Positions 1 to 64,000 of a stretch of DNA of 64,000 bases are shown piece by piece. The stretch is from Leptolyngbya boryana PCC 6306 (GTDB lineage: Bacteria; Cyanobacteriota; Cyanobacteriia; Leptolyngbyales; Leptolyngbyaceae), in assembly GCF_000353285.1 (NCBI RefSeq), contig NZ_KB731324.1, positions 80,577 to 144,576 of the forward strand, given 5' to 3'. The stretch's first letter is position 1. Each line of letters begins with the position of its first letter. The notes beneath the pieces were generated by a model. The model made no database searches. It had not been told where the DNA came from and worked only from the letters and a program-made list of their open reading frames with translations. The position numbers were made by a program, and so were the translations under genes.

Positions 1-1043
1 GAGTGACTGAGTTGGCTCAGGCAAATACAGCCCTGAAGCAATCTCTCGATACTTTTGCTGCTGATTCAGATCTCGATCGCTTCATTGGAAATACACTCAA
101 AGCGATTGCTCAGCAGTTCGATTCTCCCTTGATTGAATACTGGGTTTATTCTCAGTCAGAAGAGCCAGCTTCAGTTCATCTGACATACTGGCAAGGTCAA
201 GTGCTTAGTGCTGCCAATGCTTCCATCTTGAATGTCACTTCATCAGGATTGATTCCGTTTCTCGATATTCCCCTCAGTGTCGGAGATAGTAATATTGGAG
301 CGCTGTCGATTTACTTGCTTGCCCATCGTCACTTTCCTGGACAAACCATTGAACTCGCTCATGCTTTAGCACAACAGCTCACCCTCGCTCTAGAACTGAC
401 CCGTCTTGCACAGGAAGCTCAGCAGACCGCTCTATTACAAGAACGGACTCGCATGGCACAGGAAATTCACGACACTTTGGCGCAAGCCTTTGGCGGGATT
501 TTGATGCAGTTACAAGCCGCTCAGTACTTTGCGGTCAGTCAGCCTGAAAAAGCTCAGTCACATTTGCTGGTTGCTCAAAAAATCGCTCAAGAAGGGCTGG
601 CTGAGGCACGCCGATCGGTTTGGACGCTTTACCTCGAAACTACTGAATATGAGGATCTCGCTCAAGCGATCGCTAAATTTATTGAACAAACTCCCTCTGA
701 TCCATCCGTATCAATTAATCTGACAATCGACGGTATACCTTATCGTCTCCATCCAGATCCAGGACTAAATTTGCTCCGTATTGCCCAAGAATCGCTCACA
801 AATGCGCTGCGACATGCCCATGCTCAAAGGGTGCAAATTTACCTCAGCTATTGCCCTCAAACTTTACAACTCACGATCCAAGATGACGGTTGTGGCTTTG
901 ATCCCCAATCGTCTACTGCTGGATTTGGGTTACTGGGGATGCAGCAAAGAGCAGCCCGAATGGGTGCATCCTGGCATCTTGTCAGTCGCCCTAGCGAAGG
1001 AACGACGATTACCGTCACTCTGAGCAATCCTGTGATCCCATAA
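1..1043 (+). CDS. Sensor histidine kinase (GAF-HisKA_3-HATPase), 5' end cut
   Basis: This is the C-terminal part of a NarL/DesK-class sensor kinase. The open frame reaches the window edge with a GTG at base 3, but the protein begins in the middle of a coiled linker, so the true start probably lies upstream. A GAF-like sensory domain covers roughly residues 20-135. The HisKA_3 dimerisation box contains RMAQEIHDTLAQ with the phospho-accepting histidine at about 156. The ATPase domain has an N-box (AQESLTNALRH) and the glycine motifs DDGCGFD and GFGLLGM. The response regulator gene follows 27 bp downstream on the same strand and is its obvious partner. The signal is unknown. The family assignment is firm; the N-terminal extent cannot be judged here. 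Confidence 0.9.
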   Translation, partial: VTELAQANTALKQSLDTFAADSDLDRFIGNTLKAIAQQFDSPLIEYWVYSQSEEPASVHLTYWQGQVLSAANASILNVTSSGLIPFLDIPLSVGDSNIGALSIYLLAHRHFPGQTIELAHALAQQLTLALELTRLAQEAQQTALLQERTRMAQEIHDTLAQAFGGILMQLQAAQYFAVSQPEKAQSHLLVAQKIAQEGLAEARRSVWTLYLETTEYEDLAQAIAKFIEQTPSDPSVSINLTIDGIPYRLHPDPGLNLLRIAQESLTNALRHAHAQRVQIYLSYCPQTLQLTIQDDGCGFDPQSSTAGFGLLGMQQRAARMGASWHLVSRPSEGTTITVTLSNPVIP

Positions 1044-1070
1044 ATTCTAAATCTACGCTCTATTTCACCT

Positions 1071-1697
1071 ATGCTAACCAAAACCATCCGAATTCTGATT
1101 GCCGATGATCATCCCATTGTGAGTCAAGGGTTGGTTGCAATTTTGAATGACCAACCGGATATGAAGGTCGTTGCTGAAGCAACCAACGGGAAAGAAGCGA
1201 TCGAACAGTTCCGATTGCATCAGCCCGATGTCACGCTGCTCGATTTACGGATGCCACAAGTCGGGGGAGTAGAAGCGATCGCGACGATTCGATCGGAATT
1301 TCCCAATGCTGCAATCATCATGTTTTCGATCTATGAAACGGATGAAGATATCTATCAGGGACTTCGGGCTGGAGCAAAAGCCTATTTGCTCAAAGACACC
1401 CCTTGTCCTGAAATTTTAGAGGTGATTCGAGCGGTGAACGATGGACAGCGGTATGTGCCAGCAGGAATTGGGACGAAGCTAGCAGCGCGGATGGAACGCC
1501 CAAATTTGAGCGATCGTGAGTTTGAAGTGTTGAAGCTGATGGCACAAGGTAAAAATAACAAGGCGATCTCATCTGAACTATCGATTACTGAAAACACGGT
1601 CAAATTCCATGTGACAAATGTTCTGCTCAAACTGGGTGCTAGCGATCGAACGCACGCAGTCGTCAATGCTCTTCAGCAAGGATTGATCAAATTGTAG
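1071..1697 (+). CDS. NarL/FixJ-family response regulator
   Basis: This 208-residue protein is a two-domain transcriptional response regulator. The receiver domain (about residues 6-122) shows the acidic pair ADDH near 11-13, the phospho-acceptor Asp58 in TLLDLRMP and the conserved lysine in YLLKDT. A LuxR-type helix-turn-helix fills residues 147-205 (LSDREFEVLKLMAQG, then SITENTVKFHV). It follows the HisKA_3 kinase by 27 bp and should be phosphorylated by it. Its stop codon abuts the end of the convergent DUF2721 gene. The targets are not apparent from the sequence. Confidence 0.93.
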   Translation: MLTKTIRILIADDHPIVSQGLVAILNDQPDMKVVAEATNGKEAIEQFRLHQPDVTLLDLRMPQVGGVEAIATIRSEFPNAAIIMFSIYETDEDIYQGLRAGAKAYLLKDTPCPEILEVIRAVNDGQRYVPAGIGTKLAARMERPNLSDREFEVLKLMAQGKNNKAISSELSITENTVKFHVTNVLLKLGASDRTHAVVNALQQGLIKL

Positions 1698-2196
1698 TTA
1701 CTTGCGAAAGTTAATTTTGCAGGACTGACATTGATGATGAACTTCCAACTGAATCAACTGATGAGAGGATCTTAGCTCATCAGCAATCAGAGCCATCCCC
1801 AAGAGCAAAACGCTAATTCCAAGTAAAAAAAACAATCACGACGATTTGCTGGAGCCATTCGCTATTGTTAGCGATCGCGAAAGCAATCACCAACATATCC
1901 AGCATAAAGACCAGAATCGCAAGATAAACGAGCACCAAAACATGATGAACCTGATGATGGTGCTTGAGTAGATTGGGCAGCAAATGGTCAAGATGGTGAA
2001 GTTTTTCAGCTTTTGCTTGATGTTGAGTCAGATCCAACTCTAGCAAGCTAAGCTGTTCCTCATGAATAGAACGAATGCGATCGCTTAGCCAGGTATACCG
2101 CGCAATAATCCCATTCAAGATAATCCCACAAGTGGTAATCATGACGACGGGAGCAATGATCAGGTTAATCGTTTTAACGAGGGTTTCATGATTCAT
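1698..2196 (-). pseudogene. DUF2721 membrane protein, frameshifted at a T8 run
   Basis: This is a small membrane protein of the DUF2721 family, whose function is unknown. Translation most likely starts at the ATG at 2196, preceded by GGAG, and gives MNHETLVKTINLIIAP, a first membrane segment, a polar histidine-rich middle and a second hydrophobic segment. The frame then meets a run of eight Ts in the coding strand (plus-strand A8 at 1825-1832) and stops at 1813 after FFTWN. Changing the run by one base restores a typical family C-terminus, LGISVLLLGMALIADELR, ending at a TAA at 1698-1700 that abuts the stop of the neighbouring regulator. This is a frameshift, a sequencing error in a homopolymer, or transcriptional slippage. 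The stretch without a shift spans 1813-2196. Confidence 0.75.
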
Positions 2197-2387
2197 AAAA
2201 AACTCCAAAAATTCTTGAAGGGTAGTCCTTTGGTCTGTCAACTACCCATTTGGGTGGGGAAAATACTCAACGCCTGAGGGGGGAAACAATCATTGTCTGG
2301 CGTAGTAAAGAATCAGAACAGTTTCTGTAGAGTATGAATTATCTTCAAATGTTATCTCAGCATTACACAAATTGAGGAAACCCAATC

Positions 2388-3602
2388 ATGTCAAAACAAA
2401 GATGGGCTAACCACATTGCTCTACTACTCGGAAGTTTAGTCACGCTGAATGCTGCTCCAATTCAGGCTGAAGTGATTAATCGAGGCATTGAATCTGGCCC
2501 CTACCAAGAAGCACGTCCCGCGCCCGATTTTCTCCAACCTGATGTCAAGATTGTCGTTGGGCAGCCTTCTCCATCTGAAGTGAATCCTTCATTTCTAGGC
2601 CCTGTGCTGCTCATGAAATCTGCTCAGGTTGATTTGGTCAAAGGAACTGCAAAACTTCCCTTACACAAGGGAAAACTCGCTTCAGGTGAAACAGCCTGGT
2701 TTATCATCACCGATGCAACTGATGAAAATCTGTCTAACCTGCATGGTGTAAACTATTCACCCAAGCTTGCCTACGGGTTTACAGGACGCAATCAACGAAC
2801 AGCAACGATCAGTAAAGATGGGACTTGGGTATTCAACCGAGGCAAAGTAGACTTCGAGCCAAAACTGAGCATTACACCAGGTGCTACTAACGCTCCTTTT
2901 CCACCTCAAGCGGCTCAACCTGGATCAGTAGGCGATAACAATTACACGCCTTTAGTCAAAGTTACGAATGCGACGAAAGATGTCTTGTTCAATGCTCCAA
3001 TGGTGGCATTCAATCAGACGGAAGAGCAGCTTAATGCCTTTTGTAATGGCAAGCCGAATCATGATTTAGTTCATGACAAAGTGGTTGCAATCTGTCCGCG
3101 TGAAGGAACGGTGACTTTAGAGCTAACGATCGGATTTACCTTCAGTAAACCGATTCTCTATCTCTCCACTGAAGCCAACGATCCAGTCGTCGCTACGCTG
3201 GAGACTGCAACCTACGCCCCTGCCATGGAAGACTTACCCTTTGCCCATGAAGATGCACTGCCTGGCGAATCTGCTGAACGCATTTATGTCTTTGTCAATG
3301 GAGCAACTGGCTTAGACAATCCGCATCGACAAGGTTTGTACAGTGCATTAACTGACAGACGAGGGCCGTTGAATGTATTGGGTGGCATTCCAACGATTAA
3401 CTTAGATTACAGTCCGATGTGGCGAATTTTTCCGGCAGTCTGGACAGAAGAAGCGATCAAAAAAGGCTACCGTGCTCGCATGAGCGATGCCATCCACATC
3501 GAAGATATGGGTGCTAAAGGCTATATTCGATCTCTCGACGGTGGCAGCCTTCGAGCCGTTGGATTCATTGTCAATTGTCCAGTAGTTTATCGCGTCAATT
3601 AG
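2388..3602 (+). CDS. Secreted protein of unknown function
   Basis: This 404-residue protein starts with a clear Sec signal peptide (MSKQRWANHIALLLGSLVTL, cleavage probably after the alanines near residue 28). The mature part has no membrane segment, so it should be periplasmic or extracellular. It is rich in short beta-like stretches and has paired cysteines near residues 222 and 239 (NAFCNGKP, VAICPREG) and one close to the C-terminus. I do not recognise a catalytic motif. It stands alone between the kinase/regulator region and an SDR gene 58 bp downstream. It may belong to a domain-of-unknown-function family, but I cannot name it with confidence. Confidence 0.75.
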   Translation: MSKQRWANHIALLLGSLVTLNAAPIQAEVINRGIESGPYQEARPAPDFLQPDVKIVVGQPSPSEVNPSFLGPVLLMKSAQVDLVKGTAKLPLHKGKLASGETAWFIITDATDENLSNLHGVNYSPKLAYGFTGRNQRTATISKDGTWVFNRGKVDFEPKLSITPGATNAPFPPQAAQPGSVGDNNYTPLVKVTNATKDVLFNAPMVAFNQTEEQLNAFCNGKPNHDLVHDKVVAICPREGTVTLELTIGFTFSKPILYLSTEANDPVVATLETATYAPAMEDLPFAHEDALPGESAERIYVFVNGATGLDNPHRQGLYSALTDRRGPLNVLGGIPTINLDYSPMWRIFPAVWTEEAIKKGYRARMSDAIHIEDMGAKGYIRSLDGGSLRAVGFIVNCPVVYRVN

Positions 3603-3660
3603 TTCATCATCATTGTCTCAACCGTGATGACTCAGAATACCTATATACAGGAATAGGATC

Positions 3661-4401
3661 ATGCAAATCCAAAATGCAACGGCATTGGTAACAGGCGCAA
3701 ATCGTGGTATTGGCTACGCATTCGTCAACGCTCTGCTACAGGCAGGCGCTCAGAAAGTTTATACCACTGCTCGTGATATCAATACGCTCAAAGATGTTAC
3801 GGTTTTGGATACTAGCCGAGTCATTCCTCTCCAACTTGATGTCACAGACTCCTGCCTAATCAATACCCTGCCTGCACAATCACCTGATGTTAACCTCTTA
3901 ATCAATAACGCTGGGATTCTCGCTTTTGGAAGTATCCTTGATGTGCCAATGGAGGTAATCGCTAGTCAGTTCAATACTAATTTTTACGGCTCGCTAAATG
4001 TAGCTCGTGCGCTGGTTCCAGTGATTGAGCAGAACAATGGAGGGGCGATCGTGAATCTGTTGTCGGTCGTATCGCTTGTAAGTATGCCTGCATTAGCTGC
4101 TTATAATGCTTCTAAAGCGGCAGCTTGGTCAATGACTCAATCTCTACGAGCTAGTGTTGCAGAAAAAAGGATTATGGTTCATGCTGTTTTTCCTGGTCCT
4201 GTAGATACTGATATGGCTGCGGGCATTGAATTTAGCAAAACAAGCCCTGCGGATGTTGCAGTAGCTGTGCTAGCAGGGATTGAAGCAGGTCACGAGGATA
4301 TTTTTCCAGATCCTATGTCTGCTCAATTCTATGCAGCTTGGAGACAAGATCACAAAGCGATTGAGAAACAATTCGCTGCTGGCTCAAGTGATGATGTTTA
4401 G
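3661..4401 (+). CDS. SDR-family oxidoreductase
   Basis: This 246-residue classical short-chain dehydrogenase/reductase uses NAD(P)H on an unidentified alcohol or carbonyl substrate. The cofactor glycine motif TGANRGIG is near residues 10-17, NNAG lies in the middle (LLINNAGIL) and the catalytic YNASK follows a serine in LLSVVSL. Length and motif order are normal for cytosolic classical SDRs. The start at ATG 3661 is the first in frame and gives the expected N-terminal beta strand. The next gene lies 34 bp downstream on the same strand, so the two may be co-transcribed. The substrate cannot be inferred. Confidence 0.88.
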   Translation: MQIQNATALVTGANRGIGYAFVNALLQAGAQKVYTTARDINTLKDVTVLDTSRVIPLQLDVTDSCLINTLPAQSPDVNLLINNAGILAFGSILDVPMEVIASQFNTNFYGSLNVARALVPVIEQNNGGAIVNLLSVVSLVSMPALAAYNASKAAAWSMTQSLRASVAEKRIMVHAVFPGPVDTDMAAGIEFSKTSPADVAVAVLAGIEAGHEDIFPDPMSAQFYAAWRQDHKAIEKQFAAGSSDDV

Positions 4402-4435
4402 CGATGGCGAAGCCACAACTTGAATTTAAGATATT

Positions 4436-4999
4436 GTGAGTCTTTATCTAATGGCATCATCCAGAGAACCTAATTGTCTTACCCTCCCTGTGAGCGATCG
4501 CGATCATTGCCAAGGCAGCTCGATCGCAAAAGTCACCTTGGTCGAGTATGGCGATTATCAATGTCCTCACTGTTGGGCAGCGCAGCAGATTATTCCGTTG
4601 ATTCAGCAGCAGTTGGGAGAACAGATTCGATTTGTGTTTCGTCATTTTCCGAGATCGAGTCTGCATCCAGAAGCCTACCATGCTGCCGAAGCTGCCGAAG
4701 CCGCTGCATCACAAAGTAAGTTTTGGGAAATGCACAGCTATTTATTTCATCATCAAGCGCAATTGGCAGATAGTGATTTAGTCAGGTATGCGATCGCGCT
4801 TTGCCTCAATGTCGATCAATTTCTGGCAGAAATGACTAGTGATTGCCATATGGCGCGCGTTCAGGAAGATATTAAAAGTGGCATCCAAAGTAGCGTGATC
4901 AAAACTCCGACTTTCTTTATTAATGGGATAAAGCATGGAGATGATGATCGCTTGGAAACGCTGTTAGAGGCAGTTGTAAAAGCTGAGCGCAACTGTTGA
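4436..4999 (+). CDS. DsbA-family thiol:disulfide oxidoreductase
   Basis: This 187-residue thioredoxin-fold protein belongs to the DsbA group. The active-site motif CPHC appears in YGDYQCPHCWAAQQ, followed by a helical insertion with repeated EAAEAAA and the cis-proline region VIKTPTFFINGIKHG. There is no signal peptide, so it is probably cytoplasmic. It resembles the stand-alone DsbA domain often fused to NhaA antiporters. The start is a GTG at 4436; an ATG 15 bp later (4451) is an equally plausible start. It sits between an SDR and a GAF kinase with short gaps. Family confident, partner unknown. Confidence 0.85.
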   Translation: MSLYLMASSREPNCLTLPVSDRDHCQGSSIAKVTLVEYGDYQCPHCWAAQQIIPLIQQQLGEQIRFVFRHFPRSSLHPEAYHAAEAAEAAASQSKFWEMHSYLFHHQAQLADSDLVRYAIALCLNVDQFLAEMTSDCHMARVQEDIKSGIQSSVIKTPTFFINGIKHGDDDRLETLLEAVVKAERNC

Positions 5000-5032
5000 A
5001 GCGCACTTGCTCTATTCAAATTGAGGTAACAG

Positions 5033-6298
5033 ATGATGTCTAAGTCTCAGCCACCCGTGAATTCTGCTAGTTTTATGTCTACTGTCTCTCCCGAATTAGA
5101 AATGGAGTATTTGACGACGTTAAATTATCGATCGGGCGATTTGGCTGCCTATTTAACTGAAATTTCACGGAGCGTGAGTCGATTGATTCAGTCAGATTGG
5201 ACGATCGTGACGCTTTGCCAAGGGGAGACCGGGCAAATCATTGCAAGCAATCTTGAGATGCGGCGGGAAAGTGCTAGCTTCAGCGTTCATCGCACCCTGG
5301 CAGCAGAAGTGGTTCAATCCGTGCGATCTCTGGTCATCGAAAACCGCCAAAATATGCGGGATCACAATCTTGCAAGTGAGTATCACGCCTATCTGGGAGT
5401 GCCGCTAAAAATGAGGAACCAAGCAGCAATTGGCACGATTTGCTCGTTTTTATGTCACCCCCGCTCATTTACAGAAGCTGAAGTAAAGATGGTTGAATTA
5501 TTTGCTGAGCGAGCAGCAACCGCGATCGAGAATTTTTGGCTCTATCAACATCAGCTACAAGTTAATCAGCAACTCTCTCAAGAGGCAGCAGCTTGCTCAA
5601 TTGACTTGAAGCGATCGCAAGGTCAACTGATTGAACAAGAACGGTTAGCTGCAATTGGTGAGTTTACAACAATGATTGTCCATGAAGTGCGAAATCCACT
5701 GACTACGATCGAACTGGGCTTGAGATACGCTCAAAAAGTATTGCAGCCTGATTCTGACCAACAGCGTCTTAACCTTGCTTTAAAGGAATCTGAACGACTG
5801 AAGCATCTTCTCAATGACATTCTGTATTACGCAAAGCCGCAAGTTTTAAAACTCTCAAGACTCAATCTCAGTCTGTTTCTAGATGAATTTCTGCTTCAGG
5901 TTCAAGATGTACCCGAAGCAGTTGACCGCCGAATCAAATATACTAACAGCCTTCCAGAAGTTGCAGTGATGGCAGACCTTGATAAGTTAAAGCAAGTATT
6001 CTTGAATTTATTTCGGAACGCATTTGAAGCGATCGCTCCTCAGGAAGCCGTCGATTGCTCAATTCGTCCAGGCATCAATGTAAATTCGATTTGCATTGAG
6101 ATTCACAACGGTGGCGCTCCGATTCCACCAGAGCTATTGTCTCAAATTGGAACTCCATTTTGCTCGACAAAGCCTTCTGGAACAGGACTAGGACTAGCAA
6201 TTTCAAAGCGAATTATCGCAGCACATGGAGGGGAACTAATAATTGAATCATCTGTATCAGGAACCAAAGTAAGTGTGTATCTCCCGATGAACCTATGA
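5033..6298 (+). CDS. GAF-domain sensor histidine kinase
   Basis: This 421-residue soluble histidine kinase has a GAF domain at about residues 25-170, a short coiled linker, a HisKA domain with His217 in FTTMIVHEVRNPLTT, and a HATPase domain (NLFRNAFEAI N-box, GTGLGLAISKRI near the end). It has no transmembrane segment. GAF ligands in cyanobacteria include bilins and small molecules, but no bilin-binding CH motif is evident. No response regulator is adjacent, so it is an orphan kinase. The doubled ATG at 5033 leaves the exact start uncertain by one codon. It ends 5 bp before the convergent GNAT gene. Confidence 0.9.
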   Translation: MMSKSQPPVNSASFMSTVSPELEMEYLTTLNYRSGDLAAYLTEISRSVSRLIQSDWTIVTLCQGETGQIIASNLEMRRESASFSVHRTLAAEVVQSVRSLVIENRQNMRDHNLASEYHAYLGVPLKMRNQAAIGTICSFLCHPRSFTEAEVKMVELFAERAATAIENFWLYQHQLQVNQQLSQEAAACSIDLKRSQGQLIEQERLAAIGEFTTMIVHEVRNPLTTIELGLRYAQKVLQPDSDQQRLNLALKESERLKHLLNDILYYAKPQVLKLSRLNLSLFLDEFLLQVQDVPEAVDRRIKYTNSLPEVAVMADLDKLKQVFLNLFRNAFEAIAPQEAVDCSIRPGINVNSICIEIHNGGAPIPPELLSQIGTPFCSTKPSGTGLGLAISKRIIAAHGGELIIESSVSGTKVSVYLPMNL

Positions 6299-6303
6299 AT
6301 TGG

Positions 6304-6753
6304 CTACAAGCTAACTGACATCAAAACATATTGCTCGCGATTCTCAAATTTTGACTGATTATAGAGCTTCTGAGCGCTCAGATTCGATTTCAAGACTTCA
6401 AGGTGAATTACATAAATACCAAGCGCTTTTGCAATCGTTTTGATTTGCTCTAAGGTCTGTTTGCCAAGTCCTTTACCTTGAAAAAGAGGTTTAATATAAA
6501 ACTCATCAATAAAGGCATCTTTTCCGCCAAATTCAATACTATAACTAGTACAGAGTGCAATGTAACCGACAACTTGACTTCTACAACAAATCAACCAAAT
6601 TCCGCCAAGTTCCGCATGTGTAAGCAGCATCTTGACGGAATTCTCTCTTTGATAGTCTGCAAGATGCAAATCTGCAACTGCGTGAAACTCTTGAACCAGT
6701 GGCAGCAAAATTTCTAAATCCGCGATCGTCGCGATCTTAATCTCTGCTTCCAT
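6304..6753 (-). CDS. GNAT-family N-acetyltransferase
   Basis: This GNAT-fold acetyltransferase has about 149 residues. The acetyl-CoA binding signature is visible as PLFQGKGLGKQTLEQIK, preceded by the FIDEFYIKP strand and followed by HLEVLKSNLSAQKLYNQSKF, all in the family order. I prefer the ATG at 6753, which lies one base beyond the TGA of the upstream chlorite-dismutase-like gene (TGAAATG) and suggests translational coupling; a GTG at 6768 is the alternative. The acceptor substrate is unknown. It forms a two-gene minus-strand unit with the haem protein. Confidence 0.85.
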   Translation of the reverse strand: MEAEIKIATIADLEILLPLVQEFHAVADLHLADYQRENSVKMLLTHAELGGIWLICCRSQVVGYIALCTSYSIEFGGKDAFIDEFYIKPLFQGKGLGKQTLEQIKTIAKALGIYVIHLEVLKSNLSAQKLYNQSKFENREQYVLMSVSL

Positions 6754-6754
6754 T

Positions 6755-7309
6755 TCACTCCAGATCACGTTCTAGACGAATTTCAACTTCGCGTTCTACA
6801 TACTCCCATTCTTTGCTTGCCCGCATCCGCACCAGTAACTCATCAAATGCCTGAGTATGTTCTGGCGCGAACTCAAACCAAGTTAAAAAATCAAACGGTT
6901 CTCCTAAGTCTCGGCAGTGCATTAACCGACGAGCAACCCCCGGAAGATACTCCAATCCAACTGCTGTGTGATGAGATTCTTCCTCGAAAATGGCACGTCG
7001 TTCATCCTGTGCCATTTCCCACCACTGAGCCGATTTTTTAATGGGAATGAGTACTGCGATCGCAGCTTCTGCTCGATTCAATCCGGGCTGTACCGCTTGA
7101 AGCATAGTAAGCTCGTCGCGCTTTGCATACCGGACATTGCTAGTAAAGCTCTGTAGCACCCACACGCTATCTAAGGGAAGTTCTGTAATGGCATCGTTTA
7201 CAACATCGATCCGTTCAACAGGAGCTAAGCTGTTCCCGATCATTCCTTGCATTCCGGTAACGCGCCATCCGCCCTGCTTACCCCCAACAAATGAAAATCG
7301 GTTGTTCAT
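6755..7309 (-). CDS. cld: Chlorite dismutase-family haem protein (small dimeric type)
   Basis: This 184-residue protein belongs to the short, dimeric chlorite dismutase lineage, which converts chlorite to chloride and oxygen. By my recollection the residue numbers coincide with the characterised Cyanothece sp. PCC 7425 enzyme: proximal haem ligand His114 (EESHHT), its partner Glu167 (ASKEWE), distal catalytic Arg127 (LPGVARRL), Gln74, Lys92 and Trp96. A functional distal arginine separates true chlorite dismutases from HemQ and DyP relatives, so real activity is plausible. The protein has no signal peptide. It is followed by a coupled GNAT gene. A palindrome at 7347-7359 lies in its promoter. 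Confidence 0.88.
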   Translation of the reverse strand: MNNRFSFVGGKQGGWRVTGMQGMIGNSLAPVERIDVVNDAITELPLDSVWVLQSFTSNVRYAKRDELTMLQAVQPGLNRAEAAIAVLIPIKKSAQWWEMAQDERRAIFEEESHHTAVGLEYLPGVARRLMHCRDLGEPFDFLTWFEFAPEHTQAFDELLVRMRASKEWEYVEREVEIRLERDLE

Positions 7310-7346
7310 AGTTCTTGCTCAAATCGATTTAACATAGCAAACAGTC

Positions 7347-7362
7347 GTGTAATCTACACTAC
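7347..7362 (-). promoter_or_regulatory. Palindromic operator-like site upstream of cld
   Basis: The sequence GTGTAATCTACAC (7347-7359) is a perfect inverted repeat with 5-bp arms around 3 bp, about 40 bp upstream of the cld start codon. Overlapping it, 7349-7362 fits the NtcA pattern GTA-N8-TAC. A -10-like TATGTT (minus strand, 7336-7331) lies only 12 bp from the site. That is closer than the roughly 22 bp usual for NtcA-activated promoters, so repression or chance must be considered. Confidence 0.3.
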
Positions 7363-7380
7363 TGCTTTTGTACAGTTTTT

Positions 7381-7803
7381 TCAGTCTTTCAGTACACCGC
7401 TCTGCAACACTGGCAATAAAAAAGTCAGCACATATGCAAGGTTAGGAATCGCATTGCGCCAGAACCCTGTGGCGATCGATAAAGCGGTGTCGATCGCTGC
7501 CCAGGTCAACACTGAAACGATGACTAATATCCAGATTGGCTTGCTCGCAGCTTTGTCAAGTTGGTTTACGGCTTGTATTGCGGCAAACAAAGTGATGCTC
7601 CAACCGATTGACACGGCTCCGAGTACTGCTAAACTAAAGCGCATATGTGAATCAAGATTGAGTTCTCCAGGACCATTCAGCAGTTGAAATACGATCCGAG
7701 TCGGTTCGCTAGTTGCTTCTAAAGCACCTGCTGCTAAAGTGACTCCAAATAAACCGATTCCGATGCACCAGACGGTCATCCAGTTTCGCCAAAAATTTGA
7801 CAT
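7381..7803 (-). CDS. Small integral membrane protein, unknown function
   Basis: This 140-residue hydrophobic protein has four predicted membrane spans: about residues 8-28, 55-78, 88-108 and 118-136. Charged residues lie in the short loops and a short periplasmic loop with acidic residues follows the first span. No catalytic or transport motif is visible and I do not recognise the family. It is transcribed divergently from msrA, with 398 bp between the two start codons, and ends 71 bp before the cld start. The ATG at 7803 is the first in frame. Confidence 0.7.
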   Translation of the reverse strand: MSNFWRNWMTVWCIGIGLFGVTLAAGALEATSEPTRIVFQLLNGPGELNLDSHMRFSLAVLGAVSIGWSITLFAAIQAVNQLDKAASKPIWILVIVSVLTWAAIDTALSIATGFWRNAIPNLAYVLTFLLPVLQSGVLKD

Positions 7804-8093
7804 ACATTCTCTCCTAGTTTTCTATGTTCCAATGGGATTTCCAATATTCGATCTCTAACTCCAATGTCACAGAGAAAAGTCATACTCTCTTACCTCTAAC
7901 TTCTCAGTTCTTGCAGTCTGTTTTAGAGTGACTATAGTGCAATTTTGAAACTTTCGAGTAAGCGCTGTCTGAGGACATTACCGTTGAACAGACCAATATA
8001 ATAGTAGACGATCAATTTCATTTGTAAAGCATATTTTTTACTGATTTTTGGTGGCAGAATAGCGTAAGAAATGACCTGAAAGTAGATTGAAAC

Positions 8094-8144
8094 ATCTCAG
8101 GAAAATCTGTAGAAATTATCAGGTCATATTCATCTAATTCTCAG
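8094..8144 (+). promoter_or_regulatory. Phased 11-bp repeat array upstream of msrA
   Basis: Heptamers related to TTCTCAG recur exactly every 11 bp: ATCTCAG (8094), ATCTGTA (8105, weak), TTATCAG (8116), TATTCAT (8127) and TTCTCAG (8138). The array ends 58 bp before the msrA ATG. Direct repeats on one face of the helix are typical sites for OmpR/PhoB-class response regulators. The rest of the 7804-8201 intergenic region shows no gene, only AT-rich sequence. Confidence 0.6.
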
Positions 8145-8201
8145 GCAAGTCGTGCAAGATAAACACTATCCCGAACATACCTGACAGAGAATGTTAATGA
8201 T

Positions 8202-8963
8202 ATGAGATATCAACCGCTTTCGTGGATTCGCCCTTTAATACTTGCTTCCTCTGTCGTGTTGCTTGCCGCGATCGCGATCTCACTCAGTAGCCGAATAACG
8301 CTCCGAACGCCGTCTTTCAATTCAAGTCTTCCATCCGACACCAACTTTGTTGCACTTCCTGATCCAGAGATCGATATTGCTGTTCCAAGCAACCTAAATC
8401 AGCAGACGATCGTGCTAGCAGGTGGATGTTTCTGGGGAATAGAAGCAATCTTTGAGCAGTTAAAGGGAGTTTCTCAGGTCGTGTCTGGCTATTCAGGAGG
8501 AAGTGCTGAAACTGCAACTTACAGCCAAGTTAGTTTAGGTAAAACGCAACACGCAGAGGTTGTAAACATCACCTACGATCCGACTCAAATCTCCTACGGT
8601 CAACTGCTGAAAGTTTACTTTGCTGTCGCACATGATCCGACTCAACTGAACCAGCAATTGCCCGATCGTGGCTCTCAATACCGATCTGCCATTTTTTTCA
8701 CAACTCCTGAGCAGCAACAGGTTGCACAGGCTTATATTCAGCAGCTCGATCAAGCGCAGTCCTTTCAAAAACCGATTGTAACTCAAGTTGTGCCTTTGCA
8801 GAAATTCTATGCGGCTGAAACTTATCATCAGGATTTCGTCCAGCATAATCCGAACTATCCCTATGTCGTAGTTCATGATTTGCCCAAGCTTAAACGACTT
8901 GAGAAGCAGTTTCCTGAACTCTATCGAGATCGAATCAAGCTATCCAGCTTTTATTCGAGGTAA
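8202..8963 (+). CDS. msrA: Peptide-methionine (S)-S-oxide reductase, membrane-anchored
   Basis: MsrA reduces the S-epimer of methionine sulfoxide in proteins. This 253-residue protein carries an uncleaved-looking N-terminal membrane anchor (residues about 11-30) and a linker, so the catalytic domain should face the periplasm. The active-site motif GGCFWGIEA holds Cys76, and the downstream GYSGG and QHAEVV motifs are intact. Cys76 is the only cysteine, so it lacks the resolving cysteines of most MsrA and must be reduced by an external thiol. The TlpA-like protein encoded at 19.2 kb is a candidate. glk begins 5 bp after its stop, making msrA the first gene of a pentose-phosphate operon. Confidence 0.95.
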   Translation: MRYQPLSWIRPLILASSVVLLAAIAISLSSRITLRTPSFNSSLPSDTNFVALPDPEIDIAVPSNLNQQTIVLAGGCFWGIEAIFEQLKGVSQVVSGYSGGSAETATYSQVSLGKTQHAEVVNITYDPTQISYGQLLKVYFAVAHDPTQLNQQLPDRGSQYRSAIFFTTPEQQQVAQAYIQQLDQAQSFQKPIVTQVVPLQKFYAAETYHQDFVQHNPNYPYVVVHDLPKLKRLEKQFPELYRDRIKLSSFYSR

Positions 8964-9499
8964 ATGCCGTGATCATCCTAACCGGAGATATCGGAGGGAC
9001 AAAGACAATTCTGCGCTTCTCAGAAGTTACTTCACAATCGTCCCAAATTTTATGTGAAGGTCGATATCGCAGTCGAGATTTTTCAGATTTGACTGAAGTG
9101 ATTTCCAAATTCTCAGCAGAAGCGATCGCAAAGCTGAATCGACCGCTCAGAGCGGATGCAGCTTGTTTTGCGATCGCAGGACCTGTGATCAACAATACGT
9201 CACATCTCACAAACCTCGGCTGGATTTTAGAAGTGTCTCGCCTGACTCAAGAAACGGGCATTCCAAATATTGCGTTGATCAACGATTTTGAAGCCGTCAG
9301 CTATGGATTACTTGAGCTTACTCAGGCTGATTTATCTACGATTCAAGTCGGGCAATCAAGACCTTGCGCACCAATTGCAGTCATTGGTGCAGGTACTGGC
9401 TTAGGAGAAGGCTTTTTGCTCCATCATACTAGGAGCAACCGTCAAGTCTATGCTTCAGAAGGTGGACATGCAGACTTTGCTCCACAAACTGAACTAGAA

Positions 9500-10340
9500 G
9501 GTAGTGTTCTAGATATGTGGATATATGGCAGAATGAAAACGATGTGTTAGAGGGCTGAGTCGAGATGGTCCTAGAACCTGTTCAATGTCCCGATTGCCAG
9601 AGTGTGGATGTCGTTAAGCATGGTCGCAGTGCTGCTGGAAAACAACGGTATTGTTGCCGTAACTTAGAGTGTTCGAGACGATCATTTATCTTGAACTTTA
9701 GCTATCGAGGACGACTGCCTGAAGTCAAAGCGCAAATCAGCGACATGGCAATCAACGGCAGTGGTATTCGTGATACCGCCAGAGTGTTGAAGATTAGCCC
9801 AACGACTGTGATTGAAACGACTGAAAAAAAGTCAAGTCAACTTGAACAAGTAAACATAAGTCTGCTCGAACAGCACCAACCGGATAACACGGCAGTCATG
9901 GTCGTCAGAGTCGAGGCGGCGGAGATGGACGAGATGTGGAGTTTTGTCGAGTCAAAGCAGCATCAACGATGGTTGTGGCACGCGATTGACCATCAAACTG
10001 GAAAAGTCCTTGCCTATGTGCTAGCCACCCATGAAGACTCAGCTCTTAAGCAACTTCAGCAACTGTTAGCTCCTTTTTCGATTCAACGGTTTTACACCGA
10101 TAGTTGGGGAGCTTACTTGCGATTGCTAGATGAGCAGCACCATACGGTTGGCAAAGCCAACACACAGCGCATTGAGCGGAAACATCTAACTTTGAGAACT
10201 CGGATCAAGCGGCTTGCCAGAAAGACGATCTGTTTTTCCAAGACTGAGAAGATGCATGATACTGTGATTGGATTATTCATCAATCGTCATGAGTTCGGGC
10301 GAGCAGTATAACGTTATGCCCACACATCTAGAACACTACC
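9500..10340 (+). mobile_element. IS1-family insertion sequence, complete, in glk
   Basis: The element is 841 bp with terminal inverted repeats beginning GGTAGTGTTCTAGAT; 20 of the first 21 bases match between the ends. It is flanked by an 8-bp direct duplication AACTAGAA at 9492-9499 and 10341-10348. One transposase frame fills most of it. Perfect target duplications, intact repeats and an intact transposase point to recent, probably still active, transposition. A solo copy of one end appears at 41330. Confidence 0.93.
9565..10311 (+). CDS. IS1-family transposase (InsA and InsB in one frame)
   Basis: This 248-residue transposase joins an InsA-like part and an InsB-like part without the ribosomal frameshift used by classical IS1. 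The InsA part has a zinc-ribbon with CPDCQS and CCRNLEC and a helix-turn-helix about residues 50-90. The catalytic part has the acidic motif EMDEMWSFV, the second aspartate in YTDSWGAY, and the C-terminal ERKHLTLRTRIKRLARK block typical of the family. It is encoded inside the element at 9500-10340 and lies in the same direction as the interrupted glk gene. It appears intact. Confidence 0.94.
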   Translation: MVLEPVQCPDCQSVDVVKHGRSAAGKQRYCCRNLECSRRSFILNFSYRGRLPEVKAQISDMAINGSGIRDTARVLKISPTTVIETTEKKSSQLEQVNISLLEQHQPDNTAVMVVRVEAAEMDEMWSFVESKQHQRWLWHAIDHQTGKVLAYVLATHEDSALKQLQQLLAPFSIQRFYTDSWGAYLRLLDEQHHTVGKANTQRIERKHLTLRTRIKRLARKTICFSKTEKMHDTVIGLFINRHEFGRAV

Positions 10341-10872
10341 AACTAGAATGTCAAATGTTGCAATATCTACTCAAGCGATCTCCAACTCAGCATGTTTCTG
10401 TTGAACAGGTCGTTTCTGGAAATGGAATTTTAGCAATCTATCAATTTCTGCGATATCACACTGGGCTAGACCAACTTCTCCCTGAAGAAGATATCGACTT
10501 AACCTCTAAGATTACTGAAGCAGCGCTGAATGCACAAGACCCGTTAGCAGAGAAAGCATTACAGATATTTGTCAAAGCCTATGGTGCAGAAGCAGGAAAT
10601 TTGGCGCTAAAGCTTTTGCCATATGGAGGTATCTATATTGCAGGGGGGATTGCCGCTAAGATTTTGCCCCTCATGCAAGAGGGAACTTTCCTTAAAGCAT
10701 TTCTTGCAAAAGGCAGAGTGAGTGCATTACTAGAGCAAATTCCTATCCACATCGTCTTAAATCCCTATGTTGGTTTGATAGGGGCCACACGATACCTCAA
10801 GGAAACAATACTTCAGGCTAATTCAAACAATCATTGTTCGCTTATTGATCTAAGCTAAGAGGAATTTTAAGT

Positions 10873-13761
10873 ATGACTCGATCTCTCGTACAGTCTGACA
10901 ATCAGCCCATCACCTCGCTCCAGTCTCTACATTACTATGGACAATCGATTTGGCTAGATTACATTCGTCGCAGTCTCATTAACAGTGGCGAACTTCAAGA
11001 ATTAGTTGATTCTGGTAAAGTTCAGGGTGTGACTTCTAATCCTGCTATCTTTCAAACGGCGATCGCTGGAAGCACTGATTATGATCAAGTTTTGAATGTG
11101 CTCGAACAGGTTCAGGATCGCGATGCATTATCAATCTACGAAGAACTTGCGATTGCTGACATTCAAGCGGCGGCTGATATTTTACTTCCAACCTACATTC
11201 GTACTCAAAAGCAAGATGGCTACGTGAGCTTGGAAGTTTCTCCCTATCTTGCTGACAAGACTGCTGAAACAATTGCAGAAGCACATCGACTATGGCAAGC
11301 GGTTGCGCGTCCTAATTTGATGATCAAAGTTCCGGCGACTCCTGAGGGAATTGCTGCGATCGAAGCACTGATTGGGAATGGCATAAATGTCAATATAACC
11401 TTGCTATTTTCTCAATCGGCTTATGAAAAAGTCGCTGATGCTTATCTGGCAGGATTAGAGAGATTTGCAGCGCAAGGAGGAAATGTCAGCCAGGTTGCGA
11501 GTGTTGCCAGCTTTTTTATTAGTCGAATCGATACTGCGATCGATGGGTTACTCAATGCTCAACTCAGCGCGAATTCAGATTCTCATACCTGCAATTTCCT
11601 AAGAGGTCTATTAGGAAAAAGCGCGATCGCGAATGCAAAATTGACTTATCGCAAGTATCAGCAGTTGTACACTAGTCCTCGTTGGCAAAAACTAGCAGAG
11701 AAAGGCGCTCATCCTCAAAGACTGCTGTGGGCCAGTACAGGCAGTAAAAATCCACACTATCGAGATGTGGTCTATGTTGAAGAGCTGATCGGAGCAGATA
11801 CAGTCAATACAGTACCACCTGTCACATTGGCAGCATTTCTAGATCATGGTCAGCCTCGCTTGAGTCTGCCAGAACAGATTGAAGCAGCAGAAGCTGTTTT
11901 ATTAAAGTTAGAACAGGTGGGAATCTCACTCTCACAAATTGCAGATCACCTTCTCCAGCAAGGCATAAAGCTTTTTCAAGACGCATTTGATGCACTTCTT
12001 AGTGCTGTCGCTCGAAAGCGCGAGACGATACTAGGAGATCAAATTGATCGCATGACCTATCGTCTGCCTCCTGCACTTGATGAAGCGGTTCAAATGCATC
12101 TATTTGAATGGCGGCAGAGTGGAAAAATTCGCCGTTTGTGGGCGCAAGACGCGTCACTCTGGACAGATACGGATGAAAATTACTGGCTCGGCTGGCTTGG
12201 AATTACAGATGATCAACTGGCTCATCTGGATCCTCTGAAGCAAGTTGTTCAGGCTGTGCGATCGCGCGATTTTACCCATGTTGTACTGTTGGGAATGGGC
12301 GGTTCTTCTCTTGGTCCTGAAGTGATGAAGCAGACATTTGGCAAGACTCCAAACTTCCCAGAATTGCATATACTCGACTCGACTGATCCTGCCCAAATTC
12401 GAGCAATTGAAAGCAGAATTAACCTGCCGCGAACACTGTTTATTGTCTCTAGTAAATCTGGCAGTACTTTGGAACCTCATATTTTCAAGCAGTATTTTTT
12501 CGACCGAGTGCAACAAATTGTTGGAGTAGAAGCAGCAGGACAACAGTTCATTGCCATTACTGATCCTAGTTCTCAACTTCAGCAGATTGCAATCAACGAT
12601 CGCTTCTATCAAACATTCCTGGGATTACCTTGCATTGGTGGACGCTATTCTGTGCTGTCTAACTTTGGTATGGTTCCTGCTGCACTCATGGGAGTAGATA
12701 TTGCAAGATTTTTACGCCTAACGGAAGAAATGGTACATTCTTGTGCGCCTTCTGTTCCTGCTGAAGATAATCCAGGTGTCGTTCTTGGAACAATTTTAGG
12801 GGTGCTTGCTAATCAAGGATACGATAAAGTTACTTTGACGACCTCTCCCAGCATTGCAAGTTTGGGGGCTTGGTTAGAGCAACTTCTAGCAGAATCAACC
12901 GGCAAGATTGGGAAAGGAATCATTCCAATCGATCAAGAGGCACTCTCTACACCTGAAAAGTATGGTAGAGATCGATTATTCATCTACATTCGCTTGGAAT
13001 CTGCACCCAATTTAGCTCAAGATGCTGCGATCGCTCTTTTAGAACAATCAGGATTTCCAGTGGTCAGAATCGCAGTCGCGACTCCTGAGCATTTAGGACA
13101 AGAATTTTTCCGATGGGAAATCGCAACCGCAGTAGCAGGAGCAATTCTAGAGATCAATCCTTTTGACCAGCCTGATGTAGAAGCGAGTAAAATTGCAACA
13201 AAGCAGCTCATGCTAGACTATGAAAAAACTAGGATTCTTTCTACAGCAGAGCCGCTCACTACGCAACTAGAAATTCAGATATATTCGGCTCCACATGACA
13301 AGGATGCCTTCGCAAAAGCAGCGATCGAGAACTCTTTAACAAGCTATTTGCGATCGCATTTGAATCGGCTGAAACCTGGAGATTATTTTGCGCTCTTGGC
13401 TTACATCGAAATGAATCCTGTGTATTACGAGTGTTTGCAAGCGATTCGCCATGCAATTCGGGATGCTAAACAAGTCGCAACTTGTCTAGGCTTTGGACCA
13501 AGATTTCTCCATTCCACAGGGCAAGTCTACAAGGGTGGCCCAAATACAGGGGTATTTCTACAAATTACGAACGAGCCTGAGAATGATCTTGACATTCCTG
13601 GACAGAACTATAGCTTTGGAGTCGTCAAAGCAGCTCAAGCACAGGGTGATTTTCAGGTTTTAGCAGAACGCAATCGTCGATTACTTAGGTTGCATCTGAG
13701 CCAGAATACACAGGCAGATTTAGAGCTTTTACAGACCGCAGTACGTATCGCATTAATTTAG
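10873..13761 (+). CDS. tal-pgi: Bifunctional transaldolase / glucose-6-phosphate isomerase
   Basis: This 962-residue fusion joins two enzymes of the pentose phosphate cycle. Residues about 15-370 are transaldolase, with the Schiff-base lysine in LMIKVPATPEG and the upstream VTSNPAIFQ motif. Residues about 390-930 are phosphoglucose isomerase, with LGMGGSSLGPEV, the phosphate-binding SKSGSTLEP and the catalytic lysine near the C-terminus in GQVYKGGPNTG. The fusion channels fructose-6-phosphate back to glucose-6-phosphate. The start at 10873 has AGAGGA upstream and follows the glk stop by 14 bp. The IS insertion in glk upstream could reduce its transcription. Confidence 0.95.
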   Translation: MTRSLVQSDNQPITSLQSLHYYGQSIWLDYIRRSLINSGELQELVDSGKVQGVTSNPAIFQTAIAGSTDYDQVLNVLEQVQDRDALSIYEELAIADIQAAADILLPTYIRTQKQDGYVSLEVSPYLADKTAETIAEAHRLWQAVARPNLMIKVPATPEGIAAIEALIGNGINVNITLLFSQSAYEKVADAYLAGLERFAAQGGNVSQVASVASFFISRIDTAIDGLLNAQLSANSDSHTCNFLRGLLGKSAIANAKLTYRKYQQLYTSPRWQKLAEKGAHPQRLLWASTGSKNPHYRDVVYVEELIGADTVNTVPPVTLAAFLDHGQPRLSLPEQIEAAEAVLLKLEQVGISLSQIADHLLQQGIKLFQDAFDALLSAVARKRETILGDQIDRMTYRLPPALDEAVQMHLFEWRQSGKIRRLWAQDASLWTDTDENYWLGWLGITDDQLAHLDPLKQVVQAVRSRDFTHVVLLGMGGSSLGPEVMKQTFGKTPNFPELHILDSTDPAQIRAIESRINLPRTLFIVSSKSGSTLEPHIFKQYFFDRVQQIVGVEAAGQQFIAITDPSSQLQQIAINDRFYQTFLGLPCIGGRYSVLSNFGMVPAALMGVDIARFLRLTEEMVHSCAPSVPAEDNPGVVLGTILGVLANQGYDKVTLTTSPSIASLGAWLEQLLAESTGKIGKGIIPIDQEALSTPEKYGRDRLFIYIRLESAPNLAQDAAIALLEQSGFPVVRIAVATPEHLGQEFFRWEIATAVAGAILEINPFDQPDVEASKIATKQLMLDYEKTRILSTAEPLTTQLEIQIYSAPHDKDAFAKAAIENSLTSYLRSHLNRLKPGDYFALLAYIEMNPVYYECLQAIRHAIRDAKQVATCLGFGPRFLHSTGQVYKGGPNTGVFLQITNEPENDLDIPGQNYSFGVVKAAQAQGDFQVLAERNRRLLRLHLSQNTQADLELLQTAVRIALI

Positions 13762-13792
13762 TTGATATTGAAGTCTTTGATAGGAGAACAGA

Positions 13793-14782
13793 ATGCAAAT
13801 TGGTGTTTTCGGGCTGGGACGCATGGGCGCAAATATTGTCCGCCGCTTGCTCAAACATGGTCATGAATGTGTGGTGTTTAATCGCAGTTTGGACAAAGTG
13901 AAGCAGCTTGTTACTGAAGGGGCGAAAAGAGCAAATACGCTTGACGAATTCGTTGAGCAATTAGCAGCTCCGCGCGTGATCTGGTTGATGTTGCCATCAG
14001 GCATTGTGACTGAAGAAAGCCTTTTAGAGGTCGCCGCAAGGTTGTCTCCTGGAGACATCATCATTGATGGAGGCAACTCTTACTACAAGGATGATGTGCG
14101 TCGAGCAAAATGGCTTCACGATCGTAGTATTCACTATATTGATGTTGGCACAAGTGGCGGCATTTGGGGGCTAGAGCGAGGCTACTGCCTGATGATTGGT
14201 GGAGAAACCTCTATCGTTCAGAAGCTCGATCCAATTTTTGCATCTCTTGCACCTGGAATCGGTAGTATTCCTCGGACTCCTGGACAAGCGCAGCTAAATT
14301 CTACAGCAGAGTTAGGGTATTTACATTGCGGTTCGCATGGAGCAGGACATTTTGTAAAAATGGTTCACAACGGCATTGAATATGCCTTGATGCAATCTTA
14401 TGCCGAAGGTTTTGACATTCTACGAAATGCAAATTCTCCAGAAATCTCTGAATCTCATAGCTATGATTTCAATGTTTCTGAGATTGCAGAGGTTTGGAGA
14501 CGCGGCAGTGTGGTGGGATCGTGGCTGTTAGATCTTGCTGCGATCGCATTAACTGAAAATCCATCGCTCTCTAATTACACTGGGTATGTCCAAGACTCTG
14601 GAGAGGGACGTTGGACGATTATGGCAGCGATCGAATCTGCCGTTCCAGCAGAAGTTTTGTCTGCTGCATTGTATGCTCGATTTCGCTCCAGACAAGATCA
14701 TACCTTTGCTGAAAAGATGCTGTCTGCTATGCGTCAGCAGTTTGGAGGGCATGTTGAGCCAGTTGTGGAGCTATCGCCATGA
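13793..14782 (+). CDS. gnd: 6-phosphogluconate dehydrogenase, decarboxylating (short type)
   Basis: This enzyme oxidatively decarboxylates 6-phosphogluconate to ribulose-5-phosphate. At 329 residues it is the short form, about 140 residues shorter than classical Gnd; short forms often prefer NAD+, though this cannot be read with certainty. The Rossmann motif [14 protein letters not shown] starts the protein. [12 protein letters not shown] and the catalytic lysine region [16 protein letters not shown] are intact. The start ATG at 13793 has GGAGAA just upstream. The stop overlaps the zwf start (ATGA at 14779-14782), indicating coupled translation. Confidence 0.94.
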
Positions 14783-16284
14783 CGAAATCTCCCCCATCTA
14801 TTCCGCCTTGTACGATCGTCATTTTTGGAGCAGCCGGAGACTTGACCAAACGCAAGCTCATTCCTGCTTTGGGAAATTTAGCAAAGGGTCATCTACTACC
14901 GGACAACTTTGCGATCGTTGGAGTCGCGCGCGCTTCCATGAATCATGAAGAATTCCGTCAAGCGATGAATTCTGCAATGCAGGAGCTTGCTCCTTACCTT
15001 GAAGCTGAGCAGCGAGATTGGTTATGCAAGCGGCTCTACTACCTCTCAGGCGAATTCAAGCAGGCTGAAACCTACGATCGACTGCAACAACTCCTGGATC
15101 AAATTGACCACACCCATCATACTCAGGGTAACTATCTCTATTATCTTGCGACTGCTCCTGAGTTTTTCTGCGAAATTATCTGGCAACTCCACTCCTTAGG
15201 ACTTGTTGACGAAACAGCAGGTCAATGGCGACGTGCAATTCTCGAGAAACCATTCGGGCATGATCTCATCTCAGCCCGCGTGCTCAACCAAACTTTGAGC
15301 AAGGCTCTAAAAGAGCATCAAATTTATCGCATTGATCACTATCTAGGCAAAGAAACGGTTCAAAACATTCTCGTCTTTCGGTTCGGTAATGGCTTATTTG
15401 ATCCGCTGTGGAATCATCGCTACATCGATCATGTACAAATTACCGTAGCTGAACAAGTTGGAGTCGAGAATCGAGGGGGTTACTATGATGTGACAGGGGC
15501 ATTGCGAGACATGGTTCAAAACCATCTCTTTCAGTTACTCGCAATGATTGCAATGGAGCCGCCGATTTCTTTTGAAGCAGATGCAGTCCGAGATGAAAAG
15601 ACTAAGCTTCTGCGATCGATTCGTCCACTTCAACCGGAAGAGGTTCTCACCCATACCGTCCGAGGTCAGTACAAAGCTGGTACTGTGCAAGACAAACCCC
15701 TAACTGCTTATCAGGATGACCCTAAAGTTGCTTCAGATTCAGTCACCGAAACGTTTGTTGCTCTGAAATTATTCATTGATAACTGGCGTTGGACAGGAGT
15801 CCCTTTCTATCTTCGCACAGGAAAAGCAATGTCGGATAGAGTTAGCGAGATCGTGATTCAGTTCAAGCAAGTTCCTCAAGTATTTTTTCGCCAAACTTCA
15901 ATGGAACAACCTACACCTAACCTAATTCGACTTAGAATTCAACCGAATGAAGGGATTCATGTCCAATTTGGTGCTAAAGTTCCTGGGCCTGTGATGAAAA
16001 CGGGTGCGGTTGAAATGGATTTTTGCTATGCCAAGCATTTTGGAACCTCTCCAAGTACAGGCTATGAAACTTTACTTTATGATTGTATGGTTGGAGATGC
16101 AACACTCTTTCAGCGTGCTGATACGGTTGAAATTAGTTGGGATGTGATCACACCAGTCCTGGATGTGTGGCAATCATTGCCCCCACGCAATTTCCCGAAC
16201 TACACAGCAGGCAGCTGGGGACCACAGGAATCAGACGCTCTACTGCAACAGGATCAGCGACATTGGTGGGAGGTAGGGACATGA
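14779..16284 (+). CDS. zwf: Glucose-6-phosphate dehydrogenase
   Basis: This enzyme catalyses the first, NADP+-reducing step of the oxidative pentose phosphate pathway. The 501-residue protein has the nucleotide motif [15 protein letters not shown] and the active-site motif [13 protein letters not shown] with the catalytic histidine. Its length is normal. The start codon overlaps the gnd stop by four bases and the stop overlaps the fbp start in the same way, so gnd, zwf and fbp are translationally coupled. The usual cyanobacterial activator gene opcA is not adjacent, unlike the canonical fbp-tal-zwf-opcA arrangement, which suggests this is a second or alternative copy. Confidence 0.96.
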
Positions 16285-17258
16285 TTACACAAGCAATGAC
16301 CCTTGATCGATATCTTTGGCAGCAGCAAAAAGCCTTCAATATTCCAGTAGAACTCTCGATTCTAATCAGCCAGATCGGTTATACTGCAAAGATTCTAACT
16401 CGTGAAATTAGCCGTGCCGCCTTGGTTGGACAGCTAGGGTTAGTCGGAGATAAGAATGCAACCGGGGACGCTCAAAAAAAACTCGATGTTTTCAGCAATC
16501 AAACTATCATTGAAGCCTTCTCAGACACAGGGCTAGTAGCGGCTCTAGCTTCTGAAGAGCTTGAAATGGCAAAATTTATGGATTGTCGCAATCATACGCC
16601 TTATGTTCTGTGTATTGATCCGCTGGATGGCTCCTCTAACATTGATAGTAGTGGAGCCTTGGGAACCATTTTTGGTGTTTATCAGCGCAAAACTTACAAT
16701 GGATGCTGTAGCGTAGAGCAAGATATTTTGCGCTCAGGCACAGAGATGGTTGCAGCAGGCTATATTCTTTATGGTACGAGTACAGTTTTGGTTTGCACCT
16801 GTGGTCATGGGGTCAATGGATTTACACTCGATACAAGCTTGGGCGAATTTTTACTCTCTCACCTGAACCTTCAATGTCCCAGTGAAAGTAAATACTACAG
16901 CGCAAATCTCAGCTATGCCCAAGAATGGCAACCTCACATTCAAAAACTCATTGTTCATCTCAATCAGCAACATACCTCATTAAGATATAGCGGTGCGCTC
17001 GTTGCAGATGTCCATCGGAGCTTGATTGAGGGCGGGGTGTATCTCTATCCATCAACTCCTGACTATCCTGATGGCAAACTCCGGCTGCTCTACGAATGTG
17101 CGCCCCTTGCTTTTATTGTCGAACAAGCTGGGGGAATGGCAATAACCGAGACAAAGCGTGTTTTAGAGCTTCAACCTCTATCAATTCATCAGCGATCGCC
17201 GTTAATCATTGGCAGCAAGGCAACTCTGACACTTTACGAACAAATGCTGCAAGCATAG
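16281..17258 (+). CDS. fbp: Class I fructose-1,6-bisphosphatase
   Basis: FBPase hydrolyses fructose-1,6-bisphosphate to fructose-6-phosphate. I start it at ATG 16281, which overlaps the zwf TGA (ATGA), giving 325 residues. The frame is open further upstream, but that part lies inside zwf. The metal-binding signature DPLDGSSNIDS is complete, as are ASEELEM earlier and the C-terminal GGMAITE loop. It lacks the long regulatory insertions of plastid enzymes. In this operon it would return triose-derived carbon to glucose-6-phosphate for repeated oxidation. Confidence 0.95.
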   Translation: MITQAMTLDRYLWQQQKAFNIPVELSILISQIGYTAKILTREISRAALVGQLGLVGDKNATGDAQKKLDVFSNQTIIEAFSDTGLVAALASEELEMAKFMDCRNHTPYVLCIDPLDGSSNIDSSGALGTIFGVYQRKTYNGCCSVEQDILRSGTEMVAAGYILYGTSTVLVCTCGHGVNGFTLDTSLGEFLLSHLNLQCPSESKYYSANLSYAQEWQPHIQKLIVHLNQQHTSLRYSGALVADVHRSLIEGGVYLYPSTPDYPDGKLRLLYECAPLAFIVEQAGGMAITETKRVLELQPLSIHQRSPLIIGSKATLTLYEQMLQA

Positions 17259-17292
17259 ACTGTAATACCTCAAACCTACTAAGGAACTTCCA

Positions 17293-18264
17293 ATGACTCA
17301 ACGCATCCAAGAGATTCTGAGTTGGTATGGTAGTGACAATCCTGGAACACTAACCAATCTCGCTCGTTTGCTCAATCACGGTAAGCTTACAGGGACAGGG
17401 AGACTCGTAATTTTACCTGTTGATCAGGGCTTTGAACATGGACCTGCTCGCAGCTTTGCGCTCAATCCACCTGCTTATGATCCGCTTTATCATTTTCAGC
17501 TCGCGATCGATTCTGGCTGTAATGCTTATGCTGCACCCCTTGGTTTTTTAGAAGCAGGTGCGCGCGAATTTGCGGGTCAAATTCCATTGATTCTCAAAGT
17601 CAACGATCACGATTTGCTTCTGAATGAAACTGATCCTGATCAAGCCATAACAGGCAGTGTTCAAGATGCCTTGAGATTGGGCTGTGTTGGAATCGGATTT
17701 ACTATTTACCCAGGCTCATCTCATCGTTTAGAGATGTATGGACAAATCCGTGCTTTAGCTGAAGAAGCAAAGCGCTACGGCTTAGTTGTTATTATCTGGT
17801 CTTATCCGCGTGGAGCAGGACTGAGTAAGGCTGGAGAAACTGCGATCGATGTGACTGCCTACGCTGCTCATATTGCGGCTCAACTTGGCGCACACATTAT
17901 TAAAGTTAAGCTCCCTTCAGAGCATATCGAGCAAGATGAAGCGCGTAAAATCTATCAAGCACAAAACATTCCTATTACAACGCTGGAAGAGCGAGTCAGG
18001 CATGTGGTGCAATGCACGTTTAACGGACGGCGCATTGTGATTTTCTCGGGTGGTGCGTTCGACAGCGATCATGCCTTACTCGATGAAATTCATGCTATTC
18101 ATGCAGGAAATGGATTCGGTTCGATCATTGGGCGAAATTCATTTCAGCGATCGTATCCTGAAGCCTTAAAATTACTTGATTCAATCACAGAGATTTACAG
18201 CAGCACCGCGACTCATTCTGCTAATCGCCAAAGTAATGCAGCAACAACAGTACTTAAGCAGTAA
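17293..18264 (+). CDS. Class I fructose-bisphosphate aldolase (DhnA/FbaB type)
   Basis: This 323-residue aldolase interconverts fructose-1,6-bisphosphate with the two triose phosphates. The DhnA-family motif VILPVDQGFEHGPARSF lies near residue 38 and the Schiff-base lysine is in AHIIKVKLPSEH. The C-terminal IFSGGAFDSD and GSIIGRNSFQR phosphate-binding segments are present. It is the archaeal/bacterial class I type rather than the class II enzyme that cyanobacteria use for the Calvin cycle. It follows fbp by 34 bp and completes the fbp-aldolase-tal loop needed for a cyclic pentose phosphate pathway. Confidence 0.93.
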   Translation: MTQRIQEILSWYGSDNPGTLTNLARLLNHGKLTGTGRLVILPVDQGFEHGPARSFALNPPAYDPLYHFQLAIDSGCNAYAAPLGFLEAGAREFAGQIPLILKVNDHDLLLNETDPDQAITGSVQDALRLGCVGIGFTIYPGSSHRLEMYGQIRALAEEAKRYGLVVIIWSYPRGAGLSKAGETAIDVTAYAAHIAAQLGAHIIKVKLPSEHIEQDEARKIYQAQNIPITTLEERVRHVVQCTFNGRRIVIFSGGAFDSDHALLDEIHAIHAGNGFGSIIGRNSFQRSYPEALKLLDSITEIYSSTATHSANRQSNAATTVLKQ

Positions 18265-18283
18265 CATTCGTATTGATCTCCAA

Positions 18284-18676
18284 ATGTCAAACACTCAGCA
18301 ATCCCTGACCTTGCAAGATATTTATCAATTTTTTCAGGCTCCGCCAGTCATCTTTCTCAATCAGGAGCTAACAGTTTGCTATGTGCTGTCAGTGTTACTG
18401 TCAAAAGGGGAATCTTACGGGGCTGAGCTTGTCCAGAAACTTAGGAATGACCATGTAGGCTACCGACTGTCTGACACAATCTTACAGAGTTCAATACGAT
18501 TTCTAGAACGTGAAGGAATGGTCGTAAGCTATTGGAAGAAGCCAGCAAAACGCGGTCGTCCTCGACGAATCTACCAAGTTGTTTCAGAAAAACAACAGAA
18601 AGCACAAGACCTTGCACAACTATGGCGAGATTATATTGAGAATAAGTCCTCTATTCTCAGCCAATTCTCAGACTAA
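18284..18676 (+). CDS. PadR-family winged-helix regulator
   Basis: This DNA-binding protein has about 130 residues. I choose ATG 18284, 19 bp after the aldolase stop; an open frame continues upstream but overlaps the aldolase gene. The winged-helix segment shows LTVCYVLSVLLSKGESYGAELVQKL, then ILQSSIRFLEREGMV and the basic wing KRGRPRRIYQV, the usual PadR order. It is the last gene of the msrA-glk-tal/pgi-gnd-zwf-fbp-aldolase run and may regulate it. The cyanobacterial clock protein Pex is also PadR-like, but I cannot assign that role. Its last codons contain repeats of the next promoter. Confidence 0.85.
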   Translation: MSNTQQSLTLQDIYQFFQAPPVIFLNQELTVCYVLSVLLSKGESYGAELVQKLRNDHVGYRLSDTILQSSIRFLEREGMVVSYWKKPAKRGRPRRIYQVVSEKQQKAQDLAQLWRDYIENKSSILSQFSD

Positions 18677-18693
18677 ACTCAGCAAATTTTAGG
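18654..18693 (+). promoter_or_regulatory. Phased 11-bp repeats upstream of the MXKDX lipoprotein operon
   Basis: TTCTCAG at 18654, TTCTCAG at 18665, AACTCAG at 18676 and TTTTAGG at 18687 (weak) follow one another at exactly 11 bp. The first two lie inside the last codons of padR. The third starts on the final base of its stop codon. The array ends about 122 bp before the lipoprotein ATG, a longer leader than for msrA. Two of the three strong copies are exact matches to the TTCTCAG consensus. Confidence 0.6.
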
Positions 18694-18814
18694 GCTATAT
18701 TCATGCACAGCTTAGTTTAGTCCCCCATACTCCAAAGAGTAGCAGGTGCTTGAGTGTTTGCCATTCGAGTGAATAGCACAGTTTAGAACTTATATCATAT
18801 GGGTAGTGAAAACC

Positions 18815-19114
18815 ATGAAAACAATTGCTTCTCTGATTATTCTAGCTTCAGTGGGTATGCTTGTCGCTTGCTCCACTCCCAATAGTCAAAAGCCCGCTAC
18901 AACTAACCCAGTTCAGCCTGATGCCATGAAACAAGGCGATGCCATGAAGAAAGATGGTGATGCCATGAAGAAGGATGGTGATGCGATGAAACAGGGTGAT
19001 GCGATGAAGAAAGATGGCGATGCGATGAAACAGGGTGATGCGATGAAACAAGGCGATGCCATGAAGAAAGATGGTGATGCCATGAAGAAAGATGGTGATG
19101 CGACAAAGCCATAG
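18815..19114 (+). CDS. Methionine-rich MXKDX-repeat lipoprotein (MrpX-like)
   Basis: This 99-residue lipoprotein has a signal peptide ending in the lipobox LVAC with Cys19 as the lipidated residue. Almost the whole mature chain is a degenerate repeat, DAMKQG alternating with DAMKKDG: nine DAMK units, then a final DATK. This is the pentapeptide MXKDX pattern. A comparable methionine-rich periplasmic peptide, MrpX of Azospira, is known to absorb hypochlorite and be re-reduced by a YedY-type reductase. The ATG at 18815 is preferred over a GTG at 18806. It heads an operon with TlpA-like, CcdA, cytochrome b and YedY-like genes. The sink role is inferred. Confidence 0.85.
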   Translation: MKTIASLIILASVGMLVACSTPNSQKPATTNPVQPDAMKQGDAMKKDGDAMKKDGDAMKQGDAMKKDGDAMKQGDAMKQGDAMKKDGDAMKKDGDATKP

Positions 19115-19153
19115 TGTTATCAGGGCGATCAATTCTCACTTTTGGTAAGTTTT

Positions 19154-19765
19154 ATGGGTAGAATTTTCCGGCAGCGTCGTCAGCTTCTTCTTTACTTAGG
19201 GTTGGGTGTGGTCGGTGCTGGAGCTACTGCCCTAAAACTCAAGCCTAGCCAAGACAAACAATCTTTAACTGCACAACCCATCCTAGATCCCAAGCAAGAT
19301 CTTGTCAGTGTGCAAGCATCTGGCAATCCATTACCCGACTTCCAGGGAATTCAGCAGTGGCTAAATTCAACTCCACTCTCGATCGCAGATCTCAAGGGCA
19401 ATGTGGTTCTGATTCAATTCTGGACATTTGCCTGTATCAATTGCCAACGAACTCTCCCATACATTACTCGATGGCATCGCCAGTATGCAGCACAAGGCTT
19501 AAAAGTCATTGGGATTCATACCCCAGAATTCGCATTTGAGCGTGAGCCTAACAATATTCGGAAAGCTATCGAAAAGCATCAAATTACCTATCCAGTTCCA
19601 GTTGATAATGAGTACAAAACCTGGAAAGCTTATCAAAATGAGTACTGGCCTCATCTGTTTTTAGCTGATCGACGTGGGTTAATGCGGTACGACCATATCG
19701 GCGAAGGTGCATATGACACGACCGAGCAGATGATTCAAACCCTCCTTAAAGAGAGAGTGTTATGA
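19154..19765 (+). CDS. TlpA-like thioredoxin-fold protein, membrane-anchored
   Basis: This 203-residue thiol protein has an N-terminal membrane anchor (residues 11-28, after a basic stretch RIFRQRRQ) and a periplasmic redoxin domain. The active site is CINC (Cys94, Cys97) in WTFACINCQRTLP, the variant found in DipZ/TlpA proteins. I start at ATG 19154 rather than the TTG at 19142. It shares a four-base overlap with ccdA downstream, and together they correspond to a split DipZ. The likely job is passing electrons from CcdA to periplasmic substrates. The single-cysteine, exported MsrA and MsrB of this window are natural candidates. Confidence 0.9.
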   Translation: MGRIFRQRRQLLLYLGLGVVGAGATALKLKPSQDKQSLTAQPILDPKQDLVSVQASGNPLPDFQGIQQWLNSTPLSIADLKGNVVLIQFWTFACINCQRTLPYITRWHRQYAAQGLKVIGIHTPEFAFEREPNNIRKAIEKHQITYPVPVDNEYKTWKAYQNEYWPHLFLADRRGLMRYDHIGEGAYDTTEQMIQTLLKERVL

Positions 19766-20454
19766 ATCCATCGACCCTTTCTATTCAGATTGCAATTTTG
19801 GCAGGGATCCTCACGATCCTCTCTCCTTGCATATTGCCAATTCTTCCAGTGCTTATTGGTCGATCGCTGCAATCTCATCGCTATGGTCCAATTGCTCTAA
19901 TTTTCGGTTTAGTTGGAGGATTCGCTGTAGCTGGAAGTTTACTGGGAATCAGTACAAGCTGGCTAACAGGAATTGCGAACTTCTTGAGATACACTGCGAT
20001 CGCAATCTTATTAGGGCTTGGACTTCTCACCCTATGCCCAAGCTGGAGCTATACTCTTTTGAGCTATTTCCCCACTCTGAAATGGGTTCAGAATTCTCCA
20101 CGCATTGGATTGTGGGGCGAATTTTGGTTGGGGACTCAGTTAGGATTGTTGTGGACACCTTGTGCTGGTCCCGTACTCGGCGGGATTTTAGTGTTGGCGG
20201 CTGTACAACATCAAGCCATGAGCGCCTTTTGGTTATTGTTGGCATATGGATTGGGAGCTGCTCTACCCTTGCTGATAATTGCTTATGGTGGGCGAAAGTT
20301 GACTCAGCACTTGTTGAACTTACGATCGCAGAGTATGACCTTGCAAAAAATTGGTGGAAGCATTGTGATTTTGAGTGCGATCGCAATCTTACTAGGTTGG
20401 GATGTGCAAGTTCAACTCTGGCTCGCACCATTTTTCCCGAAAACTTCACTGTGA
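19762..20454 (+). CDS. ccdA: CcdA-family transmembrane electron carrier
   Basis: This 230-residue polytopic protein has about six membrane spans and the paired cysteine motifs of the CcdA/DsbD-beta family: LSPCILPILPVL (Cys23) in the first span and WTPCAGPVLGG in the fourth. CcdA takes electrons from cytoplasmic thioredoxin and hands them to periplasmic thioredoxin-fold proteins. The start overlaps the stop of the TlpA-like gene (ATGA), so the pair is coupled. In cyanobacteria CcdA usually serves cytochrome c maturation, but this copy lies in a methionine-oxidation context and may be dedicated to reductant export. Confidence 0.93.
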   Translation: MNPSTLSIQIAILAGILTILSPCILPILPVLIGRSLQSHRYGPIALIFGLVGGFAVAGSLLGISTSWLTGIANFLRYTAIAILLGLGLLTLCPSWSYTLLSYFPTLKWVQNSPRIGLWGEFWLGTQLGLLWTPCAGPVLGGILVLAAVQHQAMSAFWLLLAYGLGAALPLLIIAYGGRKLTQHLLNLRSQSMTLQKIGGSIVILSAIAILLGWDVQVQLWLAPFFPKTSL

Positions 20455-20466
20455 GGCACTGCGATC

Positions 20467-21066
20467 ATGGATGCTGTAAAACGCCAAAAATCTCCTCCGG
20501 CTCCTTCTCAAGCTTTACTCGCTAAGATATTCCACTGGACAAATTTGATTAGCCTGTTCATTATGCTGTTCAGTGGATTACAGATCTATAATGCGAATCC
20601 GGTGTTTGGGGGAAGAGACGGGTGGCATTTCCCTAGTTTTTTGACGCTAGGTGGATGGCTAGCAGGGGGACGGAATTGGCATTTTGCAGCGATGTGGATT
20701 TACTCACTCAATCTTTTGGGATACGGGATCTATGTTGGTTTGTCTCGCCGTTGGCAGCGTCGATATGCTAGCAGTAGTGATGTTAAAGCACTGCGCGTTA
20801 GTCAAAATGCAAAACGTAAAAATTATGCGCTGCATCGAGTAGTTTACACTGCGATCGTTCCCATTCTCATTTTGTCGATCGCATCGGGTTTAGCGATGTA
20901 TAAGCCTGCTCAGTTTCACGGTTTGTACAGTTTATTTATCAATTGGCAAACACTGCGAACAATTCATTTTATTACTGTTCCAATTGTTGTTGTATTCACA
21001 GCTGTGCATTCAATTTTGGCACTCAAAGTTGGCACAATTCGGCTTGTGAAATCGATGTTTATCTAG
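20467..21066 (+). CDS. Cytochrome b561-type membrane subunit
   Basis: This 199-residue haem-b membrane protein has four spans and histidines placed as in bacterial cytochrome b561/hydrogenase-type subunits: His23 (IFHWTN), His72 (NWHFAAMW), His123 (LHRVVY) and His167/His181 in the last span. It follows ccdA by 12 bp and precedes the molybdoenzyme gene by 13 bp, so it is the probable quinol-oxidising membrane partner of that enzyme, equivalent in role to MsrQ/YedZ but of a different fold family. A paralogue with the same order is encoded at 48311-48892 on the minus strand. Confidence 0.9.
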   Translation: MDAVKRQKSPPAPSQALLAKIFHWTNLISLFIMLFSGLQIYNANPVFGGRDGWHFPSFLTLGGWLAGGRNWHFAAMWIYSLNLLGYGIYVGLSRRWQRRYASSSDVKALRVSQNAKRKNYALHRVVYTAIVPILILSIASGLAMYKPAQFHGLYSLFINWQTLRTIHFITVPIVVVFTAVHSILALKVGTIRLVKSMFI

Positions 21067-21079
21067 GAGTGATCGAACG

Positions 21080-21781
21080 ATGTCTAAACCGATTTCTCGT
21101 CGTCAATTACTCCAGTGGTCTGGATTATCCGGAGCAGGTTTATTGCTCAGCAGTTGCGGTTCAAATTTTGGGGCACAAGAAATCGGACAAGTCATTGAAC
21201 CTTTGAACCAAGCGACACAATCCTTGCTACTCAGCCAAAAGCCTGTGCCTGAGTTTTCTATCCATCAAGTTGAACCTGATAAATTACTCATCAATACTTT
21301 TGATCAGACGCCAAAAATCGATCCAGCCCAATATCGATTAGAAATTTCAGGGGAAGTAAACCATCCGATGCAGTTGAGCCTTGCTAATCTCCGGTCGCTA
21401 CCTTTTACTTCAATGGTGATTCAGCATGTCTGTGTAGAAGGATGGGCTGCAATTGTCCAATGGGGCGGAGTGAAGCTTCAGGATTTGTTGAAACTAGCAC
21501 AACCAAAATTGAACGCCCGCTATGTTTACTTTAAGTCGGCTGATGGCTACTACGAAAGTTGGGATTTTGCCTCAGCAATGCATCCTCAAACCTTGATGGC
21601 ATATCAGCATAATGGAAAACTGCTCTCAGTCGAGCATGGTGCTCCTTTACGTTTAGCTTCTCCGGTCAAGTTAGGATACAAGCAAAGTAAATGGGTGACT
21701 CAAATTATCCTCACAGCGCAACTGATGCCTCAAAAAGGATATTGGGAAGATCAAGGATACGAGTGGTTTGGAGGACTGTGA
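21080..21781 (+). CDS. YedY/MsrP-like molybdopterin oxidoreductase, Tat-exported
   Basis: This 233-residue protein belongs to the sulfite-oxidase fold molybdenum enzymes. It begins with a twin-arginine signal (SRRQLLQW) that ends in a lipobox-like LLSSC (Cys26), so it should be exported and perhaps lipid-anchored. The molybdenum-ligating cysteine is Cys118 in HVCVEGWAAIVQW. The C-terminal KLGYKQSKWV block is conserved with its paralogue at 47.6 kb. E. coli MsrP reduces methionine sulfoxide with electrons from a haem-b partner. Here the partner is the adjacent cytochrome, and the methionine-rich lipoprotein four genes upstream is a candidate substrate. The exact substrate is not proven. Confidence 0.9.
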   Translation: MSKPISRRQLLQWSGLSGAGLLLSSCGSNFGAQEIGQVIEPLNQATQSLLLSQKPVPEFSIHQVEPDKLLINTFDQTPKIDPAQYRLEISGEVNHPMQLSLANLRSLPFTSMVIQHVCVEGWAAIVQWGGVKLQDLLKLAQPKLNARYVYFKSADGYYESWDFASAMHPQTLMAYQHNGKLLSVEHGAPLRLASPVKLGYKQSKWVTQIILTAQLMPQKGYWEDQGYEWFGGL

Positions 21782-21816
21782 GATCAATAAAAATATATAT
21801 TTAGAATTTCAATTTA

Positions 21817-22015
21817 AGAAGATGTTTGAAAAGTCTCAGAAATCTCTTCACTCTGGTTGCCATCTTCCAGTCTGATGCTAGTAGAACGAAGTCTACTGAA
21901 AGACTTAGAAGCCGACTATCATTATTTCTTCGGTTTATTGCAACAGGCTTCGCACAGTTAGACCTGGATTTGCAAGTCGGGACGGGTGAGGTAATCAACT
22001 TTTCAAACACTCTCT
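21817..22015. repeat. MITE-like 199-bp element with terminal inverted repeats
   Basis: The stretch between the molybdoenzyme and the kinase gene is bounded by inverted repeats: AGAAGATGTTTGAAAAGT at 21817-21834 and its reverse complement, with 15 of 18 matches, at 21998-22015. It holds only shadow reading frames and no transposase. The size and ends suggest a miniature inverted-repeat element or the remnant of an insertion sequence. No second copy was found in this window. Confidence 0.5.
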
Positions 22016-22053
22016 AATCTAAAACGAACTCCCTCTATATATGAGTAAAGTTG

Positions 22054-23160
22054 ATGAATCGGCTAGGGCAGGTTTCAAATGGGCAGAACAGGCGGAAAAG
22101 GTTTGATTTCGCTTCATTGCAGTTTCGGCTTGCTGTCACTGTAATTGGAATTTGTGCGATCGCAATTGCGATCTATCAGCAATTGAGTCATTGGAGCATT
22201 CAGACTGTGCTGATGATGTACTCCGATCAGTTGACTGAAGCACAATTTCTGACGATCTCTAGTCAGTTGGTCAACCTGAGCTTGATTGTGATGATTGGAA
22301 TGACGATCGCAACTTTAGCAGTAACCTGGCTCTTGTTGCGTCCCGTCAATCAATTGCAGCACTGGATACAGACCACAGCAACAAATTCCCAATCCAATCC
22401 CTTTACAACTAGAGCAATGCCAAGCGAGATTCGAGTCGTTGCTCAAGCATGGAGCGAGACGCTCAGTCAGAAAGCCGCCATCAAGCAGCAGCAGCGGCAA
22501 TTTATTAGCAATGTTGCTCATGAGCTGCGATCTCCTCTCAGTGTGATTTATGGATACCTTCAGCGCACCGTCAAGCGTATTCCTATGTCTCCCAGTCAGG
22601 AAGAGAGCCTGAAAATGGTAACTGAAGAAGCAGAGCGAATGACCCTGATTCTACAAGACTTGATCGATCTTGCAAGAGCAGAGAGCTTAGATGTTTCGCT
22701 TCCTCAAGAGCCTCTGATTCTCAATGAGTTTGTGCGCAATATCGCAAATATGCGGGGTAAGTTTGATCATCCGAATATTCAGCTTGAAATTTCGCCGATT
22801 CCGATTCGCGTTCAAGCACGTCGGGATCACCTCATGCAAGTGCTAGATCACCTGATTGAGAATGCGATTCGATATTCTCAACCCGATTTACCAATTGTGA
22901 TCCAGTTAACTCAAGAGAATGGTTGTGCTGTCATTCAGGTGAGCGATCGTGGCGAAGGAATTCCCCAGTCTGATCAAGTGTTGATCTTTGAACCTTTTCA
23001 TCGCATTGATCCTTCGCGCAGTCGAGCCACAGGAGGAACCGGATTAGGACTGGCGATCGTCAAAATTTTAGTTGAGAAAATGGGTGGAACGCTTTCCCTT
23101 GATTCTGAACCCGGCATAGGTACGACCTTCATTGTTACGTTACCCATGCTACGAAATTGA
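22054..23160 (+). CDS. Membrane sensor histidine kinase of the stress island
   Basis: This kinase of about 368 residues has two membrane spans (residues about 25-42 and 73-95) enclosing a short periplasmic loop of roughly 30 residues. A HAMP-like linker follows, then a HisKA domain with His156 in ISNVAHELRSPLSVIYG and a HATPase domain (ENAIRYS, DRGEGIP, GTGLGLAIV). The loop contains two adjacent methionines (VLMMYSDQ). E. coli HprS, which controls msrPQ, senses hypochlorite through methionines, so a similar mechanism is possible but unproven. The ATG at 22054 is preferred over the TTG at 22051. It converges on the OmpR-type regulator gene, its likely partner. Confidence 0.9.
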   Translation: MNRLGQVSNGQNRRKRFDFASLQFRLAVTVIGICAIAIAIYQQLSHWSIQTVLMMYSDQLTEAQFLTISSQLVNLSLIVMIGMTIATLAVTWLLLRPVNQLQHWIQTTATNSQSNPFTTRAMPSEIRVVAQAWSETLSQKAAIKQQQRQFISNVAHELRSPLSVIYGYLQRTVKRIPMSPSQEESLKMVTEEAERMTLILQDLIDLARAESLDVSLPQEPLILNEFVRNIANMRGKFDHPNIQLEISPIPIRVQARRDHLMQVLDHLIENAIRYSQPDLPIVIQLTQENGCAVIQVSDRGEGIPQSDQVLIFEPFHRIDPSRSRATGGTGLGLAIVKILVEKMGGTLSLDSEPGIGTTFIVTLPMLRN

Positions 23161-23175
23161 GCAAAGAGGATTGAT

Positions 23176-23219
23176 TATGATTCATTGACTATGATTCATT
23201 GACTATGATTCATTGACTA
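23176..23219. repeat. Three tandem copies of a 14-bp unit between convergent genes
   Basis: The unit TATGATTCATTGAC is repeated exactly three times from 23176 to 23217, and a fourth partial copy runs into the regulator gene. The last copy supplies part of the regulator's stop codon. The array fills almost the whole 56-bp gap between the convergent kinase and regulator genes. It is probably a slippage-derived array; copy number may vary between strains. Confidence 0.85.
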
Positions 23220-23891
23220 TGATTCTCGGATAACATAGCCCACTCCACGTACGGTATGAATGATGCGTGTTTCACCTTGCTGCTCGAGTTTTAATCGCAA
23301 GTACCGAATGTAGACTTCAATCACGTTTGAATCCCCGCCAAAATTGTATCCCCAGACGTTTTCCAAAATCTGCTCTTTCGTAAAAACCTGTTGAGGATTC
23401 TGCATTAAGTAAGCGAGAAGATCAAATTCTTTGACCGTTAAATCGATTAAGCGATCTCCCCGTAACACTTGATGAGTCAGTCGATCCAATTTTAGCTCAC
23501 CTACTTGCAAGATATTTTCATACACTTCTTGAGTTCGGCGAAGATGAGCACGAATTCGTGCGAACAGTTCTTCTACACTAAACGGCTTTGTAATATAATC
23601 ATCTGCTCCAGCATCTAGTCCATCAACTCGGTCTTCTACTTCATTTTTTGCTGTCATCATGATGATTGGAATCTTGATTCCTGTGGTTCTCAATCGGCGG
23701 CAAAGTTCTATCCCAGACAGTCCCGGTAGCATCCAATCCAGAATGGCAAGATCTGGCAGAGATTGCCGTGCAATAGCAAGTCCAGTCATCCCATCGTGGG
23801 CTGTACTGACCTGATATCCTTCATTACTTAGCTCAAGTGAAATAAATTGTGCAAGTGCAACTTCATCTTCGACTAAAAGAATATGCGCCAT
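23217..23891 (-). CDS. OmpR/PhoB-family response regulator, probable island regulator
   Basis: This 224-residue regulator has a receiver domain with the acidic pocket VEDE near residue 8, phospho-acceptor Asp52 (AILDWMLPG) and lysine in DDYITKPFS, then a winged-helix DNA-binding domain (VKEFDLLAYLMQNP, NVIEVYIRYLRLKL, VRGVGYV). The ATG at 23891 is preferred over an upstream TTG at 23903. The adjacent kinase at 22054 is convergent. Four phased repeats of the TTCTCAG type lie 52-91 bp upstream of its start on its own strand, suggesting autoregulation. The same repeat array precedes many genes in the window, which makes this protein the best candidate to bind them. Confidence 0.93.
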   Translation of the reverse strand: MAHILLVEDEVALAQFISLELSNEGYQVSTAHDGMTGLAIARQSLPDLAILDWMLPGLSGIELCRRLRTTGIKIPIIMMTAKNEVEDRVDGLDAGADDYITKPFSVEELFARIRAHLRRTQEVYENILQVGELKLDRLTHQVLRGDRLIDLTVKEFDLLAYLMQNPQQVFTKEQILENVWGYNFGGDSNVIEVYIRYLRLKLEQQGETRIIHTVRGVGYVIRES

Positions 23892-23942
23892 AGCGGTAAA
23901 CAATAAGCTGCTATCACTAGGAATTGAGCATAGAATATAAGC

Positions 23943-23982
23943 CTGAGCTATATCTGAAAGAATTCTGAAAACAAGCTGAGAA
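23943..23982 (-). promoter_or_regulatory. Four phased 11-bp repeats upstream of the OmpR-type regulator
   Basis: Read on the minus strand the heptamers are TTCTCAG (23982-23976), TTTTCAG (23971-23965), CTTTCAG (23960-23954) and AGCTCAG (23949-23943), each 11 bp from the next. The array ends 52 bp from the regulator's ATG, and -10-like hexamers TATTCT and TATGCT lie just beyond it. It is the most regular array in the window and implies autoregulation. Confidence 0.65.
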
Positions 23983-24031
23983 GCTCTAATTAATCTGAAC
24001 TCTGTCGCCGCTTTTTACGCTCAAATATTTA

Positions 24032-24060
24032 TTCTCATTGTTTTCTCAGGCAAGCTTTAT
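24032..24060 (+). promoter_or_regulatory. Phased repeats upstream of msrB
   Basis: TTCTCAT at 24032 and TTCTCAG at 24043 are 11 bp apart, followed in phase by a weaker GCTTTAT at 24054. The exact TTCTCAG copy ends 59 bp before the ATG at 24108. The array faces away from the one serving the divergent response regulator, so the two genes share a 216-bp intergenic region with two separate arrays. Confidence 0.55.
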
Positions 24061-24107
24061 CGAATTTAAACCTTCACTTCAGAAGTTTCTCAGTCCTGAA
24101 TAGTTCA

Positions 24108-24623
24108 ATGTACGAATCCCCGAACGACCGAACGATGAAGAGACGATATTTTGTGCAAGCAGGTTTAGCGCTTGCAGGAACCGTTTGGGTATCCCATACC
24201 CTCCGCCAGAATCCAAAAAATATGCCAGAACGCTCATTTGAAATCATCAAAACTGAAACAGAGTGGCGCAATCTGCTAACACCAGAGCAGTTTTATGTCC
24301 TCCGCAAGCATGGCACAGAACGAGCAGGAACAAGCCCACTTGATAAACAGTACAGCAAGGGAAGCTATGTCTGTGCTGCCTGTAAACTTCCGCTCTTTAC
24401 TTCAGAAACAAAATTCAATAGTGGAACAGGGTGGCCCAGTTTTCACACGCCGATTGCAAATGCGATCGCGACATCACCTGATTATACGATTTCTATTGCT
24501 CGCACAGAAGTTCATTGTCGTCGCTGTGGTGGGCATCTGGGGCATGTATTTCAAGACGGGCCTCGACCTACAGGTAAACGCTATTGCATCAACGGAATTG
24601 CATTAGATTTTATTGCAGGATAG
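24108..24623 (+). CDS. msrB: Peptide-methionine (R)-S-oxide reductase, exported
   Basis: MsrB reduces the R-epimer of methionine sulfoxide. The 171-residue protein has a twin-arginine-like N-terminus (MKRRYFVQAGLALAGTVWV) that should export or anchor it. Two zinc-binding CXXC pairs are present (Cys89/Cys92 and Cys137/Cys140) and the catalytic cysteine is Cys160 in RYCINGIAL. The usual resolving cysteine is not evident, so an external thiol donor is needed, as for the membrane-anchored MsrA. The first ATG is at 24108; an internal ATG at 24135 would begin exactly at the signal and is also plausible. It is divergent from the response regulator. Confidence 0.94.
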   Translation: MYESPNDRTMKRRYFVQAGLALAGTVWVSHTLRQNPKNMPERSFEIIKTETEWRNLLTPEQFYVLRKHGTERAGTSPLDKQYSKGSYVCAACKLPLFTSETKFNSGTGWPSFHTPIANAIATSPDYTISIARTEVHCRRCGGHLGHVFQDGPRPTGKRYCINGIALDFIAG

Positions 24624-24677
24624 TCCTGATAGACGACCTGACTACCACAGACAAACAATCGTATTCTTAACAAGAGC

Positions 24678-25736
24678 ATGATAGAGCTTACACCTGCACT
24701 GTCAGAACACAGACTCAAAGGGCAAGTGCGCGAGATTGGCATCAACCCCAACTACTGGTATGCCGTAGCCTGGGCACATGAGATCAAGCCTTTGCAAATC
24801 CTTGCAATCACACTCTGGAATCAAGAGCTTGCTATCTATTGTGATGATCAAAACATTGTGAGAGCGGTAGAAAATCGTTGCCCACATAAAGGAGTAGCAT
24901 TGCATCGGGGTGTTGTTCAGAGAGATGCGATTGTTTGTCCTTATCATGGCTGGAAATTTCAAAATGGACAATGCACTCACATTCCATATTTTCCAATTGA
25001 TCAGAAGTTGCCGACTGCTTGTTTGAGAACTTTTCCTGTTCGAGAACAGTACGGTATTATTTTTGTTTTTCCAGGCGATCCAGCCCAAGCAGATCAGATT
25101 CCTCTCCTAGACATTCCGCAATATGCAAATCCCAACTGGTTAATGATTCCAGTGAGCGCACATTTTAATGCTCACTACACGATTTGCAATGAAAATACGA
25201 TGGATGTTTTTCACGGATATCTGCATCGAAATCTACAGGGATGGTTTGATCCCGTATTGCTCAAGTTGGAAGAAGCAGAAGCTTCTGTCCGAGCCGATTA
25301 TCGGGTATCATATCGAGGAGCGATCGCAAGATTTTTAGGATTAAATGATACTTCTAAAGTGATCACTCGAACGATTTCAGTAAATTATCAATATCCTAAC
25401 TACATCAATTCTCTGCAAGATTTGTCTTACCTCTATCTGATGCGATCGCCGATCTCTCAACACGAAAGTCGTTCATTCTCACTTCTGTTTGTTAACGTTC
25501 GCCTCCCAAAATGGCTCATTGCCCTATTACAACCTGTGCTAGAGCGTGTAATTCGCAACCGTCTATTTATGAGATTTTTAGCACAAGATATCGCAATGAT
25601 TGAGAGTGAGTATGAGAACTATTTACGCGATCGTTCTCGACGATATGTAGAGGTAAATCCTGCAATTATTGCTCTACAAAGGGTGATGATACGCCAGTAT
25701 AATTTTTCCCTGGATTGCAGCACAGGGGAATCTTGA
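24678..25736 (+). CDS. Rieske-type non-haem iron oxygenase
   Basis: This 352-residue protein has an N-terminal Rieske domain with CPHKGVALH and CPYHGWKF, the CXH...CXXH ligands of a [2Fe-2S] cluster, at about residues 68-92. The C-terminal half carries a probable mononuclear iron site (NENTMDVFHGYLH). The architecture resembles the pheophorbide a oxygenase/vanillate demethylase group of cyanobacteria, but the substrate is unknown. It follows msrB by 54 bp on the same strand and could be co-transcribed from the msrB promoter. Confidence 0.88.
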   Translation: MIELTPALSEHRLKGQVREIGINPNYWYAVAWAHEIKPLQILAITLWNQELAIYCDDQNIVRAVENRCPHKGVALHRGVVQRDAIVCPYHGWKFQNGQCTHIPYFPIDQKLPTACLRTFPVREQYGIIFVFPGDPAQADQIPLLDIPQYANPNWLMIPVSAHFNAHYTICNENTMDVFHGYLHRNLQGWFDPVLLKLEEAEASVRADYRVSYRGAIARFLGLNDTSKVITRTISVNYQYPNYINSLQDLSYLYLMRSPISQHESRSFSLLFVNVRLPKWLIALLQPVLERVIRNRLFMRFLAQDIAMIESEYENYLRDRSRRYVEVNPAIIALQRVMIRQYNFSLDCSTGES

Positions 25737-25931
25737 CTGTCTGGATCGAGGAATCGGTTCTTGCATCTTGGATTATGCCGAATCTGAGCGAGAAGTCAGG
25801 TGCATCGGTATTTTACAACGATTTAGCGATCTAGATAATCGGGATACAAATTTACTCTGACACTACCGTGGCTTGGAGACTGAATGTGAAGCCTTCCAAT
25901 ATGAGAATCTGCTGAAAATCACCTAAGAATT
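25737..25931. other. Intergenic stretch without a recognisable gene
   Basis: After the Rieske oxygenase stop, one frame stays open for about 40 codons (25737-25860, ending in ...LLTGA-type stop context) without a start codon or a family I recognise. It may be the tail of a deleted gene. The remainder leads into the phased repeats of the next promoter. Confidence 0.3.
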
Positions 25932-25982
25932 TTTTCATTAAAATGTTAGCAATTTAAGCTGGAGTTCTTAGATAGAACTCAT
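25932..25982 (+). promoter_or_regulatory. Phased 11-bp repeats upstream of the SDR-to-EgtB gene run
   Basis: TTTTCAT (25932), ATGTTAG (25943), TTAAGCT (25954, poor), TTCTTAG (25965) and AACTCAT (25976) are spaced 11 bp apart. The array ends 58 bp before the ATG at 26040, the same distance as at msrA. A CACAAT hexamer at 26004-26009 could be the -10 element, 21 bp from the last repeat. This array is more degenerate than the others. Confidence 0.5.
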
Positions 25983-26039
25983 CTTTCAGCTTCTTCTCTC
26001 AGTCACAATGAATGACATTGTTGATTGAGGAAGTAAGAT

Positions 26040-26837
26040 ATGCGACTTGATGGAAAAGTTGCTTTAGTTACAGGCAGCAGTCAAGGGATTGGGCAAGAAA
26101 TTGTTCTACATTTAGCAGCAATAGGAGCAGATGTGGTAATCAACTATCGATCTCATCCAGAAGGCGCTCAAGAAACGCTAGAAAAAGTTAATGCGATCGG
26201 AGGAAAGTGCTATCTTGCGGAATGTCCGCACTCACAAGCGTATTCAATTCAAGCTGATCTCGGTAATGTTGACATGGTGCGAGAATTGATTACTGAGAGC
26301 ATTGAGCATTTTGGCAAGCTAGATATTTTGGTCAACAATGCTGGAATTGAGAAACATGCTCCCTTCTGGGAAGTTACGGAAGCAGAGTATGATGCGGTGA
26401 TGAATGTTAACTTGAAAGGCGTTTTCTTTGCTACGCAAACTTTTGTGCAGCATTTAATCGAAACAAACCGTCCTGGGAAAGTCATCAACATTAGCTCTGT
26501 CCATGAAGAATTGCCCTTTCCCAACTTTACAGCTTATTGTGCTAGTAAAGGCGGAATGAGAATGATGACTCGTAATCTAGCAGTTGAGCTAGGTGCGCTT
26601 GGGATTACGATTAACAATGTGGCTCCTGGTGCGATCGAGACTCCGATCAACACACAGCTTTTGAACAATCCTGAAAAATTACAGGCATTGCTGAACAACA
26701 TTCCATTAGGGCGGTTAGGGCACCCTCAAGATGTTGCATCTTTGGTCGCATTCTTGGCATCTGAAGACGCAAATTACATTACGGGCAGCACATTTGTGGT
26801 CGATGGTGGATTGCTTTGGAACTATCAGGAGCAGTAG
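26040..26837 (+). CDS. SDR-family oxidoreductase (glucose dehydrogenase-like)
   Basis: This 265-residue classical SDR has TGSSQGIG at residues 12-19, NNAG in the middle and the catalytic YCASKGG. The sequence is close in style to bacterial glucose 1-dehydrogenases, but the substrate cannot be read from motifs. A GAGG motif lies upstream of the start. The FMN reductase gene begins one base after its stop. It is the first gene of a seven- to eight-gene same-strand run that ends at 32838 and starts behind a phased-repeat promoter. Confidence 0.88.
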   Translation: MRLDGKVALVTGSSQGIGQEIVLHLAAIGADVVINYRSHPEGAQETLEKVNAIGGKCYLAECPHSQAYSIQADLGNVDMVRELITESIEHFGKLDILVNNAGIEKHAPFWEVTEAEYDAVMNVNLKGVFFATQTFVQHLIETNRPGKVINISSVHEELPFPNFTAYCASKGGMRMMTRNLAVELGALGITINNVAPGAIETPINTQLLNNPEKLQALLNNIPLGRLGHPQDVASLVAFLASEDANYITGSTFVVDGGLLWNYQEQ

Positions 26838-26838
26838 T

Positions 26839-27414
26839 ATGCGCAAAGCGTTATTTATTCCCGTAATTTTGGGGACATCTCGGCAAGGTCGTCAGAGTGA
26901 ATTGGTTGCTCGATTTGTGGTGGAGCAAGTTGCCGCTAGAGACGGAGTTGAGACTGAGTTAGTTGATATTCGCACGATTGCGATCGCAGTTGATGATGCA
27001 GGTGAATCAATCAAAAATTCTCAGTTCTCCGCCACGATGGAACGTGCTGATGGATTGATCATTGTTGTTCCAGAATATAACCACGGCTATCCGGGTTTGT
27101 TGAAACATGTATTGGATACTTGCCTCAAGGAATACATTCACAAGGCTGTAGGATTGTGCGGAGTTTCAGCAGGTGCATTTGGTGGAACAAGGGTGATTCA
27201 GAACCTGCTGCCTGTGATGCGTGAGCTTGGATTAGTGACAACTTTCTATGATCTAAATTTTAGTAATGTTCAATCTTTGTTTGATGAAATGGGTCATTTG
27301 ATTGATGAAGCGACTCAGATTCGTCGGCTCGATCGCTTTTTAGATGAATTGGTGTGGATGTCAACAGTATTGCGATACGGACGGCAAAACCCATTGAATG
27401 CAATGGAGGAATAA
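26839..27414 (+). CDS. NADPH-dependent FMN reductase
   Basis: This 191-residue flavodoxin-fold reductase uses NAD(P)H to reduce FMN or quinones. The start is ATG 26839, one base after the preceding stop; the frame is open further upstream only because it overlaps the SDR gene. The FMN phosphate-binding loop is LGTSRQGRQSE and the second flavin segment is VPEYNHGYPGLLKHVLD, followed by GVSAGAFGG. All are typical of the FMN_red family. The context with GMC and RclC-like genes suggests a role in oxidant or electrophile stress. Confidence 0.9.
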   Translation: MRKALFIPVILGTSRQGRQSELVARFVVEQVAARDGVETELVDIRTIAIAVDDAGESIKNSQFSATMERADGLIIVVPEYNHGYPGLLKHVLDTCLKEYIHKAVGLCGVSAGAFGGTRVIQNLLPVMRELGLVTTFYDLNFSNVQSLFDEMGHLIDEATQIRRLDRFLDELVWMSTVLRYGRQNPLNAMEE

Positions 27415-27428
27415 ACTCAACAGATTAG

Positions 27429-27560
27429 TTGCCAGATTTAACGGTGAAGCAATTGAGAGTGGGAGATGCGATTGTTTCTTTGCATTTCTACCAGGAAGGT
27501 GAACAGACGCGATGGCAGGTGACTCAGTTAGAGGATGAACTCACGGTTAAAATAAGGTAA
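27429..27560 (+). pseudogene. C-terminal remnant of a glycogen-debranching-like protein
   Basis: Between the FMN reductase and GMC genes lies a 43-codon frame that reads LPDLTVKQLRVGDAIVSLHF and ends in TVKIR at 27560. It resembles the extreme C-terminus of cyanobacterial amylo-alpha-1,6-glucosidase-like proteins, whose last strand typically reads NLRVG. No upstream part exists, so this is the tail of a gene whose body was deleted, probably when the surrounding genes were inserted. The family identification rests on memory of the motif. Confidence 0.5.
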
Positions 27561-27565
27561 GAACT

Positions 27566-29128
27566 ATGACAACTCAAGCTCATTATGATGTCATTATCAT
27601 CGGTACAGGAGCAGGCGGAGGCACACTTGCACATCGTCTTGCTCCAACCGGAAAAAAGATCTTAGTGCTGGAACGAGGCTCGTTTCTACCGAGAGAAAAG
27701 CAGAACTGGGATACGATCGAGGTTTTTCACCACGATCGCTATCACACTAAAGAAGTTTGGCGAGATCAAGACGGGCAAGCCTTACATCCTGGAACAGGTT
27801 ACTTTGTCGGGGGCAATACAAAAGTCTACGGTGGAGCGCTGTTTCGGTGGCGCGAGCGTGATTTTGACCAAGTTCAACATCAAGGAGGCATTTCGCTAGA
27901 ATCTCCTCTAAAGTATCGCAATTTTGAACCTTACTACACTCAGGCAGAAGCACTCTATGAAGTGCATGGACAGCATGGGCTAGACCCAACCGAGCCACAG
28001 GCAAGTCAAGACTATCCTTTTCCAGCCATTCAACACGAGCCGCGAATTCAAGAGATTCATGATGCGCTACAAGCAAAAGGATTGCACCCGTTCTATCTTC
28101 CGCTAGCCATTAAACTCAATGAAGCAAATCGCCATTTGAGTTCTTGCATTCGTTGTGATACTTGCGATGGGTTTCCTTGTTTAGTCAATGCGAAAGCAGA
28201 TGCAGAGATCAATTGTGTACGTCCTGCGATCGATCGTACTGAGAATTTAACCTTACTCACTTCAGCGAAGGTACTCCGTTTGCATACAAGTCCATCGGGT
28301 CGAGAAGTCACAGCTGTTGAGGTCGATGTTGCAGGTCAAATCCAGATGTTTTCTGCAGATATTGTTGTTGTCTCTTGTGGTGCAATTAACTCTGCGGCTC
28401 TGCTACTACGATCTGCGAATGATCAACACCCAACTGGATTAGCGAATCGTTCTGATCAAGTTGGACGGAATTTTATGAGGCATCAGAACGGTGCGATCGT
28501 TGGATTGACGAAAAAGCCAAATCCAACTCAATTTCAGAAAACCCTAGCTGTGAATGATTTTTACTGGGGAGAAGCAGGATTTGACTATCCAATGGGTCAT
28601 ATTCAACTGCTCGGCAAGGTCAATGCTGACATGATTGCACTAGATTCTCCGAAGATTGCTGGAGTTTCATTTCAAGATCGCGAAGTCTTCGCATCGCTTG
28701 CCAGTCATTCTGTAGATTGGTGGCTCACAGCAGAAGATTTACCCGATCCGAACAATCGTGTACAGGTGAAAGGAGACAAGATTCATCTGAGCTACAAAGA
28801 CAATAACACGGTTGCATTCGATCGATTATTACATCGCTGGACAGAAGTTTTGAAATCGATTGATTGTGGCGATCGCTTTTTACCTTGTTCGTTCTACTTC
28901 CGTAAAAAAATCCCACTTCAAGGAGTCGCGCATCAATGTGGAACTTGCCGCTATGGAGAAGATTCACAAACCTCTGTGCTGGATATCAACTGTCGAACTC
29001 ATGACGTGGACAATTTGTATGTTGTCGATGGTAGCTTCTTTCCGGCTAGTGCTGCGGTCAATCCAACTCTGACAATCATTGCGAATGCCTTGCGGGTAGG
29101 AGATCACTTGATTGATCGATTGAGATAA
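27566..29128 (+). CDS. GMC-family FAD oxidoreductase
   Basis: This 520-residue flavoenzyme begins with the FAD dinucleotide motif IIGTGAGGGTLAHRLA. The GMC signature GGNTKVYGGALFRWRE follows near residue 88. The C-terminal FAD block HQCGTCRYGEDSQTSVLD and ASAAVNPTLTIIANALR is intact. A cysteine cluster CIRCDTCDGFPC in the middle, around residue 195, is characteristic of a subset of GMC dehydrogenases. The substrate is probably an alcohol or sugar. It lies in the run of stress-associated genes, 17 bp before a DUF417 gene. Confidence 0.92.
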   Translation: MTTQAHYDVIIIGTGAGGGTLAHRLAPTGKKILVLERGSFLPREKQNWDTIEVFHHDRYHTKEVWRDQDGQALHPGTGYFVGGNTKVYGGALFRWRERDFDQVQHQGGISLESPLKYRNFEPYYTQAEALYEVHGQHGLDPTEPQASQDYPFPAIQHEPRIQEIHDALQAKGLHPFYLPLAIKLNEANRHLSSCIRCDTCDGFPCLVNAKADAEINCVRPAIDRTENLTLLTSAKVLRLHTSPSGREVTAVEVDVAGQIQMFSADIVVVSCGAINSAALLLRSANDQHPTGLANRSDQVGRNFMRHQNGAIVGLTKKPNPTQFQKTLAVNDFYWGEAGFDYPMGHIQLLGKVNADMIALDSPKIAGVSFQDREVFASLASHSVDWWLTAEDLPDPNNRVQVKGDKIHLSYKDNNTVAFDRLLHRWTEVLKSIDCGDRFLPCSFYFRKKIPLQGVAHQCGTCRYGEDSQTSVLDINCRTHDVDNLYVVDGSFFPASAAVNPTLTIIANALRVGDHLIDRLR

Positions 29129-29144
29129 ATAAGGAGAATTAAAA

Positions 29145-29654
29145 ATGGCAACGACAAATGATCGAAAAGCAGTTAGCCGACTTCTAGAACTCATTGGGCT
29201 TGCTCTGATGCGGTATGGAATCGTGCTGATTTTATTTTGGATCGGCTTGATGAAGTTTACACCTTACGAAGCGAATGCAATTAAGCCACTTGTAGAACAT
29301 AGCCCATTCATGAGTTGGATGTATCGCGTTATCAGTGTTCAGGGAGTGTCTAATCTGATTGGTGTGATTGAAGTTGCAACTGCGGTCTTGATGGCATTGC
29401 GCTCGTGGTTCCCGATTGCTTCTGTCGTTGGCAGTGGGATGGCAGTGGTTACCTGCTTGTTAACTCTGAGCTTTTTATTTTCTACACCAGGTTGGGAACC
29501 GACACTCGGATTTCCGGCTTTATCAGTTGTACCGGGACAATTTTTACTCAAAGATATCTTGCTCCTGGGCGGTGCAGTTTGGTCATTGGGAGAATCTCTG
29601 CGGGCAGTGAAGGGTGTTCGTCACAGCGATCGTGAATTGCAGAGAATCCGATAG
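29145..29654 (+). CDS. DUF417 / RclC-like inner membrane protein
   Basis: This 169-residue membrane protein has about four spans and the DUF417 (YkgB) signature: LFWIGLMKFTPYEANAIKPLVEHSPFMSW, split here as LFWIGLMKFTPYEA and NAIKPLVEHSPFM. RclC, a member from E. coli, belongs to the rclABC operon that protects against hypochlorous acid. A strong Shine-Dalgarno AAGGAG precedes the start. The neighbours (GMC oxidoreductase, aquaporin, EgtB) and the promoter type fit an oxidant-defence role, though the biochemical function of the family is unknown. Confidence 0.88.
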   Translation: MATTNDRKAVSRLLELIGLALMRYGIVLILFWIGLMKFTPYEANAIKPLVEHSPFMSWMYRVISVQGVSNLIGVIEVATAVLMALRSWFPIASVVGSGMAVVTCLLTLSFLFSTPGWEPTLGFPALSVVPGQFLLKDILLLGGAVWSLGESLRAVKGVRHSDRELQRIR

Positions 29655-29683
29655 CACTGAGGCAGCACTTAGAGAGTCTAACC

Positions 29684-30490
29684 ATGATCAATACAATTCG
29701 TCGTCACTATCCTGAATATTTGATGGAAGCAGCAGGATTAGGGATTTTCATGGTTGCTGCTGCGGTGATTACAGCAGCAGTCGTACATCCTAGTTCGCCG
29801 ATCTCTCAGATCGATCCGTTACTTCAGCGATCGTTGATCGGAATTGGCATGGGACTGACGGCAATTTCGCTGATCTATTCTCCCTGGGGAAAGCAATCAG
29901 GCGCACATTACAATCCTGCGGTGACGTTAACGTTTCTCCACTTAGGTAAAGTGAAGCCGAAAGATGCATTTTGCTATGTCATTGCTCAATTACTAGGTGG
30001 ATCACTCGGAATTTTAATTGCAGCAAAACTATTGGGGAACGTGCTCTCACATCCTTCAGTTGACTACATTGTGACAATTCCAGGAACTCAAGGAGCAATC
30101 ATTGCGTTTTTTGCTGAATTGGTCATTTCTTTTGGGTTGATGATGACTGTTCTCACAGTGTCGAATACAGCACGACTCGCACGATGGACAGGACTCTTTG
30201 CAGGAGCTTTGGTGGCGACCTATATCATAATCGAGGCTCCATTATCCGGGATGAGTATGAACCCTGCTCGAACCATTGCTTCTGCAATTCCGGCAAACAA
30301 TTGGACTGCGATTTGGGTTTACTTAACCGCACCGATTCTTGGGATGTTTTTAGCTTCTGAGATCTATGTGCGAATCAAGGAACAGCAGGCCGTTTGTTGT
30401 GCCAAACTTCATCACCAAAATCACAAACGCTGCATTTTTAGATGCGGATTCAAAGCTCAGAAATTGAGCGATCAACTACCAGACATCTGA
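29684..30490 (+). CDS. Aquaporin / MIP-family channel
   Basis: This 268-residue channel has six membrane spans and both NPA boxes, HYNPAVTL near residue 79 and SMNPARTIAS near residue 193. It may conduct water, glycerol or hydrogen peroxide; selectivity cannot be judged safely from sequence alone. The C-terminal tail is basic and cysteine-containing (KEQQAVCCAKLHHQ). It lies between the DUF417 gene and egtB with gaps of 29 and 7 bp, so it is part of the same transcription unit. Confidence 0.92.
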   Translation: MINTIRRHYPEYLMEAAGLGIFMVAAAVITAAVVHPSSPISQIDPLLQRSLIGIGMGLTAISLIYSPWGKQSGAHYNPAVTLTFLHLGKVKPKDAFCYVIAQLLGGSLGILIAAKLLGNVLSHPSVDYIVTIPGTQGAIIAFFAELVISFGLMMTVLTVSNTARLARWTGLFAGALVATYIIIEAPLSGMSMNPARTIASAIPANNWTAIWVYLTAPILGMFLASEIYVRIKEQQAVCCAKLHHQNHKRCIFRCGFKAQKLSDQLPDI

Positions 30491-30497
30491 ATCTCTT

Positions 30498-31745
30498 ATG
30501 CTTTCTCAACTTAAACCTCAAACCGCACTCCTCGATCGCTATCAGTCTGTACGTCGAGTCAGTGAACAGATCTGTCAACCTTTAGCGATCGAAGACTACA
30601 TCCTGCAAGCGATGCCTGATGTCAGTCCTCCAAAATGGCACTTAGCACATACCACTTGGTTTTTTGAAACTTTTCTACTGGTTCCATATTTGCCAGGTTA
30701 TGAAGTGTTTCATCCCCAGTTTAACTATTTGTTCAATTCTTACTACGAAGCAGTGGGAAGTCGTCACCCGCGACCTCAAAGAGGATTACTCTCTCGTCCA
30801 ACAGTCGAAGAGATTTATCGTTATCGCGCTTATGTGGATCAAGCAATGGGATTATTTTTGCAGGAATTTGCAGAAGTACCTTTGGAGTCTTTGATTCTAC
30901 TCGGCTTACAGCATGAGCAACAACATCAAGAATTGCTGCTCACGGATATTAAATACAATCTCGCACTCAATCCACTGCGTCCAGCTTATCGATCAGACCT
31001 TTCTTTGTCTGCATCTACTACTTCAAAAATGGGTTGGTTGAGCTACTGCGGGGGAATTTATACGATCGGGCATGAAGGCGAATCCTTTGCGTTTGATAAT
31101 GAGTCTCCACGTCATTCGGTGTATCTACAAGACTATGAGCTAGCCGATCGATTAGTTACAAATGGAGAGTATCTAGAGTTTATCCAAGCAGGTGGATACA
31201 ATCGGCCAGAATTTTGGCTTTCTGATGGTTGGGCAACTATGCAAGCAGAGCGATGGTCTGCGCCTTTATATTGGGAACAGATGGATGGGACTTGGTGGAT
31301 CATGACACTTGCAGGATTGCGTCCTCTGGACAGCAATGAGCCTGTGTGTCATGTGAGCTTTTACGAAGCAGATGCTTATGCGCGTTGGGCAGGGAAAAGA
31401 CTACCCACTGAAGCAGAATGGGAAATTGCAGCAAGACAGGTTGCAATACAAGGAAATTTCTTGGAGAGTGGACGATTGCATCCTTCTGGAACGAAAGGCA
31501 TGACTCGACCTGATCAGATATTTGGTGATGTGTGGGAGTGGACACAGAGCGCTTATCTTGCTTATCCAGGATTTCAGCCTGCAAAGGGAGCTGTTGGAGA
31601 GTATAACGGGAAATTTATGTGCAATCAGATGGTGCTACGAGGTGGCTCATGTGTTACGCCTCAGAGTCATATTCGCCCTAGCTATCGCAATTTCTTTCCA
31701 GCGTCAGCTCGCTGGCAGTTTTCAGGAATTCGACTTGCTCAGTAA
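30498..31745 (+). CDS. egtB: Ergothioneine biosynthesis sulfoxide synthase
   Basis: EgtB joins hercynine to a thiol and oxidises it, the key step in making the antioxidant ergothioneine. The 415-residue protein has an N-terminal DinB-like domain with the iron-binding motif HEQQHQE (HX3HXE type) and an earlier HLAHTTWFFE, then a C-terminal sulfatase-modifying FGE domain (FGDVWEWTQSAY, VLRGGSCVTP). It follows the aquaporin gene by 7 bp. Its pathway partner egtD lies 8.5 kb downstream at 40197, not adjacent as is common. Thiol preference (gamma-glutamylcysteine or cysteine) cannot be decided here. Confidence 0.94.
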   Translation: MLSQLKPQTALLDRYQSVRRVSEQICQPLAIEDYILQAMPDVSPPKWHLAHTTWFFETFLLVPYLPGYEVFHPQFNYLFNSYYEAVGSRHPRPQRGLLSRPTVEEIYRYRAYVDQAMGLFLQEFAEVPLESLILLGLQHEQQHQELLLTDIKYNLALNPLRPAYRSDLSLSASTTSKMGWLSYCGGIYTIGHEGESFAFDNESPRHSVYLQDYELADRLVTNGEYLEFIQAGGYNRPEFWLSDGWATMQAERWSAPLYWEQMDGTWWIMTLAGLRPLDSNEPVCHVSFYEADAYARWAGKRLPTEAEWEIAARQVAIQGNFLESGRLHPSGTKGMTRPDQIFGDVWEWTQSAYLAYPGFQPAKGAVGEYNGKFMCNQMVLRGGSCVTPQSHIRPSYRNFFPASARWQFSGIRLAQ

Positions 31746-31767
31746 GTTCAACATCTTGATTTGAATC

Positions 31768-32838
31768 ATGAAGACTACAACTCATAGAAGAATTCGATAC
31801 ATGCTGCTTGCTTGTTTTACAGTGTTTGCGATCGCAATTTCTCCTTATCAGCAAGCCTATCCACAAGTAGTATTTCAGGCTGCTCAACGTGCTGCTCAAT
31901 CTCAGCAACCTGTGCTAGCAGTCGAATCTATTGGAATAACAGTTTCTGATATGGATAAAGCTGTCTCATTCTACTCTCAAGTTTTGCCCTTTCAGAAAAT
32001 TTCGGATGTAGAAGTTCTGGGTTCAGACTATGAACAACTTCAAGGGCTATTCGGGATTCGGATGCGAGTCGTCAAAATGCAACTGGGCGATGAAGTGCTT
32101 GAACTTACAGAGTACCTCACACCCAAAGGTAAACCTATTCCGATCGATTCCCGGAGTCACGATCGCTGGTTTCAACATATTGCGATCGTGGTCAACGACA
32201 TCGATAAAGCATATCAGCACCTACGAAAATATAAAGTTCAACATACTTCTACTGCTCCTCAACGGATTCCAGATTGGAACAACGCAGCGGCTGGAATTCG
32301 TGCCTTCTATTTCAAAGACCTGGATGGTCACAATCTAGAACTCATTTACTTCCCTCCAGGAAAGGGCAATCCGAAATGGCAAAAGTCTACGAATCAGCTA
32401 TTTCTAGGGATTGATCATACTGCGATCGTCGTTTCCAATACTGCAAATAGTTTGAGCTTCTATCGAGATCTGCTTGGTCTAAAAGTAGCAGTAGAAAGTA
32501 TGAACTATGGAACAGAGCAAGCACATCTGAACAATGTGGAAGGAGCGAGATTGCATATTAGTGGATTAAGAGCGCCGACTGGAGTGGGAATTGAATTTTT
32601 AGAATACTTGGAGCCGCGTGATGGTCGATCACTTCCTATAGATACTCGACCCAATGATTTACTCAGTTGGCAAACAACTTTAGTCGTGAATGATGTGAAA
32701 GCGATCGCGCAACAACTAAAGCGATCTCAGCTTGTTTCTTCCAATGTTGTAACGATCCCAGAGCAGACTTTGGGGTTTAAACGAGGATTACTGGTTCGCG
32801 ATCCAGATGGTCATGTGATGCGCTTGGTTGAAAAATAG
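31768..32838 (+). CDS. Exported double VOC-domain protein (glyoxalase superfamily)
   Basis: This 356-residue protein has an N-terminal hydrophobic signal (MLLACFTVFAIAISPY region) and two vicinal-oxygen-chelate domains, at about residues 48-195 and 208-352. Each starts with a SIGITVSDMDKAVSFY- or DHTAIVVSNTANSLSFY-type strand and ends with a DLDGHNLELI or DPDGHVMRL metal-ligand segment. Such proteins can be glyoxalases, dioxygenases or resistance proteins. Export is unusual for the family. It is the last gene of the run beginning at 26040, 22 bp after egtB. Confidence 0.85.
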   Translation: MKTTTHRRIRYMLLACFTVFAIAISPYQQAYPQVVFQAAQRAAQSQQPVLAVESIGITVSDMDKAVSFYSQVLPFQKISDVEVLGSDYEQLQGLFGIRMRVVKMQLGDEVLELTEYLTPKGKPIPIDSRSHDRWFQHIAIVVNDIDKAYQHLRKYKVQHTSTAPQRIPDWNNAAAGIRAFYFKDLDGHNLELIYFPPGKGNPKWQKSTNQLFLGIDHTAIVVSNTANSLSFYRDLLGLKVAVESMNYGTEQAHLNNVEGARLHISGLRAPTGVGIEFLEYLEPRDGRSLPIDTRPNDLLSWQTTLVVNDVKAIAQQLKRSQLVSSNVVTIPEQTLGFKRGLLVRDPDGHVMRLVEK

Positions 32839-32845
32839 TTACTCA

Positions 32846-32906
32846 TTCTCATCTTTTTCTCAGTAAACGTTTATCTAACTCAAGCTTCTCTTCAGACGAC
32901 TCTCAG
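32846..32906 (+). promoter_or_regulatory. Phased repeats upstream of the first DUF2808 gene
   Basis: TTCTCAT (32846) and TTCTCAG (32857) are 11 bp apart; a second pair, TCTTCAG (32889) and CTCTCAG (32900), is also 11 bp apart. The downstream sequence CGTTTAATnAnACTCAAGCTT-like is shared with the second DUF2808 gene's leader at 39250-39290, suggesting a common core promoter. The gap between the two pairs is not a multiple of 11. Confidence 0.55.
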
Positions 32907-32994
32907 ACAGACAGCGTTTAATCATACTCAAGCTTCAAGTCAATCCCGAATTTGACGAGGCGCAATCTACTTCTAATTTTATGGAGATTTGATC

Positions 32995-33729
32995 ATGCTA
33001 TTTCAGAAATTGGCAATCAGTACAATGTTCGCGATCGCTACAGCAGTCAGCACACAATCTTCAGCTTTTTCTCAAACAACGTTCAAGAACCCGACTCATC
33101 CCTACCTTTCGGAAATCGGCACTGCTCAAACAACTATCTCGCATCAACCCTCTCAGAGCCAATTTAAGAATTCCACCCACCTCAGATTGTCTGAAATTGG
33201 CACCTCTAGCTCGATGCAGTCTCCGATGACCCAAATGGTCGAGGCTCCAATGAGCCAAGCTCCACTGAACAATGGACAAACTTACTTCTCTCATTCCCCT
33301 CAGTTAGTTCGTGTTCATGCTTCTCAAACCCAAGCCTATACTCCATCGACCTATGAGTTTACTTTGACTGTTCCTGCTAATGCTGGACAGTCTTTGAAAG
33401 CAGTTCGGATTGCTCAAGAACGAAATTTGGGCACAGTGAAATTTGATGCGAGCAGAAGTAAAGCATTTGCAGGAGAACGATTTGCAGCAGGAGCGGAGAT
33501 TCCTCTGGCAAGTGTCGGTGGTGAGAAGCCTGCTCCTGGGGAAGCTACGATCGTATTTGATCAACCCGTACAGCCTGGTAGCACAGTGACGGTTGCACTT
33601 GAAGCGAAGGCTAATCCAGAATTTGGAGGCGCTTATGAATTTGGAGTGACCGCATTTCCGGCAGGAGACAACGGGGTAGGTCAATTTTTAGGTTTTGGAC
33701 GAATCAATCTCTATAGTGGTGGTGAATAG
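32995..33729 (+). CDS. DUF2808 secreted protein, copy 1
   Basis: This protein of about 244 residues has a Sec signal peptide (MLFQKLAISTMFAIATAVST) and a C-terminal DUF2808 domain starting near residue 115 (YTPSTYEFTLTVP ... FGVTAFPAG). DUF2808 proteins are cyanobacterium-specific, exported and of unknown function. The region between contains degenerate repeats with LSEIGT and NSTHLRLSEIG. The ATG at 32995 has GGAG upstream and is preferred over a TTG at 32989. A paralogue lies at 39346. Both share promoter layout, so the duplication includes regulatory DNA. Confidence 0.9.
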   Translation: MLFQKLAISTMFAIATAVSTQSSAFSQTTFKNPTHPYLSEIGTAQTTISHQPSQSQFKNSTHLRLSEIGTSSSMQSPMTQMVEAPMSQAPLNNGQTYFSHSPQLVRVHASQTQAYTPSTYEFTLTVPANAGQSLKAVRIAQERNLGTVKFDASRSKAFAGERFAAGAEIPLASVGGEKPAPGEATIVFDQPVQPGSTVTVALEAKANPEFGGAYEFGVTAFPAGDNGVGQFLGFGRINLYSGGE

Positions 33730-33756
33730 ATATGATTTGAGACAAGTGCTTAACTG

Positions 33757-33786
33757 AAGCTCTGCTGATCGCGATCAGCAGAGCTT
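33757..33786 (+). terminator. Perfect 30-bp palindrome after DUF2808 copy 1
   Basis: AAGCTCTGCTGATCG and its exact reverse complement form a 30-bp uninterrupted palindrome 27 bp after the stop codon. RNA from it would fold into a stem of 13 bp with a 4-base loop, followed by TTTCC. This is a plausible intrinsic terminator, although the T-tract is short. Confidence 0.55.
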
Positions 33787-33949
33787 TCCAGGCATCATTT
33801 AGCCCTCATTCTGTACGAAAGCTCATTTGTTGTGATAGCGATCGTCGTGGCTAAAAACCAGTGAATAAAGATTTGCTGAAGAAATATAAATGCACTTCAA
33901 TAAACGCAGCTATTATCCAAACTGCCGATCTGGATAAAATGCCGTACAG

Positions 33950-34075
33950 GGGTGTTACACAGATCCCTGTCTGCCTAATCATTCAATTCTGGGATGTTAT
34001 ACAGATCTTCGTCTGTACAATGTGCTGATTTAGGGCGTTATACAGATTTGCGTTCGGATAACGTGCTGAATGTAG
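33950..34075. repeat. Three imperfect tandem repeats of about 42 bp
   Basis: Copies begin at 33950, 33991 and 34033 with GGG(T/A/C)GTTA(C/T)ACAGAT and share a second half (TCTG, then TGCTGA or similar). Unit length is 41-42 bp. They occupy the otherwise empty 452-bp space between DUF2808 copy 1 and the AlbA_2 gene. No palindromic unit or unique spacers are present. The remaining intergenic sequence shows nothing else recognisable. Confidence 0.6.
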
Positions 34076-34181
34076 AAAGAGCTAGATCTGTCTAAAAATA
34101 ATTTCGACGTACACCTCTAAACTACGATTCAACACTGTAAGCTGATACAGAGGCTAATCCGTGGGAAGCAAAATCAATTAA

Positions 34182-35348
34182 ATGAAAACTCAACTACTTG
34201 AAAGCCTGCTTTACGAAGAAGAAAGTCCAACGCTTGACTTTAAAAAAGAGCAATATCCATTCTCAAAGGCAACTGAGGAAGAGAAGTCTGAACTTGTTAA
34301 GGATATTCTAGGATTCGCAAACGCATGGCGAAGATCCGAGGCGTACATCTTGATTGGAGTAGAGGAAATACGCGGAGGGAAAAGTAAAGTAATAGGAATA
34401 CAAAATCATCTCGATGATCATACCCTTCAGCAATTTATCAACAACCTCACTAATCAGCCAGTTCGCTTTCATTACGAAGCCGTAGCTATTGAGGACAAGC
34501 AAGTAGGTGTTATTCGAATTGAACAGCAGACAAGACCAATATATCTTAAAAAGAAATATGGAAAGCTGGATAAAGAGAAGGTCTACGTGAGGAGAGGAAG
34601 TTCAACCGATCCAACAAAACCGGCTACTTTGGAAGAAATTGCACAAATGAGGGTGGGTCCTGAAGAGATTGACGCTAATCTTGCGGTTGTATTTTCCAAC
34701 CCAGATACTGAGGAGCTAATTGGCTCACACTTATCAATTGAAGCTGAATTATGCAACTTGCCGTCATCTTATAGCATCCCATCTTTGCCTGATCCGCCAA
34801 AAAATTCCTATGGACTTGGTCCAATATCAATGTATAGGACAAACCATCAATATTACCGTGAGTTAGCTCGCTATATTTTTATATGCAAGCTATTTCGTCC
34901 AGCTCGACTATCTATCTCAAATATTGGGCGTGTCGCCGCACGGAATGTTAGAGTCGAGTTCTCAGTTGACTCTTTAATGCAGATAGAGATGCTTGAAAAG
35001 AAAGATCTTCCTAAAATGCCCGAAAAACAATCTCTCGGCCCTGACCTAAGTAGAATGAGATTTAACAGACCTAAGACACCAGGGAGTGTATGCATCAATC
35101 AAGCGGCTAACCAACTAACTGTTGAGATTGATTGTGGAGATCTACAGCCAGGGAGGAGAGTGTTCTCTGATGTCTTCTACATCGGTAAGAAAACCGAAAA
35201 TCGCGATAATCTTGTCGGAGCAGTTTATGCCGATAATCTTCCTTACCCCTCTGAGCTGACTCTTACAATATCTGCTTCACTAAGCGAGTCTTCTCTGACA
35301 ATAGAAGATTTGATGTCTGTGGGGCAGACTAATTTTTTCAAAATCTAG
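34182..35348 (+). CDS. Schlafen-like AlbA_2-domain protein
   Basis: This 388-residue protein has an N-terminal AlbA_2 (Schlafen-type, formerly AAA_4) domain: ESPTLDFKKEQYPF, then LVKDILGFANAW and YILIGVEE, with YVRRGSSTDPT near residue 145. AlbA_2 proteins are implicated in nucleic-acid binding and appear in some defence contexts. The C-terminal 230 residues are not recognised. Its base composition lacks the many GCGATC motifs of neighbouring genes, hinting at horizontal acquisition. It stands alone, preceded by 42-bp imperfect repeats, and has none of the island's promoter repeats. Confidence 0.82.
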   Translation: MKTQLLESLLYEEESPTLDFKKEQYPFSKATEEEKSELVKDILGFANAWRRSEAYILIGVEEIRGGKSKVIGIQNHLDDHTLQQFINNLTNQPVRFHYEAVAIEDKQVGVIRIEQQTRPIYLKKKYGKLDKEKVYVRRGSSTDPTKPATLEEIAQMRVGPEEIDANLAVVFSNPDTEELIGSHLSIEAELCNLPSSYSIPSLPDPPKNSYGLGPISMYRTNHQYYRELARYIFICKLFRPARLSISNIGRVAARNVRVEFSVDSLMQIEMLEKKDLPKMPEKQSLGPDLSRMRFNRPKTPGSVCINQAANQLTVEIDCGDLQPGRRVFSDVFYIGKKTENRDNLVGAVYADNLPYPSELTLTISASLSESSLTIEDLMSVGQTNFFKI

Positions 35349-35519
35349 AGTCAGACTAACGTCGAACAACTATGTTGCAGCGATTGGTATCAAGATCTTG
35401 GTTGGACTACAAAAGTTACTAGCCGCCACTGATCACGAACGTTATCTGATTAGTTCCTCAGCGATCGCAGTATCTCACAAGCCAATAAACGAGATTTTGA
35501 TTAATGCGATCGCACTTCT

Positions 35520-35807
35520 TCATACAAATCGTGTCTGCTGCATTTCTCTTGCTGTGTAATCCGCCCAACTCTCTCCAGAATTTTTGCCCTTGTACGCTTC
35601 ATAACTTTGGGTGAAAAACTGGCTGATTTGCTGAACTGTTATCTCCTGTTCCAACAATTCACTTAAGCCATTCTGAACCACATATTCAGCATACCAGTCT
35701 GCCCAATCCTGGTCATACAGACCTTTCAATACGCTTTGTTCATAGTCGTGATGTGCTTGACCTGCCTGCGTTAATAGTAATGCAATTGCTGATGTTTTCG
35801 TTTGCAT
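35520..35807 (-). CDS. Small conserved-looking protein, unknown function
   Basis: This 95-residue soluble protein is predicted largely helical (SAIALLLTQAGQAHHDYEQS, LLEQEITVQQISQFFTQSYEAYKG). It has no signal peptide, membrane span or cysteine. I cannot assign a family. It is divergent from the small secreted protein gene at 36003. Its promoter has the most convincing layout in the window: three phased repeats followed by a TATACT hexamer 21 bp away. This links it to the stress regulon despite its unknown function. Confidence 0.75.
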   Translation of the reverse strand: MQTKTSAIALLLTQAGQAHHDYEQSVLKGLYDQDWADWYAEYVVQNGLSELLEQEITVQQISQFFTQSYEAYKGKNSGESWADYTAREMQQTRFV

Positions 35808-35834
35808 GATATCGTCTTGAACTCAATTCGTTTT

Positions 35835-35890
35835 AGTATATCGATCGATGCTTCAAGCATTCTGAGTCAAAGCTGAGAAAAGACTGAATA
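35835..35890 (-). promoter_or_regulatory. Phased repeats and -10 box upstream of the 35520-35807 gene
   Basis: On the minus strand TATTCAG (35890-35884), TTCTCAG (35879-35873) and GACTCAG (35868-35862) are spaced 11 bp apart. A TATACT hexamer (35840-35835) follows 21 bp after the last repeat, so the repeats overlap the expected -35 region. The array ends 55 bp from the ATG. This is a typical OmpR/PhoB activation layout. Confidence 0.65.
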
Positions 35891-35912
35891 AAGTAAAATA
35901 TCGTTCTACCTT

Positions 35913-35952
35913 TACTCACTAAATTCTCAGCTAATCATCAACGGATATTCAG
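35913..35952 (+). promoter_or_regulatory. Phased repeats upstream of the small secreted protein gene
   Basis: TACTCAC (35913), TTCTCAG (35924), TCATCAA (35935) and TATTCAG (35946) lie at 11-bp steps and end 51 bp before the ATG at 36003. They are 23 bp from the oppositely oriented array serving the divergent gene, so one intergenic region carries two back-to-back arrays. Confidence 0.55.
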
Positions 35953-36002
35953 CCGCATCGTTCATTCTAGGAAGCAGTTCAATCATTAATGAAGCAATTC
36001 CT

Positions 36003-36365
36003 ATGAAACGTCAACTCATTGCAGGATTATCTGTTTTACTGCTATCTGCTGTAACCACAACGGCTACCCATGCTGAAACTCGAATCGAGCAAGAACTCAG
36101 TATGATTCAGTTGGTGCCAAGCCAAGTCCTGAACAACACGCTCACGCCGAGTGATCTAGCAAATTTAGCTTATCGCGGCTATTTACGCGATCAGGGAATT
36201 TCGAGCTACAGCCAACTGATCTATGATTACAAAGCTGGGCGAGTTCACGCAAAAGATATTGTTCAAGCGGCAATTGTTACAAATCGACTGCCTGCTAGCA
36301 CTTTGAATGATCGGGGTTATCTCAATGCTGTGAATCTTCAAATCTCTGGAATTGATAGCCACTAG
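36003..36365 (+). CDS. Small secreted protein, unknown function
   Basis: This 120-residue protein has a Sec signal peptide (MKRQLIAGLSVLLLSAVTTT, probable cleavage after AHA near residue 24). The mature part contains no cysteine and shows a two-helix pattern (LTPSDLANLAYRGYLRDQG, SYSQLIYDYKAGRVH). It resembles small exported cyanobacterial hypotheticals, but I cannot name a family. The GH63-type gene begins 41 bp downstream and may be co-transcribed. Its promoter carries phased repeats shared with the msr genes. Confidence 0.78.
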   Translation: MKRQLIAGLSVLLLSAVTTTATHAETRIEQELSMIQLVPSQVLNNTLTPSDLANLAYRGYLRDQGISSYSQLIYDYKAGRVHAKDIVQAAIVTNRLPASTLNDRGYLNAVNLQISGIDSH

Positions 36366-36406
36366 ATTACTTCGCGATCGCTCACTTTTCATCAAGGTAC
36401 TAAACC

Positions 36407-39064
36407 ATGACTGTTCCAACTCAAGAAGAACTTAGATTGGAAGCTGCTCGAACCCACAAAGCTCATTGGCGCAGATGGGGATCTTATCTCAGCGATCGAC
36501 AATGGGGGACCGTTCGCGAAGATTACAGTTCGTCTGGAACTGCCTGGGATTACTTTTCTCATGATCAAGCGCGATCGCGTGCTTATCGTTGGGGTGAAGA
36601 TGGTTTATTGGGAATTTCAGACAATCATCAACGACTATGTTTTGCGATCGCGCTGTGGAATGGAGCCGATCCGATTTTGAAAGAACGATTGTTTGGACTT
36701 ACCGGAAACGAAGGGAATCATGGCGAAGATGTCAAAGAGTACTATTTCTACTTGGACAACACGCCAACTCATTCCTACATGAAAGCGCTGTACAAATATC
36801 CACAAAGCACTTTCCCTTACACGCAACTCGTTAAAGAAAATCAGCATCGAACTCGCCAAGAGCCAGAATTTGAACTCCTCGACACAGGCATATTTGATCA
36901 GCAGCGCTACTTTGACGTGATGGTTGAATATGCAAAGCAGGATGCTGAAGATATTCTGATTCAAATTAAAATCACCAATCGTAGTTCCGAAACAAAGCCT
37001 ATTCATGTCCTTCCAACCCTGTGGTTTCGGAATACTTGGTCTTGGACTCAAGATAGTTCAAAGCCCTCACTCAAAATTGTGCGCTCGAATCATACCTATG
37101 ATGTAATCGAAGCAGATCATCCAACCCTCAACAAGCGATGGTTGTACTGTGAGAAAGGTGAAGGATTACTTTTCACAGAAAACGAAACTAATAATGAGAG
37201 AATCCTGAGTTCCCCGAATCATTCTGCTTATGTCAAGGATGGTATCAATGATTATATTATTCATGGCAATGAGGAAGCCGTAAACCCAAATAAAATCGGC
37301 ACAAAAGCAGCCGTACACTATCAATTGATCATTCCAGCCCATGCGACTCAAACAATTCAATTACGGCTCAGCGATCGTGCAAATTTAACGACTCCTTTTG
37401 CTGATTTTGATGCGATTATCAGAGCTAGACAACAAGAAGCTGATGAATTCTACCATCGCATTACACCCTTTGCACTGAGCGATGAGATGCGAAATATCCA
37501 ACGTCAAGCTTTTGCTGGAATGCTCTGGAGCAAGCAATACTATCATTACAGTGTAGAAGAGTGGCTTAAAGGCGATCCGATTGCTCCTGCGCCTTCAGAA
37601 CGTAAACAGGGGCGCAATCATGAATGGTTCCATCTCCATACAGATGATATTCTTTCGATGCCTGACACGTGGGAATATCCTTGGTTCGCAGCTTGGGATC
37701 TCGCATTTCATTGCATTCCACTTGCGATGATTGATCCGGAGTTTGCGAAGCATCAGCTAGATATTTTGACGCGGGAATGGTACATGCACCCCAATGGACA
37801 AATTCCAGCTTATGAATGGGCATTCGGTGATGTGAATCCGCCTGTTCATGCTTGGGCAACTTGGCGTGTGTACAAGATTGAGCAGAAAATGTATGGACGT
37901 AGCGATCGCGTTTTCTTAGAGCGCGTGTTTCAAAAGCTTTTACTGAATTTTACTTGGTGGGTGAATCGCAAAGATGTAGAAGGGAGAAATATCTTTCAAG
38001 GTGGATTTCTGGGACTCGACAATATTGGAGTGTTCGATCGTAGTGCAACACTTCCAACGGGTGGTCACATTGATCAATCCGACGGCACAAGTTGGATGGG
38101 AATGTATTGTTTAAATTTACTTGCGATCGCACTTGAACTTGCTCAAACCAATCCAGTCTATGAAGACATTGCAACCAAATTCTTTGAACATTATCTCTAC
38201 ATTGCTGATGCAATGAATCGTATTGGAGAAGCAGAAACTTCACTATGGAATGAGACCGATGGATTCTACTACGATGTTCTACATTTACCGAATGATCAGC
38301 AGATTGAATTGAAAGTGAGATCGATGGTCGGGCTGATTCCTTTATTCGCGATCGAAACATTAGAGCCAGAAACACTTCATCAATTACCTGCTTTTAAGAA
38401 GCGGCTAGAATGGGTTATTCAACATCGTCCTGACTTGAGGCGTAATGTGGCTTGTATGGAGACACAAGGGATGCAGGCTAGGAGATTGTTAGCGATCGTG
38501 TCTCAAGACAAACTTCGACGAATTTTACAGAAGATGCTGGATGAAACTGAATTTCTCAGTTCTCACGGAATTCGCGCCCTCTCGAAACATCATGCTACCC
38601 ATCCTTATACGTTTGATGTGGATGGAACACAGTTTCGAGTAGACTATGAACCTGCTGAATCTAGCAGTGGTTTATTTGGAGGAAACTCGAATTGGCGGGG
38701 AACGGTTTGGTTTCCAGTCAATTTTTTACTGATTGAGTCACTGCAAAAGTTCCATCATTACTTAGGCGATGATTTCAAAGTAGAATGTCCAACTGGATCA
38801 GGGCAATGGCTAAATCTTTGGGAAGTTGCTTTAGAACTCTCACATCGGCTGATTCAGATTTTTCTTCAAGATCCATCTGGGCGACGACCTGTCTATGGGG
38901 CAACAGAGCTTTTTCAAACTGATCCAAATTGGCAAGATTTGATGTTGTTTTATGAATATTTTCATGGAGACAATGGAGCTGGAATTGGAGCCAGCCATCA
39001 AACCGGATGGACAGGATTAGTTGCAAAACTGATTCACCAGATTAGCCAGTATGCAGATGGTTAA
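36407..39064 (+). CDS. GH63/MGH1-like glucosidase-family protein
   Basis: This 885-residue cytosolic protein belongs to the glycoside hydrolase 63 (mannosyl-oligosaccharide glucosidase-like) clan with an (alpha/alpha)6 barrel. The N-terminal half begins with [20 protein letters not shown]-type sequence. The barrel contains [19 protein letters not shown] and the conserved [21 protein letters not shown] around residues 425-490, and the C-terminal half has [16 protein letters not shown]. Bacterial members hydrolyse glucosylglycerate, mannosylglycerate or similar compatible solutes; the substrate here is not determined. It has no signal peptide. It follows the small secreted protein gene by 41 bp. 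Confidence 0.88.
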
Positions 39065-39193
39065 CTGTCTTACAGTTAAGAGATTCGCAATCAAATCAGA
39101 TCCCTATGCTTCGTTGCTCACCCGCCCCCGGAATAGAATCCAAGGGTAACAGAACAATGTGCTGTGATTCAGATAGTAACGACTGCGTGAGAT

Positions 39194-39289
39194 TTCTCAG
39201 CTTCTTCTCAGGAAAGACTTAGCACATTCGACGTTTTTTCCTCATACGACTCTCAGTTTCACCTCGTTTAATTAGAGTCAAGCTTTCAG
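39194..39289 (+). promoter_or_regulatory. Extended phased repeats upstream of DUF2808 copy 2
   Basis: TTCTCAG (39194), TTCTCAG (39205) and GACTTAG (39216) are 11 bp apart. After a one-base phase shift, TCCTCAT (39239) and CTCTCAG (39250) follow, and CTTTCAG (39283) lies three 11-bp steps further on. The last copy ends 57 bp before the ATG at 39346. Two exact copies in tandem make this one of the clearest arrays. Confidence 0.6.
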
Positions 39290-39345
39290 AAGTTCACTTC
39301 ACTTAACTGAAACCAGAACCTTTCATTTCACAAGGAGATTTGACG

Positions 39346-40071
39346 ATGCTATTTCAAAGACTTGCACTCGGAATGATGATCGCGATCGCTGCAACCATCA
39401 GCACCCAACCCTCAGCCTTCTCGCAAACTAACGCCAGCAACCCAACACACACCCGGCTCTCTGAAGTTGGCACATCCCCAACCTTTTCCTTGCATCCACC
39501 TACTCACAGTCAATTTAAGAATTCGACTCAGCCCAGGCTCTCTGAGATTGGAATGTCAACAATGATGCCTACACAGATGACTGAATCCCAAATGGCTCCA
39601 GTCCAGTTCAGCGGCGGGCAAGCTTTTTTCTCGCATCCCCCTCGCCTCATGCGCGCTTATACGTCTCAATCGCAAGCTTACGTGCCATCGACTTATGAGT
39701 TTACTCTGGTTGTTCCCTCGGATGCAGGACAGGCGCTCAAAGCAGTACGAATTGCTCAAGAGCGCAACTTAGAAACCGTGAAATTTGATGTCGGCAGAAG
39801 CAAAGCATTTGCAGGTGCTCGATATGCAAGCGGTGCTGAAATTCCTTTGGCGAATGTTGGAGGAGAATCGGTTCCGGGTGAAGCTACGATCGTGTTTGAT
39901 CAACCTGTTCAACCTGGAAGTACAGTCACTGTTGCCTTAGAAGCAAAATCAAATCCAGCTTCTGGTGGAATCTATGAGTTCGGAGTCACTGCTTTTCCAG
40001 TTGGAGAACAGAGTATGAGCCAATTCTTAGGATTTGGACGGCTCAATTTCTATACGGGTGGGGCGCAATAA
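39346..40071 (+). CDS. DUF2808 secreted protein, copy 2
   Basis: This protein of about 241 residues is a close paralogue of the one at 32995. It has the same signal peptide style (MLFQRLALGMMIAIAATIST), the same degenerate LSEVGT/LSEIGM repeats and a C-terminal DUF2808 domain (YVPSTYEFTLVVPSDAGQ ... FGRLNFYTGG). The ATG at 39346 follows AAGGAG and is preferred over an upstream TTG. The two genes are about 6 kb apart with unrelated genes between, so this is a dispersed rather than tandem duplication. Function unknown. Confidence 0.9.
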   Translation: MLFQRLALGMMIAIAATISTQPSAFSQTNASNPTHTRLSEVGTSPTFSLHPPTHSQFKNSTQPRLSEIGMSTMMPTQMTESQMAPVQFSGGQAFFSHPPRLMRAYTSQSQAYVPSTYEFTLVVPSDAGQALKAVRIAQERNLETVKFDVGRSKAFAGARYASGAEIPLANVGGESVPGEATIVFDQPVQPGSTVTVALEAKSNPASGGIYEFGVTAFPVGEQSMSQFLGFGRLNFYTGGAQ

Positions 40072-40099
40072 AACGAAGTTGACCTAGAACCCTAATTTC

Positions 40100-40126
40100 G
40101 GCTGTGATTGATAACGAATTACAGCC
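40100..40126 (+). terminator. Hairpin after DUF2808 copy 2
   Basis: GGCTGTGATT and AATTACAGCC form a 10-bp stem with one G-T pair around a 7-base loop, 28 bp after the stop codon, followed by ATTGTTCTGTT. It is a plausible intrinsic terminator separating the DUF2808 gene from egtD, though the T-tract is broken. Confidence 0.4.
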
Positions 40127-40196
40127 ATTGTTCTGTTAACACACATTCAATTGATTTTCGACTATCAATCTAGACGAATTCAGGTAGATCTCATTC

Positions 40197-41231
40197 ATGA
40201 AGCACCCGATGATAGCAACACAAAAGAACTCACAACCCGATCGCTTTCGCTGGATTCCATTGAGCAAATCAATTCCCCAAGCTGATACAGGTGAAGAGGT
40301 CATTCAAGGACTAGCAGGCAATCCGAAAACGCTGCCTTGCCGTTATTTTTATGACGATCGCGGTTCACAACTATTCGAGCAGATCTGTGATACCCCAGAA
40401 TACTATCCAACCCGCACTGAACAAGGCATCTTAGAAAGATATGCCCCAGAGATTGTGAAACTGACAGGAAATTGTGAATTGATTGAACTGGGTAGCGGCA
40501 GTTCTCGGAAAACTCGTGTCCTCCTCGAAGCTTATGGGCAGTTGGAGCAACCTCTCTATTATTTTCCGATCGATGTCAGCGAAGGCATTCTCAGAAGTAC
40601 TGCTCTCGATCTATTAAATCAGTATCCAACTTTGCGGGTTTGTGGGTTAGCTGGAACTTATGAACAAGCCTTAGCAGAACTGCCCTCCTCTGAATTAGAA
40701 AATCGAATGCTAATTTTTCTAGGAAGTACTCTAGGAAATTTGGATCAGTCAGAGCGCGATCGCTTTCTCACACAAATCCAACATGCGCTCAAGCCTGGGG
40801 AGTTTTTCTTATTAGGGGTAGACTTGCAGAAGTCGGTTGATCTTCTCGAAGCTGCTTATAACGACGCTCAGGAAGTTACGGCCGCATTTAATCTCAATAT
40901 TTTGCAGCATCTCAATCAGCAATTTCAGGGCAATTTCGATCTCACCCAGTTTCAGCATCTCGCTTTTTACAATCCTGTAGAGGATCGCATTGAAATGCAT
41001 TTACAAAGTCTCATCAATCAGATTGTTAAGTTAGATGCACTAAACTATCAAGTTGCATTACAGGTAGGGGAAACGATTCGCACTGAACTCTCTCATAAGT
41101 TCCATCTCCCGATTCTAGAGCTAGAGCTTGAACATCACGCATTGCACCCTCTCCAAATCTGGACTGATGCGCGATCTCATTTTGGAGTTCTCCTCTGTCA
41201 GCGTCAATGTACTTCGCTGGATTGTCCATAA
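40197..41231 (+). CDS. egtD: L-histidine N(alpha)-methyltransferase
   Basis: EgtD trimethylates histidine to hercynine, the substrate of EgtB. The 344-residue SAM-dependent enzyme shows the family's N-terminal LPCRYFYDDRGSQLFEQICDTPEYYPTR-type region (seen here as KTLPCRYFYDDRGS then EYYPTRTEQ), the SAM-binding LIELGSGSSRKTR and the FLGSTLGNL segment. The doubled start region offers ATGs at 40197 and 40209. It lies 8.5 kb from egtB on the same strand, so the pathway genes are split by the intervening block. Downstream lies an orphan promoter-like repeat array and IS debris. Confidence 0.93.
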   Translation: MKHPMIATQKNSQPDRFRWIPLSKSIPQADTGEEVIQGLAGNPKTLPCRYFYDDRGSQLFEQICDTPEYYPTRTEQGILERYAPEIVKLTGNCELIELGSGSSRKTRVLLEAYGQLEQPLYYFPIDVSEGILRSTALDLLNQYPTLRVCGLAGTYEQALAELPSSELENRMLIFLGSTLGNLDQSERDRFLTQIQHALKPGEFFLLGVDLQKSVDLLEAAYNDAQEVTAAFNLNILQHLNQQFQGNFDLTQFQHLAFYNPVEDRIEMHLQSLINQIVKLDALNYQVALQVGETIRTELSHKFHLPILELELEHHALHPLQIWTDARSHFGVLLCQRQCTSLDCP

Positions 41232-41273
41232 ATTTTGATGTCTACTATGCTGAAAGAAGCTTCTCTTTGGAGC

Positions 41274-41302
41274 TTCTCAGCAAATTCTCATATCTGTCTC
41301 AG
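41274..41302 (+). promoter_or_regulatory. Orphan phased repeat array next to IS debris
   Basis: TTCTCAG (41274), TTCTCAT (41285) and GTCTCAG (41296) are spaced exactly 11 bp apart. No gene starts within the expected 51-60 bp downstream. Instead an IS1-like end begins at 41330. The array looks like the surviving promoter of a regulated gene that was lost when insertion sequences landed here. Confidence 0.55.
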
Positions 41303-41329
41303 CTTTCCCTGGGCTTAGGTCGTGAAATG

Positions 41330-41350
41330 GGTAGTGTTCTAGACATAGGG
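41330..41350. mobile_element. Solo IS1-family terminal repeat
   Basis: GGTAGTGTTCTAGACATAGG matches the end of the IS1-family element in glk at 14 of the first 15 bases and diverges after about 20 bp. No partner end or transposase is nearby. It is either the scar of a deleted copy or a breakpoint of an IS-mediated deletion. It joins directly to the truncated ISL3-type fragment. Confidence 0.55.
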
Positions 41351-41371
41351 AATTGGATCAGGGAGTGTCTC

Positions 41372-41685
41372 CCGTCAATTCGTGCCCAAGGTGCAGCGAT
41401 CTCATGTAGTCGTTCGCTGAAGATCCGACGATGACAGGAGGCGTTATCACAGAAGAATTTTCGCACTTCAAATTACATCACCACCCGATAGTCCTCCCAC
41501 GGTAAATCCCCGATTGTTCGTTCATATCGGCTATGCACTCGAATTGCTTCCTGCTGACAAATTGGACAGGGCGCAGAAGCTTGCGTTGAGCAAAGATTGA
41601 TTTGCACTTGCTTCTGAACGCGATCTAGCTCATAGGTTTGAATCTGTATGTGTTCTGAGTCAGGGAGTAGTTGTAAAAGTTCCAC
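41372..41685 (-). pseudogene. ISL3-family transposase fragment with internal stop
   Basis: The N-terminal zinc-finger part of an ISL3-type transposase is visible on the minus strand: MELLQLLPDSEHIQIQTYE, then CPICQQEAIRVHSRYERT. The frame stops at a TAA (about 41473) after YRVVM, and the same frame resumes with FEVRKFFCDNASCHRRIFSE and reaches IAAPWAR near 41372. Beyond this the match ends at sequence attached to the solo IS1 end. Only about a quarter of a normal transposase remains, so the fragment is inactive. Confidence 0.8.
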
Positions 41686-41823
41686 GAGTCATCTGAAGCG
41701 TTCCTTGCCCTATTCTAGCGAATTGCTTCACCAAATTTGGACAAGTACCTGATGTGGAACTTCCGAGCTTTTGGTGATCTTGCCTCATAATAGAACTATC
41801 CGTCTCTTCAGGATTCTAGAGGC

Positions 41824-42247
41824 TGTGAAACTCCTCCAACATTTTCTGCCTGACTCTCAAAAACTTCGGCTCGAACATTGGCATTTTAAGGATTCAGAAC
41901 CTCACTTATGGGCAGTCTTCACCTCAACTCAGACAAGGGCGGAATGCCCGGCTTGTCGTCAATCTAGCCAACGAGTGCATAGCCGTTATCAACGAACCTT
42001 AGAAGACTTGTCAATGGCACAATGCCGCCTGACGCTCCAGGTCAAAGTGCGAAAGTTCTTCTGTCTCAATCCGACCTGTTTGCGTCGAATCTTTACCGAG
42101 CGGCTTCCAGCAGTGGCAGCACCTTGGGCAAGAAAAACACTGCGTTTGGTGCTGCAATTGCAGCAGTTCGGGTTAGCCTTGGGCGGTGCTGCTGGCTCAA
42201 CTCTTGTGAAACAACTGGGCTATGTCGTCAGTGGCAGTAGTCTTTAG
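41824..42247 (+). pseudogene. Second ISL3-family transposase fragment
   Basis: This is another ISL3-type N-terminal fragment, in the opposite direction to the previous one: KLLQHFLPDSQKLRLEHWHF, the zinc-finger CPACRQSSQRVHSRYQRT, then VRKFFCLNPTCLRRIFTERL and APWARKTLRLVLQLQQF. A GTG at 41824 is the likely original start. The open frame also runs upstream from 41771 without family similarity. The protein ends after about 140 residues where a full transposase would have 400 or more, so it is truncated. The two fragments are related but not identical, so they come from two elements. Confidence 0.8.
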
Positions 42248-42437
42248 AATTCTTAACCTGAACCGATTCCTTGAAAGCTTTACCTGGAGAGTTTAAGTAC
42301 ATAAAATTCTCCAGGGATAAGGGGTTCAGATCTACCCCAATCTTACCTCAATAAACTACCGGAATCGCCTGAAAAACACCCAAACGATAGCACTACTACA
42401 CTAAGTTTGCTGTCAGAGAAATATCACTCTAAGGCCC

Positions 42438-42464
42438 AAAAAGCCTTTGGAACAAAGGCTTTTT
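42438..42464 (-). terminator. Bidirectional hairpin after tRNA-Gly
   Basis: AAAAAGCCTTTG-GAA-CAAAGGCTTTTT is a perfect 12-bp inverted repeat with a 3-base loop, ending in T5 in both directions. It lies 19 bp beyond the 3' end of the tRNA gene and should terminate its transcript. It would also stop transcripts from the IS fragments. Confidence 0.8.
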
Positions 42465-42482
42465 GAGGACTTCGTTTAGAAA

Positions 42483-42553
42483 GCGGGTAACGCGATTCGA
42501 ACGCGCGACATTCACCTTGGCAAGGTGACGCTCTACCACTGAGCTATACCCGC
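42483..42553 (-). tRNA. tRNA-Gly (anticodon GCC)
   Basis: The 71-nt cloverleaf has acceptor stem GCGGGTA/TACCCGC, a D-arm AGCTCAGTGGTAGAGC, an anticodon stem TCACC/GGTGA enclosing the loop TTGCCAA, and a T-arm with GTTCGAATC. The anticodon is GCC, reading GGC/GGT glycine codons. The CCA end is not encoded, as is common in cyanobacteria. A strong terminator follows. tRNA genes are frequent integration points, and the adjacent IS wreckage fits that. Confidence 0.96.
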
Positions 42554-42711
42554 ATTTGGTACTTTATTAATATCGCACACTAACTTGGAACTGTCAAGAA
42601 ACTCCAACAAAAAAATTCGAGACCTAACTGCAGAGATCTCCCCGGTCAATTCGCATTATTCAGAGATAAGGTTAGTATGTATATTCTTATTGTTAATTAG
42701 CGCTACATTCA

Positions 42712-43206
42712 ATGGTTCAGTACACCCTCGCTCAAAGCCCCGAAATTATCCTCACTGTTTCCGGTAAAGACTCGCCCAAAGCCCGCGAGAAAGCAATGGA
42801 TCAACTCATGGAACTGATGGATGAAGGGAAACTACCAACAGACTTGGCAGATGGCTTCGGACCGCAAAATTTTATCGAAATTAAAGACCCTGGTAGTCAG
42901 CCTTCCAGTGATGAAGACGCGATTAATCAAGCTGTGCAAACGTTGAGCAGTCTGGCAACTTTGAAATTAAAGGCACAGGAATCTCGATCGGAAGCCCTCC
43001 AAGTTCGGAAGCATATCGATGTTCTCTTCACAGATGATCTCGTCACCGAAGAAGAAATCAATGGGCTGAAAGAAGGTTTTAAAGTCTTGAAAAGCTATGC
43101 CCAGACTAATCTGAGATATCGAGAAGCGCGATCGCAAGCCGAACAAGCCCGCACCATTTTAGATCGGGCATTGCAATCCTCAGAGCCAGAGCCGAGAAAG
43201 AAGTAG
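42712..43206 (+). CDS. Conserved cyanobacterial hypothetical protein
   Basis: This 164-residue soluble protein begins VQYTLAQSPEIILTVSGKDS and is then largely charged and helical, with heptad-like spacing in the C-terminal half (LKLKAQESRSEALQVRKHID, YREARSQAEQARTILDRA) suggesting a coiled coil. No enzyme motif, cysteine or signal is visible. The sequence is reminiscent of widely conserved cyanobacterial hypotheticals, but I cannot name one. It lies 36 bp upstream of an alpha/beta hydrolase gene and may share its transcript. Confidence 0.78.
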   Translation: MVQYTLAQSPEIILTVSGKDSPKAREKAMDQLMELMDEGKLPTDLADGFGPQNFIEIKDPGSQPSSDEDAINQAVQTLSSLATLKLKAQESRSEALQVRKHIDVLFTDDLVTEEEINGLKEGFKVLKSYAQTNLRYREARSQAEQARTILDRALQSSEPEPRKK

Positions 43207-43242
43207 AATATAAGTGAAGATTAGTTAAGAAAACTTCATAAA

Positions 43243-44136
43243 ATGACTGGCACTGCAAATCAAGTCGTCTCTCTGCCCACGTTTGAGAAACTGACGTGGG
43301 ATTGGCAAGGGCATTCGATTCAGTACACCGTTCTGGGAACTGGGGAGCCTTTGGTATTGATTCATGGGTTCGGAGCTTCGATCGGGCATTGGCGAAAAAA
43401 TATTCCAGTCTTGGCACAGGCAGGATATCAGGTATATGCGATCGATCTGCTCGGATTTGGAGGATCGGCAAAGCCTGCACTCGACTACACCGTTGAACTT
43501 TGGGTGGAATTAATTCGAGATTTTTGGGCAGCAAACATTCAGCGACCCACCGTGTTTATCGGAAATTCGATCGGGGGATTGCTCTGCCTCATGATTTTAG
43601 CGAATCACCCTGAAATCGCAGCAGGTGGAGTTTTGCTCAATCCAGCAGGCGGACTGAATCATCGCCCGGAGGAGTTAAACCTGCCGTTGCGATTGGTCAT
43701 GGGAACATTTGCCAAATTGGTTGGATCAAAGCAGTTTGGACGATGGATGTTTGATCAAGTGCGTCAGAAAGGACGAATTCGCAACAGTCTCAGGCAGGTT
43801 TACCGCGATCCGGAGGCGATCACAGATGAATTAGTGGATTTATTGCATGAACCGTCTTGTCACCCAGGCGCTCAGCAAGTCTTTGCATCTGTGTTGATGG
43901 CACCGCCGGGACCGAAACCAACCGAGTTATTACCGAATATTCAATCCCCGCTTCTGGTGATTTGGGGGGAGGCAGACCCTTGGACACCGATCGCAGGATC
44001 ACAAATCTACCAATCCCTTGTCCACTCCCAGCCTGTGCAATTCGTCTCAATTCCTAATGCAGGACATTGCCCCCATGACGAGCGTCCAGAGGTTGTCAAT
44101 GAGTTCATTATTCAGTGGCTCACCGAACAGAAATAG
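43243..44136 (+). CDS. Alpha/beta-hydrolase fold protein
   Basis: This 297-residue hydrolase has the oxyanion strand LVLIHGFGASIGHWRKN, the nucleophile elbow GNSIGG (Ser at about 109), an acid near GEADPWTPI and the catalytic histidine in NAGHCPHDERPE. The order matches the haloalkane dehalogenase/epoxide hydrolase-like group that is common in cyanobacteria and plant plastids; the natural substrate is usually unknown. No signal peptide is present. A two-gene unit with the preceding hypothetical is likely. Confidence 0.88.
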   Translation: MTGTANQVVSLPTFEKLTWDWQGHSIQYTVLGTGEPLVLIHGFGASIGHWRKNIPVLAQAGYQVYAIDLLGFGGSAKPALDYTVELWVELIRDFWAANIQRPTVFIGNSIGGLLCLMILANHPEIAAGGVLLNPAGGLNHRPEELNLPLRLVMGTFAKLVGSKQFGRWMFDQVRQKGRIRNSLRQVYRDPEAITDELVDLLHEPSCHPGAQQVFASVLMAPPGPKPTELLPNIQSPLLVIWGEADPWTPIAGSQIYQSLVHSQPVQFVSIPNAGHCPHDERPEVVNEFIIQWLTEQK

Positions 44137-44263
44137 GCAGATTTTAGCTGGCACCGTGCTTGGAGAAGTAAAACTCGCAGTTTCACGGAACGCTCCACAG
44201 GGATGAACAAGCTAGGCTCTAGGGTGAAATTCCTGAAATCCTAACGTAGGGCGGGGTGTTGCT

Positions 44264-45313
44264 ATGACTCTTGATTCAAATCCCAAGCACGATCAGCTTT
44301 CAGTGGAGCGCGACACTGTTCTCCCGATCGAAGATGCGAACAGAGTTGTCTCAGAATCATTCCATGCAGATGGTGCCGAGGCAAATCAACTGTTGAACTT
44401 GGGAATAGAGTTACATCAACGCGGAGAACTCCATGCAGCGCTCAATACATTGCAGAAAGCGCATCTTCTGTATTGGGAAATGAATGATCAGCAAGGCGCA
44501 AAGCAGGCTCTTGAGGCATTAGGACAAGTCTGCTATACGTTGGGCGAGTATGCAAAAGCGATCGATTATTCGCAGCGGAGTCTTGTCCTAGCGCAGCAAA
44601 TTCGGCAGTATCTCAGTAGCGTCAAACTGTTGGGAACACTCGGAAATGCGTATCGACATCTTGCAGACCACGAGAAAGCGATCGACTATCAGAAACAGAG
44701 TTTGATGTTAGCGCAGGAACTTCGCGATCAGCGGAGTGAGATGGCAGCCCTGAACAATTTGGGATTAGCCTACAAGGCAGCAAATGAACCGGAGATCGCG
44801 ATCAAGTGTGAGCAGAAAGCATTGGAAATCGCCCAGAAATTGCAAGATTATGTCGCCACGGGACAGATTTTGAAGAATTTAGGCAACGCCTTCTACGCGC
44901 TCGGCGATTTTGAGCAAGCCATCGCTTATTACCAACAACGATTGGAGTTAGCAGGTAAATTAGGCGACCAGCGGTTGGAATTGCAGGTTTTACGGAATTT
45001 AGGCAACGCTTGTAATGTGACCGGAAATTATGAAACTGCGATCGCATATAATCTGCGGCGAGTTGAGATTGCACAAAAATTAGGTGATGTCCGTACACAG
45101 GAACAAGCGTTGGGGAGCCTGTGTGTGGCTTATGAAGCATTAGGTCGAACGACTTGCGCAATCAAATATTATCAGCAGCGATTGGAACTGGCACGTCAGA
45201 ACCAGGATGAGCGATTGGAGTTGTATTTACTCAGCAATCTCAAGTCAGCATTCTCGATGCTTGGAGACTATACCAAAGCGAGTGAATATAGCGCACAAGC
45301 AAGACTAGGCTAG
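44264..45313 (+). CDS. Tetratricopeptide-repeat protein
   Basis: This 349-residue protein consists of about seven 40-residue TPR units of the Rapsyn/LGN type, with repeated cores such as LNNLGLAYKAANEPEIAIKC, LKNLGNAFYALGDFEQAIAY and LRNLGNACNVTGNYETAIAY, each followed by a QxxLELAxKLGD-like helix. The first 40 residues are polar and unstructured. Such proteins act as protein-protein scaffolds; no enzymatic domain is attached. It stands alone between the hydrolase and a small minus-strand gene, so the partner is unknown. Confidence 0.9.
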   Translation: MTLDSNPKHDQLSVERDTVLPIEDANRVVSESFHADGAEANQLLNLGIELHQRGELHAALNTLQKAHLLYWEMNDQQGAKQALEALGQVCYTLGEYAKAIDYSQRSLVLAQQIRQYLSSVKLLGTLGNAYRHLADHEKAIDYQKQSLMLAQELRDQRSEMAALNNLGLAYKAANEPEIAIKCEQKALEIAQKLQDYVATGQILKNLGNAFYALGDFEQAIAYYQQRLELAGKLGDQRLELQVLRNLGNACNVTGNYETAIAYNLRRVEIAQKLGDVRTQEQALGSLCVAYEALGRTTCAIKYYQQRLELARQNQDERLELYLLSNLKSAFSMLGDYTKASEYSAQARLG

Positions 45314-45327
45314 TGCGAAGTTGCAAT

Positions 45328-45585
45328 CTAAGACGGTCGATTGATTGCTTCCGATTGAGAATATTGGGGTTTATAGGCATCTGCCGTTGCAATCAGAGAC
45401 CATCCGGCATTGCGAAGCTTCTGATAAGTTGTCCATCCCTTCGATGCGCCGCGAATTTGTAAATCGGGAACGCGGTATTGGGGAAACGAGTGATAAGGTG
45501 TCCAAGTTTGGTGGGACTGTTCACGTAAATGCAGAATCTTCGTACCCCCACCCAATCCTGCCAACCAGCACATTTGTCCAGCCAT
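45328..45585 (-). CDS. Small conserved-looking hypothetical protein
   Basis: This 85-residue protein has a short N-terminal hydrophobic stretch (MAGQMCWLAGLGGGTKIL) and a core with QTWTPYHSFPQYRVPDLQI and GWTTYQKLRNAGWSLIATAD. The aromatic-rich pattern and codon use look like a real gene rather than a shadow frame, and I believe similar small proteins occur in other cyanobacteria, but I cannot name the family. It ends 15 bp from the convergent TPR gene. Confidence 0.6.
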   Translation of the reverse strand: MAGQMCWLAGLGGGTKILHLREQSHQTWTPYHSFPQYRVPDLQIRGASKGWTTYQKLRNAGWSLIATADAYKPQYSQSEAINRPS

Positions 45586-46017
45586 TGCAGTGATTTCTCC
45601 AGTGAAAACGACGGTTGATATTGAAAGGCTTCAGTCGCCTCTCAACTGATTACGCCCACATTATGTCACCATTTATTAAAAATCATTGATAAAAAGGCAG
45701 AATTATGAGTCAAAGAATTATATCTTGCGGATGATTAATGGGGATAGAAATCAAGGCATCTGACGAATTCTAGGGTCAGATCCCTCGTGCTGAAATGACA
45801 TAGGAAGAGTAAACTGCTGAGGAACAGTCGCTGAGATGAAAGTGTGGCGTTTATTCCTAAAAACGCTATTTTCTCCGTAATTTCCGGCTTTTTTTTCTAT
45901 ATATCTGAAGATTATTCAAAATTTCTTATCTATTTTCTTGAATTGCGGATAGATATAGAAGAACATTCAGATTGCACGATTCTGCTTTTTGTTCCCCATT
46001 TCCCTTGATAACTTTCT
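45586..46017. other. Intergenic region without a recognisable gene
   Basis: These 432 bp are AT-rich and contain no open frame with coding character, no tRNA-like fold and no phased repeats of the stress type. The last 100 bp before the DICT kinase start at 46018 presumably hold its promoter, but no clear -35/-10 pair stands out. Confidence 0.4.
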
Positions 46018-47460
46018 ATGACATCAGTTTTGGCTTCTGAGATTTCTTTATATGAACTGGTCGCAGGTTCGACTTCAGCGCCGTTTGCGATGCAAGTTAG
46101 CCCGGTGACATTTAAGGCATTGATGAGTAGCCTCCTCGATCTACTGGTTGAGCAGAATGATACAGCTTCGGTATGGGTAAAGTTACCGAAGGGAGATGCG
46201 TGGCAAACAGAGTTTGATCGCTATTTGGAGCGAGCAGGGGCGGATCAACAAATTCACTGCTTTAAGAATCAGCGAGACGACAATCCCGATGCTGACTTAA
46301 AACAGGCATTCGCAGGGCTTGAGCGGACGGGGACAAACCAGCCCTCAACAGTTTTAGTATCGCCGGAGAGTCCGTTAAGACGAGAATATTTTTTGCTGAT
46401 CTGGTCGAAACAGTTTTGTGGTTTGTTAGTGGGGCATCGGGCAAGACTTGCCCCGGTTTTACGGGAAGGGGATACGCTGGTTCAAGTGGATGAAGACGGC
46501 ACTGAGAAGAAGCAGTCTTTGATGGCATTTTTGGTCGTTGATCCGATCGTCGTGCGCGAAGCGATCGCAAGTTTACAGCCTCTTATGCCTAGGAGTGCGA
46601 CGTTGCCAGAGTGGGAGACGTTCGATCCGATGCTCGTCAATCAATTGTTAACAAAGCATATTCAGCGACAAGAGGAATTATGGCAGCGGGCAAGTACCCA
46701 TCGCAAACAAGCTGAAATGGCGAATTTGCTTCAGCTTCAGAATGAGGAATTACTGAGTACAATTCGGTTGAAAGATGAGTTTCTGCATAATGTAGGGCAG
46801 GAGTTACGCACGCCATTGACCAATATGAAAACGGCATTGACGTTGCTAAATTCGCCGAGTCTAAAGCCGCCTCAAAAGCAGCGCTATATGGATTTGTTGG
46901 CGAGAGAATGCGATCGCCAAAGTTCACTGATTACAAGTTTGCTCGATCTCGTGAGCTTAGATCAGATGGCAGAGCAAACCACGGTTCAGGCGTTAAGTTT
47001 GGGGGATATTGTGCCGGGAGTCGTGAGTACATATCAACCACTGGCAGAAGAGAAAGGGGTGCGGTTAGCCTATACGATTCCAGAGAATTTGCCTGCAATT
47101 TCGTGCTTTCCGACTTGGTTGAAGCAGATTGTGATTAATCTGTTGCACAACGGAATCAAGTTCACACCGCGAGGGGGACAGGTCTGGGTGAGAGCGAAGC
47201 AGCAGGGTGATTATGTGCAGCTTGAGTTTCGCGATACGGGCATTGGCATTGCGGCTGGAGAGATTCCGAAGATTTTCGATCGCTTTTATCGGGTGCGGCA
47301 AGCGGTGGATGAAGATATGGGCGGGGCTGGATTGGGTTTAACGATCGTTCAAAAATTGTTGCTGCATTGCGGAGGTTCTATCTCGGTAAAGAGCCGGGTA
47401 GGAGATGGATCGACGTTTAATGTGCTACTGCCGATTTATCGAGGATCAGAAGAAGGGTAA
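46018..47460 (+). CDS. DICT-domain histidine kinase-like protein lacking the H-box histidine
   Basis: This 480-residue protein resembles a cyanobacterial sensor kinase. Residues about 10-190 form a DICT-like sensory region (REYFLLIWSKQFCGLLVGHR). A coiled linker leads to a HisKA-like helix and an intact HATPase domain (NLLHNGIKFTP, FRDTGIGIA, GAGLGLTIVQKLL). The H-box reads LHNVGQELRTPLTNM: glutamine (about residue 261) stands where the phospho-accepting histidine should be. It therefore may not autophosphorylate at the usual site, or may act as a pseudokinase or use the histidine four residues earlier. No regulator is adjacent. Confidence 0.85.
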   Translation: MTSVLASEISLYELVAGSTSAPFAMQVSPVTFKALMSSLLDLLVEQNDTASVWVKLPKGDAWQTEFDRYLERAGADQQIHCFKNQRDDNPDADLKQAFAGLERTGTNQPSTVLVSPESPLRREYFLLIWSKQFCGLLVGHRARLAPVLREGDTLVQVDEDGTEKKQSLMAFLVVDPIVVREAIASLQPLMPRSATLPEWETFDPMLVNQLLTKHIQRQEELWQRASTHRKQAEMANLLQLQNEELLSTIRLKDEFLHNVGQELRTPLTNMKTALTLLNSPSLKPPQKQRYMDLLARECDRQSSLITSLLDLVSLDQMAEQTTVQALSLGDIVPGVVSTYQPLAEEKGVRLAYTIPENLPAISCFPTWLKQIVINLLHNGIKFTPRGGQVWVRAKQQGDYVQLEFRDTGIGIAAGEIPKIFDRFYRVRQAVDEDMGGAGLGLTIVQKLLLHCGGSISVKSRVGDGSTFNVLLPIYRGSEEG

Positions 47461-47603
47461 GTCTTAAATATTTGAGAGAACCTGATTCAAAAAGGCTGAA
47501 TTAAATAGACTGCGATGATCGGATTTCGGCTCTGCTCAGCCCACAAATTGTACTGGTTTTGAAGGCTGAGCACAGATGAAACATGAGCATTGAATGTAAG
47601 ACT

Positions 47604-48305
47604 TTATAATCCTGCAAACCATTCGTAGCCTTGATCTTCCCAGTAGCCTTTTGAGCGACCGAGCTGGCTGACGAGCGTAATGCGAGTCACCCATTTGCTT
47701 TGTTTGTAGCCTAATTTGATCGGGGAGGCGAGGCGGAGAGGTGCGCCATTTTCGATCGGTAAGGGTTGACCGTTCTTTTGATAAGCCATCAGTGTTTGAG
47801 GATGCAAACACGATCGCAGATCCCAACTTTCTAAATAGCGATCGGCAGATTGAAAATAGACATATTGCACACCGGGTTTAGGCTGTGCGAGTTGGATTAA
47901 ATCGCGCAGTCTGACTCCGCCCCATTGCACGATCGCTGCCCAACCCTCGACACATACGTGACGAATGATCATTGAGGTCAAGGGTAATTTGTAAATGTCT
48001 TCTAGGCTAAGTGACATCGGTTGATTGACTTCGCCATCAATGATCAGACGGAAGCGAGCAGGATCGATTTGTGGGGTGAATCCAAAGGTGTTGACGATCA
48101 ATTGAGCCGGTTCAATCTGATTCGCTGCGAATTCTGGTACTGGAGTTTGGGGCTTGAATAGCAGTTCTTCAAATTTTTGATTGAAAGGTTCTGAAACGGC
48201 TCCAACGACATCTGCAAAGATAGGGACTCCACACCCCCCGAGAATTAACCCTGAACTTGAAATGCCAGCGATTTTGAGAAAGTCACGTCGCGAAAAATTT
48301 TGCAT
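47604..48305 (-). CDS. YedY/MsrP-like molybdopterin oxidoreductase, second copy
   Basis: This 233-residue molybdoenzyme is a paralogue of the one at 21080. It has a twin-arginine signal (SRRDFLKIAG), a lipobox-like LGGC (Cys25) and the molybdenum ligand Cys118 in RHVCVEGWAAIVQW. The C-terminus ends with the same GYWEDQGYEWF motif. I start it at ATG 48305; the frame is open upstream but overlaps the cytochrome gene. It is downstream of its cytochrome b partner, as in the stress island, but without thioredoxin, CcdA or lipoprotein genes and without the phased repeats. It is probably the housekeeping copy. Confidence 0.9.
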   Translation of the reverse strand: MQNFSRRDFLKIAGISSSGLILGGCGVPIFADVVGAVSEPFNQKFEELLFKPQTPVPEFAANQIEPAQLIVNTFGFTPQIDPARFRLIIDGEVNQPMSLSLEDIYKLPLTSMIIRHVCVEGWAAIVQWGGVRLRDLIQLAQPKPGVQYVYFQSADRYLESWDLRSCLHPQTLMAYQKNGQPLPIENGAPLRLASPIKLGYKQSKWVTRITLVSQLGRSKGYWEDQGYEWFAGL

Positions 48306-48310
48306 GAGGT

Positions 48311-48892
48311 TTACCAGAACATTGAATCGATCAGGCGACTGCCGCCGACTTTCAGCACGAGGAGAGAATGAACGATCGCAAATCCAATCACCGTTGGCAC
48401 ACTTAGGAAATGCACCACTCGCAACGCTTGCCAGTCGCCAAACATCTCGACAATCCAAGGAAATTGAGCGGGTTTATACATACCAATCCCGCTGAGAATG
48501 GCGAGCAGGAGAATCGGCACGATCGACGTATAAACGAGTCGATGCCACGCATACGCTTTGCGTTTGGGATTCTTTCCAGTTTGCAGGGCTTGAATATCGT
48601 TTGTGCCCACAAATCGATGCCGCCATCGCCGGGTCACAAGTACGTAAATCCCATACCAAACTAAATTGAGTGAGAAAAGCCACATGCCTGCAAAGTGCCA
48701 ATCTCGCCCACCTGCCAGCCATCCCCCTAATGCAAAAATGGGCGGAATGGTCATACCTTGCCGTCCTCCAAACACAGGATTGGCATTGTAGATCTGGATT
48801 CCACTGGTCAGCATGATGAATAAACTGACAACATTGATCCAGTGAAAGGTTTTGGCAAGAATTGCCTGTTTTGGGAGAACTTTTAATTCCAT
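48311..48892 (-). CDS. Cytochrome b561-type membrane subunit, second copy
   Basis: This 193-residue haem-b protein is a paralogue of the one at 20467 with the same four-span plan and histidines (TFHWINVVSLFIML, DWHFAGMWLFSLNL, AWHRLVYTSIVPIL, VVHFLSVPTVIGFAIVH). It precedes the molybdoenzyme gene by 5 bp, so the two form a membrane-bound oxidoreductase. It is divergent from the dicarboxylate/amino-acid symporter gene, with 109 bp between the starts. Confidence 0.9.
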   Translation of the reverse strand: MELKVLPKQAILAKTFHWINVVSLFIMLTSGIQIYNANPVFGGRQGMTIPPIFALGGWLAGGRDWHFAGMWLFSLNLVWYGIYVLVTRRWRHRFVGTNDIQALQTGKNPKRKAYAWHRLVYTSIVPILLLAILSGIGMYKPAQFPWIVEMFGDWQALRVVHFLSVPTVIGFAIVHSLLVLKVGGSRLIDSMFW

Positions 48893-49001
48893 CGGGATCG
48901 CGCAATCTTTACATCTTGTAATGTGACATAAAACTGTGAAAGTTGCGCGTCAAGCAGTTTGGGGCAATCGACGATGATAGATTGAGGGCAGTTTTTACTT
49001 G

Positions 49002-50252
49002 ATGTCAGCTATGAGTTTATCAACGCTCATCCTCGTGGCGATGGGAATTGGGATTGGATTTGGGTCAGTGTTACATGATTTCTTTCCGAGTGCGATCGCT
49101 CCACTCGATCAGTATTTGCTCACACCCGTGGGGACTTCTTTTTTACGATTGATCCAATTCGTGGTTGTCCCGATCGTGTTTTCTTCACTAATTTTGGGAC
49201 TGACTCGGATTCAAAATGCGGCTCAGGTTGGACGCTATGCCGTCAAGCTGATTTTGAGTTACTGCTTAACAAGCGGAGTTGCCGTCGTTGTGGGATTGGT
49301 GCTGGCAGTGGTGATCCGTCCTGGAGTTGGCGTATCCGGGTCTGGAACAATCGATATGGAAGCGATCGCACAATCTCAGTCGCTGATTGATTGGCTGGTC
49401 AGTTTGATCCCGACGAATCCGATCGAAGCGTTGAGCAATGGAAATTTGCTTCAGGTGATTTTTTCATCAGCATTGATCGGCGTAGCGATTCAGCTTGTTG
49501 GAGAAAAGGCAGCGAGTTTCGTCAGCTTTGTTGAGAGCTGTTATGCAATTTTTGAGAAAGTTCTCTCTCTCATTTTGTACGTCGCCCCGATCGGTGTGTT
49601 TGCTTTGATTAGCTCGGTGATTGCGACAGAGGGATTGCAACTGATTCTTAAGCTCTTTAATTATGTGTTCTTTCTCCTCGTTGGTAGTCTGCTGATGGTG
49701 GGCTTTTATCTATTGATCCTCTTTTTTCTCAAAGCAAAACCGATCAAATTACTACAAAGTCTAGTTCCTGCGCTATCTTTAGCATTTGGAACAGCCAGTT
49801 CTAACGCAGCGCTCCCGATCTTACTCAAAGACGTTCAGGAAGAGTATGGATTGCGCGAAGACATCGCAAGTTTCGCAATTCCGTTAGGGACAGCCTTAAA
49901 ACGCGATGGCTCTGCCATTCTGCAAGGATTCAATGCTGTGTTCATTGCTCAAATGTACGATATTCCACTGACCACATCTTTAGTTTTAGCGATCTCACTC
50001 AGTACTTTTTTGGTTTCTTTTAGTACCCCAGGAGTTCCAGGCGCTGGAATTATTATGATGACAACTGTTCTGAGCGCAGCAGGTTTACCGTTACAGGGAA
50101 TTGCGATCGTGGCAGGCGTTGATCGGTTAACGGATGGATTCAAAACGGTGATGAATATCATCGGTAATGTGTCAAATGCAGTGATTCTCGATCGCTGGGA
50201 AACTCCGCAACCGTCAGAATCCCAAAATGAAATGCTGAGAGCTATCGACTGA
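49002..50252 (+). CDS. Dicarboxylate/amino acid:cation symporter (DAACS family)
   Basis: This 416-residue transporter has eight or more membrane spans and the family's re-entrant motifs: TASSNAALPILLKD (the serine-rich hairpin), GTALKRDGSAILQGF and TVLSAAGLPLQGIAIVAGVDRLTDGFKT, which carry substrate and sodium contacts. It imports glutamate, C4-dicarboxylates or neutral amino acids with Na+ or H+; the exact substrate cannot be read. The canonical NMDGT motif is changed to KRDGS, so specificity may differ. The ATG at 49002 is preferred to the TTG at 48999. Confidence 0.9.
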   Translation: MSAMSLSTLILVAMGIGIGFGSVLHDFFPSAIAPLDQYLLTPVGTSFLRLIQFVVVPIVFSSLILGLTRIQNAAQVGRYAVKLILSYCLTSGVAVVVGLVLAVVIRPGVGVSGSGTIDMEAIAQSQSLIDWLVSLIPTNPIEALSNGNLLQVIFSSALIGVAIQLVGEKAASFVSFVESCYAIFEKVLSLILYVAPIGVFALISSVIATEGLQLILKLFNYVFFLLVGSLLMVGFYLLILFFLKAKPIKLLQSLVPALSLAFGTASSNAALPILLKDVQEEYGLREDIASFAIPLGTALKRDGSAILQGFNAVFIAQMYDIPLTTSLVLAISLSTFLVSFSTPGVPGAGIIMMTTVLSAAGLPLQGIAIVAGVDRLTDGFKTVMNIIGNVSNAVILDRWETPQPSESQNEMLRAID

Positions 50253-50427
50253 GGGATACACAGCCACAATTTGAGTACTAGCCATAAAGTAAAGTTGCTC
50301 AGAATTAGCGAAGTTCCTGAGTCAATATCTAGAGTAAACTGCGCGTGTTTAAAGAGTGGTTGCATCGGCTGATTATGTGGATTTCAAACAATATCAACAT
50401 CATTCAGCCGATCTCTATCACTGGAAT

Positions 50428-52038
50428 CTAAAGCGAGTGGCGAATTGAGCTTGAAAGTGTGGGTTCTTTCAACCCTAGATATTTCTGCCAAAAAGTATGA
50501 GACATCAGCTCTTGTGCAGCATTTTTCCAGTTTTTACTTGCGATCGACCATTCTGTCCTGCCCTTATCCACAATGCTAGACCACTGCGCCATAAGCTGAA
50601 CATTGGTCAATAAATCAACATTTTGCTGATTTTCGTAACTGCGGCTGAGTTTGAGCGTGCTAGGATGTACGACTTCTGGATCGATGCTCATAATCCAGTC
50701 TGGACCTTTTAGATAGTCGTCAAAGGCTTTGATGAGCATTTGAGCGCGATCGAAGTCTGGCATTAACAAAGAAAGTGCAATTTCTTGCGTCAAGTTACTG
50801 ACAGTATGCTCATAGCTTGGCGAGAAATGCACAGCGTATGTAATGAGATCATTGCGGAAATAATAGTAAGTTTCCCAGTTTAAGTTCTTAGCAGAGGCAG
50901 GAATATGCCAAACTGCCATCGAAGGAAATGTCGCGATTGGAATGCCTAATGTCATTTTCGCTCTGAGGCAAAATTCAACATCATCCAGTTTGATAAAGAG
51001 TGGCAACGGCAGGTTGAGTTTTTCGACAAGTTGCCGAGAGAATGAGCAAAACCAAAAGCCACCATAATCTGCATCTTCTTCAACGAGCAATTGATTGAGC
51101 GATGCATTTTGGCTTAAGTCAATTCTATAATTGAGAGCGGTTAACGAGCCAAATGCACCCTTTGTTGCTGGATCTTCGTTGTAGGTTGCTCCTGCTTCGT
51201 ACAAGACTTGTTTGTTATTAAGATCAAGTAGACCGCCTGCAATGATGAACTCAGTCTTTGCATACTCATGCACTGCGAACAGCCTGCAAATGCTTTCGCT
51301 TTCTAACTCAATATCATCATCCATCAATAGAAGATGAGAGGAACTCTTTTCTGCTAAAGCTTCCATGATGCCTCTGGTAAATCCACCACTACCACCAGCA
51401 TTTTTGTTAGGAAAGAGCTTGACTCTCGGATCGTTAAACTCATTATGATCCAGCGTTCTGCCATTGTCAGAAACAAACACTTTAAAGCTCTTATCTTGCA
51501 GAAGTTCGTCTTGTAAGAGACTTGTTAATGTTTCTCGAACATAGTTCTCTTTCTTGAAGGTGCAGATGACAATTCCGAGTGATACTTCTCTTTCTTTGGG
51601 TTGATCTGTTGCAATCCAACCTGCTGCAAAGATGCCCTGAGTACTCAGACAAGTAATTTCAAGGTAAATTCTGCCAGCTTTCTCAGTCTGAACTAGATTG
51701 ATCGGTGCAAGCTTAACAGGTTTTGAGAGTTGGCATTGCTCAATCTTCTCTTCTAAAATTGTCTCTCTTTCACCGCTCTGTACTTCTCTATAAATCGCAA
51801 CTCTAAAGTCACCTTCGAGTTTCAGAAGATAGTAGATAGAATTAAGCGAGGTATATTTGACATAGTAATTTTCATAAAACGAATTAAAATAAGAGCTTGA
51901 AGAGACAACTCCTCCCTGCTGTAAGACGGTTCGTTTACTATTTTCCTGAACATCGAGCGATGCTGCTTCATTACATCGAATATATAGATCGGAAATATCC
52001 GAAGACTTGGGAAGTTTTACTCTACCAACTATGTTCAT
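50428..52038 (-). CDS. Galactofuranosyltransferase-like GT2 protein
   Basis: This protein of about 536 residues resembles mycobacterial GlfT2, which polymerises galactofuranose from UDP-Galf. An N-terminal beta domain precedes the GT-A core with VICTFKKENYVRETL, NKNAGGSGGFTRG, the DXD-type LLMDDDIE, the acceptor-site DYGGFWFCSFSRQL and FIKLDDVEFCLRAK, and the conserved VWHIP histidine. I start at ATG 52038 (MNIVGRVKLP); the open frame extends 23 codons upstream. A glf gene at 58688 would supply the UDP-Galf donor, although the two are 7 kb apart in opposite directions. Confidence 0.85.
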   Translation of the reverse strand: MNIVGRVKLPKSSDISDLYIRCNEAASLDVQENSKRTVLQQGGVVSSSSYFNSFYENYYVKYTSLNSIYYLLKLEGDFRVAIYREVQSGERETILEEKIEQCQLSKPVKLAPINLVQTEKAGRIYLEITCLSTQGIFAAGWIATDQPKEREVSLGIVICTFKKENYVRETLTSLLQDELLQDKSFKVFVSDNGRTLDHNEFNDPRVKLFPNKNAGGSGGFTRGIMEALAEKSSSHLLLMDDDIELESESICRLFAVHEYAKTEFIIAGGLLDLNNKQVLYEAGATYNEDPATKGAFGSLTALNYRIDLSQNASLNQLLVEEDADYGGFWFCSFSRQLVEKLNLPLPLFIKLDDVEFCLRAKMTLGIPIATFPSMAVWHIPASAKNLNWETYYYFRNDLITYAVHFSPSYEHTVSNLTQEIALSLLMPDFDRAQMLIKAFDDYLKGPDWIMSIDPEVVHPSTLKLSRSYENQQNVDLLTNVQLMAQWSSIVDKGRTEWSIASKNWKNAAQELMSHTFWQKYLGLKEPTLSSSIRHSL

Positions 52039-52125
52039 AGTTTTATTTAATGGGTTGAGCGAATTTGAGCATATGCCTAAAAAGTAAGAAAGAGTGACTA
52101 TCAACAACTCATTCTTACGACTGAT

Positions 52126-52875
52126 TTATAGTAATTGAATCAAATTGCGCATGTCTTCGATTACATGCTGAACACCTGCTGCTTGTAGTGCAGATACTCG
52201 ATCGCTGCGCTCATTCTCCGTGATATGAGTTCCGCCCACATAGCCGATAACGATAGGAATTCCAGCAGCGATCGCTGACTTCACTCCGCTCATTGAATCC
52301 TCAACTGCAACACAGCTTGTGATATCTGCACCTAAGCATCTGGCAGCATGGAGATAAATATCTGGTAAGGGTTTAGGTCGTCGAACCGGAAGAGAGTCGT
52401 TTGCGCTAAAGATTCGGCAGTTTCCCTCTGCGGAATGTTCACTCGTGAAATAATCGCTCAACTGAGCAGCAACTAGGCAAGCTCTAAGCCGTCGCAGGCT
52501 ACTATTACTGACTAGTGCGAATTCGACTTCCTGCCTGATCAATTCAGACAATACATCTGACGTTCCTGCGGTTGCTTGTGCCTCGAGACTGAGGTGATCG
52601 ATCGCACGATTCTCTTCTTCTAATACAAGATGCTGAATATCAGCTTCAGTCAGAGCCATAGGCGAGTCTTTATAAATCTGCGCCAGAATCTCTTGATAGG
52701 GCTTTCCTGCAAAGTTTTTAATAAATTCAGGTAGATCATAAAACTGTGCGCCGGGAAATTCGCAAGCAACTTCAGCAGTGAGCTTCCATGCGCTTTTGAG
52801 CGCGATAATTTCACTATCAACAATCGTTCCATCATGATCAAACAGAACAACTTTATGCGGCTGGAATAATTTCAT
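52126..52875 (-). CDS. HAD-superfamily sugar phosphatase
   Basis: This 249-residue HAD hydrolase has the catalytic DxD motif in FDHDGTIVDSE, a helical cap, the motif II serine/threonine region ALVSNSSLRR and the acidic motif CVAVEDSMSGVKSAIAAG. The ATG at 52875 lies one base after the mannitol-dehydrogenase stop (TAGAATG), so the two genes are translationally coupled. Given that neighbour, mannitol-1-phosphate or a related polyol/hexose phosphate is the most plausible substrate, but this is context-based. Confidence 0.88.
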   Translation of the reverse strand: MKLFQPHKVVLFDHDGTIVDSEIIALKSAWKLTAEVACEFPGAQFYDLPEFIKNFAGKPYQEILAQIYKDSPMALTEADIQHLVLEEENRAIDHLSLEAQATAGTSDVLSELIRQEVEFALVSNSSLRRLRACLVAAQLSDYFTSEHSAEGNCRIFSANDSLPVRRPKPLPDIYLHAARCLGADITSCVAVEDSMSGVKSAIAAGIPIVIGYVGGTHITENERSDRVSALQAAGVQHVIEDMRNLIQLL

Positions 52876-52876
52876 T

Positions 52877-54388
52877 CTAAATAGGCTCCTCACTGTAATA
52901 TCTAAGTGTCGCTGATAGTCCACGAGTCCGAATCTCTCGCAATGCGCGATCGCAGTATCGATCTAAAGTGTCAGTACATTCGCATTTCTCTAGACCGAGG
53001 ATTTGGCTCAATGCTGCACCTGCTTGAGCCATGATGATGACATCTGCTTTATCATTTGCATGAAAAGCTGTGCCCGTTTCGCTGATGCCGTCTTGTAGAG
53101 CAAGCATCCATGCGGCGATCGGGAGCATTAGATGCTCTAAATTCAGCTTTTGAGCATGAGCATCTTGTAGAATCGGAAGAATATATTTGCCTAATTTTCG
53201 AGCGGTTTCTGCTGAAATTCGCGCAATTAAATCAGGTAGTGCTTCATTACTCAGTCTACGTAATACCTGCTCGATGTACTGCTCACACATATAGTCAGGA
53301 ACCGGAGTGGCAGCAGCAATATCCTCCATCAAGAGCCGAATAAACGAGTAAAATTCTGGCGATTTGAGACATTGATGGACGTACTCAACTCCGGCTCTCA
53401 CTGCTAGACAAGCAATAAAAGAGTGAACTGCATTCAGAAATCTCGATTTCATGTATAAGAACGGAGTAATATCGTCTGTCATCGTTACTCCGGTTTCTTC
53501 CCACAAGGGGCGATCGCTCGTAAACTTATCTTCGACTACAAATTGCCAGAATGGTTCTGTAACAATGGGAGCGCGATCGCGAACTTGTAGGAGTCTGTAG
53601 GGATGCTGATCATCCGACTCATGCTTTTGGGGCACAATTCGGTCTACTACAGTATTTGGAAATGCTGCCTGATTGATAAGATAGTCAGCGAATGCAGGAT
53701 CAATTTGATCTGCATAAGTCAATACAGCACGCTGCAAGATAGTTCCATTTCTAGGCAAGTTGTCGCAGGATAGGGTAGTAAACGGTGCTATATCACGCTC
53801 TCGACGACGACGAAGCGCTTCAACGATAAACCCAATTGCAGTAGTCGGACGATCAGGATGGTTCAGATCATGCACGATCGATTCGTGACTCAGATCGAGG
53901 TTGAAATTTTGGTCGAGACAGTACCCTGCTTGAGTCACCGTCAGCGTAACAAGATGCAGAGAAGGTGAAGTCATTAACGCCAGCACATAGTCTTGCTCTG
54001 TTATCCCATCGACAATCTGATTGATTGAGCCAATGACCCTTGCCGACTCATGGATTTCATCGCCGCTATATCGATCAGTTGAGGTATACAGAAAGTTCTG
54101 CGACTGCAAGGTTGCGATCGCGCTTCGGCTTTTGAGACTCACTCCACAGATGCCCCATCTTAGGTCTTGACATTGATTAGAAAGATGCTCATGAATGATA
54201 CGGGCGAGATGTGCTCTGAAGAAACGACCTGGTCCAAAGTGGACAATTCCTGTATTTAAAGCTTTGCGATTGTAAGAGGGGGATTGGTTCCAAAGGTCGG
54301 CAACATTCTTGTTAAATGCTACTTCTGAGCTTTGAGACTCTGCGCTAGTACACGCAGACAAAGCATCCGGCGAAATGTGGCTTATCAT
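52877..54388 (-). CDS. Mannitol dehydrogenase-family polyol oxidoreductase
   Basis: This protein of about 503 residues belongs to the long-chain mannitol dehydrogenase/fructuronate reductase family. The N-terminal Rossmann start GIVHFGPGRFFRAHLAR and the catalytic K-x4-N-x2-H pattern in MKSRFLNAVHSF are intact. It interconverts a polyol and a ketose with NAD(H). Start at ATG 54388 is chosen; the frame continues to a TTG at 54439. With the coupled HAD phosphatase it could make mannitol (reduction, then dephosphorylation), a known compatible solute, but free mannitol oxidation is equally possible. Confidence 0.9.
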   Translation of the reverse strand: MISHISPDALSACTSAESQSSEVAFNKNVADLWNQSPSYNRKALNTGIVHFGPGRFFRAHLARIIHEHLSNQCQDLRWGICGVSLKSRSAIATLQSQNFLYTSTDRYSGDEIHESARVIGSINQIVDGITEQDYVLALMTSPSLHLVTLTVTQAGYCLDQNFNLDLSHESIVHDLNHPDRPTTAIGFIVEALRRRRERDIAPFTTLSCDNLPRNGTILQRAVLTYADQIDPAFADYLINQAAFPNTVVDRIVPQKHESDDQHPYRLLQVRDRAPIVTEPFWQFVVEDKFTSDRPLWEETGVTMTDDITPFLYMKSRFLNAVHSFIACLAVRAGVEYVHQCLKSPEFYSFIRLLMEDIAAATPVPDYMCEQYIEQVLRRLSNEALPDLIARISAETARKLGKYILPILQDAHAQKLNLEHLMLPIAAWMLALQDGISETGTAFHANDKADVIIMAQAGAALSQILGLEKCECTDTLDRYCDRALREIRTRGLSATLRYYSEEPI

Positions 54389-54918
54389 AACATTTCTGAA
54401 GGTAGAACCTATATTTAGGTGTAAAAGTATTACTTGCAAAGAAACTCAGTGAAGCCAATCAGCTTTTGAGAAAATTACTATTTCTGAAATAGCAAATAGA
54501 CTGCAAGAACTTTCTATCAACGAGATAGTCACTTCACTGCGTTAAACTAAAAAGACTTGAGATAAGTGTGCATCCTGATGATATTGACATCAATGCAGCA
54601 TGCTCTCTACCGCTAGTCAAATTTCCTAAATCAAGAAAAAGGTTCCCTGTATACTAAGCTTTGTCACAAAGTATTTTCTAAGCAGAACAGTTGACTGCGA
54701 ATCAGTTCTGCTTTGGAATGGAATTTGAGGCGGATAAGCACAAAGAATAGCATCTATGAAGTGAGCCTTATGGCAGATGCAAGGTTTTAGGGTAAGTCAA
54801 CATGCTTGAGTGCTTGTCTAACACCACGGTCACAGCATTGATGTGAAAAAACGCCCCTTTGCCGGAACGTGAGCCGTTATCAGCGTGGGAGCGTTCATGT
54901 CATTCAGAATGCTGTGTT
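54389..54918. other. Intergenic region, one hairpin, no recognisable gene
   Basis: The 530 bp between the mannitol-dehydrogenase start and the GH2 stop hold no coding frame I recognise. An imperfect hairpin at about 54682-54711 (GCAGAACAG pairing with CTGATTCTGC-like sequence) may terminate the GH2 transcript. Around 54780-54900 short frames resemble degraded coding sequence, possibly IS debris, but no family is identifiable. Confidence 0.4.
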
Positions 54919-56811
54919 TTAGCTTTGCCAAGCACCACTGCATTGGGGTTGTACTGCACATTCTGAAATTTCTGTCAGTGTTTCGTGCCCGAGCGTTGCA
55001 GAAGCGATCGCTGCGATCTCAAATTTAGGAGTGCGATCGGCATAAAGCAAGCCATTTGCTTCCTGGAAGGTGTCGGTCAACTGGGTATAACAGAATCCGC
55101 TAAACATTTCGACGCGGTTTACCACGTTCAGAAGCTTGTGATACCGCAGTTGTAGGTCGCACACATCTGAGGAACGATCGTAGCCCCAGGCTTTATCTGC
55201 TTGCGTATCAGTCGGGCGAGTGTAGGCAACGCCTCCAAACTCAGTCAGCATAATGGGTTGTCCTTGATGAGGATAGCCGTCTAGGGTAAGGATTCGACCA
55301 CCAGGACGCTGGCTCTCAAACAGATCCGAAAGTTTTACTTCAGAACCATAGCGTTTTGCAAGACGATCAGGCTGACTATCATAGTCATGAATTGCCAGAA
55401 TGTCTGTCGTGGTACTTTCCCAGCCATCGTTACCGATCACAGGACGAGTCGGGTCAAGCGTTTTTGTCAGATAGTAAAGTGCTTGCACATAGTGCCGTTG
55501 CGCTGCTGTTTCGGCAAGGTTGGGAACTCCCCAAGATTCATTAAAGGGCACCCAAGCAATAATACAGGGATGGCTACTGTCCCGATCGAGCACTTCTTCC
55601 CATTCTCGTGTAATGCGTTCGATCGCTTTGCGCGTAAATCGATAAGCACTTGGCATTTCTTCCCAGACTAAAAGTCCCATGACATCTGCCCAATACAAGA
55701 ATCGAGGGTCTTCAATCTTTTGGTGCTTACGAACGCCGTTAAAGCCCATTCGCTTTGTGAGTTCAATGTCTAGGCGCAAGGCTTCATCAGACGGAGGAGT
55801 CATCAAGGTATCTGTCCAATATCCTTGATCCAAAACGAGCCGCAGATAATAAGGATGACCATTGAGCATAAAGCGATCGCGCTGAATACTCGCAGTCCGC
55901 ATTGCTGTGTAGGATTTCACTTCATCAATCAAAAAACCCCCATGCCAAAGCTGGATCTGAGCATTGATCAGCGTCGGCTTTTCAGGACTCCATAACAGTG
56001 CATTGCGATAGTCATCAATGCCAGGATCAGAAAGCGCAATCCGGCGATTGATGTCCTCATCTACAACCTCATACATATCGTTGACGAGAAGCCGATCGTC
56101 CACACTCAGACGAACTTTGATATACAGGTCATCGCATTTTGCACCTGCCATTGATGCTTCAAATCCGATTTCCCAGCGCTCAAAATGGGGTGTCCAGCGA
56201 ATTTTCGAGATGTAAGTTTCCGGTACGCACTCAGCCCACACAGTTTGCCAAATTCCAGTTGTGCGAGGATACCAAATGCTATGAGGCTCTGGAAGCCAAT
56301 CTTGTTTTCCTCTAGGTTTAGCGAGATCATGTGGGTCGTCTTGTGCTAAGACGGTCACGCGTTGAGTTGTTCCTGGTTTGAGAAAATCGGTGATGTCAAA
56401 GCTAAATGGGGTATGTCCGCCTTCATGACCGCCAATAAAGTGATCATTCACCCAAACAGAAGCTTCATAGTCAACTGCGCCAAAGTGGAGCAAGACTCTT
56501 TGATGATCGATCGGAACTTCAAATTCTCTTTCATACCAACAATAGGGATGAAAGTTAGTATCACCGATGCCGCTTCGCTCAGATTCGGGAGCAAAGGGAA
56601 CTTCGATCGTGTGAGTCCATTCCGAAATGTCACTTGGGCGTTTCCAATTTCCTTGATCGTTGAAGGAGAATTTCCAGGAGCCATTGAGATTTATCCACTG
56701 CGATCGCTGAAGTTGCGGACGAGGATAACCTGTTTCAAGTTGACGACAAATTGCGATCGGACTAGAGACAGAATGAGCGGTTGTGTCGAGGCTTTTACCG
56801 AGTAGTTTCAT
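54919..56811 (-). CDS. Glycoside hydrolase family 2 protein
   Basis: This 630-residue enzyme has the GH2 plan: sugar-binding jelly-roll (WINLNGSWKFSF, then HFGAVDYEASVWVNDHFIGGH), an immunoglobulin-like domain and a TIM barrel. The acid/base glutamate lies in WVPFNESWG and the nucleophile in MLTEFGGVAY. Members are beta-galactosidases, beta-glucuronidases or beta-mannosidases; the nearby gal genes favour beta-galactoside or galactofuranoside substrates, but this is inference. No signal peptide is present. The ATG at 56811, with AAGGAG upstream, is preferred over a TTG at 56829. Confidence 0.9.
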   Translation of the reverse strand: MKLLGKSLDTTAHSVSSPIAICRQLETGYPRPQLQRSQWINLNGSWKFSFNDQGNWKRPSDISEWTHTIEVPFAPESERSGIGDTNFHPYCWYEREFEVPIDHQRVLLHFGAVDYEASVWVNDHFIGGHEGGHTPFSFDITDFLKPGTTQRVTVLAQDDPHDLAKPRGKQDWLPEPHSIWYPRTTGIWQTVWAECVPETYISKIRWTPHFERWEIGFEASMAGAKCDDLYIKVRLSVDDRLLVNDMYEVVDEDINRRIALSDPGIDDYRNALLWSPEKPTLINAQIQLWHGGFLIDEVKSYTAMRTASIQRDRFMLNGHPYYLRLVLDQGYWTDTLMTPPSDEALRLDIELTKRMGFNGVRKHQKIEDPRFLYWADVMGLLVWEEMPSAYRFTRKAIERITREWEEVLDRDSSHPCIIAWVPFNESWGVPNLAETAAQRHYVQALYYLTKTLDPTRPVIGNDGWESTTTDILAIHDYDSQPDRLAKRYGSEVKLSDLFESQRPGGRILTLDGYPHQGQPIMLTEFGGVAYTRPTDTQADKAWGYDRSSDVCDLQLRYHKLLNVVNRVEMFSGFCYTQLTDTFQEANGLLYADRTPKFEIAAIASATLGHETLTEISECAVQPQCSGAWQS

Positions 56812-57429
56812 GGAAGATTGCTCCTTCAATTAGGAGAAGTTGCTCTTGGCTTCAATGCTTTTAAATAGCAAGACTAAAACCTAACATCAAAATTAATACT
56901 CTTGATGAAAGTTTACAGTTTGAATGACGATCTTTTTGATACATCAATTCAAAAGACATGATATATCCTAAGTCGAATTTAAAATTTTATTCAAAAAAGG
57001 CGATGTATTTTCTGAACCTATTCTGCTTAGATCAAGAGTACTTATGCTTATATTTTAGCTTAATTTAATTCATCCCTGGGGCAGAAGAAGTTTCAGAAAT
57101 TAGCCCATTCCTTCTACATTTGATGAGAGATATTAGTGTTCGACAACTACGAACGAGAGAAAATATCAGACAAAAAATCTATGAATTCATATCTGTTAAG
57201 AAGATGAAAATAAGCGATTTAGTCTTCTATTAGAAAAAGTTTTTATGTATTAAGAATGACCATTATTGTTTACATTAAGCGCTTAATTATTTATTGGTTT
57301 TCGAGTCTTTTTACCCTTTTAGATCAACCAATCTCATCTCTTTAGACAGAAGCAATTCAAATGCGTTCAATCTACTTTTGTTGAAGTAGTAATCATACTC
57401 TACTTAACCTTTTAAACCTCAAAGAATCT
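56812..57429. other. Long AT-rich divergent promoter region
   Basis: These 618 bp separate the divergent GH2 and glycosyltransferase genes. No gene, tRNA or repeat of the stress type is seen. The region is notably AT-rich and contains the palindrome at 57274-57287, which could be an operator. Confidence 0.45.
57274..57287. promoter_or_regulatory. LacI-type operator-like palindrome upstream of the glf/gal cluster
   Basis: ATTAAGCGCTTAAT is a perfect 14-bp palindrome with a central CG flanked by AAG/CTT, the style of LacI/GalR-family operators. It lies about 143 bp upstream of the glycosyltransferase start and about 460 bp from the divergent GH2 start. No LacI-family gene is in the window, so the regulator is unknown. 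Confidence 0.35.
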
Positions 57430-58695
57430 ATGTCCTCATTTAACATAGGATTGGATGGCTATATTAGTTCAAGCCAGATAAGGCAAAAGCAACTTACAGA
57501 TGCATTGAAAACAGATGCATTGAAAACAAAAGAATTTCAGGCTTCTAATTTTGATGTTTCTGAGGAGGATGCAGCTAATTTAAATACACCGGATCTAGTC
57601 TGTTTATCTCATTTACGTTGGGATTTTGTCTATCAACGTCCTCAGCATCTCCTGAGTCGCTGTGCATCCCAACGAAGAACTTTCTTTATTGAAGAACCGA
57701 TCTTTAAATCGAGTGCATCTTGGCGATTGGAAACCAGCAGACGTGAGTGTGGTGTTTGGGTTGTTGTTCCCCATTTGCCTAAGGGGATGAGCCAAGAGAT
57801 GGTTTCAGCAATGCTGCAAACCCTGATCGATGAGCTATTTGAAGAGTATAGTATTGCTGCACCAATTCTTTGGTACTATACCCCGATCGCACTATCATTC
57901 ACTGAGCAGCTTGAGGCATGCTGTGTTGTCTATGACTGCATGGATGAGCTATCGGCATTCAAAGGAGCTTCTAAAACCCTGAGGGAATGGGAGACAAAGC
58001 TATTCAAGCGAGCCGATGTCGTTTTTACAGGAGGACAAAGCCTGTACGAAGCAAAACAACATCAGCATTCTAATCTTCATGCGTTTCCTAGCAGCATTGA
58101 TGTCGCACATTTTGCTCAAGCAAAAAGCATTACCGTTGATCCCCCAGATCAAGCTTGTATTGTTCATCCTCGCTTAGGGTTTTATGGTGTAATCGATGAG
58201 CGCATGAACTTAGAGTTAGTCGATGGCATTGCTGAAGCTCGACCTGATTGGCAACTGGTATTCATTGGCCCCGTTGCGAAAATAGACTTAGACTCTCTTC
58301 CTCAGCGCCCTAATCTTTACTATTTAGGCAGTAAATCTTATCAAGAATTGCCGCACTATATTGCGAACTGGGATGTTGCCTTATTGCCTTTTGCCTTGAA
58401 TGAATCAACTCAGTTCATCAGCCCAACCAAAACGCCAGAGTATCTGGCAGCAGGTAAGCCTGTCGTTTCGACTTCGATTCGTGATGTGATTCGTCCCTAT
58501 GGTCAAGAAGGCTTCGTTCATATTGCCGATCGACTCGAGGACTTTATTGAAAAAATTGAGCTTGCGATGCAGCAGGGACAGCCTGAACACGTTGATGCTT
58601 TTCTGGCTCAAATGTCTTGGGATCAGACTTGGGCAGGAATGATGCAGCAAGTTGAGACTGTGATTTTGAATTCTCGGAGAATTTCTAATGTTTGA
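57430..58695 (+). CDS. Glycosyltransferase linked to glf
   Basis: This 421-residue GT-B glycosyltransferase has a short variable N-terminus, an early WDFVYQRPQHLL motif typical of glycosyltransferases found beside glf, a central acceptor region (YDCMDELSAF) and a C-terminal nucleotide-sugar region (PFALNESTQFISPTKTPEYLAAGKPVVST). It has no membrane span. Its stop overlaps the glf start by 8 bp, so the two are translationally coupled and it probably uses UDP-Galf or modifies a Galf-containing glycan. The acceptor is unknown. Confidence 0.85.
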   Translation: MSSFNIGLDGYISSSQIRQKQLTDALKTDALKTKEFQASNFDVSEEDAANLNTPDLVCLSHLRWDFVYQRPQHLLSRCASQRRTFFIEEPIFKSSASWRLETSRRECGVWVVVPHLPKGMSQEMVSAMLQTLIDELFEEYSIAAPILWYYTPIALSFTEQLEACCVVYDCMDELSAFKGASKTLREWETKLFKRADVVFTGGQSLYEAKQHQHSNLHAFPSSIDVAHFAQAKSITVDPPDQACIVHPRLGFYGVIDERMNLELVDGIAEARPDWQLVFIGPVAKIDLDSLPQRPNLYYLGSKSYQELPHYIANWDVALLPFALNESTQFISPTKTPEYLAAGKPVVSTSIRDVIRPYGQEGFVHIADRLEDFIEKIELAMQQGQPEHVDAFLAQMSWDQTWAGMMQQVETVILNSRRISNV

Positions 58696-59884
58696 CTATC
58701 TGATCGTGGGTGCTGGCTTTGCAGGAAGTGTAATTGCTGAGCGATTAGCAAGTCAGTCAGGTAAGAAAGTCCTGATTTGCGATCGCAGAAATCATATTGG
58801 GGGTAATGCTTACGATCATTACAATGATGCTGGTATTTTAGTTCACCGCTACGGGCCGCACATCTTTCATACCAATTCTCGCGACGTGTTTGACTATCTC
58901 TCGAACTTTACAGCGTGGCGACCGTATGAACATCGTGTTCTTGCAAGTGTTGATGGTTTGCTGCTTCCCATTCCTATCAATCTTGATACAATCAATAAGC
59001 TTTATGGGCTAAAGCTTACTTCATTTCAGGTCGAAGAGTTTTTTGCATCAGTTGCAGAGCAGAAAGACTATATTCGCACTTCTGAAGATGTGGTTGTGAG
59101 CAAGGTTGGGCGAGAACTCTATGAAAAATTCTTTCGTAACTATACCCGCAAACAGTGGGGTATGGATCCATCCGAACTAGATAAATCGGTGACTGCCAGA
59201 GTTCCAACTCGAACGAATCGCGACGACCGCTATTTCACCGATACCTATCAAGCAATGCCGCTGCATGGATTTACTCGCATGTTCGAGAACATGTTGACAC
59301 ATCCTAATATCAAGGTAATGCTGAATGTAGATTATCGGGAAATTCAGAAAGTAATTCCCTATCGAGAAATTGTTTATACCGGACCTGTTGACGAATTCTT
59401 TGACTATCGCTTTGGTAAGCTCCCTTATCGATCGCTTGAATTCAAACATGAAACACATGATAAGCCTCTTTTCCAATCCGCTCCGGTGATCAATTATCCA
59501 AACGAACATGCCTATACTCGGGCGACTGAGTTCAAGTACTTAACTGGACAAGAGCATCTTAAAACCAGTATTGTTTACGAGCTACCGCAGGCAGAAGGCG
59601 ATCCCTACTACCCGGTTCCCCGTCCCGAAAATGCTGAAATTTACAAGAAATATAAAGCGATCGCAGATGCGACACCGAATGTCCATTTTGTAGGACGATT
59701 AGCAACTTATAAGTACTACAACATGGATCAAGTTGTTGCTCAAGCTTTGGCAACCTACGCGAAGCTTTCCGAGCGTTCGACCTGGCATCCTGAAGATGTG
59801 CAAGTTTCTCCAAAAGCACTTGCACCCGATCAAGATCTTTCTGCTACTAAGAAAAATGGCGGCAAAGCATTGACATCAACTTAA
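58688..59884 (+). CDS. glf: UDP-galactopyranose mutase
   Basis: Glf converts UDP-galactopyranose to UDP-galactofuranose, an FAD-dependent reaction. The 398-residue protein starts with the FAD motif VGAGFAGSVIAERLA, then NHIGGNAYD, the conserved HRYGPHIFHT and the RKQWGMDPSELD and GRLATYKYYNMDQ blocks containing UDP and flavin contacts. Length and motif order are normal. It overlaps the upstream glycosyltransferase gene by 8 bp and precedes galE by 61 bp. It indicates galactofuranose-containing surface glycans, supported by the GlfT2-like gene at 50428. Confidence 0.95.
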   Translation: MFDYLIVGAGFAGSVIAERLASQSGKKVLICDRRNHIGGNAYDHYNDAGILVHRYGPHIFHTNSRDVFDYLSNFTAWRPYEHRVLASVDGLLLPIPINLDTINKLYGLKLTSFQVEEFFASVAEQKDYIRTSEDVVVSKVGRELYEKFFRNYTRKQWGMDPSELDKSVTARVPTRTNRDDRYFTDTYQAMPLHGFTRMFENMLTHPNIKVMLNVDYREIQKVIPYREIVYTGPVDEFFDYRFGKLPYRSLEFKHETHDKPLFQSAPVINYPNEHAYTRATEFKYLTGQEHLKTSIVYELPQAEGDPYYPVPRPENAEIYKKYKAIADATPNVHFVGRLATYKYYNMDQVVAQALATYAKLSERSTWHPEDVQVSPKALAPDQDLSATKKNGGKALTST

Positions 59885-59945
59885 AGCTTAGCTGCTTAGC
59901 CCGGTTCATCATTCTATGATTTGAGCGATCGCTCAGGAGGCTCTT

Positions 59946-61010
59946 GTGTCATCCCCAACCATTTTAGTCACGGGTGGAGCTGGTTATATTGGTTCCCATG
60001 CTGTTTTAGCCTTGCAGCAAGCAGGCTACGACGTTCTTGTCTTAGATAATTTATCGAATGGACATCGAGAATTAGTCGAACAAACATTGAACGTGAAGCT
60101 GATTGTGGGAGACACAAACGATCGTCCTTTACTCGATCGCTTGTTTTCTGAAACTGCAATATCAGCTGTGATGCACTTTGCAGCCGATATCGCAGTTGGT
60201 GAGTCAGTCAGCAATCCTGCTAAGTACTATCGCAACAACGTTGTCGGTACATTAACGCTGCTTGAAGCAATGGTGGCAGCATCAATCAAGCAGTTTGTTT
60301 TTTCATCCACCTGCGCGCTTTACGGCATTCCAGAGTTTGTTCCGATTACTGAGGAGCATCCCCAAGCTCCGATTAGTCCCTATGCGATGACCAAGTGGAT
60401 GGTAGAGCGCATCCTGCATGATTTTGATGTTGCCTATGGCTTGAAGTCAGTCGCTTTTCGGTATTTCAATGCTTCTGGAGCCGATCCCGATGGACGATTG
60501 GGAGAAGATCACGATCCTGAAACGCATCTGATTCCACTAGTCTTGCTCGCTGCACTAGGGCAGCAAAAATCGATTTCAATTCTGGGTACTGATTATCCCA
60601 CTCCTGACGGAACTTGCATTCGAGACTATATTCATGTCAGCGATTTAGCTCAAGCGCATGTATTAGGCTTAAAATACTTGCTCGATGGCGGAAATAGTAA
60701 TGTATTCAATTTAGGCAATGGCAATGGTTTCTCGGTACGGGAAGTGATTGAGACGGCGCGGCAGGTAACAGGAAGACCGATTCAGGTGATAGAACGCGAT
60801 CGTCGTCCAGGCGATCCGCCGATTCTAGTTGGGAGCAGTGAGAAAGCACGCCAAATTCTAAAATGGCAGCCTCAATATGCTGATTTACGGAGTATTCTGA
60901 ATCATGCGTGGCAATGGCATCAAAAGCGACATGCTCAACAGCCTGATCAGATAACTTCAGCATCAGAAGAGATGTCTTCCCCGTCTATCGAAACCCTCGC
61001 GCGCCAATAG
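59946..61010 (+). CDS. galE: UDP-glucose 4-epimerase
   Basis: GalE interconverts UDP-glucose and UDP-galactose. The 354-residue SDR-type protein has TGGAGYIGSHAV, the catalytic serine region FSSTCALYG and the YAMTK motif. It starts at a GTG (59946), supported by a strong AGGAGG about 7 bp upstream. The C-terminal tail beyond residue 330 is a polar extension. It follows glf and precedes galT by 3 bp, linking galactose catabolism (Leloir pathway) with supply of UDP-galactose for Glf. Confidence 0.95.
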   Translation: MSSPTILVTGGAGYIGSHAVLALQQAGYDVLVLDNLSNGHRELVEQTLNVKLIVGDTNDRPLLDRLFSETAISAVMHFAADIAVGESVSNPAKYYRNNVVGTLTLLEAMVAASIKQFVFSSTCALYGIPEFVPITEEHPQAPISPYAMTKWMVERILHDFDVAYGLKSVAFRYFNASGADPDGRLGEDHDPETHLIPLVLLAALGQQKSISILGTDYPTPDGTCIRDYIHVSDLAQAHVLGLKYLLDGGNSNVFNLGNGNGFSVREVIETARQVTGRPIQVIERDRRPGDPPILVGSSEKARQILKWQPQYADLRSILNHAWQWHQKRHAQQPDQITSASEEMSSPSIETLARQ

Positions 61011-61013
61011 AGT

Positions 61014-62114
61014 ATGTATTCTCAAACTTTGCTCAAACCGGATGGTCGCAAACTGACCCTTTATAGTCGAAATGCGATCGCTGAAAACATCATTGCTCCT
61101 AGCCCAAGCCCTGAGCCGATTCAGGCAAATCCTCATCTGCGATGGCATCCCTTGCGCGGCGAGTGGGTCTGTTATGCAAGCCACCGTCAAGGGCGAACCT
61201 TTATGCCGCCTCCAGAATACAATCCCCTAGCTCCAACCCGTGATCCTGAATTTCCAACCGAGTTACCCCAAGGAAACTATGATGTCGCAGTGTTTGAAAA
61301 TCGGTTTCCTTCGATGCTAGTCACAGCAACAACTGCGCCGCATGAAATTGTTGAAACGCTCCCTGCGAATGGTGCTTGCGAAGTTGTTGTCTTCACTCAA
61401 GATCCGCAAGCTTCCCTAGCATCGCTGGAATTAGATCACTTAGAGTTGCTCATCCAAGTTTGGGGTGATCGCACTCGTGTGTTGAGCGAAGTTCCTCAGA
61501 TTCAGTATGTTCTCCCGTTTGAGAATAAAGGAGTCGAAGTTGGTGTTACACTTCATCACCCGCATGGGCAAATCTATGCTTATCCTTTTGTGCCGCCTGT
61601 TCCAGCTCGCATGGGACAGCAGCAGCAAGCTTACTATCAAAGCCACCAGCGCGGACTATTACAAGATCTCATTCAGCAAGAAATTGCGGATGATCAACGA
61701 ATTTTGTATCGGGATGAAGTTGCGATCGCGTTTGTTCCCGTCTGTGCCCGCTATCCTTACGAAGTTTGGGTCGCTCCGATTGAGCCAGTTGCAACCTTGA
61801 TGGATTTAACGCCTGAGCAGCGTGAAGGGCTAGCAAGAGCGCTCAAAACGGTCACGTTAAAATTTGATGGTTTGTGGCAGCGATCGTTTCCCTACCTTAT
61901 GGCGTGGTATCAAGCGCCGATAGATGGACAAGCACATCCTGAATGGCACTTACATGCAGAGTTCTATCCGCCTTACCGCACCTCAGATCGACTCAAATAT
62001 CTAGCAGGCACAGAACTAGCAGCAGGTATGTTTGCGAATGATGCCCTTCCCGAAGATAAAGTCAAAGAACTACAAGCTGTGACAGTCCATCTAGAAGAGA
62101 GAGTAAAGATTTAA
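61014..62114 (+). CDS. galT: Galactose-1-phosphate uridylyltransferase
   Basis: GalT transfers UMP between UDP-glucose and galactose-1-phosphate. The 366-residue HIT-superfamily protein has the catalytic HPHGQ motif (LHHPHGQIYAYP) at about residue 182, the C-terminal EWHLHAEFYPP histidine pair and an N-terminal ENRFPSM segment. It is encoded 3 bp after galE. With galK downstream this gives the full Leloir set apart from a mutarotase, which is not seen in the window. Confidence 0.95.
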   Translation: MYSQTLLKPDGRKLTLYSRNAIAENIIAPSPSPEPIQANPHLRWHPLRGEWVCYASHRQGRTFMPPPEYNPLAPTRDPEFPTELPQGNYDVAVFENRFPSMLVTATTAPHEIVETLPANGACEVVVFTQDPQASLASLELDHLELLIQVWGDRTRVLSEVPQIQYVLPFENKGVEVGVTLHHPHGQIYAYPFVPPVPARMGQQQQAYYQSHQRGLLQDLIQQEIADDQRILYRDEVAIAFVPVCARYPYEVWVAPIEPVATLMDLTPEQREGLARALKTVTLKFDGLWQRSFPYLMAWYQAPIDGQAHPEWHLHAEFYPPYRTSDRLKYLAGTELAAGMFANDALPEDKVKELQAVTVHLEERVKI

Positions 62115-62193
62115 GAGGATATTTGAACAGAGCTAATGACAGCGATCCGTATCTCAAAATCAGGAGAACACCCTCAAAACCGGGAGAATAACA

Positions 62194-63357
62194 ATGCAGA
62201 CCCAACTCAGAAACCATTCCTCAACGCTCAGCCAGCAACGCAATGCGGAGATCGAACAAAAACTAAGCTGGATGCGTAAAGCGCTGTATGAAACTCATGC
62301 AACTGGTCTACGCTTGCGCGGAATTGATTGGTTTTCCTGGGCAACAGCAGGCGGCTCGAATATGGTTTTGCTAGCTGCTGAAACAGGTGTTGCTGAAGTA
62401 CTTGTGACTTTGGACGGAGCTTGGATTTTGACAGATGAAATCGAAGCTCAGCGGCTTCAAGACGAAGAAATCCCTGCTGGATCTGCTTATCAGTTCGCCG
62501 TCAACCCTTGGACAGAGATCGATATTCGAGAAGCTTTTGTGCGAGAGACAACTCAAGGCGGACGAATCATCAGTGATTTACCCTTGATGACTCTCAACGA
62601 TCGCCCTATCCTAGCAGAAACATCTCTGCCGAATACGTTGGTAAATCGTAAACGATCGCTGTTGCCTAGTGAAGTCGATCGCTATCGCCAAATTGGAAAA
62701 CTCGCTAGCGCAGCCATGACCGAAGTGCTGACCCAGGCTCGCCCCGATTGGACAGAAGTGCAACTTGCGGGAGCGGGAGCTGCTGCTCTTTGGACAAGAG
62801 GACTTCATCCTGCTTTGACTCTAGCTGCTGGAGAACAACGTCTGCAAAAATATCGCCATACGCTTCCTAAACAAGAAAAAATTGGACGAGCTGCGATGCT
62901 AGTCTTTTGTGCGCGTGGATTCGGTCTATATGCCAATCTCACCCGCTTTGTTTACTTCGATCGTCTCTCAGAGACAGAAGCAAGCTTACACCATCAAGTT
63001 CGAGAAATTGAAGCTGCGGCGCTCAATCAATGTCGAGTGGAAACGCCCCTAGATCAGATTTATCTCACTTTACAACAAGCATACGAACAGCATGGTTATC
63101 CAAATGCGATTCGTGAACATCATCAGGGTGGAACAACTGGGTATTTATCCCGTGAAGTGATTGCAACTCCGACTACAAGCGATCGCTTAGCTGCAAATAC
63201 AGCGATGGCTTGGAATCCCAGTCTATCAGGAGCAAAAATCGAAGATACCTTCTTGCTCCATGAAGATGATCATCTCGAAAATCTCACCCTTGATCCAAAC
63301 TGGAATAGCATCGAAGTGCATCAGCAACAACGTCCTCTGCCTCTAGAACGAATCTAG
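62194..63357 (+). CDS. M24-fold protein with altered metal site
   Basis: This 387-residue protein resembles M24 (Xaa-Pro aminopeptidase/creatinase) proteins. The pita-bread fold is suggested by IGKLASAAMTEVLTQARPDWTEVQLAG and the C-terminal REHHQGGTTGYLSRE and SGAKIEDTFLL. The strand that usually carries the first two aspartate metal ligands reads AMLVFCARGFGLYANLTRFV, without them, so a dinuclear metal site is unlikely. Creatinase is a metal-free member of the fold, so catalysis or binding without metal is conceivable. It sits between galT and galK with gaps of 79 and 10 bp, a conserved-looking but unexplained position. Confidence 0.75.
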   Translation: MQTQLRNHSSTLSQQRNAEIEQKLSWMRKALYETHATGLRLRGIDWFSWATAGGSNMVLLAAETGVAEVLVTLDGAWILTDEIEAQRLQDEEIPAGSAYQFAVNPWTEIDIREAFVRETTQGGRIISDLPLMTLNDRPILAETSLPNTLVNRKRSLLPSEVDRYRQIGKLASAAMTEVLTQARPDWTEVQLAGAGAAALWTRGLHPALTLAAGEQRLQKYRHTLPKQEKIGRAAMLVFCARGFGLYANLTRFVYFDRLSETEASLHHQVREIEAAALNQCRVETPLDQIYLTLQQAYEQHGYPNAIREHHQGGTTGYLSREVIATPTTSDRLAANTAMAWNPSLSGAKIEDTFLLHEDDHLENLTLDPNWNSIEVHQQQRPLPLERI

Positions 63358-63367
63358 TTTGACTGAT

Positions 63368-64000
63368 ATGAGTACAGCCACTACATTTACATTTGAGCAA
63401 ATTTTTAACGCTGCTCCCGATGTGCAAGCGATCGCACCCGGACGAGTGAATTTACTCGGCGAACATACTGATTACAATGACGGCTTTGTTCTGCCCACAG
63501 CAATTCCCCAACATACTACGGTTTGCCTTGGAACTAGCTCCGATGATCAATTTCACATTTACTCTCACGATTTAGAAGAGCAAGTCAATTTCTCTTCGCG
63601 TGATCCGATTCCTCAAGGATTTAGTCGCTATGTGATCGGCTGTATTCGTGCGATCGAAGAACAAGGTATAGTTATTCCACCGCTGAATATCTTTGTCACG
63701 TCTTCTGTTCCGATTGGTTCTGGTTTATCGAGTAGTGCTGCGTTAGAAGTGGCGATGCTACGTGCGTTACGATCGCTTCTCAATCTCAAAATTGATGATG
63801 TTCAGATTGCACAGCTTGGGCAGTATGCAGAACGAACTTTTGCTGGCGTACAGTGCGGCATTATGGATCAGATGGCATCAAGCCTAGCTGATTCTGAGCA
63901 TCTTTTATTTCTTGACACGCGAACACTCGATCGAGAATTACTGCCATTTCCAGAAGGATCTACATTTTTGGTGATAGATAGTGGGATTCCGCGCACGTTA
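63368..64000 (+). CDS. galK: Galactokinase, 3' end cut by window
   Basis: GalK phosphorylates galactose at C1. The visible 211 codons contain the galactokinase signature GRVNLLGEHTDYNDGFVLP and the ATP-binding motif PIGSGLSSSAALEVA, followed by GVQCGIMDQMAS with the catalytic aspartate. The start ATG at 63368 lies 10 bp after the preceding stop. The frame is open to the last base, so the C-terminal part lies outside the window. It completes the glf-galE-galT-M24-galK run. Confidence 0.95.
   Translation, partial: MSTATTFTFEQIFNAAPDVQAIAPGRVNLLGEHTDYNDGFVLPTAIPQHTTVCLGTSSDDQFHIYSHDLEEQVNFSSRDPIPQGFSRYVIGCIRAIEEQGIVIPPLNIFVTSSVPIGSGLSSSAALEVAMLRALRSLLNLKIDDVQIAQLGQYAERTFAGVQCGIMDQMASSLADSEHLLFLDTRTLDRELLPFPEGSTFLVIDSGIPRTL

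Follow-up and report, generated by a model that had tools for sequence, protein, structure and literature searches.

Two DUF2808 genes of Leptolyngbya boryana share a conserved repeat leader that may serve as the operator-promoter of a PhoP/NblR-like response regulator

The closest described operators are the PhoP box and the PHO box. PhoP recognizes 7-bp TCACAGC motifs that are separated by exactly 4 bp, and in the crystal structure Asn212, Val213, Glu215, Ser216, Tyr217, and Tyr220 make the base contacts, according to the excerpt of PMC4832192 used here. The E. coli PHO box is given as two 11-nt direct repeats in a passage of PMC4415409. The closest described gene sets are MrpX-YedYZ and BcrXQP, oxidant defense systems that pair a Met-rich peptide with MsrP/MsrQ, and part of PMC8315932 describes the comparable operon of Brucella as induced by hypochlorous acid. 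As for DUF2808 proteins, Anabaena All7597 is named in an exoproteome section and Synechocystis Sll0470 is assigned a predicted membrane segment, each in an excerpt of one of PMC10957091 and PMC6560206.

We analyzed a stretch of 64,000 nucleotides from Leptolyngbya boryana PCC 6306 (contig NZ_KB731324.1, positions 80,577 to 144,576; here called the window). It contains two DUF2808 genes on the plus strand, gene A (ATG at 32995, stop at 33729) and gene B (ATG at 39346, stop at 40071), which score 143.7 and 143.6 bits against Pfam PF10989 (cutoff, 25.3 bits). The whole genome has nine PF10989 matches, and A and B are the only ones in the window, as an earlier note on this DNA had said. The signal peptides and LSEIGT repeats described there are also present: both proteins have a signal-peptide-like N terminus, two degenerate copies of NxTxxxLSE(I/V)G(T/M), and an Ig-like DUF2808 domain in the same arrangement, with 69% protein identity. 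The structure model of DUF2808 has a mean pLDDT of 65.8, with residues 7 to 90 below 50 and a beta-sandwich from about residue 100. Fold searches with the model returned the common Ig-like sandwich. The solved beta-sandwiches TTHA1873 (Z 10.6, rmsd 3.1, 133 aligned) and YcnI (Z 10.0, rmsd 3.0, 116 aligned) resemble it, but their identity is 10 to 13% and many unrelated Ig-like folds reach 8 to 9; by sequence, no solved-structure relative was found up to an E value of 1. The linker is methionine rich, with four (A) and five (B) Met in 30 residues. This is not obvious in the orthologs of two related genomes, G029 and G009, and we therefore place no weight on it.

The leaders of A (32846 to 32937, plus strand) and B (39188 to 39286, plus strand), about 92 to 98 bp each, consist of CTCAG/CTTAT half-sites, mostly 11 bp apart, and a TTTAAT box at the end. 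Leader A has half-sites at 32848 (CTCAT), 32859 (CTCAG), 32870 (TTTAT), 32891 (TTCAG), and 32902 (CTCAG), in steps of 11, 11, 21, and 11 (offsets 0, 11, 22, 43, and 54), and 10 nt after the last one follows the −10-like TTTAAT at 32917 to 32922. In leader B they are found at 39196 (CTCAG), 39207 (CTCAG), 39218 (CTTAG), 39241 (CTCAT), and 39252 (CTCAG), in steps of 11, 11, 23, and 11 (offsets 0, 11, 22, 45, and 56), again with 10 nt before TTTAAT at 39267 to 39272. The earlier note had reported phased repeats and a shared segment at both genes, and the alignment bears this out. The common segment, CGTTTAAT...TCAAGCTT, is the −10-like box with the bases after it, and the local alignment of the leaders scores 50, whereas 2000 shuffles of one leader averaged 16.6 and never exceeded 37. 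For the 150 nt directly preceding each leader, the same comparison gives a score of 17. Tandem Repeats Finder reported neither leader. A sigma-70 promoter scan of both leader regions found none; it is blind to TTTAAT, because it requires the second hexamer to have A as its second base.

Arrays of this kind are concentrated around the locus. We built a half-site matrix from seven arrays with 22 half-sites; one of these arrays precedes a divergent DUF2808-like gene, and the promoters of A and B were excluded. Fourteen clusters scoring at least 16 were found in 84 kb (the window and 20 kb before it) versus none in 400 kb from 20 other sites of the genome, and 50 column-permuted matrices gave 0.22 clusters on average and at most 3. 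Training arrays lie in five of the 14 clusters; the other nine have none, and the leaders of A (17.7) and B (26.3) are among these nine. The strict pattern CTYAG-N6-CTYAG-N6-CTYAG matches exactly at four places in 7.26 Mb, and three of these fall in a 43-kb stretch around the A/B locus. With at most one mismatch the triple matches 16 times in the genome and its reversed control 14 times, so that the relaxed form says little by itself and it is the clustering that counts. The genes beside the clusters include those for MsrA, a Met-rich repeat ORF, the response regulator, an SDR gene, and two small ORFs in the window, and outside it a CelA-like gene, a small GGDELRR ORF, and two divergent DUF2808-like genes.

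The array before msrA (8202 to 8963; PMSR, 202.5 bits) lies at 8118 to 8150 on the plus strand and scores 24.6. The strongest array of the island (37.1; 18656 to 18688, plus strand; used in training) precedes a Met-rich ORF (18806 to 19114) and TlpA/CcdA-like genes with Redoxin and DsbD_TM matches. This ORF is small, lipoprotein-like, and made of DAMKKDG/DAMKQG repeats, without an NCBIfam or a convincing Pfam match; its homologs in other genomes also have arrays. The gene of methionine sulfoxide reductase B (SelR; 24108 to 24623, plus strand; PF01641, 160.6 bits) has a leader of the same type at 24032 to 24095 on the plus strand, in which the TTTAAT part is absent and which reaches only 10.3 with the half-site matrix. 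An array between a Rieske gene and the SDR gene (26040 to 26837) occupies 25899 to 25927 on the minus strand (23.3); the SDR gene heads a plus-strand run that extends to a glyoxalase gene and gene A. Two more stand before a 95-aa ORF (35520 to 35807, minus strand; array at 35862 to 35888, minus strand, 30.4, used in training) and before a small secreted ORF (36003 to 36365, plus strand; array at 35926 to 35958, plus strand, 19.7). The stress-type arrays that the earlier note had seen at A and B are of the same kind as those at MsrA, MsrB, and the Met-rich ORF. The regulon also takes in genes without an obvious oxidant role, such as the glycosyltransferase-like gene.

Several gene names used here are our own presumptions: we take the gene with Pfam FGE-sulfatase/DinB_2 to be EgtB-like, that with Methyltransf_33 to be EgtD-like, and the cytochrome b561-like gene to be MsrQ-like; RclC is presumably a DUF417 protein; and MXKDX-like, CelA-like, NDH-2, DoxX, EamA, Crp, and NtrB are likewise presumed names. 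A strong array (29.0; 41265 to 41308) lies just after the EgtD-like gene with no clear gene behind it and transposase-like ORFs next, as if the gene behind it had been displaced. A glucokinase-like frame (8969 to 10858) appears, judged by eye, to be split by a transposase-like ORF (9565 to 10311). Small secreted ORFs with a GGDELRRYFFGDLEP stretch (locus L026, 11363 to 11749; L027, 4284 to 4685), which have no NCBIfam or Pfam match, stand beside arrays in many genomes of the family.

The candidate array binder is a response regulator of the OmpR/PhoB type (23217 to 23903, minus strand), with a receiver (Response_reg, PF00072, 106 bits) and a winged helix (Trans_reg_C, PF00486, 102.5 bits). Before it lies an array of four half-sites (23953 to 23980, minus strand; 29.1 and 26.5; used in training), a candidate for autoregulation. 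A histidine kinase gene (22051 to 23160, plus strand; HisKA and HATPase_c) is convergent with it, and between the two genes a 14-bp repeat occurs four times (23170 to 23225). The closest NCBIfam model is NblR (NF045914; 278.3 bits, cutoff 300), and PhoB (TIGR02154; 256.5 bits, cutoff 296.2) and HprR (NF008567; 184.2 bits, cutoff 353) also stay below their cutoffs. PhoP and MtrA are the closest solved chains. Five of the six PhoP contact residues listed in the excerpt of PMC4832192 are kept (N, V/I, E, Y, and Y, with the same spacing), and Ser216 of PhoP is Val here. Two paralogs (contig 1, 67354 to 68019 and 344560 to 345231) share the helix DSN(V/I)IEVY(I/V)RYLRLKL with this regulator, and each is accompanied by a kinase and by arrays at a distance of up to about 2 kb or in the same island. 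As far as sequence can tell, the leader is most likely an operator-promoter of the island's regulator and its two paralogs. A receiver-only, shortened relative of the regulator (L026, 15659 to 16066) also has an array in front (20.3), and it has relatives in G020 and G023.

We investigated the distribution of arrays and regulator in 42 genomes of the family. A YTCAG triple was found in 23 of them, with 48 matches versus 12 for the reversed control (in nine genomes). Regulator orthologs (E value of 1e-90 or lower) occur in 31 of the 42 genomes. The triple is present in 21 of these 31 versus 2 of the remaining 11 (one-sided Fisher P = 0.006, with genomes treated as unrelated) and absent from 10 of the 31. 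At the regulator loci (107 kb), 11 of 30 have an array of at least 16. Homologs of island genes stand beside 20 of 28 array loci of the relatives and not beside the other 8; they include GGDELRR, Met-rich, TlpA, CcdA, CelA-like, MsrB, kinase, and regulator genes, among others. A tighter version of the pattern, CTCAGN5ACTCAGCNNTTTCTCAG, occurs in 7 of 388 genomes of the class, all seven in the family, and is absent from the window's own genome. In G001 (contig 4, 59736 to 59850), about ten nearly identical TTCAG units follow each other in 11-bp steps with no island gene nearby.

The leader recurs together with the N terminus of the protein. We made an N-terminal profile (signal peptide and NPTHPxLSE(I/V)G) from seven proteins: A, B, two from G029, and one each from G032, G033, and G009. 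Searched against the 42 genomes, it returned all seven source proteins below 1e-20, as expected by construction, and a new, weaker match in a short exported protein of G015 (3.4e-6); the best match in the class outside the family was 4.5e-4. Further matches (about 1e-6) covered the signal-peptide portion of three DUF2808 genes, one each in G035, G038, and G039. These have no array, so that the signal peptide can occur without the leader. In an alignment of the leaders of the seven genes and the G015 gene, 22 columns are invariant. The windows for the model were anchored on the TTTAAT-like box, and an unanchored 215-nt alignment gives the same columns. When 501 kb of this genome was searched with a model of the six leaders from other genomes, leader A ranked first (E value, 3.5e-14), leader B second (2e-9), and the MsrB promoter third (2.2e-6), with a fourth match at 0.027. 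The eight-leader model found nine matches below 1e-14 in the 42 genomes, the eight themselves and a new one in G015 (9.5e-17). After these came the MsrB leader of the window (7.3e-9), a partial match in G011 (2e-6) for which no ORF was found, and one in G019 (2.9e-4) that precedes a short exported ORF. The leader type is conserved in nine strong leaders from six genomes and is partly shared with the MsrB promoter. With the array matrix, the leaders of G029 (short), G009, and G033 score only 6.0, 5.6, and 10.5.

The proteins behind these leaders differ in their C-terminal part. The leader-bearing protein of G033 is a spondin-domain protein by NF038123 (134.4 bits, cutoff 40), and with Pfam Spond_N it reaches 19 bits, below the cutoff of 24. 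Behind the new G015 leader lies a gene whose product begins with a comparable signal peptide and carries a spondin domain that shares 86% identity with the G033 domain. At an E value of 1e-10 or lower, the 42 genomes yield three spondin genes; all three have the leader, and each adjoins an HbpS-like homolog (109 bits with Pfam HbpS-like in G032). In G033 the spondin gene stands behind a glyoxalase gene, the position of DUF2808 gene A in the window; no glyoxalase gene was present in the examined stretches of G032 and G015. The order in G029 is EgtD, DUF2808, and MsrB on one strand, and the DNA before the leader there resembles the end of a glyoxalase gene. Judged from these comparisons, the information-carrying unit is the leader with the export module, not DUF2808. 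We infer that the leader, the signal peptide, and the LSEIG module stay together as a cassette in which the cargo at the C terminus has been exchanged (DUF2808, spondin domain, or short tails).

The earlier note had proposed a scan of DUF2808 promoters in other cyanobacteria for the array. In a start-independent recount at the loci of the 42 family genomes, 8 of 94 DUF2808-type ORFs (one of them doubtful) have an array of at least 14, and the array is not a property of the family. Besides A and B, the array-bearing genes are the two divergent DUF2808-like genes just outside the window (L026, 10170 to 10694 and 14888 to 15382; 22.3 and 19.6 bits, below the PF10989 cutoff), one each in G020 and G023, both related to the second divergent gene, the G029 ortholog, and one gene of G001. 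A count of 96 ORFs included three N-terminal-only matches and the doubtful ORF and missed G009, a count of 92 drops those four, and the count of 94 includes the doubtful ORF (L034) and G009; all three give eight at this threshold. Eight is a lower bound for leader-like DNA, since the matrix misses weak leaders such as that of the G009 ortholog, which is below the array threshold and has a leader by the leader model (5.2e-17). The start codon of this G009 gene (L031) and the rest of its signal peptide are in different frames, by a real break or an assembly error. Of the 21 ORFs with a DUF2808 at least 50% identical to that of A or B, 17 have no array. Of 14 loci from named genomes, only L213 scores (18.1), and its start is uncertain. 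Arrays occur in two separate DUF2808 lineages, the A/B-like one and three of the four ORFs nearest the second divergent gene, itself counted. The idea that DUF2808 belongs to envelope oxidant defense remains plausible for the A/B subgroup by its neighbors, MsrA, MsrB, EgtB-like, and EgtD-like, and is not supported for the family as a whole. Since the same leader and N-terminal start are found on spondin proteins and arrays on so few DUF2808 ORFs, the hint is limited to one exported subgroup in one regulon.

The leader is probably an activator-dependent promoter, on which a PhoP/NblR-like regulator would occupy the array in response to an envelope oxidant or redox signal, with exported proteins controlled together with repair genes. 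Leader anatomy, conservation, gene set, and co-occurrence are the sequence basis for this proposal; binding, activation without a −35 element, the oxidant signal, and the place in the envelope are what we infer from it. Tandem dimers of the regulator, or of the two paralogs with nearly the same recognition helix, would bind the array, replace the missing −35 element, and recruit RNA polymerase, and the neighboring kinase would report the signal. The controlled genes would then yield exported proteins. The DUF2808 proteins A and B, each with a signal peptide, a flexible LSEIGT linker, and an Ig-like beta-sandwich, would probably act in the envelope beside methionine sulfoxide repair (MsrA, MsrB, and an MsrP-like pair), TlpA/CcdA-like thiol chemistry, and ergothioneine-type synthesis. 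The oxidant signal is the weakest link; it is suggested by the gene set (MsrA, MsrB, MsrP-like, TlpA/CcdA-like, EgtB- and EgtD-like, and the DUF417 protein).

Recent duplication could make two leaders alike with no further cause, and A and B do share one genome and 69% of their protein sequence. However, their coding DNA is 70% identical and their 85 fourfold sites only 38%, versus 65% for the leaders (107 columns), which argues that the leader is under selection. A and the G029 ortholog agree (39% at fourfold sites and 68% in the leader), as do six pairs overall (27 to 39% and 60 to 68%), and the leader recurs on spondin genes elsewhere. We rejected duplication, which appears extremely improbable; on these identities the likeness is due to selection, not recency. 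An RNA element of the 5′ untranslated region would also be conserved and lie 5′ of the coding region, as the leader does. Against this, Rfam gave no match up to an E value of 0.1, the eight-leader alignment has no consensus pair, and the conserved part consists of direct repeats; this reading, too, was rejected as very improbable.

Whether the arrays report a role of the entire DUF2808 family in envelope oxidant defense depends on the census. Their presence in two separate lineages would fit, but with so few ORFs marked, most close relatives of A and B unmarked, and one uncertain case among the named-genome loci, we rejected the notion that DUF2808 as such is array marked, and the family-wide role seems improbable. 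The same operator and regulator might instead serve another signal, such as phosphate, light stress (as for NblR), a metal, or general envelope damage, with the repair genes as part of a broad set. The regulator is indeed closest to NblR, PhoB, and PhoP-type proteins, and arrays also stand at the CelA-like glycosyltransferase, small secreted ORFs, and an NDH-2-like gene. The concentration of MsrA, MsrB, MsrP-like, and TlpA/CcdA-like genes in the island speaks against it, and we consider another signal rather unlikely.

In one cyanobacterial family, the leader and export module may act as a portable induce-and-export cassette, in which a stress operator is fused to an export signal and unrelated domains of envelope proteins have been swapped in behind them. 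Such a cassette would deliver its cargo to the oxidized envelope and would belong to a two-component regulon, so far undescribed, that has three paralogous regulators. We put this forward tentatively, as a reading that could well go either way. A domain that changes behind a fixed promoter and export tag would provide a clear example from nature of regulation that moves together with targeting. The open-licence literature that we searched contained no description of such a regulon. For apparent envelope oxidant repair in one cyanobacterial family, the island offers a regulator, an operator, and a set of genes that can each be tested, and it ties to this regulon one exported subgroup of DUF2808, a family without known function.

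Like the PhoP box, the array consists of direct half-sites in 11-bp steps, TCTCAGC plus 4 bp here and TCACAGC plus 4 bp in the PhoP excerpt, a difference at one base of seven. Unlike the PhoP and PHO boxes, it has three to five half-sites with a gap and serves a different gene set, and its binding is predicted. The gene set resembles MrpX-YedYZ and BcrXQP. The regulator there is an ECF sigma factor, whereas here it is probably a two-component system, and the MsrP-like protein of the island stays under its model cutoff (95 of 207 bits). As in those systems, MsrP-like and cytochrome b561-like genes lie no more than 2.5 kb behind a secreted ORF of Met repeats.
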